Origin: Oidiodendron maius Zn
Taxonomy: Eukaryota; Ascomycota; Leotiomycetes; Myxotrichaceae
Direction of reading: 5' to 3'
Assembly: GCA_000827325.1 (NCBI GenBank)
Contig: KN832876.1
Location: 1,674,001 to 1,738,000, forward strand
Length of the DNA stretch: 64,000 nucleotides
The translations under genes and the position numbers were made by a program. A model generated the notes under the pieces. It made no database searches. It saw only the letters and a program-made list of their open reading frames with translations, and was not told the origin of the DNA. How positions within the stretch are numbered: position 1 is the stretch's first letter; each line of letters opens with the position of its first letter. Below are positions 1-64,000 of the stretch, piece by piece.

Positions 1-212
1 TGCTCCGACTCCAGCAGATTAGAGCTACGGCCAATCAAAACATACGGAGCGCCCGTCAGAATAAAGAGGTCAAAGAAGCCATTCAAATTCACTCTCACAC
101 CCGACAGATTGATTTAGACGCACGAAATCCAGACGGTAGTGTTCGCTATGATCCAGCTAAAGAGGAAGGATATGGTGGCATGAAGCTTGTGCCGGACTCA
201 TATATGGAATAG
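1..212 (+). CDS. 3' end of an unrecognised protein-coding gene (partial)
   Basis: An open frame enters from the left edge (frame of base 3) and ends at TAG 210-212, giving about 70 C-terminal residues. The peptide is polar, with many Gln, Arg and Lys in its first half (KEVKEAIQIHSHTRQ) and an acidic Tyr/Gly-rich tail ending VPDSYME. I do not recognise the family. Codon use is ordinary, and no stop interrupts the frame before the TAG. It could be the last exon of a longer gene; an acceptor site, if any, lies outside the window. It is transcribed in the same direction as the DDHD gene downstream. Confidence 0.45.
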   Translation, partial: LRLQQIRATANQNIRSARQNKEVKEAIQIHSHTRQIDLDARNPDGSVRYDPAKEEGYGGMKLVPDSYME

Positions 213-1172
213 CACACTTGAGACTCTCTCTTAATCGCTGGCGCTGGAAATGGACAAATATGTGTATAGCACATTCATTGTACCATTAGGCTTCCCACTG
301 GTTTTCCTTGAATTCCATTTGAGTTCTACTACTGCAATGTTGAAAATGCGCCTGAGTCTAACCTTCTGTTACGGACAGCCGCCAACACGATATCAATTAG
401 AGATGGGAGAGGGATATTCCCCACAACTCACAACCCCCTGCTCGATTTTCCTCCCTTATGGAGACAATCAATGGTTAAATTTCCGAACTATGGAGGAGGG
501 AGGATTGCGGGTCGTTACTGACATCTGGCCTCCTCTGTACGAGTAGAATACAATAACACATAGCAAATTAATTCCGCCCCCCATGCTTCGATATGGTGTT
601 TGGCATGTGAAGGAGCCTGTCACATCCTGGCCAACGAATCAAGCATGCTTATTAATAATTTACTAATAAAAATCCGCAAGAGACGACGTCACCGCGACTT
701 GAATCATGTGTGATCGAATATCAGGAGCGTTCTTTGCTGAAATGATCTTCAGGGCCGTCATTCTTCTCGGGCCCAGATACGTTGGTCCTGAAACCGACAC
801 CAGCGTGACCTAGAAACCTTTCCACCCCGCCGTGCCTTCTTACCAGACCTACAGCACTTCGTACCTACCTTGCATTCCTATTTGCGGCAATATCTACTGC
901 GTGTTGTGTTGGCAAGTCAGCCGTGGATTGATTGCCACTTTCCTCCCGCGACAGTATGATATCCCATACCGAGCACTCCTTTTGCTTGTTTGAATCCGCA
1001 TAGAATATAATACCATCACTCATTAACGGATCTCTTCCGTGGATCGCACCAGCTCTGCTGGCCAGAACTCAGTTGGATGACCTCGTTTGTCGTTATATCA
1101 TTCAAGTAAGTTGGTTGTATACTGATTCCGCATTCATCCACATTCAGCGAGCGGTATCTAACTTCTACAGCA
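213..1172. other. Intergenic region and 5' leader of the DDHD gene
   Basis: No supported coding sequence. The 3' end is probably the leader of the downstream gene. A well-formed intron (donor GTAAGT at 1106, branch-like CTAAC at 1159, acceptor ACAG ending 1170) stops two bases before its ATG. Joining the small upstream ATG frame at 1077 across this intron runs into a stop after about 24 codons, so the intron most likely lies in the 5' UTR. Confidence 0.5.
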
Positions 1173-4100
1173 ATGTCCCAATCTCCTCATACCTACGGCC
1201 CGACTTGCCATCTCTCTAGAACTGTCAGTTTTTCAGGCTCCAAAGGGAACGATGATATGCCAGAACTGAGGGCGCACTTTTTCTATTCGTCGCACCTTCC
1301 AATAGACGACCCTCTCTCTCCAGTTCCGACCTATACAAGTTACGAATCTTGGACCGTTAACTATCCCCCTCGACCCTTCTCAGCTGGTGACAACAGTGCT
1401 CTGGAAGAAGCCTGGCTTGGCCTAGCGTCTGATAAAGATCGCAAGCACCACAACAAGGGCAAGTCGCCTAGACCAGGGTGGAAACATCGAGTCGAGAGGC
1501 AAAATGCTACTGCTGATCAGCATGGGGTAGAGAGCAGCAAGAAGCACTCCCCCAGTGAGAATATAGGGCCGTCTTCACCGGTGGCGGCAATTGTTATTCC
1601 CCTCTACGCAAACAGCTCAAGTACGGGACAAAAGTCTGAATACCCGGAAACATCTATACGAGACGACGGGGCTTCTTCATCATATACAATACATTCCGGC
1701 GTTGAGGAGCAACCTATTTCGAAAGGAGCAGGCCGCGATGAAGCTCTTAGGTCTTATGAGACGGGATACAAACTCGGTCAGCGGGCTATTTGTCATCGGA
1801 CTACTCAAAAAGAAGCCAAATCTGAAATTCGTCCGAATAAAGTGCATCCTGCCCCGCCGGATACAGTTTCTGGCCGGTCTCTCTCAGGCATCCGTTCCGA
1901 TGTCGTGAAAGGCTCGCACATTCCGCACAATGACGATCTTGACCATGTGGCTGCTCGACACGAAGCACCAGCGAATATCGAAACTCCGATCCAAGAGCCG
2001 AGTTGTGACGGTGGCTTCAATGCTCCAAATCTAACATCCAAGGAGCAGATGTTAGATGATCAGCTTCTGGGAGATGCTGCCAATGATAGTCGTCTCAGAA
2101 AGATGTTCTCCCATAAATCTCCAGAGCAAGTTACTACATTGAACCCTGCAGTTGGACCAGTGGCTTCGAGTCTGATCAATACCGATCAACAAGCCGTGAG
2201 TACAAAAGGTCAGCATGATTCCAAGGAGATTATCGGGTCACCAATATCTTCAAATATTAGCATTATGCCGAGTAAAGACAGGGAAGCGGGCATCACCGGA
2301 GCTCCCTTTGCGAAACTCTCATCCCATGGAGATAGTCTGCTAAAGCCGACACCTCTTCCTTCCGACTCTGATAATCTTGATAGTAGTCTTTCTAAAGACC
2401 AAAGCAGAGGGCATGATCGTGACTCAACCGAGACTGAGACATTGCCGAACCATAGTTGCAAGGCAGACAAAAGCACCACCAGCAAGCATGTAGAAGTTCC
2501 TGTCGGGATCTCTAGACTGCATCTTGTTAAACTACCTATATTGCTAATGGAACCTATATACTGGTCTCCTGTCCATGACATTTGCGCCGTTACTCGAGGA
2601 ACGTGGTTTTATAAGGATACAATGTGTCCTGTGGAGCCAGCAGTAGCCAACCAGCTTGAGATGGGATACAGAGAACTCCGGCCATGGTCTGGAACATGGA
2701 ATGATGAGCTCAACAGCGCAATCGAAGTTGGGGCGGCTGGCGAAGAAAAAATCTCCCACCGCCTTTGGCCAGAGGAAGACAAAGATGGTAACCCAATCAA
2801 TGTGTTTGATAGCATTCTGTCAACTAATCCTTACTGCGCTGCAAGATGCTTTCATGGAGAAGCTGCAGCTGGGGGGTCGATCGACACAGAGGAGGCTGAA
2901 AAATCTTCAAAAGCGAAAACAATCAGCAAAAAGTACCCTAATTCGCACGTCATATATAAGGACTCTCGAAATGCCTTCATCCTGAAGCCAACTCTGCAGC
3001 CTTCTGAATATTACGGACGCAGGCCGCTCCAGAAGATCAGAAAAGGTATAACAGTCGGCATTCATGTTGTTAGAGGATTTGACTGGAAGAGTTGGGAAAA
3101 GTTACACCCATCGAAAAAAACGAAAGCTACTGTCAAGGCCGAAGAGCATGCCCCAGTTGGGGGCAATGCAAATGCTAAGAAGGGTGATCTCTGCGTTGCC
3201 TGCCTATCCACGAAGGAGCGGCAGAAAGTGACTGATTTAGTTCTCGTGATCCATGGAATTGGACAGAAATTATCGGAGCGTGTTGAGAGCTTCCACTTCA
3301 CTCATGCAATTAACTCATTCCGTAGATCCGTCAATGTTGACCTGGAGAGTGAATCGGTCAAGAGAGTGCTTCGCAATGATCATGGCGGAATCATGGTCTT
3401 GCCGGTTAATTGGAGATCAGATCTCTCCTTCGAGGACGGAAGCCCAATGAAAGAAGGCGAGGAAAACCGCGGCGAATCTTACTTCTCCCTCAAGGACATC
3501 ACTCCAAACTCAATCCCAGCAGTGCGGAATCTTATCTCGGACGTAATGCTAGATATTCCCTTCTACATGTCACATCACAAACCGAAAATGATCCAGGCCG
3601 TCATTATAGAAGCTAATCGTGTCTACCGACTGTGGTGCAAGAATAATCCTGACTTTCACGCGAATGGGCGTGTGCACATTGTAGCACATTCACTGGGAAG
3701 CGCCATGGCAGTCGAAATATTGAGCAAGCAGCCGACATCCACGCCCAAGACTGACGTCAACACACGCAAAGTAAACGCAAAAAACTTCGATTTCAAAACA
3801 ACCAACCTTTTCTTGGTCGGGAGTCCTGCTGGATTCTTCTTATTTCTGGAGAAGGGACATCTAACCCCGAGACGTGGACAGAATAAGCCATACGCTGAGG
3901 ATGCAGATGACAATGACAAAGCTATTGTTGGGGAAGCGGGGACCTTTGGATGTCTTGCAGTGGACAATATCTATAATGTAATGGATCTCACTGATCCCAT
4001 TGCGTACTGTCTCAATGCCACCGCCGATCCACAGTATGCGGCTAGTTTGAAGAACGCCCAGGTTCCAAGTGCCATGACTGGCTTCTTCGAAAGCATTGGC

Positions 4101-4466
4101 AATGCGGTGAAGTCCATAGCCCCCGGAGTGCCGAAACCTAGTGAGATCTCCACCGGCCAGACAAGACAGCAAAAATCCCTCCCACGTCTTCCATCACAAC
4201 TAGAAATGGAGGTCCATGATTTCACTCGCGAAGAGATGGCAGAGAAAAAATTCTTTCTCCTGAATGATAATGGCCAGGTGGATTGGTTTTTGAACTCTGG
4301 GGGTGGACCGCTTGATATCCAGTATCTGAATATGCTGGGGGCCCACAGCAGCTACTGGACGAGCCAAGATTTTATTAGAATGCTGGTCACTGAGGTGGGT
4401 CGAAAAGCAGGAAAATATTACACGATTCCGAACATGAGGGCTGCCAAGATTGGTCATAAGCCATAG
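1173..4466 (+). CDS. DDHD-domain phospholipase (phosphatidic acid-preferring PLA1 family)
   Basis: Single-exon ORF of 1097 aa. Residues 1-430 are polar, Ser/Pro-rich and probably disordered. The middle part (about 450-690) carries Trp-rich conserved blocks. The lipase core begins near residue 688 (LVIHGIGQK) and has a nucleophile elbow AHSLG with Ser840. The DDHD region follows: VMDLTDPIAY near 937-945 and a GAH motif with His1058 close to the C terminus. Known relatives (animal DDHD1/2, yeast YOR022C) hydrolyse phospholipids at membranes of the secretory pathway or mitochondria; activity here is inferred. The first ATG lies two bases after a probable 5' UTR intron. The next gene on the same strand starts 476 bp downstream, and that spacer shows nothing else. 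Family assignment is firm; substrate is not. Confidence 0.9.
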   Translation: MSQSPHTYGPTCHLSRTVSFSGSKGNDDMPELRAHFFYSSHLPIDDPLSPVPTYTSYESWTVNYPPRPFSAGDNSALEEAWLGLASDKDRKHHNKGKSPRPGWKHRVERQNATADQHGVESSKKHSPSENIGPSSPVAAIVIPLYANSSSTGQKSEYPETSIRDDGASSSYTIHSGVEEQPISKGAGRDEALRSYETGYKLGQRAICHRTTQKEAKSEIRPNKVHPAPPDTVSGRSLSGIRSDVVKGSHIPHNDDLDHVAARHEAPANIETPIQEPSCDGGFNAPNLTSKEQMLDDQLLGDAANDSRLRKMFSHKSPEQVTTLNPAVGPVASSLINTDQQAVSTKGQHDSKEIIGSPISSNISIMPSKDREAGITGAPFAKLSSHGDSLLKPTPLPSDSDNLDSSLSKDQSRGHDRDSTETETLPNHSCKADKSTTSKHVEVPVGISRLHLVKLPILLMEPIYWSPVHDICAVTRGTWFYKDTMCPVEPAVANQLEMGYRELRPWSGTWNDELNSAIEVGAAGEEKISHRLWPEEDKDGNPINVFDSILSTNPYCAARCFHGEAAAGGSIDTEEAEKSSKAKTISKKYPNSHVIYKDSRNAFILKPTLQPSEYYGRRPLQKIRKGITVGIHVVRGFDWKSWEKLHPSKKTKATVKAEEHAPVGGNANAKKGDLCVACLSTKERQKVTDLVLVIHGIGQKLSERVESFHFTHAINSFRRSVNVDLESESVKRVLRNDHGGIMVLPVNWRSDLSFEDGSPMKEGEENRGESYFSLKDITPNSIPAVRNLISDVMLDIPFYMSHHKPKMIQAVIIEANRVYRLWCKNNPDFHANGRVHIVAHSLGSAMAVEILSKQPTSTPKTDVNTRKVNAKNFDFKTTNLFLVGSPAGFFLFLEKGHLTPRRGQNKPYAEDADDNDKAIVGEAGTFGCLAVDNIYNVMDLTDPIAYCLNATADPQYAASLKNAQVPSAMTGFFESIGNAVKSIAPGVPKPSEISTGQTRQQKSLPRLPSQLEMEVHDFTREEMAEKKFFLLNDNGQVDWFLNSGGGPLDIQYLNMLGAHSSYWTSQDFIRMLVTEVGRKAGKYYTIPNMRAAKIGHKP

Positions 4467-4942
4467 GTCGAGGTATACTGAGGAGTAGAGCTTAAACAGC
4501 GCGGCTGATGCAAGGGACAAGTTTGAGGGTTTGAGAACAAGTAGCAGTAGTGGAAGTCGCCTGGTGGTGGGACCCATTGTTGTTAAAAGACAAACGAAAG
4601 ACCTTTGATACCCCTAGATCCTCCCTGTCGAATTACCATTGAAGAGGACGTTTAATGGTACAATTAGATTCTTAAAATATCAAAATCGAGTAAGAAGTGA
4701 ACTTTACGTCTCATCTACTGATGACTAGCTCATGCTGCTCCGGATGCTGGCCCCGCATCCAACCTCGGTTCGGTAGTCACTCACTCAACCAGCTTCTCAA
4801 CATAGGAGCCTCACTTCAACACTTCAAGCCCGATGTTTACTCAACATCAAATCAGCGACGACAAGCCTAAGATATCTGATGTGATTGGAAGATTATTGAT
4901 CGCAGAGAGTACCGGATGAGCAAACACGGAAGTGCTGCGACG

Positions 4943-5947
4943 ATGGCGCCGAAACTCACACTGTATGTCGACACAGTGAGCCCTTTTGCCTACGAGGCAT
5001 ACTATATCCTCCGGGTTTGTTCCAATCCCCTTGGATTTTTTTCTGTCTCGCGCTAGTAAAGCTCTCTCTGTGTCTAATTTAGAGCCGAGAGTCTAATGAG
5101 AAATTGGAGTGATTGAAGCTTCACCTGCGACAGTGGTGGGGTTAGATTAAGGTTGCTGACTCTGATTGTAACTCTGCCTAGAATGATCCCGTCTTCTCGA
5201 AGTGTGAGATCATGTATATTCCCATGTTCCTTGGGGGGGTGATGAAAGCGTGTGGAAATATAGCTCCGATTAATGTTAAGAGTGAGTTACTGCCTCTAGG
5301 CTTGCCGAGTTCCCTTGCTCAACGTCACGTCTCCTGTTATCTTTCCACTATAAAAGCAGCTGCTAAGACATACCGCAGATAAAGATACCTGGATTGCTAA
5401 AGAGCGGATCAGATGGGCACGCTTGTTCAATATTCCCATGTCAGAGGAGCTTCCGGGCGGATTCCCTCCGCTCACGTTACCCATCATGCGAGCGCTGTGT
5501 GCGCTAACTGTCCTGCATCCCGGGAAGGAGGGGCAAAAGCGTCTGGTTTCCTGTCTGGATGTGTTATACCATGCCTACTGGGTTGAGAACAAGAAGACAA
5601 TCGATAAGGATGTTTTATCTGCAGAGCTAACCCATGTTTTGGGTGCTGAGGATGCTGCAAAGGGTAAGTTTCTTATCTTCGTTTCGTATGAGACGGTACA
5701 GTATCAGATTCTGAGGAGAGACTAACTAAGTCAAGTTATGGAGATGTCGGGGAAGGAGGGGAAGGAAGTCCTAGCAAAGAATACGGATCTGGCGCTGGCT
5801 GATGGCGCCTTTGGGCTGCCATGGTTCGTGGCTACGAACGAGGCCGGGGAGAAGGAGACTTTCTGGGGCGTGGATCATATTGCGCAGGTTACAGATCACT
5901 TGGGACTTGTGAAGCCGAAGACTGGTGGCTGGAAAGCCGTGCTGTAG
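4943..5947 (+). CDS. Glutathione S-transferase kappa / DsbA-like oxidoreductase
   Basis: Four exons: 4943-5014, 5182-5281, 5379-5663 and 5736-5947. All junctions keep frame and give 222 aa, the usual length for kappa-class GST / 2-hydroxychromene-2-carboxylate isomerase proteins. The N terminus has the thioredoxin-like first strand and the conserved S-P-F motif, with Ser13 in the place of the catalytic serine. The C-terminal part has GAFGLPWFVA and TFWGVDHI, the DsbA-fold cis-Pro and helix signatures. Relatives conjugate glutathione in mitochondria or peroxisomes; location here is not resolved. Exon 1 ends exactly at CGG before GTTTGT. The 167 nt first intron is long for this window. Exon boundaries are inferred from GT-AG sites plus homology of the joined peptide. 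Confidence 0.9.
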
Positions 5948-8412
5948 GCACATATCTGATGACAGCATATCTCTTCACAGGCTAGATCCTATGATGTGAC
6001 TTAGTGTACATAGAAGCTTCGATGCAGGAGTATAGGTGACGGCATTTAAGTCTCGTGAGGCAGAACGGCACATAGCAGAGATTCCCAGCTAAGGTTTACT
6101 GCAAGTAGCTTCACTGGACCGCTCGCTAAGCATTCCGTGCTTGCGGGTGCAAACTTTGTTATGCATGATCTTCAGATGCTTTCCACTGAAGTTGGCCGTG
6201 AAAAGTGTATTGCCCATTGCTTCGTCCACGTGAAGCAGGAGATGCGGGCAGCCAACGTTTCGAATTCGAATGGAATGTTGATCAACAGTTCATGAACAGG
6301 GGAGATAATGCGGTGGGCTGATAGCATGCAAGATGCCGTAGGCACAGCAGAGAGTTCGGTGCTCCAACAGCATGCATGCCTATCGACTGGAGCCTTCGCC
6401 AATAAGAATCATGTCTTACCGTTGAGGCCGACATGCTACAGCTAGGCTGGTCAGGAACGATCATCCCGCCAACCCGAAAGATGACGCAAAAGGGAAGATA
6501 AAAGGGGAAAAGTAACGAAGGGCCGCAAGAGAAATGCCGGAAAGCTAAAATAGAAATTAAAGCTGGGCGGAGTCAGCCTCGCGTTGTTGGCCCGATTCGG
6601 TAGGCGACGCGAGATCCCGTGACTAGGGCCGAGAGACGAATCTGATGGGTCTTGAGGCATCATCTTATCCACCGTGCTCCCAGCCCCGTCAGCCGGTGCT
6701 TGTGCCCCGCGGGACGGCGCGAGAGAGGGTCAGACTGCCAGCAGAGAACAGTCGGCACAACAAAATAGTCGGTTCCGAAGCGAGGTGGCCATCTAGTTTG
6801 TTATCTTCGAATCAATCCCCTTCGAGCTCATGCCTGCTACTGCAACCCTCCTAAGTGCAGACCGCCGTGCAGCTGTCCTCCACACACGGGCGTGCAGCAA
6901 CCGCATCCTCCTCTGGTTGCGAGTGCAGAGACCGCCTGCAGGTCTCAAACCCCATCTGCAACGAGCCAAAGTCAATTGTCATCCCATTGCCAGCAGCCGA
7001 GCCAGCAGGCAGACCAACAGCCCAGCAGACCAGCAGCTCTCTCTCCACGTGCCCGGCGCTTGGTCGGTGCTGTTGCCCAAGCTGAAGGATGCATATCCTT
7101 GCTCAATCCGCCGCTGCAATGCACCGCTGCGATGCCGCTAATGGTTAGACAGCTGTGCAATTGACGAGCCCTGAAAGGCCCTCTAACCGCGCGTTTCCCT
7201 GTCGCCCAGTCTCCAGGCGGCAGGGTTTTTACGCAGCCCGTGCATGGAGCCCGTCCGGATGGAGTGGGAGGTACCGGACCTGCCTGTGTGTGTATAAGGT
7301 GATGACATGAGACAAGATGGGGGGGGCTGTGCGTGAACCAGTACGAGAGATTGGGGAGGGGGACCTGGACGGGTGTGAGCCCAGATTACTGTCTCAGAGC
7401 AGTAGGTGCCTGGGCGTACTATAATTCTGAGGTACATGACAGCCAGATCAGGAGGTGATCAGGAGGTGGCTGGGCACAGAGAGAGATGGGGGAAGAAAGC
7501 CCATATCGGTCATGTTTGCGCGCTCGCCCTCTTTGACCGATGGAGGATCATACGCGTACGCTGCCCGCGCCGAACACTGCTGGCGGGCCCGGAAAGCAGG
7601 AATAGTACCTCCATCCCTTCGACCCTCGCCTGCTTTGCCCAGCTCTGGCCACACGAGAGATGATTGCCCTGGCCTCTGCTGGGTATCGCCCATCCATCGC
7701 GAACCTCTGCCCTATGTAGCAGGTGGAGACGTCAGCAACGGCGCCAGGTGATCGGCTTGCGACTGGGCCGTCGGTCAACAATCGACCGTAGGCACCGCAG
7801 ATCGGTAGTATATTAAGAACCGGTTTTTGACTGGTGGCCGACGACCATTCTATTCTGGATCTGCCGTTTCGTGTTCCCAGCTCCCTCGTCCGGTAAGGTT
7901 CGCATCAGCGATCTGGCCTCTCGAGATCGCGTTTCACCGAAGGCGTTGACGTAAAACCAGCAGCTTGGGTAACAACGTGGCTTTTCGACTGTCAACCAGG
8001 GCCGGAGAGCATGGGGTCCCAGCATTGTTGCACAGCGTGTGTCCGTTTACTGCATGTTGCAGACTGGACAGTCTGCAACAGTGCCGATCGGGCTAAGTAG
8101 CAATTCCAGTTGGAATTGCTACTGAGCGGAGGGTCCTGTGAGGAAATGGCCCGCTACTCTGCGGAATAATGGGCGCTGGACAGAGATAGCGCTGGCGACC
8201 TCGTCCTCGTCCTCGCTGCCCGCAACCAATGTGCCCGAGGGCGCCGCAGATCTTCTGTTCTGGCTCTCACCAACTTTCCAGCCCTCCGCGTGTAACTGTG
8301 GCAGCAGCATCGTACCGGCAAATGGGACCTGGGAAGCTTGATTCCCAACGCTGTTGCGCTTACCCGTCTGTCGGGAACCTCCCTCATGGCTCTCGCACTG
8401 ACCAGCGGAAGC

Positions 8413-8450
8413 CCAGTACCGCGAGTCCAGTACCGCCAGTCCAGTACCGC
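8413..8450. repeat. 14-bp tandem repeat, about 2.7 copies
   Basis: The unit CCAGTACCGCSAGT occurs at 8413-8426 and 8427-8440, with a partial copy at 8441-8450. Copies differ at one base (G/C). It lies in non-coding sequence. Confidence 0.8.
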
Positions 8451-8660
8451 AGCGCCTCGGGGGCCGAGCGGCAGCTTCTGGCCCGCTCCAAGACATCATC
8501 AGACGGTTTCCATTCATGCGCGCGACATGCTACGTAGCGTAGACCATACGAAGCCCCATACCAGCTCGGAGCACCTTGCGATGCACAGCAGACTATTTCC
8601 ATAGCGTCCAGTCCAGCACCTTGTCCACCAAACGCGAAACTAGACGAGGTTACCATCATG

Positions 8661-8700
8661 CCACGATATCACGATACCACGATACCACGATACCACGATA
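8661..8700. repeat. 8-bp tandem repeat, five copies
   Basis: Five head-to-tail copies of CCACGATA, the second starting with T instead of C, fill 8661-8700 exactly. This is a minisatellite-like array in the gene-poor block. Confidence 0.85.
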
Positions 8701-10033
8701 GGACCATGTCGAGATAGTTGCCAGGGACACCAGGGACCGGGAAGGGGATGAGTAGAGGTGGGCGGAGCAGCTTGTCCATCACCCAAAAAACGCCACCCTC
8801 ACCAAAAGCAGAGTCCACTGCAGCCGTTATCGACAAATTGTAGCGGCCGAATAGACGCAGCCACGCAGGTGATTTTCTCGGTGGGAGGAAGGCGCTTACT
8901 GTCATCATTGGCGGCGGAGATTACAGAATCATCCCGACTGGTACATACGGTTGTGATCGAGGCCCGAGCATGCGAACGGTGCTTGGCTGACAGAGATGGT
9001 CGGAGAAAACTGTCATCCGTAGTGGATGCGATTTACGAAGTTGGGGGCTGTCACAATCATCATGCTGAGAACATCCTCGAGAGGGGAAGCTCATACGACA
9101 GGCAGCAGAGCACCGGACGCGCATGTGAGAGGGGGGCCTTGGCTGCGTTAATTGCATCTGACAGTGCTCTTCGTACAGGAGTCAACTCTGGTCTCCGAGA
9201 GGACGAGACGGAAATATCCCAATGCCAATCCGGATATATAATGCGCCACACAGGCGCTCGCCGATTATGTTATACTCGTCCCTCACGGTCGGTATCCAAG
9301 TTGGTGCAAGACTTTTACTGACGGCTGCAGGTCACATCTCGTACAGAACAGGCCTCCCTGACCAGCCAATCTCCACTAGCTCCTCCCAGCTGAGAGACGC
9401 CAACCAACTCGGCCTCAGGCACAATCCCACTCTATGGCATTAAGGTTTTGGGGGGTTTGATGGGGCAACTACGAAAACGTTCATTTTCACGAGCCATCCA
9501 ATGAGAGCGGCATCGTAAACTTCGTTATGATTCCCTGCGGCCTTGTTGCCTGTGGGCGCTCCTAGCTTGTCCCGCGATCCCCGAATACACGTACTACACT
9601 CTTTGTACTGTACATATTTCCCGATGCCAAAAATATAGAGGGTATCCTAAGAGAAGAAGTAAGGTCGCCGATAACTCCCCGCCAGCCCCTGCCAGAGGCC
9701 TGCCCTCCAACCCATCCCGTCCCTAGACCGTCCTTCTAGAAGTTCACAGTCATTTGCCTGGAGAATTGGAATTATCGAGAATAGACCAAAAAAGATTTGC
9801 ATTCGTGATCCACCGCCGAGCCAGCAATCTTGGCCCCTCCACCTGGTTGTGGGTGTGAGACAATGTCAGCCGCACGAAGGCCCTCGGGCCAGGGCAGCAT
9901 ATGTCTAATAAGACCAACACCTTTGGCGATGCTGACGGTGTTTCCGCACCAACGGACCCCCGCACCTCAGTGGCTCGAGAGTCTTTTGCGGATGAGTGGC
10001 AATAAGTGCCGGTAGATGATACGACCCGTCGAA

Positions 10034-11461
10034 TCAATTAGACCAGACGGGATTCTGGCTGCTGCCACCCGTCATGTAATCATGCCTCTCCATGTATTGA
10101 GCTGAGCCTGACGTGAGAGATGTGTCGTGTGGGACTTGCGTTGTCGCGGGGCCTGGTTGGATCGCAAACTGTGCTGCTGACGGGTTGTACGCCGGCAGGC
10201 GGGCTTGGATGGTGGACGCGCGAGGGTTGTGCCTCTGATTTGGGTCGCCGCCTGCAAAGGTTTGAGGTCGGAAGTCGACAGTCTCGATATCGAAGCGCTT
10301 GGAGCAGCCATCTTCCATGTGTCTGTAAAGTGTTAACGCGCAGTCACTACGTAGCTGTTGGGGGGGGTTCTGTTACCTTCGCAGCGTATCTTTCCGCGCA
10401 AAGAAGCGGCTACAGTAGTCGCATCGATGATTCCGTTGTTTCATGTGCACGCTCTGGTGGTGTCTTTGCAGATCTGTCTTCCTCACGAACTTCTTGTTGC
10501 AGTCCTTGAGAGGGCACGGGAACGGATACTCCCGGCTGGCGTCGTGGGTCTCCATGTGCGCCTTGAAGTTGTAGCTGCGGCCAAACAGCTTACCACATCC
10601 CTTGACGTGGCATTGGAAGTTTGCATCTTCCTTAGTGGTGAGTCTCCGAGGTTGTCTGGTGCGGACAATGGTACTCGGGATGCGCCTCTGCTCGTGCGGC
10701 CTGGTGGCGGGAGACTGCTCTTGACTCTCTGATCGCCTATCGTAGAGTGGAATTGGTAGGGTAGATATCGACGGAAGGTCCTGAGATGTTGGGTACTCAG
10801 CTTTAGACCAGCCTAGAGTGGCTTGGTCTTGGTAGAAGCCTGTGTCGAGCGTTCCTGGATATGCATTGGCGGAGGTGACGAGGAGGTTGTGGACCATTTG
10901 AGGTGAACTCATAATGACCCCTTCGCTGCCCGTGATAAACTGAGGGTGATCCTCCATCTTGATCTGTGGAGTATACGAATCAATGGATCCCGCCTGGGTG
11001 AAGACTTCAGAGTCAGGCGCGGATGAGAAAGATGATCGTTGTGAGGAGTTTCCGGAAGGGACTGGGGATACCGGAAGCGTAGAGAGATCTGCCGACTGCG
11101 TAGCATATATATCGTGTGTGTAGGAAGCGGTCACGCGTGGGTGGAAGGGAGCGAAAGGATCATAGCCTGTGGTGAGGCCAGTTGGGTTTGCCTGCGAGAC
11201 TCTGGGCGAAATGTGCTGGTCGAGGGAGGTGGCCGGCCAAGCGTGGGTAGATGTGGGCGCCTGGGACTGCAAAGCTTCACTCTCCTCGACCTGGGATCCT
11301 GGCATTGGACAAGAGTAGAGTCCTAGGGCTGGGAGAGAATCTGTTGATCGGTATCGTGAGTCACTCTGGGCTGGTGAGGGATACTCGTAGAGGGGTTGGG
11401 GTGTTGGTGTATATCGAAATGGGGAAGCTGGTGAGCGGGAGGATTGGGGGGTCAAATCCAT
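10034..11461 (-). CDS. C2H2 zinc-finger transcription factor
   Basis: Two exons on the minus strand, 10377-11461 and 10322-10034, separated by a 54 nt intron, encode 457 aa. The start is the first ATG in frame (MDLTPQSS); upstream codons in the same frame contain no ATG. Residues 1-270 are Ser/Pro/Gln/Thr-rich and probably a disordered activation region. Three fingers follow near 285-370: C-x4-C-x12-H-x3-H, C-x4-C-x12-H-x4-H, and a last finger C-x2-C-x12-H-x4-C (C2HC) completed across the intron by RRHMEDGC. The C-terminal tail of about 85 aa is Gln/Pro/Ser-rich. This finger arrangement is common in filamentous ascomycetes, but I cannot assign an ortholog or target genes. Large non-coding stretches lie on both sides, as is usual for a regulated transcription factor. 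Confidence 0.85.
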
Positions 11462-12410
11462 TCTGACCTGGCACTGGCGATCTCGAGAGGCAACAGGTGC
11501 AGTTGCCGGGCTCAAAGTTCAGTTCACGCCCACGAGGCTGATCGATGACAACGTCGGCAGTCAAGAAGCGCGGAGTGGGAGCTGGGCTGCCCGTCTCATG
11601 TGGAGGAGTGCGGCAGAGGGAAGGCTGACAATCCGCACGGAGCACGATGATGGTTGAGGGAAGCGGAAGACAAGACGCGGCTAAGGGGGGGGCGGGAAGG
11701 AAGAGAGGATGAGGAGGAAGATGCCTCTATATAACAATGCAGCTGTGAAGTTTGTGCCTGGTGGAGGAGGAGCAGGATAAGTCGAGGTGGTAGTAGCCAA
11801 ACCGTCCGGGGTTGGGGGGGGTGGTGGATGAGATGGGCACTGCACAGTGGTAAAACAGGGACCGACATAATCGTCGAGCAGCACGAAAATGCGCCAACCT
11901 CGACTTACCAGCGTCCCTGGTCGCCGGGCTGCTGTTATGTACAGAAGGCAGTGCTGGATAGGATCCCCTGGCCAGGCGCAGGAGACAATTTTGGCCGCGC
12001 CAATCATATTTGTCGCGAGGTTCTGGTAAGCCCAAGAAGCTCTTTGAGCAGCCTTCTCGGCGTCTTCTGCGGCCAGGGCCTTTCCCCCATGGCTGCCACG
12101 CCGGCAGCGGTCAGGGGAGATGAGGGCTTGAGAGCCAGCACTCGCTGGGAGTTGTGGAGTTCGAAATATCGAGTGTTCAAGGGCAGGGGTAGGGTCTCAC
12201 TGCGTTACCCTGTCCACAAGGGAGGGTTCTTTAGGCGCGCTGTGGAAGTTGGACCTTGCGCATTTGCCACTTGACTTGCACTTATGGTCCTTGGCTCTTG
12301 CGTGCGCTGGAGAGGCAGCTCACAGGGTTGGAGTGGAGTGCCGTGGGTGTCACTAGCGACCCCCCTCGCTCGTGCTGACGGCGCCTGCCCCGCGGATGCC
12401 GGTGGATCGA

Positions 12411-12460
12411 AGAGCGAGAGAGAGAGCGAGAGAGAGAGCGAGAGCGTGAGAGAGAAGAGG
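12411..12460. repeat. GA-rich simple repeat
   Basis: A purine-only stretch built of GAGAGAGCGA-like units, broken by a few C and T bases. Low-complexity sequence in the region upstream of the C2H2 gene. Confidence 0.8.
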
Positions 12461-13486
12461 GGAAGAGCGTGTATCTTTCGACGTCCAGCATTCCTCTCCT
12501 GGATATCCCTCTATGCGCACTCCCACCACCGCCATCCTCTATCCAGCCCTACGGGCGCTCTCCTCTTCCTCTCCGGCCACTCCCAGCCCCTTGAGCGCTT
12601 GGTGTAATGCTATTTTATTCGCGTCTGTCTCTCTGTCTGGCGTCTGTACGTACAGAGGTCTTGTGGTCCGGTCGACTAACAGCCGCTGCTCCGCCAGTCT
12701 GGCCCAGCACAGCCACGACACTGGGCTCGATATCAGCGCGACTGAAATAGACTCGCCCTGGCTGCTCGCTGCAAGTGACAGCATTCTCATCACACAGGAG
12801 TGCGAAGAGACGCGGTGCCCCGCTAAGCTCAATCGTGGTCAAGATCGCGAAATCATCAGGGTGAGCTACGCCGAGTCCTGGCTTAGAGATCTCCGAGCCT
12901 GATTCTTGTACTGTACTTCGTATGGTACAGTTACTGTCCCCCCTCCTTGCCCGCTGCCAACATCAACAGCCAGCACCTACACAGCGGGACTCCCATCCCC
13001 CCACACTGCGCCCTCTACACGTGGTTGTCCCTTGCAGCTCTCCGTCTCGCATACAACAGGGTAGGCGCTTAATCAACATTGGATTGGTCTTTCTCACGCA
13101 ATCTCGGTCCCTCATCGTGGGGATGCCAATCCGTATCCCTATCAAGGTCGACTGGGCGGGATTACCCACCCTCCTGCTGCACGAGGCTTACTACTTGACT
13201 CCTTCTTTGGTGGGAGTTGAGGATCCTCAGATCCTCTGTTGCCCGATTAAAGCAAATAGCTCAAGCTGTTAAAGCGGACTCTCTTTGAATAAGTCGCCAG
13301 TGTTGTTTGGCAGAGGCGGAAGTCAATAACCCGATAAGCGGCTTAGGACACTGCTCCTAACCCACAAAACAAGATGATCTATTATTGCATGCTCTGCTGT
13401 GCTGAAGCTTTCCTGTATTATGAATTCTCCAAGCCACACTCACAAGTGAAGTATCTCAGCGGCGTGTTTGTCGCGAGACATCCGTC

Positions 13487-13715
13487 CTAGAGCCCTCCCC
13501 TGACGGTCCTGGTTCCAAGAGCATGCGGATGTGTTGCTGCGGAAACTTGGGTTTTGAATACGTAAATTTCGAAGTTGCTGAAGAGCTGGAATCCTTCTAG
13601 GTAGGCGTGTGGTGCCATGAGATCGAGACTGTTCGGAATCCTACATGAGGTCAATAGCATAATGAAATCCCGCTCCTTACCAGTATTCCTCTTCTGAACC
13701 ACTTCCTTGGACCAT
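13487..13715 (-). CDS. Possible small spliced ORF, 62 aa, function unknown
   Basis: Minus strand: ATG at 13715, first exon 13715-13681, a 40 nt candidate intron (donor GTAAGG, acceptor TGTAG), second exon 13640-13487 ending in TAG. The join keeps frame and yields 62 aa starting MVQGSGSEEEYW, with an aromatic stretch (FQLFSNFEIYVF) in the middle. I recognise no family. For: consensus splice sites, matching phase and non-random-looking composition. Against: the short intron, short protein and isolation. It may instead be part of a decayed gene. Confidence 0.3.
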
Positions 13716-14206
13716 TCAGATCACAATTTCTGATGCGTTAACAATCCTGGTCATATTCATGTGTTCCTAGAAGGTTTCTATGGCGTTTCTCAATCTGCAG
13801 CTATCTGAAACCGCCCGATCCGATCACATCTGGTGTGTCTAGCCTAGACTCCGGGCAGTGCCACGAGGTAGATGTTTCCCCTGCGAGTTATGCACATGGC
13901 GTGCTCCAAACTGGCGCCTGTCTCGGCGGCCGGGATGCTTCTCCTCTTCAACCTCAGATAGATATTTCCTAAACCGCATCGAGTGGGGCTTAAACCACCA
14001 TTATCGTTCCAAATAGGCTCGATCCTTACAGTGCTACATGCGATCGGCCTGCTCGATTTCGACCTGACCTCAAAAGGGGTGGCTTTCAGCCACCTCCACA
14101 TACCAAACCTGAGACAAGAACGCCTGCTGCTGCTGATGCTTATGTAGAAAATCGTCGAATAGGATGGCTTATTCCAAAATCATGCATAGAACCCCTCACC
14201 ATCCGC

Positions 14207-15676
14207 TCAGTTACTGTAATCAATGGTGGCTTGGTCGAGCTTATCGTCTCCTTCCAGCACACTATTCAAATGTTAGCCTTCGGAAGGAACAAGGGAGCAA
14301 TTTTTAACTCACGAATATCGCTTCACCAGAACCCCTTCGCCACCATTCTCCATGTCGATGCTGTATATGTAAAACCCGCCATCGCTTGTGACTACCATTA
14401 CCTGAGGACTACTGCTGCTCATAGCCACAACACTCCGAAGCGGGCTTCCGGAGGGATTGGCGCCTAAGCCGCCTTTAGGTAACCTGATGAAGGCGAAGTC
14501 TCTCATAGGCTCCCACATTTCTGTCACAGCTTGGGGCAAGTAACCTCCCACTACCCCAACCACACTTTTGCCCATTATCTGCGAAGACCTTCTGATCATG
14601 CTCCCCAAAGTGCCACCGCTAGGCTTGCCAACCGCAGCTGCACTCTCTGGTACTTCGCTGCCAGGCGACGTGCCAGCAGTAGGAGACTCTGCACCGCTGT
14701 CATAGCTAATCGAGCGACTCCACCTACGATTATGGCCTTTCGGTGAATCCGGCATCCCGGTAGCTGGGCCACCAAGTCTGAAGATATGAACCGTATCCGT
14801 GGTAGAGGACACACAAAGGAGCGTCGAGTTCAAGTTGAATGACATGCTATAGATAGTAGAAGGGTATGAACCTCTTCGAAACTGATACAGCTTGTTTCCG
14901 CTTGGCAATGCAAACACCCTGATAATCGTCCCCGTCTCCGATGCGGTTGCGAGTAGAGTTCCGTCGCTATTAAGAGCAATGCATGACAACGGAGCACGAT
15001 GTGCTTCCACTACATTCAGTGCCTCTAGTTTGATCGCGTCAAATATCAGAACGTCTCCCGATGTTGGCGCAACATAAGTCGAGAGTGGTGGTGCATGTGA
15101 AGGCCGCCTCTCGCCTGACTCTTCCCTCGGTTTTGGTAATGGATAAGCAATATAACATTTTTCAGAAGATGGAGCAAGCGCACAAATTGCATTGGGATTG
15201 GGCGATGTTGCAATGGTATAGAGAAGTGTCATATTTGCAATATCATACAAATATATCTCTTCCTCCAGGACCACAGCAAGTCGTTTTCGGTTTAGCCTCA
15301 CCGCCAGTACGGCGGATGGGAAAGTGAGCTCGCAAATAATAGATGACCTCTATTAGATAGTTAGCATCACTCAAGGGGACAATGTATCTCGAGAAGAGGG
15401 GGGGGTTCGCCCGCCTTGGTATTTTGTATCACAAGGTGCCGTGGCGAGAGTATGAGGGCTACTAGAGAAGTAGAAAACAGCATTTCGATTATTGCTACAT
15501 TCCCATCGTCGCTGCTGAAGATCTTTGCAAACGGGTCGGTATGGTATATTTGGAATCCTCGGGAGGTTCCTGGAATGGTGACGTTAGAGTCAGTGGCAGA
15601 GACGTAGCAATATATGAATATACAACTCACCGACTGCCAAGCAGGTGTAATCCTGGTTAAAAGTCACAAAATTCAT
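14207..15676 (-). CDS. ATG18: Autophagy-related protein 18 (PROPPIN WD-repeat protein)
   Basis: Four exons on the minus strand (15676-15631, 15569-15415, 15349-14313, 14261-14207) join in frame to 430 aa. The start [10 protein letters not shown] and the last exon [10 protein letters not shown] are typical of fungal Atg18. The protein is a seven-bladed beta-propeller that binds PI3P and PI(3,5)P2. The lipid-binding FRRG motif is residues 224-227. The Ser/Pro-rich loop around 255-310 before the last blades is characteristic. Atg18 works with Atg2 at the phagophore and in vacuole shape control. The second intron (15350-15414) appears to use a GC donor: AAG followed by GCGGGC, ending CTAATAG. Reading through it gives a stop, and skipping it restores the conserved NTKR junction. 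The gene is divergent from PPM2 over 458 bp. Confidence 0.93.
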
Positions 15677-16134
15677 GGCTGCGGTCAAGGAGTTGCAGCA
15701 TACAAGTCTTCGCAAAGGCTGTTCTAGGTGATTGATTCCAACTATCAAGCACTATGCTGGTAGAACAGAAGCTGCTTGCAAGCCGGTGCTACGAGGCGAC
15801 CGAGAAAATTTTGCAAGGAGAAGGTAGGCCAGAACAGCTAATTTCTCTGTCAAAGAGCATTGAGCCTTGATCAAGTAGTTGGCTGTTTGTTGTTCGGAGA
15901 AAAGACTGTGATCATTGTTGATGGCGGGGAAGCTTCAAAGCTCAGGTTACCCGCTAGGCAGGGGCATTCCTTAGCGCCTCAGGCATCAATGCCCTAGTGA
16001 AATGCGCATGCAAAAAAATAAAGTTCCGCTTTTGGAGGGAAAACTCGTGACTAAAACATTGTTAAACCAATCTACCTATGTAAGTAGGTAATGCAGCCAA
16101 AAATGCTTTGTGGCCAGTCTTGGTTCTATATGCG
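15677..16134. promoter_or_regulatory. Shared divergent promoter region ATG18 / PPM2
   Basis: 458 bp between two divergent start codons. It has no coding potential and no clear TATA box. An imperfect inverted repeat (TACCTA-TGTA-AGTAGGTA) lies at about 16072-16089, close to the PPM2 start. Assignment as promoter is positional. Confidence 0.4.
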
Positions 16135-19100
16135 ATGGTAATACGAGATGTTTCAGTTCGGGCTGCAAAGTCCGGACTTAAAAGGAAGGCTCAAATACAA
16201 GATGATTCCATAATGGGAGTGCGTATACCTTCCAATGCTCCTATTGTTTATCTTGCTCATTCTAGACAGACGAATAGTAGCAGCATTGTCTCAAAACGCA
16301 GTGTTGAGCGTTTATATTTCCCAGACGAACCACACTACTTTCGTTATTTCGTCAAGAAGCCCCAGCGGCGGTCTCCTCTTATTAATCGTGGTTACTGGCT
16401 CAGAATGAAAGCTGTGGACTCTGCTGTTCGTCAGTTTTTAGAAACACCTTCCAATAAACAAAAAGTTGTCATAAATTTGGGGTGCGGGTAGTGAGTGCTA
16501 TGAGATCCATTATTACACCAGCAATCACTGACGAGTGTCTAGTGATCCTCTTCCTTGGCAGTGTCTCGTCCGCTATCCATCCGCCTGTAGTGGAGTAAAA
16601 TTCATCGATGTCGACTACAGGGATCTGATGATCAGAAAACGGGATGTGGTGCAGAGTACGAAGGAGCTTCTCGAGGTGCTGACCAGCGTCGAAGTGCAAG
16701 AAGCAGGAAGTATCCTATTTCGCAGCGATCAATATCTCCAATTAGGATGTGACTTGAGAGACTTGGATGGCCTCAATCGTGGTTTAGTCAATGCAGTTGA
16801 TATCAATAACTGTGAGATCCTTTTTACTGCCGAAGTTTCCATAACTTATATGACTGCGGAGGCATCGAACTCTTTAATTCAATGGACAAGCAAATTGCCT
16901 GAAGGTATTCTGAACTATATGCAATTCCTTCTTCTAGAGCTGACATAGAAATAGCCAAATTTTGTCTTTTAGAGCAGCTAATGCCCGATGGACCGAACCA
17001 TCCATTTTCTCAAACCATGATGGCACATTTTAAGAAGCTGCAAACACCACTCGGTGCGGTTGAAAAGTATCCCACTACAGTTGCACAGCATCAGCGATTT
17101 GAAGCCTTAGGATGGTGCAACATCTCGGCTCGCAATCTATGGGAAATATGGAGCTCTCCAGAATTCCTTTCTCCTGTAGACCGCTCATCACTAGATCTCA
17201 TTGAGCCTTTTGATGAGTGGGAAGAATTTGCCCTGTTTGGTTGCCATTATGTCTTGCTCACGGCAGATAATAAGACTCCTTTCGCTCCAGCACGACTACC
17301 TGAGTACACAACACCCGTGAGCCAATGTCCACAAATCGATATGTTATATTCTGAGAATCTAAATACCCACGGCTGTCGAAGATTTGCCGCTGGTCTCCCC
17401 ATTAGAAGCTCGGCGGCCATGGGTAATAGAGTTGGTAATTTTGCTGGCATGGGGTTGAACAGCAGATTGGAAACATGTGACGTGTATTCAAACAGCGAAA
17501 TGAGAATCCAACCATTCGACTTTTTTGTTTCCCGCAGTCCATCAAGTCGGATGTGTCATACGGTTACAGACTTGGGCGATGCGGGAGCTTTACTCGTCGC
17601 TGGTCGTACATCCCCAGATAATGCCCTTGCAGATTGCTGGATCTACCACAAATGGCCAGGAGTATGGGAGCGAGTTGAGGACTTGCCCCAGCCTCGATAT
17701 CGCCACGGTGCCGTCAATTTGGACAACAGCTATGTGCTTATCTCTCCCGGAAGGAGTGACTCGCGACATCTTGGGGAAACTTTTATGCTATGGAATCGGC
17801 AATTTGGTTGGAAAACATGCACCTGGGGTACGAGTAATCGGCCCCATGCAACATACGGCGCGACATTCACAGTATTCGCCAACTTAGATGCTCTGCGGAA
17901 ACCAGCTTTAGGATGTGGTCTCATCGCAGGTGGCATATCGAAAGATGGGGTAGTGCAGCAGGACATTTGGGAATGGGAGTTGCAGATTTCGTGCTTTGAT
18001 CAGGTGAGCATACAAAGTCACTCTTCTATCAAGTGTCCACTCAAAAATGACATCTAATCTCTTTGCACTCCTTAAGATGAAGGTGTTTGATTAACATAAG
18101 TCATACTAGGAGCCTATCATCTCATTTAAAGACCTTTCAGGGCTCCCACAGTCAAATCCGTACGCAAGATTGTCTCGATTCGGTGCTTCTATAGCCAATC
18201 ATAATGGCCAAACCTTTGTCATTGGCGGCATTGTGAAAAATGAGATATTAGGCCTCCATAATGAAATCTGCTGCTTCGTTGCGCAGAACGGCCATTTAGA
18301 AATCACTTGTTCTGGGACACCCGGCTTTACTCCATCGATTCCCCGGCCGCTTCTAATTGGAGTGTCTGTCGCATCCATCAAAGAATCTTTGGTAATCATG
18401 GGTGGTTCAGCAGTGTGTTTTTCATTCGGCACTTTTTGGAATAAGGGTTGCTACTCGATTGACGTGCCGCCTGCATCGATGAGCGGTTTTCAAGGTACCG
18501 TTGAAAAGTCAAAATCCCCTTGGAAGTATATGGCTACAGGAGCTGCTACGGTAACGAATACTTCCAAAATTTATAGCAGTCCTCAATCAAGCGTTGATGG
18601 CTTGCTTGGAGTTCCTCGGGTGAAGGTACTATCCTCAGAAGAGTTTGATCACATCGTGAAAACAAACAATCCTGTCATTCTCAAGGAATCTGACCTTGGT
18701 ACATGCACGGATACTTGGGCACCAGACTATCTAAAGGAGAAAATTGGCTCTGAACGCGAGGTGTGTAACATTTTTGAAGTCTTATTACGTTTGAGCTCTC
18801 ATATTCACATTACCAGGTGGTAGTTCATCAAGCTACTATAGAGCATATGGATTTTCAGGCCAAGAATTTCTCCTACATAACCAAGACATTCGGGGAGTTT
18901 ATCGATCAGGTTAGCAATGGAGAAAAGCTTTATCTCCGTTCACTGTCATCTAGCAAACCTTCAGAGCTCCCGGCGGACATTGCAAGAGATTTCACTTCGA
19001 TTGCGAGCGACTTCCGACTACCCCCTGAATTAAGATTGGTTACCGAGAATATACACAGCTCCCCGCTTCGAATATCCGGACCTGTCATTATGTGGCTTCA

Positions 19101-19600
19101 CTATGATGTATGTATTTCCTGCCAATGCCATTCTTCCCCTAATTATAATCACCCAGGTTATGGCAAATGTTCTCTGCCAAATTCGAAACTCGAAGCGGCT
19201 GCTCCTGTTCCCGCCATCTGATGTCCAGTATTTCGATTTTGAGCCCGGTTCCTCGAGTTCAGGTGTTAACGTGTTCGATAAACTCGAACGATATATTCTT
19301 GCTGGCGCACATCCTCACGAAGTACACCTCTCCCCGGGTGATATTCTCTTCTTGCCTCCGCTCTGGCTTCATACTGCCATGCCAACTTCGGGTATGAGTG
19401 TTGCCGTAAACTTATTCTTCCGCAATCTACAGGCAGGCTATGCAATAGGAAAGGATGTATATGGGAATCGAGACCTTCAAGCGTATGAGAAAGGCAGACA
19501 AGATATTGCCAAAATTGTTAAGTCATTTGACGGTTTGCCAGCTGAGGCTAGAGGATTCTATTTACAGAGATTGGTGCGAGAGTTGGAGCAAAAGTTATAA
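16135..19600 (+). CDS. PPM2: tRNA wybutosine-synthesizing protein 4 (TYW4/PPM2)
   Basis: Seven exons: 16135-16218, 16270-16490, 16543-16904, 16949-18003, 18110-18760, 18817-19107, 19157-19600. They join in frame to 1035 aa, normal for fungal Ppm2. Order: LCMT-like methyltransferase with SAM motif NLGCGY (97-102) and FIDVDYRDL; Kelch-type repeats in the middle; C-terminal JmjC domain with HYD (His886, Asp888) and a second histidine in PLWLH (His960). The enzyme methylates and methoxycarbonylates yW-72 in the last step of wybutosine formation next to the tRNA-Phe anticodon; cytosolic. The second exon start was set by phase (acceptor ACAG at 16269), restoring the conserved MGTNSSSIVSKRS junction. 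The N terminus is the least certain part: relatives start a few residues later, and an upstream exon is possible. The stop codon overlaps a minus-strand ORF. Confidence 0.93.
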
Positions 19601-19789
19601 GCGGTTCGAGTCAAAAAGTTTTGTTGCACGTCTGACGGCTCTTCGGCGCGGCCAAGTGATCAAAAACACAAGAAGATAGTCATACAACATATAGAATTCG
19701 GCATAGGTGACAGTTAGGGATCCAAGCTCTCGAATCATCAGTACAGGAAGAGTAAGGATATCGACCACATGATTAATACTCCAGTTCCG
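19595..19789 (-). CDS. C-terminal exon of an unrecognised minus-strand gene, overlapping the PPM2 stop
   Basis: A minus-strand open frame of 64 codons ends at TAA 19597-19595, abutting and overlapping the PPM2 TAA at 19598-19600. The peptide has a hydrophobic, membrane-like centre (ILTLPVLMIREL, YLLVFLI) and a basic tail (WPRRRAVRRATKLF), unlike the random frames nearby. Further minus-strand coding-like pieces lie upstream: an ORF at 20042-19860 and an in-frame stretch DLEAHNAFLG...PELLGMPPISK at about 20165-20065. In-frame stops separate the pieces, and I could not find introns that remove them. Either the splice sites are unusual or the gene is decaying. The family is not recognised. Confidence 0.35.
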   Translation of the reverse strand, partial: RNWSINHVVDILTLPVLMIRELGSLTVTYAEFYMLYDYLLVFLITWPRRRAVRRATKLFDSNRL

Positions 19790-20332
19790 TCAGCCTCGAG
19801 GATCGGGTGAGGTGCTAACTCGCTGCGTAAACTTACCACCATTCCTCGACATAAGGTAATCATTTAGTCTCCATTCCAGGCTGAATATCGCATTTTATAG
19901 GGGAGTCGGGCCGCGCTGGCTGAACTTCGCTTGGATCTCGGCTAATCCACGGCATACCCCTTCGAGTTGCTTTTGATACTCCCCCACCTACGAGCACTCC
20001 CGTAAATGCCAGTTCACCAGAACGAGGAAATGCAATCAGCAAGTCAGTTATTAGTCAATGAATTATAGTACAAGCTACTCATTTGCTAATTGGAGGCATT
20101 CCCAGCAATTCCGGGGCAATTTTGGCCCTTTCTTACCCAAGGAAGGCGTTATGAGCCTCCAGATCGTGGTCGTGATGCCGAAGAAATGACTACTTTTTAA
20201 TACACTTTCTTCACTTATCTTAGCGGCCAGACTTGGCTCTACAAAATCCTGATCATATCCACCGATCTCGCCTTATCTGTCGCAGTGTTTCCTTCGATAG
20301 TTACCAATCTACCACGCTATCCGCTTTCGAAG
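19790..20332. other. Spacer with scattered minus-strand coding-like fragments
   Basis: Leader/promoter of the MFS gene at the right side. On the minus strand it holds the fragments described under 19595-19789 (an ORF at 19860-20042 and a shorter stretch near 20065-20165). No plus-strand gene before the MFS ATG. Confidence 0.35.
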
Positions 20333-22174
20333 ATGCCGGAAACACGGCCCGCTGTTCTAGATATTGTTCAGAGTAGTGAGAAGCCTGCAGACACTCCAAG
20401 CCCACCGGTACTGGCGGAACATGATACAAAAGAGTTCGGTAGTATCGCGGCTGAGGACACGATAGAGTCTCACGACGTCCCTGGCTCCAGCTCAAGTTCT
20501 CCGGCTTTGGAACGATGGAATAACCCCCGGATTAATATGCATCGCTATTTCACAGCACTCTACAGCTTTATTATAATGGGCATGAATGACGCCGCAACAG
20601 GTGTATGTTTTCAAGACCTACACTGCCCTCCAGTCTTCTAACGTGTTTCCAGGCACTAATTCCCTATGTAAGGTATGCCCATGCCCACAAGGATTATTAT
20701 ATTAAGTTTCAGTTTAGCTAGAAATATATTATAATCTCGACTATACCGTTATTTCAGTTATATTTATCGCACCAGTCATTGCATATATATTTGCCGCCCT
20801 GCTCAACAACAGGATACATATGCGATTTGGACAACGTGGAGTCGCGATTATTTCGCCACTCTGCAGAATCGTTGCGTATATCGTCACCTGCTTCCATCCT
20901 CCGTACCCCGTCCTCCCAATTATATTTACTCTAGCTGGATTTGCAAACGGTCTTGAAGGTGTGCATCTCCCACAACTATCCTCTCTCGCAGCTCTTGAAT
21001 CCTTTTGTTGTCGTCTCTTCACTCAATGGAATTTTCTGGCTGACTTTACAAAGATGGAGGGTGGAATGCAGTAAGAATATTTTAAACTGACCGCATCCCC
21101 TTATGACATTGCTAATGTTCTGATCTTGCAGTGGATTGGGAATATGCAGAATGCGAATGAATGTCTGGGATTCTTGCACGGAGCCTACGGGCTTGGCGCC
21201 ACTCTTTCCCCCCTAATTGCAACGAGTATGGTCACGAAAGGAAACCTTCAGTGGTACTCATTTTATTATGTAATGGTATGTTAACACTCCTGCTTACCTA
21301 CTCACCGTCTTATCAATTCCATCTGTATATATCTCAGTTCCGTATGAGTAAGCTTGCATTCTTACATATGCTATAGGTTGGGCTTGCCGCCGTGGAATTT
21401 CTCTGCTGTTTTCTCTCGTTCCGAACGGCAACGGGAGAAGTTCATCGAGCCAAAAATCCAATGACTGAAACTTCTGAGAAATCGCACACAAGAGAGGCGA
21501 TGCTGAATCCCATCACCTGGGTTTGCGCCATCTTTCTCCTCGGTTATGTTGGCGTCGAGGTGTCTCTCGGCGGCTGGGTCGTGACATTTATGCTCCGCGT
21601 GAGGCGTGGGGATCCCTGGGCCTCCGGCCTTGTTGCAACAGGGTTTTGGCTAGGAATCACCGTGGGGCGTATTGTTCTAGGCTTTGCCACGGGGAAGATT
21701 GGAGAGAAGGCCGCTATCGCGATATATTTGGTCCTCAGCATGGCATTGGAGTTGTGTTTTTGGCTGATCCCAAGCTTTGTCGCGAGTGCGATCTTTGCGG
21801 GGTGGCTGGGGTTCTTTCTCGCGCCTTTATTTCCAGCTGCCATTGTGGTAGCGACTAAATTGCTGCCGCCCAGGTTGCATGTCAGTGCTATTGGATTTGC
21901 GGCGGCATTTGGAGGTGGAGGGGCAGCCCTTTTCCCATTTGCTGTTGGAGCTATTGCACAAGTGAAAGGAGTTCAAGTTCTCCAACCTATCGTATTGGCG
22001 TTCTTGGCTATGATATTAGCGCTTTGGAGCCTTCTTCCTGGTGGATTTAGGAAAAAAGGTTTAGAAGAGGCCCGTCAAGCTCGGGAGAATAGAACGGATA
22101 GAACAGAGGAGGGTCACAGGAGAGGCATATTAGGAAGTTTCAGGAATTTGAGAGAAAAGATTGGCATTGCCTAG
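20333..22174 (+). CDS. Major facilitator superfamily transporter (BSC6-like)
   Basis: Six exons: 20333-20602, 20653-20667, 20718-20958, 21054-21070, 21132-21275, 21377-22174. They join to 494 aa. The first ~70 residues are a Ser/Pro-rich cytosolic tail. Twelve hydrophobic segments follow, starting at YFTALYSFIIMGMNDAATG. Typical MFS features are GQRGVAII after TM2 and FLHGAYGLGATLSPLIAT around TM5. Exons 2 (15 nt, ALIPY) and 4 (17 nt) are microexons; including them restores the conserved LIPYLE and the GLED...WNAWIGNMQNAN junctions. Fungal relatives are often annotated as bypass-of-stop-codon protein 6 or general MFS; the substrate is unknown. The loop before TM7 carries a charged linker (EKSHTREA). 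Likely a plasma or internal membrane protein. Confidence 0.88.
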
Positions 22175-22638
22175 GATGAATGTTGAAAGTCGGGCGTTGC
22201 AGGTCGCCTTGGCTCTTGAGACAGCTCATGATAGGAACCGACTAGGGTTCGGGTGGGCATCAGACGGAAATGTATATAAAACAATTACTCAAGCGTATAT
22301 CCGCCGAGTCGGTTCTTCGTTCCCTTTCCCGAGCCGTGCCGAAAGCCGTACCCGCCGTCTTTACCGAGCCCCTTATTCCCGAACACGATTTTCGGAGGCC
22401 CCCACTATTATGAGGTACAATGCCAGGGAATCTTGCTCACGCTCCATAATGGGATGATGCATAATGCTTAATAGTCACGATCATCATTGGCAGGAAATTT
22501 CAACAACTTACTGTACATAACATCGTCCCCACTCTCTTATCCTCTCTCCTCTCCCACCCCACTACTCCCTTCAAGTTCAACCGCAACCAAACTCTTCGAA
22601 ATCAAACTTCACCACTCAGCAAAAACGTCCATATATAA
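22175..22638. other. Intergenic region MFS / THI5
   Basis: 3' flank of the MFS gene and promoter of the thiamine gene. A C/T-rich stretch (22525-22575) precedes the putative transcript start. No ORF is supported. Confidence 0.4.
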
Positions 22639-22707
22639 ATGCGCAGTACGTTAACGGCAGTTGAAAGCGTGCCTCTTCCACCATGGACATTCTTCAGTTC
22701 GAGGTAA
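22639..22707 (+). other. Upstream ORF 1 in the THI5 leader
   Basis: ATG at 22639 opens 22 codons and ends with TAA at 22705-22707, which overlaps the proximal 5' splice site. If the distal donor at 22646 (GTACGT) is joined to the acceptor ending 22934, this uORF shrinks to ATG plus four codons, ending at TGA 22943-22945, before the main ATG. Both readings come from the sequence; use in vivo is inferred. Confidence 0.45.
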
Positions 22708-22806
22708 AGTATAACAGCATGACGGGTGGTCCGGGCTTTCCCATCCCTCTCCTCTCTGGATCCCCGCCTCTGTCTTCTCCCAAGGAAAAGCAAGAGTAGT
22801 GAGGCC
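22683..22806 (+). other. Upstream ORF 2 in the THI5 leader
   Basis: ATG at 22683 in a good context (CCACCATGG). Spliced from the proximal donor at 22704 to the acceptor ending 22934, its frame crosses the main THI5 ATG out of frame and stops at 22983-22985, which should block THI5 translation. Unspliced, it runs through the intron to a TAG near 22800. Splicing from the distal donor removes it. Confidence 0.45.
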
Positions 22807-22934
22807 TGAGGGTGAAGGATGGGGACGCCTGAGATCTGAGATTATACCGTAGAACTTGATCTGAGATAATTCCAGCGAGAAGAACATGCTTCCTCCAATC
22901 CCCCATCCTGTTACATATCCTAATCTCTGTTCAG
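22704..22934 (+). other. 5' UTR intron carrying the TPP aptamer, with alternative donors
   Basis: Proximal donor GAG|GTAAAG at 22704; branch-like CCTAATC near 22919; acceptor TGTTCAG ending 22934, 23 bases before the THI5 ATG. A second, distal donor CGCA|GTACGT lies at 22646. The aptamer sits between donor and acceptor, as in fungal NMT1 genes, where ligand-free aptamer masks the proximal donor. Intron boundaries are inferred from consensus. Confidence 0.65.
22799..22884 (+). promoter_or_regulatory. Thiamine pyrophosphate (TPP) riboswitch aptamer
   Basis: The conserved TPP-aptamer pieces occur in order. CTGAGA at 22836-22841 is followed by ATACC at 22844-22848. Next comes ACTTGATCTGAGATAAT with CCAGCG (22872-22877), close to the consensus ACCTGATCTGGATAATGCCAGCG. 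GGGTGAAGG (22810-22818) can pair with the ATACC side as P2. The fungal P3 arm is variable, and P1 pairing was not resolved by eye. It lies in the 5' UTR intron of THI5, as expected for control of alternative splicing by TPP. Confidence 0.85.
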
Positions 22935-22957
22935 GTGCTTCGTGATCTGCAAGAAAG

Positions 22958-24272
22958 ATGTCGACTGATAAGATCACCTTTTTGATGAACTGGTAAGGTT
23001 GACATTTTACTTCAGAATTTGAGCCTGAAAGGCGGCTTCGCGGTAGAGAAGCGGATTACTGACAACGAGCTAGGCACGCAACGCCTTACCATGCACCCAT
23101 CTACATTGCCCAGAAATTGGGATATTTTGCCGACGAAGGCATTAAAGTAGCTCTTCTAGAACCCAATGACCCTAGCGGTTCGTTTCGCTAGACAAATGAT
23201 GTCTCAGGAGAAGTGCTAACTTGCCATAACAGATGTGACAGAGATCATCGGCTCCAGTAAAGTGGACATGGGCTTCAAAGCCATGATTCACACTCTGGCA
23301 GCGAAGGCTCGTGGCTTTCCAGTTACTTCCATTGGATCTCTTCTGGATGAGCCCTTCACCGGAGTGGTGTACCTCGAGGGTAGTGGGGTCACCACCGACT
23401 TTCGCAGCCTCAAGGGTAAGAGGATTGGCTACGTCGGCGAATTTGGAAAGGTATGGGAATGGGGAATCTCTGACCTTACCATGATGTGATGCATATGGAT
23501 ATAGCAAGAGCTAACATCCTGAAATAGATCCAGATTGATGAATTGACAAAGCACTACGGGATGGAGCCTACTGACTACGAGGCCGTCCGATGTGGAATGA
23601 ACGTCTCCAAGGCGATCATCGAGGGCAGCATTGACGCTGGCATCGGACTGGAGAATGTTCAGATGGTCGAGCTCGAGGAGTGGCTCGCCGGCCAGGGACG
23701 ACCCCGATCTGATGTGCAGATGCTCAGGATTGATGAGCTGGCGGAGCTGGGGTGCTGCTGCTTCTGCAGCATCCTCTACATCGGTACGCACTTTTGCTGA
23801 TTCTGTTTATTGTGGTGAGAGAAATTGACAGGTCCCAACTAACCTTCATGGCCCAGCCAACGACACCTTCCTTGCCAAGAACCCCGAGCAGGTCAAGAAA
23901 TTCATGAGGGCAGTCAAGCGCGGCACCGACCATGTGCTCGCGTCCCCCGCCGCGGCGTACAAGACATACATCGACATCAAGCCTGAGATGGCGTCGGTGG
24001 TCAACACCAAGATCTTCGAACGCTCCTACGCGTACCTCTCGAAGGATCTGAAGAACGTGCAGCGCGACTGGGCAAAGGTCACGGCGTATGGCAAGCGCCT
24101 GGGCGTCTTGCCCGCGGACTTCACGCCCAACTACACCAACGCGCATCTTCAGTGGGCACTGGAGGGCGACTCGGCGGACCCGACGGGCGACCAGAAGCGC
24201 ATGGTGGTCTTGCAGGAGCAGGTGGCGCGCGAAGGAGGCTTCCGCCGGCTCCAAGTCAATGCGACGGCGTGA
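22958..24272 (+). CDS. THI5: 4-amino-5-hydroxymethyl-2-methylpyrimidine phosphate (HMP-P) synthase
   Basis: Five exons: 22958-22992, 23074-23177, 23233-23450, 23528-23783, 23857-24272. They join in frame to 342 aa, the normal length for the THI5/NMT1 family. The start [12 protein letters not shown] matches the family. Lys62 (PLP Schiff base) and His66 (the residue consumed to build the pyrimidine) fall at exactly the positions known for yeast enzymes, in GFKAMIHTL. The conserved iron-related CCCFC motif is present in LGCCCFCSI. The fold is a periplasmic-binding-protein-like domain. The enzyme makes the pyrimidine half of thiamine from PLP and its own histidine in a single turnover; cytosolic. 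A TPP riboswitch in the leader intron indicates repression by thiamine. Relatives in other fungi are called nmt1, thi5 or thi11. Confidence 0.96.
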
Positions 24273-25247
24273 AATTCCCGCCAAGGGGGGGGGGGGATGT
24301 GAAGGAGGGAAGTGCGTCTTGATGTCGTCTGGATCTTCTTTTCTTGTAGGTAGCCACACACGTAGCTCCAGCCCACGCTCCTTTGCAATGCGAAACCAGC
24401 GAGGCCCTGTACACGCCGGGTTGGCGGCTATTGGTACAGGATCTCTGTTATGCCTTACGTACGGACGCCGGCAGTGTTTTGTCTATGTGAATGTCTGTGT
24501 TTTGTCAGTCTACCATGTATATGTCTTGTCAGTCCGAGTGTCTGTGTAGTGCCCACAGCCACCCGTCCTTCTTATGCGCCGGGTCTGCGAAACGCAGGGC
24601 CTGACGCGCAAGGGCACGTCTCGTTGAATTGTACCCCAGATGCATCGAGGTCCTTCGGCGCCGCCGCGTGTGATTTTGGTATGAATGTTGCATTACTAGT
24701 GGTAGTAGTCGTGGCGGTATTGGCATTGGTCGGGATGATAGTAGCAATGGTGATAATAGTAGTCATGGTCGTCATAGCAGCTGTGGTGGTCTTGTGTGCC
24801 GTGCGGGCGTCGTCGCGCAAGTAGATGCTGTTGCCAGTCTCTCCTCTCACGTATTTCCAATGAGAATGCGACATCCGCACCGTCCTTATCTCTCCACAAC
24901 AACCCCCGCCCTCCTGCCCTCCTGCCCTCCTGCCCTTCTCCCCTTCCCACCCACTCCAACAACGACAACGACGTCTCTCCCAATTCTCTCGTCCTCCTCC
25001 CTCCCGCTCTTCCTACCATTCTCTCTCCTCCGTCCTCAATCCTCCATCCTCCATCCGCCATCCTCCATCCTCCACTCGTCTCCCCTCTCCGCGTCCTCTA
25101 CTCTCGCTCTTGCTCTTGCTCTCCTCTCCCTTCCTCTTCTCTTCCCCTCCTTTCTCCGCTTTCTTCTTGTCCATGCCTCCATAATTCCCCTTCGGAGAGC
25201 TCCCTCCTCTGCTCGTCTCACCCATCCAGCCGTTGCGGCATCGGACC
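24273..25247. other. Intergenic region THI5 / PPS1 with pyrimidine-rich repeats
   Basis: 3' UTR of THI5, then a GTAGTAGTC/GTGATAATAG-type low-complexity stretch (24700-24790) and a strongly C/T-rich leader before PPS1 (24890-25190). No supported gene. Confidence 0.5.
24906..25078. repeat. Pyrimidine-rich short tandem repeats
   Basis: Copies of CCCTCCTG at 24906-24937 and of CCTCCAT/CCGCCAT at about 25028-25078. Direct repeats in a C/T-rich promoter or leader stretch, typical of strongly transcribed fungal genes. Confidence 0.7.
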
Positions 25248-27444
25248 ATGGCCACCATCGCGCTTCCCCGCGCCAGCAGCCATCCGCGATCGCCCTCTCC
25301 ACGCCCCTTAGCCTCCATCCTCAGCCTCGACAACATCAATACCGCCGCAGCATGTCCTATTCCCATCCCCAACAAGCATCTGCCCGTCTGCCCGCCCGGC
25401 CCCGCGCCCGCCGAGGCCCCCCAGACCCCACCGCAATCGCCACCGTCCAAGGAGGCCACGCTCCCCCCGCGATCCCTCCTCCACCCCCCAGATAACTACA
25501 AGCGGCTGTCCTGGGGCCATCACCCCATCTACGAGATCGACGCCGCCGGCGTGGCGGCGGCCCTCGACCACCTGGCGCGGCAGCCCCTCCCCGACCCCAC
25601 GCAAGTCTTCCCCTGGTTTCATGGCCTCCACCCCAACAACCATATCCAGCTGGCATTCTTCATTGCACGCCGGCGGAGCTTGCGGAAGGTCCCCAAGTGC
25701 TGGCGAGGCATCACCGTAGTGAAGGCAGGTGGGGATCTAAGCTGTGCGCGGCTGAAGGGCGCGTTGGCCCCGGACGAGATCCTCCAGCAGACCGCCAGCG
25801 GGGCCACCTTCCGCGATGTCGACCCCAAGGAGGGATTCTCGGTCAGGAACTTCCAGATCCAGGCGGCCAAGTCGGCGTCCCTCTCGGATATTCTGGTGTA
25901 TGGGAGTGACGACACCGAAGTACAGAGCCTGGCACGAGACGTGGCTGCTGCACAGCATGCGTGGAGGCAGATGCACGAAGAGAAGGGCCTGGAATTGCCC
26001 CGATACAACACGTTCGCTTGTACAAGCCCCTTCAGCGAGTTCGAAGAACTATACCCCGATATCGTTTCAACCAACGCGGCTGGGCAGATGACCGGCCGAG
26101 TCATGGATTTCTTCCATCAGGAGCGGCTAGAGATGTGTGCCATGACGAAGGCTTCTGAGATAGATCATAATGTTTGGTTAGGTCCCACCCCGGACCCCGC
26201 AATACACACGACATTGGGTGGGAGCGATCAGCCGCAATTCGACATTCTGATCGAATGTAGTGACCTGGGCCGCATGGACCCGTTTGCCCTGAGAGCCATT
26301 GCGGAGGGCAGCCACGAGATGACCGGCCAACCCGTATATCTGGAATTCCCCTCTTCCGGCAGCATCATCCCCCCAAGCTGGTCTCACTCGGAAGCCGACG
26401 GTATTCTCGAATCGTGCAAATGGCTCTACCATCTATCTCATGGCACGCTTCCGCAATCTGCTCCTAGCCGGCAAGTAGATTCCCAGGGAGACTCTCCTAT
26501 GCCTTTCCCATCCTCGCCATCGCCTCCACCGTCAAAGAGAACGGAGCGAAAGATCCTTATTCATTGCACAGACGGCTACACTGAGTCTACCCTCTTCGGC
26601 CTCTCCTACTTTAGTTACGCCACCGGTCTCCCTATACCTACTGCATGGCTTGATCTGCATGTCTCCAAGCAGCGAAATTTCTTCGCCTACCCATCAGACG
26701 TTGCCCTTCTGACTTCCCTCGCACCGCGACTCGTTTCTGAATCACCCGTTCATGCATCCAAGTCTCCAGAAGAGATAAAAGCTCTCACAGCGAATGAACC
26801 CCAGTGGATTAAGAATATAGACGGCTCTCTCCCTTCTCGCGTTACCAATTACATGTATCTGGGAAACTTAGGCCATGCGAATAATCCCGATCTATTGAGG
26901 GAGATGGGGATACGGCAGATCTTAAGTGTGGGTGAGACGGCTACATGGAAAGACGGAGAGATGTCAAAGTGGGGTGCGGAGAACGTAATGGTGGTGCAGA
27001 GGGTGCAGGACAATGGTGTTGATCCTTTGACCGAGGAAATTGAGGGGTGCCTGGAGTTTATTGGTAGGTCTGCTCCTTCTCCTCGGACTACTGCTCCCTT
27101 CAAACCGGACAATATGCCTTGCTGACAAAGTACTAGACCGTGGTAGAGCAAATAATACGGCAACGCTCGTCCATTGCCGTGTCGGGGTGTCGCGCAGCGC
27201 GACCATCTGTATTGCGGAAGTGATGCGATCACTTGGGTTCTCCTTTCCCCGTGCCTATTGTTTCGTCCGGGCTCGACGACTGAACGTCATCATACAGCCC
27301 CACCTCCGCTTCTCATACGAACTCCTGAAATGGGAAGAGAAGCTGAGGGCCGAGAGGAATGGTAAAGGGCAATTCAAGAGGGAGTTGGAGTGGCCAGATA
27401 TAGCGAGGGAGGTGGCTGCTATGAATAAACCGTACGCGAGATGA
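25248..27444 (+). CDS. PPS1: PPS1-like dual-specificity protein phosphatase
   Basis: Two exons, 25248-27063 and 27137-27444, join to 707 aa. The ATG sits in a strong context (ACCATGGCC); no in-frame ATG lies upstream. Residues 1-85 are Pro/Ser-rich. The large middle region (about 90-530) is the PPS1-specific part, including an inactive phosphatase-like block around ILIHCTDGYTESTLFGLSYF, where the C-x5-R pattern appears altered (C-x5-T). The C-terminal catalytic domain has TNYMYLGNLGHA and the signature HCRVGVSRSA, with Cys619 and Arg625 split from the rest by the intron. Yeast Pps1 removes phosphate from Tyr and Ser/Thr and affects S-phase progression; the same role here is inferred. It is convergent with RPA190. 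Confidence 0.9.
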
Positions 27445-28398
27445 GCTACAGGGCGGTTATGATAATGTGCGAAAGTTTACGATTTATGATGTTTCGGATA
27501 GCGTTTTGTTTTGATACTACATTCCTTTATGGATCATGACTCTAACTGGAGCATTGGGTTCTTAATAGTGGGCGTTCATTGGGATTACAAATTTCGGCTC
27601 GGGCAGCCAAGAGATGTTCTATCTTTTGTTTCGTCCTGCAGTGTAGGACACGCTTTGGCAACTTCAGAACGGGACGAGGCTAGGAGGATACTTACTTTCA
27701 GGACGTGTACGTACATATCTATAAGCTAGTTTTGGACTTCTTGGATTGGTTCTAGGGACGGTCAAGAACGCTATGGAAGGGTCGCGGAGGGGCTGGCACC
27801 ACAGGCGCCAAAAATTAGGGTTCGGATACGAGATGGACGATGGGATGGAATCATATACGATATTCTAGTTCGTAGGAAAGAGCTGCGAAATCACGTTTTC
27901 AAGTTTAAAGATAACCTTTCTTGCCTCCTGTCCGACGTGAAAACATCTGGTTGCCTTCGTATGTAAGTAGGTTATGTTAGAGTTCGACCAATCAAGAAAA
28001 AGATAGGCCCACGATCGCATGGGCCACTACAGCCACTACAACAATAACCCTCTTTTATTAATAGTGACAGGTGTGTGCAGTCTCGTATGGAAGGAGGTTA
28101 TTATTAAATAATATATGCTGTTGTTACTTGACACACTCATATAAACATGGGGAGGGGAAAAGAGAGGGGGGGGGCGGTTCCTGAGGTATATGTCTTTCGT
28201 CTGTCGACCACTATGGAAAGTCGGACTTTTGCGCACGTAGAGATACTGTAAATTAAGTAGTTCTTCCTCGTGGATAATATTCGCGGTGCTCGATCACAAT
28301 CTACTTTTATCTACTCAAATTGAACACTTGCTAGCCATATTACGCCATTACCGTCCACAAAACATACCTTCCACTCCAAACCTAATCCACTTTAACGT
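27445..28398. other. Convergent intergenic region PPS1 / RPA190
   Basis: 954 bp between two convergent stop codons; AT-richer than the genes. It presumably holds both 3' UTRs. No ORF, RNA gene or repeat array is supported. Confidence 0.5.
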
Positions 28399-31300
28399 TC
28401 ATGAAGTTGGCACCTGCGTCATTACATCAAAAGCTCCTGTTCCAACCTTGCTCACCCTTCCAATTACAATCCTGGAGCTGGGACTTGACAAGTCATCCCA
28501 GTCCCCGTCTTGAACGGCCTCGGCCAGGAAGCCCACGGTAGTCTCGAAGCTCATCTTCATGAATGGGCTGACGCTACCTCTCAGTCCGTTTCTGTTGAAT
28601 CCGATGAACCCGCCACTGCGAGTCATGTAATCGGCGATTAGGTTCAAGTGTCGGTTATCGACGCTGATGCCGTGGCCACCGAAGACGGCGGAGAGTTCCT
28701 GAATGATGGTTGCGCGACAGGCCTCGACACCGTAGTGGACCAGCATGGCGGCGATGTCGTTGGTGGATATTAAGTTGGGGTTGATGATATGTGGGTAGTT
28801 TTGCATGGCCTTGAGGTTCACGCCTGTAGTGTGCACGACGGGAACCTTGATCAGATTGCCTGTGTTGCGATCCTTAATCTCTTCCTCGGGGACGAACGTG
28901 CATGTGCCTACGCCTGGGATCTGCTGGATGAGGGATTGTCGGAGAGCTTCTTCGAGGACGGAGACCATGACAATCTTGGGGTTGTCGGCGTCATATTCGA
29001 GGCTGATGTCGCACCACTCCCCGGACTCTTCGTCGACGTGGAACTTGACTATGTCACTGTACTTCTTCATTACTTGAGCCTGGCGCTCCAGTGCTGCCGA
29101 AGAGACTTGACGCTGTTGAGGATGATATTTGTCAGTCGTCTCCTCATTGTCACTAGATGACGACAGGCTGCTGCCAACACCTTCATCCTCCATGTCCTCC
29201 CCGTCTTCACTCTCTAATTCTTCCGCTTCCTTTGCCATTCGAGCCTGAATCATATCGTCCTCTTCATCGTTGGCACCATAACTCACAGCTTGTGAACGAT
29301 TGGCCCTCTGCTTTGCGTTTGTGGCATCATCCGCTCCTTCGTCATCACTATCGTCCTCGCCGGTTTCCCTCGCTTCATCTGCCCTGGCCTCCTCAATATT
29401 ACCTGCCGGCATTCCGATATCTGGCACTGCCGCCTTAGACTTCGCAGACTTGTTATCTTTTCTCTTGCCGAGTGCTCTACGAGAGAGAGACTGCAGTTTG
29501 GGGGCCAATTTGTGCTCTAAGGTATGAAGAACATCAGCAATATCAATTGCGTAAGTCTCGGTATACTCTTTTGACGGGAAGAGCTTGATATGGATGTCGT
29601 AAATCTTAGCATGCGTGTATGCGACACCTCTCCCTATACGTTCGCGAACGGTGGCTTCATCTAAGACTTCTGCGAGAGACAAAATGGTAATAGCTTTCGC
29701 GAACTTCTCACCATCTTCTTGAGACAACTCAGGATTTATCCGCAAAGTCATGGCAGGTGTTGAGATATGGCTGCTAGCCGTCATAACAATTTCTCTGAGG
29801 CGGGGAATACCTAATGTGACATTCTTCGCAGAGTGGCCTGCCAAATGGAAAGTGTTGAGAGTCATCTGCGTTGACGGCTCTCCGATGGACTGGCCAGCAA
29901 CAATGCCTACGGCCTCACCAGGATCGATAACAGATTTCAAGTACTTCGCGACAAGTACAGGCTCTAGAGCTTTTCGAATTCCCACTCCATCAGGATGTTC
30001 CTTATCCTTGACTAATCCATCTGGGTTCGTCTTGAGGTAGTCTGTAAGGGCTTGGAAGAATTTCTCGGACGTTGCGTATCCATATGTCCCTGGGTTAAAA
30101 TCCGACAAGACGGGGTCTGGACCGTTAGAATTGTTTGCTTTAGCATACTTGAGTGCCTTCTTCATCCGCTTCAATATGGTGTCCTTCTCATCAAATATTG
30201 CTCCATATCTGTCGTCACCATACTTCAGCTGCGCAAGCTCGGATATAAGATTCTGCAAGAGAAACTTGAAATCTGTTAGGTGCATCTGCTTCGTCACGTC
30301 GAGACCATCCTCTCCGTATAGGAACTGGATAACGGATCCGTCTGCATCCCGAACAGAGGTATCGTATTCCACTTTCAAGCCTTCCATACCCTTGATCAGA
30401 CACCTTTGAAGATATCCGGATCGAGAAGTCTTCACAGCAGTGTCAATAAGCCCTTCTCTTCCGGCCATTGCATGGAAGTAGTATTCTTGCAAGCGAATAC
30501 CCGTCAAGAAGCGATTGACGATATAACCTCCAGCTCTAATGTTCGTCTCAAACGGTCTGAAGCAAGGTAGGGATTTTCCGCTGACCATTACAGGGACACG
30601 GCGACCTTCAAGAACCTGCTGCCCTAGGTTGCATGAGATGAGGTTTGCATTCACGCCGGATCCTTTAGCTCCAGAAACAGTCATATTCTGCATCTGGTTT
30701 TTCGGGAACTGTTTTACTAGCCCGAGAGGAAGACAGGCCATAGTGATAGCAGAAGAGAGTTTATTTGACTGGCCGTTCATCATCATATCCAGACCAGCTT
30801 GCTTAGAATCATCTCTGATCACATCCTCAAGTCGATTCAACAGTTCCTTGTCGGTATCGGTTGGCTTTCGATCGTCCAGAGTCACATATTTAGCAGCAAC
30901 CTCAAGGCCAAGGGTCTGGGCAGCTAGCAGCTTCTCCTTTCGTATCTTCTCGCCTTCTGGGGTTAAGCGCAAATCTTCCATTCCACACGAAAATGCTCTC
31001 ATATGCAGAAATTTTGTTAGCAACCGGCCGAGTATGCCGAGCGCCTTTCCAGCCACTGTGTGGCCATAAACCTCGTGAAGGGAGTGAATGAATCCTCCGG
31101 CAGAAGGACCAATCTGCGCTTTGTCCAGAATACCCGTGATGAACTCTCCTCCTTTAAAGAAAACGGTACCTTCTTCCGAATGCGGACCCCAGCGATCTTT
31201 AGGCGTCTGTGACTTCCCAACAAGAACTAGAGGCGCGCAATCTGGCGGAGTAATGTTCTTGAGAATTGTGGTAATGACTTGTTTTCCGGTCCAGCGAGGG

Positions 31301-33540
31301 ACAGGCTTTATGATTGCCGGGGGAACAGTTTCTATACGATCGCCCACAATATGTCCATGTTCAGGGCGCAAGCAGTTGTATATAAGTTGTTGATAAGTTG
31401 CTCGATCAAAGAACGTATCTCGATTACACATCCAGACAGAGACAGATATGTGATCCTGAATAAGACCTCTCAGTGGCTTGCCAGACGTTGCAACGAGGTA
31501 TTGGTGGTCTGTATCTGCAATCTGCAGGGCTTCAGCACGAGCAATTTCATTCTGAGGAAAGTGCATATTCATCTCGTCTCCATCGAAATCTGCATTATAG
31601 GTGTTACAGTTCGCATAATGCATTCGAATAGTTTTCTCGCCCGGTAGGACCCTAGCTCTATGGCCCATAATAGAAGGTTTATGTAGAGTTGGTTGGCGGT
31701 TCATCAATACAACATCACCGTTTGTTAAATGTCGGTGGACTTTCTTGTTGCGTGCTCCGCTCGTGCCGCTGGTAGAGGGGGCCAACAGCTGGTTTGCTAA
31801 AGCTAATCGTTCATCCTGAGTTTTCGTGCGCAGGCTTATAATCTGGCCGTTCTCGCTTTCAATAGCTGTGGCACCTGGCCACACATCGATGCCATTAATT
31901 ACTGCTCGTTGCATATCCTTGAAATTGTGGCTTGTGACAGGCTCCGGATATGTCAATTTCTTGGCAAAAACTGGCGGTACACCAATCTCGTTCGTCTCGA
32001 TGTTCGGATCTGGAGAAATGACACTTCGTGCTGCGAAATTGACTCTCTTTCCCATCATATTTTTCCTGAAGAGACCCTCTTTCTTTTCCAGCTTCTGTTT
32101 TATACCGTCCTCGTTCCTAAGACCAGCTGCACCTACCACGGGATTCCGATCCCGGTCAATCAGGGAGTTAACAGCTTCTTGGAGCTGGACTGCTGCCTCC
32201 TGTAGGTCTTGATAGTCTCGATTTCGCAGTGGGTTGCTGTCTGCTGGTTTACCGATATCGTGGTAGACTTGACTCACTGTCTCAGCCGCTTTCAGAATAA
32301 GTTTGTAGAGCGAGTTCTGCTGTGCCTCGGAGATCTCGCCATCACCAGTTTTAGCTTCTGGACGATATTTATTTGGGGGGACGAGTAGAGTCTGCAAGAA
32401 AAACATATTTTCTGACACCTTCGTAGGCTTCTTAGATGACGAGCGGGAGTCGTAGACAAGGGAAAATATTTCTTGCTCCTTGCTAAACAGCAAAGTTAGA
32501 TTTGCCTTGACCTCGATAGTATTCATGTATTCCTGCGTTGCGGACGCAACCTTTGGCTTTGATGCCGTCACAGATGTCTGTCCCATGATAACATCGCCGT
32601 CCACATCAAGGGATTCCCCTTCTCCCTCGTCTGACTCGTTGGAGGACAAGTCAATGTCCGCAATGCCTTCATCGAAATCCCCTTTCTCTTTTCCATTCTT
32701 CTCTTGCTGCAAGAGCTGGACGGCATTCGCCGCAGTAAAGTGTCCTTGCGCCATTTTGGCCTTTTCTTTGGGGCTCAGTGGTTTCTTGAAGATCTTGACA
32801 AAGCCGTCTCTTCGATAGACGGGAGATATTCCGCTACAGTTGCCACAAATCTTGCCCGCGTTGATATTCTTCATGAAATCCTTCACAACAAATCGACGCG
32901 CTTCCGCAACACCTTCATTTTTCTCTCGCTTCCACTCCCACGACGATCCTTTGGCGGCTTTTATTGCCCTTTTCACGAATGCATTTCTCTGTCGTATAAT
33001 GGCATCAGTTGTAGGTTCGCCTTCAGAGTCATCGCTATCATTTCCTTCATCTTTATCTTGTGACACCTCGATCGTGTCGATTTGTTCTGCCTCACCCAGC
33101 AGCCCATGCTGGATCAAACGAAGCTTGCATAGATATCGATTAACCTCCTTCCGGGGCATCTTAAGATGGTGACAGTAGTAACATTTTGCCCGTAATAACC
33201 GCACGACTTGGCTCATGAATGTAGGGTGATATACTGGAACGGGCAAGTCGATATGGCCACAATGGCCCGGGCAACAGAAGGAGTCGAGGTTGCACGTTGT
33301 ACAGCTATGAAAGTGTTAACAGACCAATTTATAAAACTATAAGTTAAGTGGAACATGCATTATATCTCCCCAAGCCCCAAGTGCCGGGTCATACAATCCG
33401 CTAGGCACGGGGTGCAGTAGGGTGTCGAATGTGAGAGGATTTTGGATCCTCTTAACTGAAAGAGCTTTGATTTCGGCGGGACTTAGGAACGCAAAATCCA
33501 CACTGCCAATGGCAGAGGGAACTGGTTGAGAGATATTCAT
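28399..33540 (-). CDS. RPA190: DNA-directed RNA polymerase I largest subunit
   Basis: Two exons on the minus strand, 33540-33359 and 33304-28399, give 1695 aa. This is the largest subunit of nucleolar RNA polymerase I, which transcribes the 35S rRNA precursor. The N-terminal zinc clamp (CTTCNLDSFCCPGHCGH) spans the start of exon 2. The active-site motif NADFDGDEMN is at 631-640, with Asp633, Asp635 and Asp637 binding Mg. The bridge-helix/trigger-loop region (GEAVGIVAGQSIGEPSTQMTLNTFH, about 1090-1115) is intact. The acidic insertion (DDSDDEGADD, EDGEDMEDEG) is typical for Pol I. The first ATG in frame is 33540. The intron 33305-33358 needs a GC donor: AT followed by GCATGT, acceptor CATAG. 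This gives GDIICTTC as in relatives; GT alternatives break the frame. Divergent from PRP3. Confidence 0.96.
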
Positions 33541-33840
33541 CTTGGCCAATTTCCCTCACCAGGGCAGAGTGTGAGTCAAGTAAACCGTAGATTGCAATTC
33601 TGTTGTCCTAGCGGATTGCACTTCAAGCTCATAAATAAAATTCGAGGGACATTTTTCCCGATAGCAAAAAGCACGTGACCTTATCTTAAAATTCACAGGC
33701 TTGAGAATCACTGGCCCTCAAAGTAAGGCAACCTCAACAAACAACCTTACGACGTCAGAAGCTTCTTCACCCAAACCCGCAGAAGCTGGCAAATTCTTCC
33801 TTCCCTTTAACTTTCCGTTGTCCAATGTGATCTGCCCACT
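33541..33840. promoter_or_regulatory. Bidirectional promoter RPA190 / PRP3
   Basis: 300 bp between divergent ATGs of an rRNA-transcription gene and a splicing gene. It contains a CACGTG box (33672-33677, in GCACGTGACC), a Cbf1/bHLH-type site often present at growth genes. Promoter function is inferred from position. Confidence 0.45.
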
Positions 33841-35352
33841 ATGGATCGCGGTAAAGCTTCACCTATCCTCTCTCCGCGTCATGACTCCTCTAGTCGCGTT
33901 GCTAAACCAGAGTCTGCAGCAGAGAAGCTCGCATCTCTAAAAGCTAGAGTTGCAGCAGCAGTGGGCAGTAACAAGCCCAAAGGCGGGTTGAACGTTGGAC
34001 TACACCCTGTCTTGGCAAGAGGAGGGCTTAATGTTGACCTGCATCCTGCGTTACAAGACCTAGGGCAATACAAACCATCGAAGTCAGTAGCGCCAAAATT
34101 TGCAACCAGCATTGGTAATGCCCGTCCTCAGCCAGAAAAGCCAGCTCCAAAGAAGCAGCTTGACTTGTCTGGGCCATCGGCGGAGGAGACTCGCAACAAC
34201 CCATACTTTGACATGAGTCTTGGGGGGCAGACTGCAACATTGAAGACGAGGCACTCGAGGCAGTTGGTTTTCAACCAAAAAGGCAAATATATACAGCAGG
34301 CAAATGCTCTTCGAAGACAGGCAGCCCTAGAGGCTATGAAAAAGCGCATCGCAGAGTCCTCACGAAAGATTGGCATCGACGAAGACTTGGACACAGAGAA
34401 GAATTATATGATCGAAGCGCCGCCGGATATAGAATGGTGGGACGAGGGTTTGGTAGATGGCAGGAACTACAACAATATATTTAATCCCAGGATGTTGAAA
34501 ATCGACTCCCCGGACTCGATCATAACCGAATATATTCAACACCCAGTATTGCTCGAGCCTCCTCAAGAAAAGAATACGCCCGCACCGAAACCCATGTACC
34601 TCACTTCGAAAGAACAGGCAAAGCTTAGACGACAACGCCGAATGGCCGAACTGAAAGAACAACAAGCGAAGATTCGCCTAGGCCTAGAACCAGCGCCTCC
34701 TCCGAAAGTAAAGAAGGGAAATCTGATGAGGGTTCTCGGTGAAGAGGCAGTGAAGGATCCCACGGCAGTCGAAGCACGAGTCAATCGGGAAATTGCCGCA
34801 CGTCATCAAGCACATGTTGAGATGAATGAGCAACGCAAATTGACCAAAGAGCAAAAGCATGAGAAGCTCGCCCTGAATCAAGAAAAGGATGCTGCCAAGG
34901 GCATCCACATGATAGTGTTCAAGATTGACAATCTCTCAAACGGCGCTCATCGATTTAAAATCGCAAAGAATGCCGAGCAGATGGCTCTCACCGGCATTTG
35001 CATTATCCATCCCAAGTTCAACCTTGTCATAGTAGAAGGTGGAGAACACAGTATTCGTCAGTATCGTAAGCTTATGCTACAACGTATCGATTGGACAGAA
35101 AACTCGCCTACGCGGATGAAAGAAGGTACAAAAGCAGAAGCTTTACAGGAATGGCTAAAAGCAGAGGATGAGAAAGGAGACCTCAAAGACCTGACCCTAA
35201 ATAAGTGTGTGCTGGTGTTCGAGGGTGAGGAGAAAGCCAGAGCCTTTAGGAAATGGGGAAGTAAGGTCTGCGAAAGCGATAGTGCCGCGCGAGACGCTCT
35301 TCAGAGAGCAAAAATGGAGAACTTCTGGGCCGTAGCAAAGAATTTGAAGTAG
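33841..35352 (+). CDS. PRP3: U4/U6 small nuclear ribonucleoprotein PRP3
   Basis: Single-exon ORF of 503 aa. The N-terminal part includes a short internal duplication (GGLNVGLHP and GGLNVDLHP). The PRP3 domain (about 110-330) contains NPYFDMSLGG, the KGKYIQQANALRRQ helix and the IEWWD segment. The C-terminal DUF1115/ferredoxin-like domain (about 355-495) has GICIIHPKFNLVIVEGG and the RIDWTEN motif that contacts U4/U6 RNA. Prp3 is a core protein of the U4/U6.U5 tri-snRNP and acts in the nucleus during spliceosome assembly. It is shorter than human PRPF3, which has an extra PWI domain; fungal homologs lack it. The start is the first ATG after the shared promoter. Confidence 0.95.
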   Translation: MDRGKASPILSPRHDSSSRVAKPESAAEKLASLKARVAAAVGSNKPKGGLNVGLHPVLARGGLNVDLHPALQDLGQYKPSKSVAPKFATSIGNARPQPEKPAPKKQLDLSGPSAEETRNNPYFDMSLGGQTATLKTRHSRQLVFNQKGKYIQQANALRRQAALEAMKKRIAESSRKIGIDEDLDTEKNYMIEAPPDIEWWDEGLVDGRNYNNIFNPRMLKIDSPDSIITEYIQHPVLLEPPQEKNTPAPKPMYLTSKEQAKLRRQRRMAELKEQQAKIRLGLEPAPPPKVKKGNLMRVLGEEAVKDPTAVEARVNREIAARHQAHVEMNEQRKLTKEQKHEKLALNQEKDAAKGIHMIVFKIDNLSNGAHRFKIAKNAEQMALTGICIIHPKFNLVIVEGGEHSIRQYRKLMLQRIDWTENSPTRMKEGTKAEALQEWLKAEDEKGDLKDLTLNKCVLVFEGEEKARAFRKWGSKVCESDSAARDALQRAKMENFWAVAKNLK

Positions 35353-35491
35353 CTTCAGGTTATGTATCACAAGTCGGAAGACATACACTAGCAATTTTGT
35401 GATCCTTGTATCAGTTATCAATTTAGGCTATGTGGGAAGCTTCATTTTGAAGGCCAGATGCCTAATCTTGAAGTGAGACTGCCTCGCTATG

Positions 35492-38364
35492 TTAATCATC
35501 ATTTAACTCCATCATCGAAGCTTCTAATTCGTCATCGTCGAATTCATGAGCGTCCTCCTCTGGAGGATGTCCGTTTCCCTCCGTAGTAACTCGACCTCCA
35601 ATCACAGCATCCGCCATTCCCTCTCTCAACTGCCTGATGCTCTCCTCTTCCTGCTTCTCCTTGAACTTTTCCAAGTCTCGTAGACTCCACGTGCTGATAC
35701 CCTCCTGGTCTTTAGGCTTAAATGGTTGTGCCATCCCACGGAGAAACTTCTTTGCGCTCCCCACTGCCATGTCAGTACTTAGGTTGACTTCGCTCTCAAG
35801 AATCGCTTGGGCGATCCATTTTGGTAGCTGGTTTCTTTTCTTCAGGAATCGTCGGTCTGCGAGGACCATTATGCCGTAGTCGTCTTTGCCTCGAAGGACA
35901 CGGCCTAAACACTGTGCAGCGTGCCTCATGGCGTCGAAGGATAGGAAGTCATTTTCTCGGATGCGGTACGTCTCGCGCAGAAACTCAAGGCGTGCTTTGA
36001 GGATACGAGACTCGGTATATTGGAATGGTACGCCTATACAGAGCACAGTACGGCCATATTGGTGGTCAAAATCTATACCTTCACTAACTTTCCCTCTTGC
36101 GACACAGAGAAGAATAGCTCCTCGGCCATTACAGCATGCGGTGCGGTATGTCTCAAGAGCAAGGGAGGTCTCCTGTGCATCAGGGGTTTCGACGAGGATG
36201 AGTTTATACTTCCAAACTTCGTCTAGAATTCCCATGCCTTGCCACATGCTAATAATAGACTCCATATAGAGGTAAGATGGGAAGAAGACAACCATGCCAT
36301 CGGGTGTCAGTTTTGAGAACTCGGTTAGTAAGTTCCCGTAATTTCGAACAACTGATGGTTCGTTGCGGACTTGGAAGCCGGAAGAGATAGCCACTTGATC
36401 AGATCCACGCGTGACAATCATTGGCAAGAATGAGCGTCGAGCAAGCGTCATGCTGTAGGACTCTTGTACCACCGTTGTAAATCCTAACATCTTAGGATAC
36501 ATCTCCAAAGGCGAAATAGTTCCTGACGTGATAATAACAGAAGAAAAGCGGTCAAAGACAGGCTTTATCGCAATAGCTGCATCGAGGCAGGTGAAATGAA
36601 GAACAGGATTGGGCACTTCTGCTGTGTCTGATTCGTATGGCTCCAGAATTAAAAGAAATCCATTTTCATACGTAGCCACAAGAGTGGCGAATGTCGCAAC
36701 TTCCTGAAGAGCTTGGTAGTCTTCGATGTTGGTCAGCTCGAGTGTTCGAACCAATGATGTAAGCCTCTCCGCACAGAACCTCAAGGGTTTCTTTTCTATA
36801 AATGTATACTCTTTAAGATGAGCCAAAAATGACGGCGGTGTCTCTGAAATAACCTGTCGCACTTTCATTCGGGTCTACGCATGGTCAAATTTACGCTCAA
36901 CAAGAAGAGATCATATGGTGCAACAATACCTTGAGATATTCAACAAATCTTTTGAGAAACGCCACAAAATGCTCTGCCCTCCGAATGTTTCCGGGAACTG
37001 CCTCTTTTAAAAGATCATCTGGGAGGGCTAAGTTTTCTGTTAGTAGTCATCAACTTTAAATCAAGGGAGCTAACACACCAGGATTAGACATGAAGGCATC
37101 CTCCTCACGTGCTTCTTCGGCATCTCTCAAGCCCTCAACAAGCTTTGCATACTCATTTTTCAACTTATCGGCATCTGTTTCCTTCATTTCGGTTATCTTT
37201 CTTTCCAAATTCTGCGCTCCTCGAGTAGCCTTGCGTAGCGAATCTTCTGTGATATCAGTACTCAACGATTCGATGCACACGTTGTCTATATTATGTGCTT
37301 CATCAAAGACAACAATGCAGTCTTTAGAAAGCTCTTTTGAGACTCGCTCGGCTATCTTTGGGTCGAGGAGGTAATGGTATGAGTAGATTATAACGTTGCA
37401 GAAGGACATCTAGTTTTATAAGCCTTGGTAAAATCCTTACGGCAATATTACCTACCATTCGTCGTGAAGTGAAGTATGGACATTGCTTGTGCTCCTCTCC
37501 ATACTTCATAAGTCCATCAAGTGTCCAGACACCGTTAGGAATGAGGTTGTGTGGTTCCAGAAGGTCCAGATTCTGTTCATATTAGGCTGAGAAATTAACT
37601 GAAGGGACTAGACGCACATCATGGTAGATGCACACAGGTACATCTTCTCCTTTGGATTTCTTCTCCTTCACAAATCCTGCTGTCAGACTGCGGCACCTTG
37701 CGTCAACGACAGCACCACTCTTCTCTCGCTTGACTGTGGGGTGAAGGCATAAATTTTTTCGACTCGTTAAGCCTAGCCCACGAAATTCTTCTTTATGTCC
37801 TAGCTGCTCCTCCCTATACTTCATGAGTGCCTTTAATTCTGCCAGCGCCTTCTCAATTTCGGACATTGTACCTAGGAGAGTGAGCAAAGATAGGCAACGT
37901 AGCGGACTAAGGCCACTGACGTGAGCAGTAGATGAGCTTCCGATGCTCTGGATAGTACTGCTGGTAGGCCACGATCAGGGACAGGAGAGATACTGTCTTT
38001 CCTGTCCCCGAAGGCATCTCCAAAACACAGTGACCTCCAGCATCGAGCGTTTCTAGTTTCATTGATAAGCACGTGATGTGTTGACATCCGGGCAACTCTT
38101 ACTTTTGAGATCGCACATATAGCTTCATTCCAAACATAGTTAGGGCAGAGCCACATCACACTATAGCACACGCACTTACGCATATTGTTCTATTATGATA
38201 GATCAGCATTCTATATGATGCGAAACGGCCTGTGGTCTTACCTGGATAGATCCTTGGGTAAGGGAACAAAACCGGCAGATCCCTGTCTTGTTATTAGCAT
38301 GGCCTACGTAATGAGAGCCTCTGAAGGCGGTATCATGTCACTCATACCCTATATTAAACTTCAT
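35492..38364 (-). CDS. RAD3: TFIIH DNA helicase XPD/RAD3
   Basis: Ten exons on the minus strand: 38364-38348, 38282-38242, 38189-38180, 38122-38103, 38052-37921, 37871-37618, 37572-37456, 37409-37079, 37027-36930, 36874-35492. All phases match and give 800 aa. It is a 5'-3' superfamily 2 helicase of TFIIH, for nucleotide excision repair and Pol II initiation in the nucleus. Walker A is GTGKT (45-49) and the DEAH box 233-236. The four Fe-S cysteines Cys115, Cys133, Cys154 and Cys189 are each one residue before the human positions. Late motifs [11 protein letters not shown] and [18 protein letters not shown] are present. The C terminus is acidic. Exons 1, 3 and 4 are 17, 10 and 20 nt. The start [14 protein letters not shown] is confirmed by family identity. 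Only 139 bp separate its stop from the PRP3 stop. Confidence 0.95.
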
Positions 38365-40186
38365 CTTGTCGCCTCCCGAGCAAATGCTCGATGGGAGGAT
38401 CTGATGTTGTGATGCTTCGATGTGCTTGGAAGTCTTGGACGGGAAATAAATATGCGAGCCAGAACAGGCGAGGCTGCAACTATTTTGCCTAGTGGGAACA
38501 GGACTGTCAGCCTTGCTAGCGTTTTCTATCCAACGCAGCCCGTCAAGCTCTAGCTTTTACGCGGTGTTGATGAAGAGACGTCTGCTACTTGACGTATTAG
38601 ACAAGATGTTCCTTTATCAAATTTTCCGTCTCCCTACTGCCGCAGTCTGCCTGAGGACATGCACCGCCTAACTCTCTTACCCCTCCATACAGCAACGCCA
38701 ACGTGAGTCAGTCAAGCTTACAGATGATGCCAGGGGTGCAAGGCCATCTAATATTCCTATATTAAATCCTCAGAGAGGAGAGGAGACTATTTCTTCACAC
38801 AACTCTCATCTTCTCTCTTATTCTGATCTGGACGGCACTAGCCATCGATGTCCGCTTGATATCATATCCCGAGCAAGCCAGTGGCATTGCTTATGACATG
38901 ATACTACAGAGCGCATGCCATCTGTTCTCGTAGCTCAACTGTAAATATTAGACTCCTCTAAGTTCAGCTACGAAGAGATAAAAATCGCCGCTACAACCAA
39001 TCGCTTTGTGCTGATTGCGCTCGATCTCTTCAAAGGCCCAGCATTTCTCCTTCAGCTCTCTACTATCCCAGAAATTCCTAACCCTAAGTAGGCATCAGCC
39101 ATTAAACTGCAGCCCAGAGATGTCATAGACGTCATAATGTGCCGTGCATATTCGGCCTTACCTCGCGGTGTTTGTAGATTTCATTTTCGTATCTGGGATT
39201 ATAGTCACTCCGAAGTATATAATTGGATGACAATCCAGATAAGTTTCTGGTATGAGACTACCAAAATAGACATCAATCAAATACGTTCATCTACGAAGGA
39301 TTTATTCACTCTTCCATTTATCAAAATAGCTGTACGTAGCTAATTTGCCTCATTGTCTCAAATGCGAGAGTCACCATACAAGAACAACCAAGCCGAAGGA
39401 TACATATGACTACATATCTCACCGTCATTCACGAGACCCGGAAGTAGATATAACAAGACCTTAGCCTGGCCAAGATGTCTCCACTACCATGTAAATAAGT
39501 CGTATATGAATATTATTATAAATTGGACCCGGATGAAGCGCGTGACAACTGTGGAAAGTGTAGCATTTGCAAAAGTCCTTTGAATTAGATACGTAGTTAT
39601 CTAGATAAGAGTTTCAGGTCACGAAGTAAATGACTGAGAGGCAACTACGCTATAGAACATTGCAGCCTGGAAGATAAGAGTTATAGTATCTCGAAGGGAG
39701 CGAAGACTACATATTAGAATGCATAGTTTTAGTCGCCTACCTCGACGTTATTGCAATAGGAGGGCCTCACTAAACCCAGCTACCAGCACCAATCGACGAT
39801 GAATATTACGACTAGGACAAAACGACGCGCTGAAAACAGGCAATGTAAAATACGAAAATAGGCAATTACATGATCAAGAGTCACGAGCATAAACAAAGTA
39901 AGACGCGGTATTAGAAATCGTGATTGTTGATTTGACGACTCGGCGCTCAGTCACCGGTCAAATAATGTACACCCATTGTAAAAGAGCAGACCGAAAAGCA
40001 AAAACTCCTAGCCATAACCCATCGTGAAACCCCCCAGATACCAAGCCCATTATGCATTTCCGCCCGAATTTCTTTCCCAGACCCAACTCAAATCGTCTCT
40101 ATACCAGGCACGCGTCCGTGCGCTGCCCTAGAGGGCGAAGATTGTCATGCCGAGATCGCATAATGTCGGTGTCATGCAAAGATCAT
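38365..40186. other. Intergenic region XPD / H3, AT-rich, no genes
   Basis: 1.8 kb, AT-rich compared with the rest of the window. Stops are frequent in all frames, with no conserved peptide and no splice-consistent exons. The right end should contain the H3 3' UTR. No RNA gene signature was found by eye. Confidence 0.5.
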
Positions 40187-48362
<8,176 letters not shown>

Positions 48363-49647
48363 GCATGGGCAGGCTGTTGCATACCTCCCTTATATCCCGC
48401 CATCTTCACTGTCTCACAGTTATCACTGCGGGTCACGTCGAGTGGAGAAGTTTTCACGCGAAGAGAGAGGGGAAAAGTTTTGATTGTTAGAAAAGAATAT
48501 ATTCATTCTATTATACTACTATATCAGACGTTATCATATCATATCGCTGCCGTGCAACATGTAAATCGCGCTCGCATCGCATATACAGCATACTGAAAGC
48601 ATAAAAGAATTAAAAGATCATATGACCTTGCATGATTCCCAATATCGATATCACTTTCCCACGCTAAACACTGCCCACCTCGCCACTATCTTTTTATGCC
48701 AAATTAAGGTAAGTCCATCAGTTCGTGTCCATTATTAAATCAACTTTTAAGAATACGAGGCAACAGCAGAGGAGAGAGTAGGATACCCTGCACAGCCACA
48801 GGCACATGCAATGGACCAAGAATTATTATAAACATCTTAATAGTATACGTTGATATGTATAAAGAACTCCACCCAGGTCTTCTATGTACCCAGTTCCCCC
48901 GATCCCCAATTCCCAGTGCATTGCATTTCCCATAATCCCCGTGCGAGTTTCCCAAGGTCAATCCCGGTAGTGCAACCCAAGCCTCGAGCCCAAGTCTATA
49001 TATAAATTAAGGAAATGATAGGAAATCTCGTATCAATCAAGTCATTTGGATTCGCTTTTCCAAGGGAATAAACCATCCCCAGCCATAATGCATGCATGAT
49101 CTCATTTCGTACAGGATTTAAGCACAGAAGTACAGTGACAAGCAGCCTCGCGTTAAGCGCGAAGCCACGAAATTAATGAACAGCCCTCTCTGGAAACCCT
49201 TGCTCCGACGCTCAAAAAGGACAGGTAAAGTGAATTCGTATATGTGTGGACATGTATGTATGAGGACCCGATGATGTAAGTGTGTGTTCGTACAGCCTTC
49301 TCCTCATGCGAAGCGATGGGGTGTCGTGGATGTAGAGGTGTGGAGTTGCGTATGTGGCGGCATGGATGGAGAAAGGTTGGGGGGGTTCGGGTAAAAATAG
49401 ACGGCGCAGGGTCGATGATCGTGCATTCCGATTTCTGGCCCACTATTCCGTTCTCGGCTCCCAGTGATGTCATAACACAGTGAGGGGCCGCCGATCCCGC
49501 CCGAGGGGAAATTTTTCGCGGAGGAGGAGGAACAGGAAAAAGGAAAGAGAGAAGAAATTTTTTTTTTCGTACAGTCGACCAGGTGGTGTCGCATACTGGA
49601 TCACGGCTTGTATGTGCCGACCGATGGATTAGCAATCAGTCCATCCT
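48363..49647. other. Convergent intergenic region AROM / RPN4-like gene
   Basis: 1.3 kb, AT-rich in its left half, with no conserved ORF. It presumably holds the 3' UTRs of both convergent genes. Confidence 0.5.
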
Positions 49648-51627
49648 TCATCGGCCGCCCCGGCGACGACTCTTGGACGGGTCCACGTGATCAGGATGGC
49701 ACACGCGGAAGTGCCGAGTGAGGGCATCGTTTCGGCTGAAGGACTTCTCCTCGGTGCACAAGTGACACCGCACCTTCTGCTTGCGGGCGTTGTGAATGGT
49801 ATCCTCGTGCCGCGTGAGGTCGTACGGGCGCGAGAAGACCGTGTTGCAGGGCTTGCCGGTTGAGGGGTTGATGCGTTCACAGCGGTGGGGTCCTTCTTGC
49901 GTGTTGCGGACAGCCGCTGAGGTCATGCCGTCCTCCCCCGCGGTACTGATCCACGCACCGGCGCTGCGATGCCCCTCCCTCTTGTGACGTTGGAGCTTGG
50001 CGGGTGTCTCGAAGCGCAGAGTGCAGCCGTGGTAAGTGCAGGTGTACGTCCCCGTGTCGGCGGCCGCGGCGCGCCGCCTCTTGTCGGATTCGGGGGCGTA
50101 CTCGCTGCTGCTGGACTCCATCGAGGCGAGTGTCGCGGGGAAGTCTTCCGTGTGGTTCGAGACGTCGCTGGGTTTCCGGGAGGACTGCGGGACGAAGGGG
50201 TACTGCTGGGGCATCTGGCGGACGGCGCCCGCGACAGCCGGCGGGGCGAAGTTGAACTGCCCCTGAGGCGTGGCGTGCGACGACTGCGAGTATGCCGATG
50301 TGCTTTCGCGTCGGGAGGTGGCCATGCTACCGTAGCTCTGTTGCGACGCCACGTCGTCGAGATCGTTGGCCTCCTGCCCTCTGTAGTTGTGAGCCGGTTG
50401 CTGCTGCTGCTGCTGCTGCTGCGAGAACAGGGGCATCTTGGCGTCGGCGTCGGCCTCGGTCTCGTGGTAGACCAGATCCACGTCTTTAGGAGAGATGGTC
50501 TTCGGCGCCGTGTGCTCAGGCGTCGCCCTCCGGATCTGTTGTTGTAGTGCTCGGGCGTCGTTCTCGGCCTTCTGCTGCTCTCGTAGATGCGATGCCGTGC
50601 CGAACATGACGTTCTGTTGTCTCGAGCCGAAGGAGTTCGAAGTCGGGGCGAGAGGCGAACCCTGCCGGAAGGGAGATCGCTCCCTCGACGGGATCGACAG
50701 CGGCGTGCGGTGGCTCGCGCTCAGGTGCTGGCTGTTCGCGGCTTGCAGTCTCTGGGTGAAGACGTCGTTCTGCGGCATTGATGTGACCAGCGTCTGCGTG
50801 GGCGCGGCCGAGGTGAACTGAATGTTGGGGTTGTAGAGCTCGTCGCGGTAGACGTCGCTCATGGTGCGGTCGAGCTTGGGCATGGCGCTCCGGTACGCTG
50901 AATCGTCGTAGAGTTGTAAGTATTCGTTCAGCCAAGTGTCCACACTGGAGATGCTCTCACCATTCTTCTGCCTCTCCGCGGACGCGTATGACGGTGGCGT
51001 GGAGGGCGCGGAGTCATCACCACCCGCCACTCGGGCAGGCATCAACTCGGCGTCACCCACCACCCGCTTGAGATTATTGTGCTGGGCAGGTTGTGCGTTG
51101 TGGTTGTAGAAGGCGTAGTGAGGCGAGAGGAACTGCTCTTGCAGCGGCGTGTGTTCGGGTGTGAGCGGTTTGCTGTTGTGGTCTTGCGGGAGGAAGGAGC
51201 TCGCCATGTTCTGATAGTCATGATAGAGGTCGCCGGCGACCTGCGGGTTCGACGTGTTGCCGGCGTAGGGCGAGGCCGGTCCCACGGACCCCAGGGACGA
51301 CAGCGACGACTCGCGCTGGTGCGCCCTCGTGGTCGACGTCGGCGTGAGCTGGCCGGTCGAGAGCCAGGCGCTGCTGGCGTGGTCGGCGGGCATCAACGAC
51401 GGACTCGAGGTGTACTGCTGAGACGAGAGGAAGTCGAACTGCGGCTGGTCGGTCGCGAGAGGGAACAGGTTGGCGGTGGTGAGGGTGCTGATATTCTCGT
51501 CGTTGTATTGCGAGGAGGGCGGCGAGGGGAAGACGTGCTGTTTTGTCTGCCACTGCTGCTGGGGGGGGTACTGTCGGTTTGGACGATTCTGATGAGCGAC
51601 GAGGGGCGTGGCAAACAACGTCGACAT
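49648..51627 (-). CDS. RPN4: RPN4-like C2H2 transcription factor (proteasome gene regulator)
   Basis: Single exon on the minus strand, 659 aa from ATG at 51627 (MSTLFATPLVAHQ). The frame stays open upstream to 51903 but has no strong start and looks like leader. Residues 1-500 are Gln/Ser/Pro-rich with a polyglutamine run (eight Gln) near 485. The C-terminal fingers are diagnostic. A first C2H2 (C-x4-C-x12-H-x4-H) lies near 550. After it comes the Rpn4 block CERINPSTGKPCNTVFSRPYDLTRHEDTIH, then a last finger CHLCTEEKSFSRNDALTRHFRVCH. Yeast Rpn4 activates proteasome genes through PACE elements and is itself degraded by the proteasome; the same role is inferred. The polar N terminus fits an activation/degron region. 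Confidence 0.85.
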   Translation of the reverse strand: MSTLFATPLVAHQNRPNRQYPPQQQWQTKQHVFPSPPSSQYNDENISTLTTANLFPLATDQPQFDFLSSQQYTSSPSLMPADHASSAWLSTGQLTPTSTTRAHQRESSLSSLGSVGPASPYAGNTSNPQVAGDLYHDYQNMASSFLPQDHNSKPLTPEHTPLQEQFLSPHYAFYNHNAQPAQHNNLKRVVGDAELMPARVAGGDDSAPSTPPSYASAERQKNGESISSVDTWLNEYLQLYDDSAYRSAMPKLDRTMSDVYRDELYNPNIQFTSAAPTQTLVTSMPQNDVFTQRLQAANSQHLSASHRTPLSIPSRERSPFRQGSPLAPTSNSFGSRQQNVMFGTASHLREQQKAENDARALQQQIRRATPEHTAPKTISPKDVDLVYHETEADADAKMPLFSQQQQQQQQPAHNYRGQEANDLDDVASQQSYGSMATSRRESTSAYSQSSHATPQGQFNFAPPAVAGAVRQMPQQYPFVPQSSRKPSDVSNHTEDFPATLASMESSSSEYAPESDKRRRAAAADTGTYTCTYHGCTLRFETPAKLQRHKREGHRSAGAWISTAGEDGMTSAAVRNTQEGPHRCERINPSTGKPCNTVFSRPYDLTRHEDTIHNARKQKVRCHLCTEEKSFSRNDALTRHFRVCHPDHVDPSKSRRRGGR

Positions 51628-52224
51628 TCTTTGCGTTGTCTGTGAGAGGAGTCTGAGGAGATTCGAGAGGGGAGAAAGAGGAGGAGGGGAGGTGGCGAGG
51701 CCTCTTATACCTGGGCAGCGGCCACAGTTCCCGTCCGGCTTCGGCTTCGCGGCTTCGGCTTGGTGCTTGGTCAGGGAGGATAGACTCGGTTCTGGGTGGG
51801 ATGGAGGTAGAATGATGTGGAACACTGAAGACAGTGAATTAGTCGAAGAGGAGATCAGTCGGTGGCCAGGCGATAGGGGATAAGGAGATATATACAGCAA
51901 CATATGCGTGACGGAATCGGATTCGGCAGTACATGCGAGGACTAGCTAGAGAAAAGGAAAACTACTGCCGCCCGACGATGCAAATGCAAGGCCTGCCATG
52001 GGGGAGGGGGAGAATCCCTCCCGTTGCTGCATTCAACGGTCACTCGGGGGCCCCGGTCCACTGCGGTGACGTGGGAAACGAATAGGGCTGATGGGAGGAC
52101 GAGGCAGGATGATAGCGGCCTCAGGCAGCAAAAGCACAATCTGTCACCCACCCCCCCCCCAGCAATGAAAAATATTTTCTCCGGGGTCAAGCGAGGTGGC
52201 TGTGCTGCAGCCCCAATCCTGATG
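51628..52224. other. Upstream region of the RPN4-like gene
   Basis: Leader and promoter side of the RPN4-like gene, up to the repeated segment at the assembly gap. Purine/pyrimidine-biased sequence with homopolymer C runs; no gene supported. Confidence 0.45.
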
Positions 52225-52782
52225 TCCGGCAACCCCCCCCCCCCTTCCTGTCCGGATTATTCTCGGCCCTGTGGTCGGCTTCACCGTCCCGGATCTCTGG
52301 CGCCCAGGGAACACCGGGGAGCTCGCAAGATAATACTGTACCAGAAGAAAAAAAAAAAAAAGGAGGGAAGAGACCTGCAAGACGCGGCACCACTAGGCCA
52401 TCCTGCATACCTCTTCTGGCTCTGGCTCCTGTGCCTCAGCTCTCCATGGCTCGACGCGACCTCAGGCCGACAGGCATCGGCCGACCACGACGGTCTGGAG
52501 GGGTTGCGCTGGGCGGGTGGATGATGATGGACGGAGCGAGCGACGAAAGGCCACGAGGGCCAGGCTCTTTGTCACCACCAGTATTCGACTCGTAATACCG
52601 GTGGCTCGATGCCTAGAAATGGACAAAAATCGTAATTACGGTTCTTAGCTGCGTTCGTATGGCCACGCGCGGAGAATACGGATGGCATGCTGGGGAATGA
52701 CCACCGAGGGAAGCGCTGCTGCGTACGAGTACTGTATTGCAATAGTAATACCTGACCAAGCTGGGTAGCCACACCCGTGCTT
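52225..52782. repeat. Left copy of the sequence flanking the assembly gap
   Basis: 558 bp, matching 53641-54199 in the same orientation with only three differences seen by eye: one C in TTCCTG, three A in the poly-A run (14 versus 17), and one base in GGACAAAAA versus GGCAAAAA. It ends in CCCGTGCTT directly at the N run. No gene. Confidence 0.95.
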
Positions 52783-53640
52783 NNNNNNNNNNNNNNNNNN
52801 NNNNNNNNNNNNNNNNNNNNNNNNNNNNNNNNNNNNNNNNNNNNNNNNNNNNNNNNNNNNNNNNNNNNNNNNNNNNNNNNNNNNNNNNNNNNNNNNNNNN
52901 NNNNNNNNNNNNNNNNNNNNNNNNNNNNNNNNNNNNNNNNNNNNNNNNNNNNNNNNNNNNNNNNNNNNNNNNNNNNNNNNNNNNNNNNNNNNNNNNNNNN
53001 NNNNNNNNNNNNNNNNNNNNNNNNNNNNNNNNNNNNNNNNNNNNNNNNNNNNNNNNNNNNNNNNNNNNNNNNNNNNNNNNNNNNNNNNNNNNNNNNNNNN
53101 NNNNNNNNNNNNNNNNNNNNNNNNNNNNNNNNNNNNNNNNNNNNNNNNNNNNNNNNNNNNNNNNNNNNNNNNNNNNNNNNNNNNNNNNNNNNNNNNNNNN
53201 NNNNNNNNNNNNNNNNNNNNNNNNNNNNNNNNNNNNNNNNNNNNNNNNNNNNNNNNNNNNNNNNNNNNNNNNNNNNNNNNNNNNNNNNNNNNNNNNNNNN
53301 NNNNNNNNNNNNNNNNNNNNNNNNNNNNNNNNNNNNNNNNNNNNNNNNNNNNNNNNNNNNNNNNNNNNNNNNNNNNNNNNNNNNNNNNNNNNNNNNNNNN
53401 NNNNNNNNNNNNNNNNNNNNNNNNNNNNNNNNNNNNNNNNNNNNNNNNNNNNNNNNNNNNNNNNNNNNNNNNNNNNNNNNNNNNNNNNNNNNNNNNNNNN
53501 NNNNNNNNNNNNNNNNNNNNNNNNNNNNNNNNNNNNNNNNNNNNNNNNNNNNNNNNNNNNNNNNNNNNNNNNNNNNNNNNNNNNNNNNNNNNNNNNNNNN
53601 NNNNNNNNNNNNNNNNNNNNNNNNNNNNNNNNNNNNNNNN
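52783..53640. other. Assembly gap (858 N)
   Basis: Run of N from 52783 to 53640. Nothing can be said about content. ORFs reported across it are translations of N. Confidence 0.99.
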
Positions 53641-54199
53641 TCCGGCAACCCCCCCCCCCCTTCTGTCCGGATTATTCTCGGCCCTGTGGTCGGCTTCACC
53701 GTCCCGGATCTCTGGCGCCCAGGGAACACCGGGGAGCTCGCAAGATAATACTGTACCAGAAGAAAAAAAAAAAAAAAAAGGAGGGAAGAGACCTGCAAGA
53801 CGCGGCACCACTAGGCCATCCTGCATACCTCTTCTGGCTCTGGCTCCTGTGCCTCAGCTCTCCATGGCTCGACGCGACCTCAGGCCGACAGGCATCGGCC
53901 GACCACGACGGTCTGGAGGGGTTGCGCTGGGCGGGTGGATGATGATGGACGGAGCGAGCGACGAAAGGCCACGAGGGCCAGGCTCTTTGTCACCACCAGT
54001 ATTCGACTCGTAATACCGGTGGCTCGATGCCTAGAAATGGCAAAAATCGTAATTACGGTTCTTAGCTGCGTTCGTATGGCCACGCGCGGAGAATACGGAT
54101 GGCATGCTGGGGAATGACCACCGAGGGAAGCGCTGCTGCGTACGAGTACTGTATTGCAATAGTAATACCTGACCAAGCTGGGTAGCCACACCCGTGCTT
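53641..54199. repeat. Right copy of the sequence flanking the assembly gap
   Basis: 559 bp near-identical to 52225-52782, then continuing into unique sequence after CCCGTGCTT. The length difference equals the three indels noted. Most likely the overlapping ends of two unmerged contigs; a real direct duplication is the alternative. Confidence 0.95.
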
Positions 54200-55847
54200 C
54201 GTAATCATGTCCTGCGTATGTCATCCGAGGCCTGCGGGAGCAGCGTGTATGAGGAATCCTTCCTAAGCAGGTTGTGGGTAGCATCCGGCGAAGGCATCCG
54301 GCGATATCCATCCCCCCTATCGGCATGCAGGTAGTCATCGCAGCTGTGACAACGCATGCCATGCACTGAATGTACGACTGCACCTTCTACTCTAGCCATG
54401 GCCTTCACATACCGCATGCTGTATCGATTAAGCACAATCGGCATTAGACGGCGTCTGCGTTTGCGCGTCTGCGGGTGAGCGTCTCGTACTGAGCCAGCCG
54501 GGCTGGGGGCTGAGTCTGCAGCATCTCGCCTGGCCAGGGGAGCGGGTGGTCTCAGGCCGTGAAGCGTCCCCCGTCGGTTCAATGGGATGGCATGTTACTC
54601 CATCTTATGCAGGTCAGAACCGTATGCAGTACAGTAGCTCGTGGCCGCAGTGTGGCTGGTGGGCACGAAACACGAGACCGACGGGCCAATTTGGGACAGG
54701 CTACTACAAAACACACTCATTACTGTTGCTGTACTCGTCGTCCCATCATGGCTGAACCCACACAGTCAAGCCACCCCGCGTGGCATGGCTGGCGCCCTCA
54801 TGCTATAATAAGGCCATGAACGGCCATTAGAATTCCTGCCTCCCGTCGCCCGGCCCACCCCGGTAGACAGTCGGGTCCCTCGCAGCACAGGCCGTATGTA
54901 GGCATCTCCACGAACTCGACGAGCGGTGCTGAATCCCCCAACCCACGCCGCCGTCTCCACAAACCCGAGAGCGATGCTGTAGCCACAAGCAGGTGATCAA
55001 CACTGCGGTGGTGCGATGCTGTGCTCTGCTGCGCTGTTCTGTGCTCTACTGTGCTCTACTGTGCTCTCTGTGCTGTGCTGAACGCCTGCTTCCTCCGCCA
55101 GCCTGCCAGGGATCCCTTCTCCCTTTTCCCTTCTCCCCCATCATCCTGCCATCATCCCTCATCCCTCCTGCCCTAGGGTACCGTGTACCGGTACCAGCAC
55201 GTCGCTGCGCCGTCCGGCCCAAGATGATGTCATCTGCGACACCACTACCCAATAATCTCAGCAGGCGTGCGAGAAACCACGTTTTTCGACCCTGACCACA
55301 GAATCCACCTTTAGCTAAGAATTACGCCAGTGCCTGTGCCCAATCGATCATCCGAATGGCTGCTCTGCTTTCTCCATTCCCTCGATCCGGCAATCGCCCT
55401 ACAATTTACTGTACTTGTAGAAGTATTCCCCCCGTACCCGTTTTGTGTAAAATGCTCGTCAGGAGAATGACGTCAGCAGAGAATCACGTGATCTCCAAGC
55501 GCCCAAGAGGAAACCAACTGGGCACTGACCCATGCCGACCTGATCTTTTGTTCCAGGCTGGGACGGCTCAAGACCAGAGAACATCCCCCCCACCCAAAAA
55601 ACTCGGCAGTTGTTTGGTGACGAACGAAGCATCTGTATTTCAGGGCATCAGGGTTGAGACTAGCTTTCCCTGCCTCCTAGCTACTGTATCAGGGTCATGC
55701 CAACTGCCCCATTTCGACCTCGATCAGAGAAGAGCCAAGGCTGAGACGCGCAGACTCGTCGACTCGCAGATCCCGCTCACTGGGGTTTTCCTACATCCTT
55801 TCTCATTCTCCCCGCAACTTGCCTCCCTCTTGTGGACAACGACCTAG
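54200..55847. other. Intergenic region upstream of the NDUFAF2-like gene
   Basis: 1.6 kb without supported ORF. It contains a short tandem repeat (55021-55080), a palindromic TGACGTCA (55468-55475) and a CACGTG (55485-55490) within the last 400 bp before the gene. Confidence 0.5.
55021..55080. repeat. Degenerate GTGCTCTACT tandem repeat
   Basis: About six imperfect 10-bp units (GTGCTCTGCT, GTGCTCTACT and variants) in tandem. Confidence 0.75.
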
Positions 55848-56666
55848 ATGGCGGCGTCGGGTGCATCGCCGTCTAGCTCGTCGGCTCTGCGCAGTGCATG
55901 GATGCGCTGGAAAGCATTGAGGCTTCCTTGGCGCAAGAGGTTTCTTGTCGGTTTGTCTAGCCTCTTTTCTTCCCCCTCTGCTATCCCCTCATTATTCCCT
56001 GCTCCCTATTGCCAATGTTCTTTGAGGCAAGACGGAACTTCACCTCCGAGGCATCATTGAGAGTACAGCTCCGTCTCTATTCAATCCAATAGCACCTGAC
56101 AGCCTCCTTCCGCTGGAGAGTTTGATCCATCAGCTAGGCTAACCCTCCTTCCTCCCACGATAGGGCAAGACCTCCATGGCAACACCTTCTGGGAATTCAG
56201 GGACGCCCTGTCCGCGTCTCGCATGCGGCGCATCGTCAAATACCGCGCGCCGGCTCATCACAGCGACGTCAAAGTCTCGCCCCAATGGCACCAGTGGTTG
56301 AGACACACCCGGAGCGACCCTCCGAGTCTCGAGGAGCAAGTCAGGGATGTTCTACGGTTGAGGCAGCTGAAAGTGCTTGCGCGGCAGGCGGATGAGCGGT
56401 GGGAGAATAAGAGGAGGGTAGGGGATGCGATGGATCAAGGAGAACGCAGGGTTTTGGAACCTGCTATGGAGGTCGGTGGCGGTGGGGGTTTGGGGAAGGG
56501 GCGGGGTACTGAGGAGGGGAGGGAGAGAGAGAGGGAAGTTGGAGAGCTTGGGGGAGAGAAGACAGACGGGAGAGAGGATCCGTGGAAGCAGGCGAGGAGG
56601 AATCCTGGAGAAGAGTTCCAACCTGAGAGTTGGGGCGGGAGACCTGCCGAGAAGAAACGATCGTGA
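55848..56666 (+). CDS. NDUFAF2/mimitin-like complex I assembly factor (NDUFA12 family)
   Basis: Two exons, 55848-55950 and 56164-56666, with a 213 nt intron, give 201 aa. The core (about 34-115) has the family pattern G-x-D-L-x-G-N-x-F-W-E-F, then RRIVKYR and VSPQWHQWLRHTR. These are hallmarks of the B17.2-like assembly factor rather than the structural NDUFA12 subunit. It should act in the mitochondrial matrix on a complex I assembly intermediate. The N terminus (Ser-rich, then RSAWMRWKALRLPWRK) is basic and amphipathic, fitting a targeting sequence. The C-terminal third is Gly/Glu/Arg-rich low complexity and poorly conserved. CRE- and E-box-like sites lie upstream. Confidence 0.85.
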
Positions 56667-57273
56667 AACGTGGGACGTTGAGGCTGAAAGTCCTTGGACA
56701 GGATATGCATCTTAGATGGGAAGGAAGGGTACGCTGCCCCACCAGATGTTACGATATCCCGCATACACATTACCTTACCTACTTGCATACCCGTGACGCA
56801 GGGTCGCACGTTGGCTGGACGGGTGGGGAGGGTGACAAGTCAGAGCTACTGCACGCAAGGCATGGCCCGAAGGTCTGGATACCTACTTACTTACTGGCTG
56901 CCTTGGAGATGGAGAGAGCTTAACTGGCTTCGGATGCAGGGCGGAGAGATGTTTCCGTGGAAAATAAGAAGACTGTTCTCACACTATACTCCCCCCAGCC
57001 GTTGGGATGTATTAGTCCATGATTGCATTAGAAGGTCATTACAATATTTGCATATGTATCTATATCTACCGGTTCGTTTAGTCCACTAATAGCTGAGCCA
57101 TAATTCATAATTCGTGCCGGACCAGACTATGGCCTAGAGGCATTACTTGCCAAGGAGCTCCGGAATTGCTACGTTCCATCCCATCACATGGCCCTCGCAA
57201 ACCCAGCAGGAGATACTCTCACCCATCAAGGTCGTCAAACCTCCCCTTCCCACTCCTCTGTATTTTCTCCTAC
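56667..57273. other. Convergent intergenic region
   Basis: 607 bp between the NDUFAF2-like stop and the stop of the minus-strand gene at 57274. No further gene seen. Confidence 0.5.
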
Positions 57274-59006
57274 TCATTCGTTATGTTCACAATTCCCCAC
57301 CCACTCAACCAACCGCCTCAGCCGCCTTCCGCTCGCCGCCAACCACTCCCTATCGCTCTCCTCTGCACCGTTATCCCTCCTCCGCCTATCGATCTTCGCT
57401 TTGGCCTCGCGCGCCTGGATCCCCCTCTCAACTGCAGTATCCAGCTCGGGCGTGTGACACGCGACGCAGCTCTTAAGATATAACCTCATCAGCCCCTCCA
57501 CTAGTACTGATACCCGCGCGTTATCCGCGATCGAGGACGTCGCAGCCACGGAAGGTAATATCAAGCGTTCAAGGACTGCCTGCGTGATACCGTCGGCGTC
57601 GTGGTCTGACGCATTGGCTGGTGTACGCGATGAGGCGGTGCCTGGGGAGAGGCGCACGAGCACGAGACGAGCGAGGGAGACGAGGACGTCGGAGGGTAGC
57701 AGGGAGAGAGCGGAGGGGGTGAAGAGGAGGGAGAAGGCAGGGATGGGGAGCGTCCTGGCATGGGAGCAGTAGATCTCGTAGAGCTCACGGAAGTCAATGA
57801 ATGTGTCCGGGAGCGTCGCCGAGAGGCGCGAGAGCTGAGTTGATGGTTAGCTGTGTTCGATTTGTTTTCGACGGGCTACGGACTCACCATGGTAAGTATG
57901 CGCTGGCGGAGGAGGACAGATTCTGGGTATGCTAGCCATGGATCAGTAGTCGCCTCCTCCTCGGCACTACTTTGAGATGAGTCTGCAGTTTGATCTGTTG
58001 GTTGTGAGGAGTCAAATGCGATGTCATCAATATCACCATCTCCAAAGCCCCCGAAGTCCGGCTTGATACTGTCTACCCTCTTTCTCTTCTGCCCATTCTG
58101 AACCTGTACCTCTCGAGTCTCATTCGGGAAGACTTCGGGATATAATCTCAGGTCATCTTTTGAGCCTGCAGCAAAGACTGCGCCCACTACCCGCTTGACA
58201 CTGCTCGTCCTCCCCTTCACATCCGCGAGGTACTTGACGAGTAGGGACTCATATAGCATGGACTGCTTCGTGTCCGAATCCGGACTTGACGGTGGGAACT
58301 CTGGCTCCCTCCTTTTATTCTCCACCTCTCTCTCGTCCCAATCTGCCTCTATGACATCCAGCATATATCCCAACCACACCTTCCAGTACTTCCACCTCTT
58401 GGGATGCACCACACTGCAATTGAATGCCCATCCCACAACATGCCAAAAGTCCTTCGCGCATCGCCGTATCCGTCCCTGGTTCGCAACCACGCCTCCCATG
58501 CGGTCATCATCGTCACCCGACTCACTGCTCCCGTCATCACTGATATTGCGACCCCGCCGCGCGCCGCGCACCGTCCTAGGCGGCGTCAGTGAGAACGCTT
58601 CACTAAGATTCGCATTCAGCGGGCCAAGCGTCGCGAGAAGGCTCCGTAGGAATGTGATGGCCCGCCATGCGAGCTCGACACGCTCGCCTTGCGGGGCTTG
58701 CGTAGTGTGCCTTGGATGCACGAGCAGCGAGCTGACGATTTCAATGTGGAATGGAACGGGCGCGAAGGCTGGCGTGTCGAGGTGCTGTGGGTGAGAGGTA
58801 CCAGAGGTGACGAGGTCGGTGAGAAGGGCGAGGGCGCTGATATCTGCCGAGTAATTAGCAGGCTGTGAGGGAGATGTGACTTAGTTGAACCAACACAGTT
58901 GTTCGTCTAGATATATGTGGCAGTGGTTGCGTATATCCGCAGGTACAGGGATGGAAGGGCGGTAATGCGTTCGTGGACGACTTGCGGCTGTTTGATCATT
59001 CGACAT
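57274..59006 (-). CDS. Conserved-looking protein of unknown function, probably nuclear
   Basis: Three exons on the minus strand: 59006-58895, 58843-57888, 57834-57274. They join in frame to 542 aa starting MSNDQTAASRP. I do not recognise the family. Visible features: helical N-terminal third (LALLTDLV, AWRAITFLRSLLATLG), an acidic linker (SSESGDDDD), a Trp-rich conserved-looking block (DFWHVVGWAFNCSVVHPKRWKYWKVWLGYMLDVIEADW) near 145-185, a basic QKRKRVD element that could be a nuclear localisation signal, an acidic Ser/Asp stretch, and a helical C-terminal domain rich in Leu and Arg. The first junction has an alternative (donor GTACCT at about 58945 to acceptor ending 58864); the one chosen has the better branch point and gives a continuous helix. 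The whole is probably alpha-helical. Confidence 0.7.
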
Positions 59007-59293
59007 GGTCAATTTGGAGGCTGTATATAAGTCGCATCGAGGGGTGGGCACGAGCAGGGGAACATGTCAATCTGTCGGTCGCGTACACACGTGACCTCAA
59101 GATACGCGACCCGCCGCGACTACGATACGTCCCAAAGGTACATAGTTTGTTGTTTGGGAAGAGTAGATCATGTAAATTTTCACATTTAGGAAATAATGGA
59201 CTGATGGAATCATTATCAATCATTCTATGCACAGGGTATATTTCATTATCTTTGGCCGCTCGTAAGTCATAATCATCGTCAATATTCAACCCC

Positions 59294-62200
59294 TTAGGCA
59301 ATGATGAGCTGCATGGCGTTAGTAATGCTTCATAAATTTATAAGTACGAAAAGATCACATACTTCAATCAGCCGATCCGTCAAAGAAGTGCATTGCCTTT
59401 GCAGATCATTCGTCACATGGAACGTGGATGAACGCCACAAGCCACCAAATCCAATTCCTTCAAGAACCTCTTCCAACATTTCCGTTGTATCTGTGCTGTT
59501 TGAGAATTTCGGATTCGCGGTTAGTGTTCGGAACAGTTGGTGGGCAGACTCGAGAGTCGCTGTATTCTGGCAAGATATGAGGATATCATCGAGAATGGAA
59601 AGGAGCGGACCGCAGCTGTAGGAAGAGAATATTAGCAACCTTCACCTCTCCAAGTAGACTCAGATACTTACAGGTGCAAGACTACCGTCGGCCGTTTCAG
59701 GGCAATCTTATTGAGCCAAATGAGGTTCCGATTCTGAACTGTGTCATCGAGATATCGGAAGTCAACGAGTGCCGTAGCCATGTTGAGGAGAAGCTCTTTA
59801 TCCTTGGTGGAGCCGATGTCTATCAGATCGAAAATATCCGATGCATCGGTATTTGGCGTGGGAACTCCAGCAAGCCACAGGCTGTCTCTGGCTTCTTTCG
59901 CATCCGTTGCTCGGGACATCAGGAGCACGAGATAAGGCTGGCTGGCCGCGTTGTCAGGGAACCCCACCCCTGTTGGCATAGTAGAACTTGTAGCTTCAAG
60001 AAAGCTAGAGAAGACACGCATTGTCGTTCTTCTAGTGACAGTATCTGTAAGCCCTTTGACTAGGCAGGCAGAGACTGCGAAGTGAAAGTTCTCGGTGTTG
60101 AAATGTACACCATACATCTCGTCTAGTTGTAAGGCTGCTTCTTCGAGAGGCGATCTACCATGCAACAATACCTGTGCCATTCGACCATCCGTAAATTCGC
60201 CGGATCTGGCAATGTTGGTGAGAACAGCTTCGAGAAACAATGCTGTGTAGTTAAATAGTCCATGGGGAACTAGCCTTACTAATGATATTGCCAGCCAGAA
60301 TAGTTGCAGACCATAACGCGAGGCCGATGGGAGTTTGTCCATCATCTTGGTAAGGGAAGTTATGATCGAGATGAGCATCTCGTTGCTGTTATCCTCCATG
60401 AATCGGCCAATGCTGCTTCTTAGCGCGACCAGGACTTGATAAAGTAGATCGTCATCCACGTCTTCGCGTGCCAAGCACCCCATTACCGTAAAGGCACGAG
60501 GTTGAATCGCTGGATTATTCTGAAATGCGGTGCTGGCGACCAGACTCATCCATCTTGATCGCCACACGTTCGACATGTCCACTGTTGGGGCACCAACAAT
60601 GGTAATTTCAGATAGTAAGACAGCTAATGACTCAGTTGCGGTAAGGGAAGGAACGCTCGAATCAGACACCGGAAGAAGGGACGTCTTCTCATGAGTGGAG
60701 ATATTGAACAGAAAATCTTGCTTTGGTTCCGAGAGTGACTGAAGGAGCAGCTTCAATTTCTCCAGCTTGCTGTCTTCCAATTCAAATGTTGTGCATATGG
60801 CATGGATAGTGTTGACAAGCAAGCGATGAACGGTCAGTCTTGTATTTGATGATCCGGTATTGGCGAGCATGGTAACAAGATGGAAGACCTCGGGAACAAA
60901 TAATTGTGATTGAACACCGCTATCGAAAGATGTCGACAGACAGAGGCGAAGGAGGACGCATATCTCATTCCAGACTGTATTGTCAGGTAACAGCCTTGTA
61001 GGGCGGAGAGATGTCCGATTAAGTGACTTTCGAAGCCGAGACAACAGTCTTCCTCGGGCGGAGACAGTCCCCAAGGAAGCAACAATGGATCCTAATATCT
61101 CTGTGCGTTCATCTTCCAAGCCGAAGGTCAACGCTGCCTTCACGACCTCCTCCAGAAATATGTCTACATATATTTCGTCTTGGCGGACAGCCGGCCAGAC
61201 ACTCTGCTCGAGAGTCGTGCTTAGGACAACATCAGAGATCGCGACCTCTATGAGCTTGCGAAATACCAGGGCGACCTTTTCTCTGGCTTTGTCGGTGTCT
61301 GACTCGGCTGAAATGAGGCTCATTCTTAGGTTGGGAATCCATGCTGCCATATACACGAGGCTCAATGGGCGTTGCGAGTATGGAAAACTCTCCCAACCAA
61401 CGAAAAACTCGTTTAAGAAGTCTGCCGTCAGTTGTGGCTCGGATTGCGCAAGTTGCTTGCTTATATCAACAATGAAATTCGATGGGTTTAATGGAACCCA
61501 CAACTCTGAAAACAGGTCAGCAAACGTAGATCGGATATTGTGGACCGTCACTAGCCTTTCGCGCTCATAAATTTCGAGCATGCAGAAAATTTGAAAGCTC
61601 GACAGAGTGCAGACAATAGATTATATGAAGCTAGCCGCAGGACTTGATCTGAACTTGCCATGTTGCTCAAAGCAATGTTCAAGAGTGTTCCTGGAACATC
61701 TTGAGGCCTAACAAGTCTCTCAAAAGATTTGAGTGTTCTTAGCTCCTTTCCATACTTGGCTTTCGCTGTTCGGATAGCTTGCAGAACATCAGGTTTCCTT
61801 GGGCTGGTGAAGTACATCACGATTTTCCCATTCTCTGTGCGTAAGCCAAATGCTGAATCATCCTCTGTCTGAATCGATGTGGGTGCTTCATCCACCTCCG
61901 ACAAGCGGAAGATGTCGTTGACAGTGGCGTGCAGCCTTAATCCAGGGATAACCTCCTGTTTCTTCATGGTTGTAACTTGTACAAATTGACTGCCAACTTT
62001 GATTATGACCTCGATCTTACCTTTAGTTTTAGATAGTCTGGTTATGGGCTGGAATTGATATCTGGTATCTGTAACCACGCTTATTGTTTCTTTAGGAAGA
62101 TGTAGCTGGCTGAGGTGAAAGTGGGATTGAAGGTCCTGAAGGTTGCCGATTAAATGGTAATCAACGTTATTAGGATGGAATGCACTGTCCTCGCTTCGGG

Positions 62201-64000
62201 CAGATAGGCGTAATATACGGCGGAAGCATTTCCTATTGATGTTCGTTATTGTTGGATGATGTTGTCGAGATATCACATCTTACCTAAAAGCACTATTCAT
62301 GTTATACACATACACCTGTGACAGTTGCTTTGACAGTTCTGCGGGAGTGAGAAGATCTAATTTTCGGAATAATGCATCTTGAGGTTCGTTTTGACCATTG
62401 TAACAAGTAGCATCAATTAATATGCCGAATGGACGATGCCACATGCGGCTTGCAATCTTACTGAAGTGAGTAAGAGATATTTGAATCGGAGCAAAAGGAA
62501 TACCTTTAGATAGCCGAACAAAAGGAGATCGTAGTCTGTTGTTTCGGTATCAATGTTACGAAGGATGATGCAGATCATTGGCAGTCCATCCTGATACGGT
62601 GAGAAAATATACTAGAAACTAGCGATTATAACTCACCTTGCTTTCACCGCCATCATATACAGCACGGCTAGAGACGAGAGAATCAGTGTTTCTACCCGCA
62701 TTCCGGAGCATGAAATGTTGAAATCGAGAATACGAAGGTGGTGTGTTGATTGAGATTGATGGTCGATTCCAAGATACGTCCATCGGAGGTGGGCCAAGAT
62801 TGGAGATTAGCTTCCGGAGAGCTTCCAAGATTGGTATTTCTCCATTGGAAATTTCATACGGTGTAAGCACAGAATCTCTCCTTTCCCTCAGAACCAGCTT
62901 TTGTCGAACATGGTCCCAGTAGTCATATAAGAAACGATGTAATGCAACACAAGAGCCAAAGTCGAAGGACTCTGTCTCAACGACGGGTTCGGTGACATTC
63001 AAGGGGGCCTGACCTAGTCAGAAACCACGACGTATGGTACGAGGGGGTACTAACAGATATTTCTCTTAAGAACCCTGTGACATAGAAAATGTTCTGAGAG
63101 AGAAAGTCATTCAGCGGGTACATATATGGTTCCTTTGCTCCGAACAAGACGTTGTTGGCCAGGTTTTGAACGACCTTCGCTATGAGCAAGAGACCACGGC
63201 GCATTTCCTTGGAAGGTGTATTAGAAATTAGTCCTTCTGCATCAGGAGCCACGATAGCAGGACAGAAGAAACGAAGGAATATAAATGCTCCCACTGCAGT
63301 GAACTTAGCATCTGGGAAACGTCTCATGACGGCCGAGGAGATCTGTACTTGAGTTAGCACACAAATATACTCATACAAGGTGAGATATCCTAACAATATT
63401 GCAGATTTTCCTAAACGAGACTGGTATGTGTGCAGCAGAGTTGCAAATATCGTCAATGAAAACCTTTGTCACAGCTTGCAACTGAAGCGCATTTCTTTGA
63501 AGCTCTTCAGCTGACGTGGTCCGTGTAGGATCAAGTTCGAGATCAAGATCTTTCGCCTTCAATATAAGACGCTCTAGGACCTGCTGCAGTGTAGCTTTCA
63601 GGTACGATGCCCCCTTCCATTTTGCATAAACTGATAGCATCTTTGTTGCAACGCAATTTCTTCGGAGGAGTTCAGCTTCGTTTTCTACAACAAGTTAGTT
63701 TCAACGAATTACTATTGCCACTAGGCTTTTTACCAGTCTCGTCGACTTCGTGTTCGATAAGAGCTTCCAGAAACACAAATCCAAGACCCCTTGAGTCAAA
63801 TATATTGAGCAAGGAAATGGTCATTTCGTCAACTTCGGTACTTGGGCATGCATCGCACAGAGCAATGGTTAGAGTCATATCGTTGATTAGTAGCTGTAGG
63901 CATAGTCGTCAGCAGCCGGCTTGTACTAGCTCTTCCGCATTTTATCTTACCTCAAGCAGTTCGTTGTATTTTTTATTTACAGTACTGTCCGAGAGATTGT
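59294..64000 (-). CDS. Neurofibromin/IRA-type Ras GTPase-activating protein (3' part, partial)
   Basis: Eleven exons on the minus strand: 64000-63951 (partial), 63893-63734, 63684-63395, 63342-63055, 63008-62637, 62590-62504, 62456-62284, 62232-61556, 61505-59672, 59615-59363, 59308-59294. They give 1398 visible residues; the 5' half lies outside. Order: RasGAP domain with the arginine-finger segment LLRRNCVATK and FLRFFCPAIVAP; then a Sec14/CRAL-TRIO-like module (FGILIDATC); a PH-like part; and a long helical C-terminal region. The protein speeds GTP hydrolysis by Ras and so damps Ras/cAMP signalling; membrane-associated. The last exon is 15 nt (LIIA stop). The intron 61506-61555 needs a GC donor (AAAG then GCTAGT). 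Filamentous-fungal homologs are around 2500 aa. Confidence 0.93.

Follow-up and report, generated by a model that had tools for sequence, protein, structure and literature searches.

Passages of two papers present TPP riboswitches as the one class of riboswitch that has been identified in eukaryotes (PMC8786325, PMC5997356). In the type I fungal form, as sections of PMC5882874 describe it, the riboswitch lies in a 5' UTR intron whose donors, S1 and S2, flank a uORF, with an AG downstream. Portions of three papers state that in Neurospora NMT1 the P4/P5 part of the riboswitch pairs with the region of the proximal donor at low TPP (PMC5997356, PMC5882874, PMC7404189), and in a passage of one of them the branch site is said to be repressed (PMC7404189).

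The window analysed here is a 64-kb stretch of DNA from Oidiodendron maius, and the leader of its THI5 gene shows no visible difference from the type I arrangement as outlined in PMC5882874. A 5' UTR intron has two donors that bracket the start of a uORF and a single AG farther 3', all of which are present as sites and predicted to be used, and P4/P5 is complementary to the proximal donor region with a modest excess over chance. As described in passages of PMC5997356 and PMC7404189, the likeness to Neurospora crassa NMT1/THI5 (NCU09345) extends to the gene, the leader intron, the two donors and the uORFs kept by proximal splicing, as well as to the pairing of the riboswitch with the second donor region. 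When set against NMT1 as published, rather than against the Neurospora sequence itself, the O. maius leader differs in that its ON product keeps a five-codon uORF, that two OFF uORFs overlap the start, and that P5 is bulged.

Based on the reading frames, the splice sites, the identity of THI5, an Rfam match and an aptamer that is recovered as the lowest-energy fold, we consider it very probable that the THI5 leader intron contains a functional type I fungal TPP splicing riboswitch that works through donor masking and uORFs. Two further TPP elements in the same genome, one of them 5' of THI4 with a similar layout, also argue for this reading, as do the complementarity of donor and P4/P5 in both the THI5 and THI4 leaders and the same mechanism published for NMT1. 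The THI5 leader would then be a clear further case of a eukaryotic TPP riboswitch, and one that lies under Rfam's own threshold.

The sequence elements, the reading frames and the identity of the gene were observed directly, and the features of the leader and gene are as follows.

22639-22641, + strand: upstream ATG 1, opening a 5-codon uORF after distal splicing and a 32-codon uORF over the THI5 ATG after proximal splicing
22646-22651, + strand: distal 5' splice site GTACGT (sequence script; use predicted)
22683-22703, + strand: upstream ATG 2, context ACCATGG, with the first exon part of its uORF (script)
22704-22709, + strand: proximal 5' splice site GTAAAG (sequence script; use predicted)
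22920-22924, + strand: likely branch site CTAAT (read from the sequence)
22930-22934, + strand: common acceptor TTCAG (sequence script)
22958-24272, + strand: THI5/NMT1 gene, 342 aa (Pfam, PDB and genome-copy evidence)
22958-22992, 23074-23177, 23233-23450, 23528-23783 and 23857-24272, + strand: THI5 exons, placed by eye, with a joined frame open for 342 codons

Judged from its sequence, the gene is a complete THI5/NMT1. Its product matched the Pfam NMT1 family (7.8e-76) and, over positions 1-338, a solved THI5 structure in the PDB (8.9e-155). Both the NMT1/THI5 domain and the CCCFC motif, which we take to be a mark of THI5/NMT1, are present. A 61-residue piece used as query located THI5 at one place in the genome (45.9 Mb, 58 contigs). 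Just 5' of the THI5 leader, on the same strand, lies part of an MFS transporter gene (21461-22174; Pfam MFS_1 8e-11).

A script placed the donors at 22646 and 22704, the acceptor string CTCTGTTCAG with its last base at 22934, and the THI5 start codon at 22958, and the donors and acceptor coincide with those of the first-pass annotation. CTAAT at 22920-22924 is presumably a branch-site motif. The consequences that the annotation had drawn for the two splice products also held. Splicing from the distal donor removes ATG22683 and leaves ATG22639 as the short frame MRSAS*, whose stop ends at 22945, 12 bases 5' of the THI5 ATG. Splicing from the proximal donor leaves the ATG22683 uORF running out of frame across the THI5 ATG to a stop that ends at 22985. 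Additionally, the ATG22639 uORF of the proximal product crosses the THI5 ATG out of frame (32 codons, stop ending at 22968), so that two frames are blocked and not one; this second blocking uORF is an addition to the earlier anatomy. In the unspliced leader there are five short uORFs, all of them ending before the THI5 ATG. Among the three products read, the distal product alone is without an overlapping or long uORF.

This last result bears on whether the distal donor is used at all. A TATA-like string, TATATAAA, occupies 22632-22639, overlaps ATG22639 and is a possible TATA box; if it were a core promoter, transcripts might start 3' of the distal donor, and the choice would lie between retention and splicing from 22704 only. 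We regard this as very improbable, since GTACGT is a good fungal donor, since by eye the stretch at about 22520-22630 is pyrimidine-rich and then CAA-rich, which we take to be the look of a fungal transcription start region, and since the one product free of overlapping or long uORFs requires the distal site.

A covariance search of the kind proposed in the first-pass annotation found a match, but its score of 25.9 bits falls below the RF00059 cut-off of 54.3 bits, which is a curation threshold. The cmscan match covers 22799-22901, with E 0.0075 in a search of 701 bases and E 0.68 in the whole window, and at the Rfam gathering threshold cmscan gave no RF00059 match in the THI5 leader. The alignment is good in its 3' half; the 5' half, which begins at 22799, appears to be wrongly threaded when compared with the sequence upstream, where a better 5' half, GCATGACGGGTG, is found at 22717. 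The better 5' strand reads AGCATG ACGG G T G (22716-22728), with about 110 nt of P3 arm between it and TGAGAT (22837). The corrected extent, 22716-22890, is an addition to the earlier anatomy, and P1 starts 12 bases 3' of the proximal donor's first base, 22704.

22716-22890, + strand: TPP aptamer, from the P1 5' strand to the P1 3' strand (covariance match, fold, descriptor)
22716-22721, + strand: P1 5' strand AGCATG, pairing with 22885-22890 (fold)
22722-22725, + strand: P2 5' strand ACGG, pairing with 22847-22850 (fold)
22728-22836, + strand: long P3 arm (fold, pair list)
22837-22842, + strand: J3/2 TGAGAT, presumably the thiamine-pocket motif (covariance match, descriptor)
22855-22882, + strand: P4/P5 arm, in which A22864 is bulged and a further single base follows the CG of J5/4 (covariance match, pair list)
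22885-22890, + strand: P1 3' strand CATGCT (pair list)

The minimum-energy fold computed for 22714-22895 consists of P1 (6 bp), P2 (4 bp), a long P3, P4 and P5, and thus contains the P1-P2-P3 / P4-P5 three-way architecture of RF00059. It follows the consensus except in the register of P4. In the computed P4, CTTG pairs with CGAG and the CG of J5/4 is therefore paired, unlike in the consensus form, where CTTG pairs with GAAG, the CG is free and one extra base is unpaired. The stability of the stretch is only modestly above that of shuffled sequences (z -1.77; 12 of 200 as low). The conserved RF00059 segments are present: TGAGAT at 22837, AT at 22859, TAAT in L5, and CCAG CG at 22872-22877. An architecture descriptor matched this place alone on both strands of the 64-kb window and was passed by 2 of 300 Markov-1 sequences (64 kb, one strand each); the descriptor was written with THI5 in view, allows both THI5 insertions and is not independent of this case, and the 5' half that it picked in one of the sister elements described below (L001) is probably not the real one. 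The location of the aptamer inside the THI5 leader intron makes an origin by chance still less likely.

Elsewhere in the window, the pattern GCATGANSGGGTG matched at 26743-26755 on the minus strand. This was rejected as an aptamer 5' half, the pattern being one base too long for THI5. The string itself, GCATGAACGGGTG, has 0.01 matches expected by chance, no Rfam match was found near it in the window cmscan (E up to 5), and it is probably a coincidence.

A genome search with RF00059 at an E limit of 10 gave four matches: L001 (41.3 bits), L002 (33.1 bits), the THI5 leader (25.9 bits) and L004 (19.2 bits). The last (G000:C6, E 5.2) was taken as a chance match. All three TPP elements found miss the Rfam cut-off, and in THI5 and L002 this is likely due to the long P3 arm. 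L002 (G000:C3, minus strand) lies in the leader of the THI4 gene (Pfam Thi4 5.4e-46). Its aptamer, by reading, resembles that of THI5 in P1 (GCATGA/TCATGC), in TGAGATCAT and CTTGATCTGGATAATACCAGCG, in its long P3 and in its complementarity to the proximal donor; P2 is ACCG/CGGT, with one pair changed on both sides relative to THI5 (C-G for G-C). A distal donor-like GTACAT and a proximal donor-like GTATTT just 5' of the aptamer were also read in this leader, together with a uORF, MASKHWNYP, that is kept by the proximal site only. The THI4 element is unlike THI5 in that its P5 is unbulged, its uORF ends before the proximal donor, and the lowest-energy fold computed for its stretch is non-canonical. 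In L001 the lowest-energy fold is the canonical aptamer.

The proposed mechanism further requires pairing between the sensing arm and the proximal donor, and a stretch next to this donor is a candidate masking element not included in the earlier anatomy.

22675-22703, + strand: donor-side stretch complementary to P4/P5, candidate masking element (-19.3 kcal/mol duplex)

For 22675-22717 and P4/P5, the best computed duplex has an energy of -19.3 kcal/mol; it stops at 22703, the last base of the exon, and covers two bases of the second uORF's start codon (22683). Its energy was equalled by 18 of 500 donor-side shuffles and by 34 of 3965 window segments. When a longer aptamer stretch was used, the donor duplex reached -22.2 and was statistically weaker, with 44 of 500 shuffles as good. 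Among twenty 32-mers slid along the leader, 22672-22703 paired best with P4/P5 (-20.0), and the distal region of THI5 showed no complementarity (-8.3; 485 of 500 shuffles as low). For the THI4 proximal donor and P4/P5, 31 of 500 shuffles and 88 of 3965 segments, taken from slightly different stretches, were as low; in THI4 a fairly good duplex with P4/P5 was obtained for the distal donor as well (-17.7; 98 of 500 shuffles as low). The complementarity of donor and P4/P5 thus exceeds chance modestly, in two leaders and where the mechanism predicts it. Specific co-adaptation of donor and P4/P5 in THI5 and THI4 gained no support from cross-pairing, where the results were mixed: the THI5 donor paired more weakly with the THI4 P4/P5 (-16.0 vs -19.3), and the THI4 donor paired more strongly with that of THI5 (-20.7 vs -18.7). 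About 29 bases of the THI5 leader would have three roles at the same time: starting a uORF, flanking the donor and pairing with P4/P5.

The first-pass annotation had proposed control of the Neurospora NMT1 type, and the sequence elements required for it are present: THI5, a leader intron, donors flanking a uORF start, an acceptor, an aptamer and the complementarity. The shut-off it envisaged, in which thiamine acts through splicing on translation, is the established Neurospora mechanism. By analogy, TPP would bind the O. maius aptamer, and thiamine would determine donor choice and translation. When TPP is scarce, P4/P5 would pair with 22675-22703, which would hide the proximal donor and some of the start codon of the second uORF. 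Splicing would then proceed from the distal donor, and the product, carrying only the five-codon uORF in a weak context, would allow THI5 to be made. When TPP is bound, P4/P5 would be drawn into the aptamer and the proximal donor freed; the product would keep two uORFs, in two frames and both across the THI5 ATG, and little THI5 would be made.

Folds of the whole leader were computed with an energy model that ignores the ligand and tertiary contacts. The ensemble energy was -107.3 kcal/mol unconstrained, -103.4 with the masking duplex forced and -100.5 with the aptamer forced. Since the forced states lie 3.9 and 6.8 kcal/mol, respectively, above the unconstrained ensemble, the computed optimum corresponds to neither of the functional states; the unconstrained fold is nearly without aptamer, with P1, P2, P4 and P5 pairs at or near 0. 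With the aptamer forced, the proximal donor became no more accessible (mean unpaired 0.45 to 0.40), the distal donor became slightly more so (0.33 to 0.41) and the branch site opened (0.80 to 0.97), in contrast to the repression of the branch site reported for Neurospora in a passage of PMC7404189. The sole large change was at the acceptor, which closed (0.63 to 0.24). Donor opening of the kind the mechanism asks for was not reproduced in these forced-aptamer leader folds, where the donor changes were contrary to it. Overall the computation points to competing pairings and does not prove the switch itself.

Two small oddities of the THI5 aptamer lie in the P4/P5 arm. That P5 (CTGAGATAATTCCAG) carries one extra base had been noted in the first-pass annotation and is seen at 22861-22875, where P5 reads CTGaG ATAATT CCAG and A22864 is unpaired in the aptamer. 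The unbroken 4-bp P5 that is usual for RF00059, and is not a known requirement, is therefore absent. A second single-base insertion, after the CG of J5/4 (CG-A-GAAG), adds to the earlier anatomy. As a comparison set we used the two same-genome sister elements and bacterial aptamers. The bacterial baseline comprised 32 loci (L010-L041) from 49 distinct TPP matches, pooled from a search with 3 matches and a search of 60 genomes with 48, two of which were shared; the 32 are mostly the best-scoring of the 49 matches, and the sample leans to canonical forms. P5 was unbulged in all 32 loci, 31 of them read by a loosened parser that allowed one mismatch in an unbulged P5 and none in a bulged one, and L040 by a stricter one (stricter parsers read 5 and 17 of the 32). 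In 31 bacterial strings the CG is followed directly by a TAGG-like strand without the extra base of J5/4. Both sisters also have an unbulged P5, which in L001 has a different sequence (CAAG/CTTG) that still pairs.

Within the genome, CTTGATCTGN{0,2}GATAATNCCAGCG gave two matches, one bulged (THI5) and one unbulged (THI4). The bulged-P5 pattern GATCTGNGATAATNCCAGCG, which represents one exact sequence form, had 0 matches in viral contigs. A pattern one base longer had two matches in genome contigs, where cmscan found no TPP element and one 6S RNA, and these were set aside. Among the titles and opening lines of abstracts listed in a literature search, none dealt with a P5 bulge in TPP aptamers of fungi.

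The two insertions might weaken TPP binding. Together with the low Rfam score and the unbulged P5 of all 32 bacterial loci and both sisters, they are what would be expected of a relic aptamer in which TPP sensing has been abolished, a single donor is used constitutively and THI5 is controlled transcriptionally. We consider such decay improbable because P1, P2, J3/2 TGAGAT, L5 TAAT, the 3' strand of P5 and the CG are all retained, and because the splice and uORF layout and the masking complementarity are intact. There is a similarly small chance that both insertions are assembly errors and that the true aptamer is canonical, as each is a single base and the genome's THI4 element is canonical; however, long homopolymers are absent from both insertion sites, and the intact THI5 frame of 342 codons indicates that the nearby sequence is of good quality.

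If the riboswitch is functional, as we prefer, the bulge may have a role of its own. A22864 pairs with U22694 in the computed masking duplex, which suggests tuning. A base that is bulged in the bound aptamer yet paired in the masking duplex would shift the balance towards ON, and more TPP would be needed to shut THI5 than THI4; we think it unlikely that the bulge represents such tuning and not decay. The bulge provides a natural test of the constraint on a sensing arm with two pairing partners. CTGAGAT occurs three times in 40 bases, at 22829 and 22836 (a tandem pair at J3/2) and at 22861 (the bulged P5), and the bulge makes P5 resemble J3/2.

By eye, the third TPP element (L001:1315-1658) is intronic, in a gene for a putative membrane transporter; two pieces of the putative transporter gave no Pfam match at E 0.001. 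At about 1318 in L001, GCGGCGTAAAC is able to base-pair with the 3' strand of P1 (-17.2 kcal/mol, computed without a control), in the manner of the type II alpha element.
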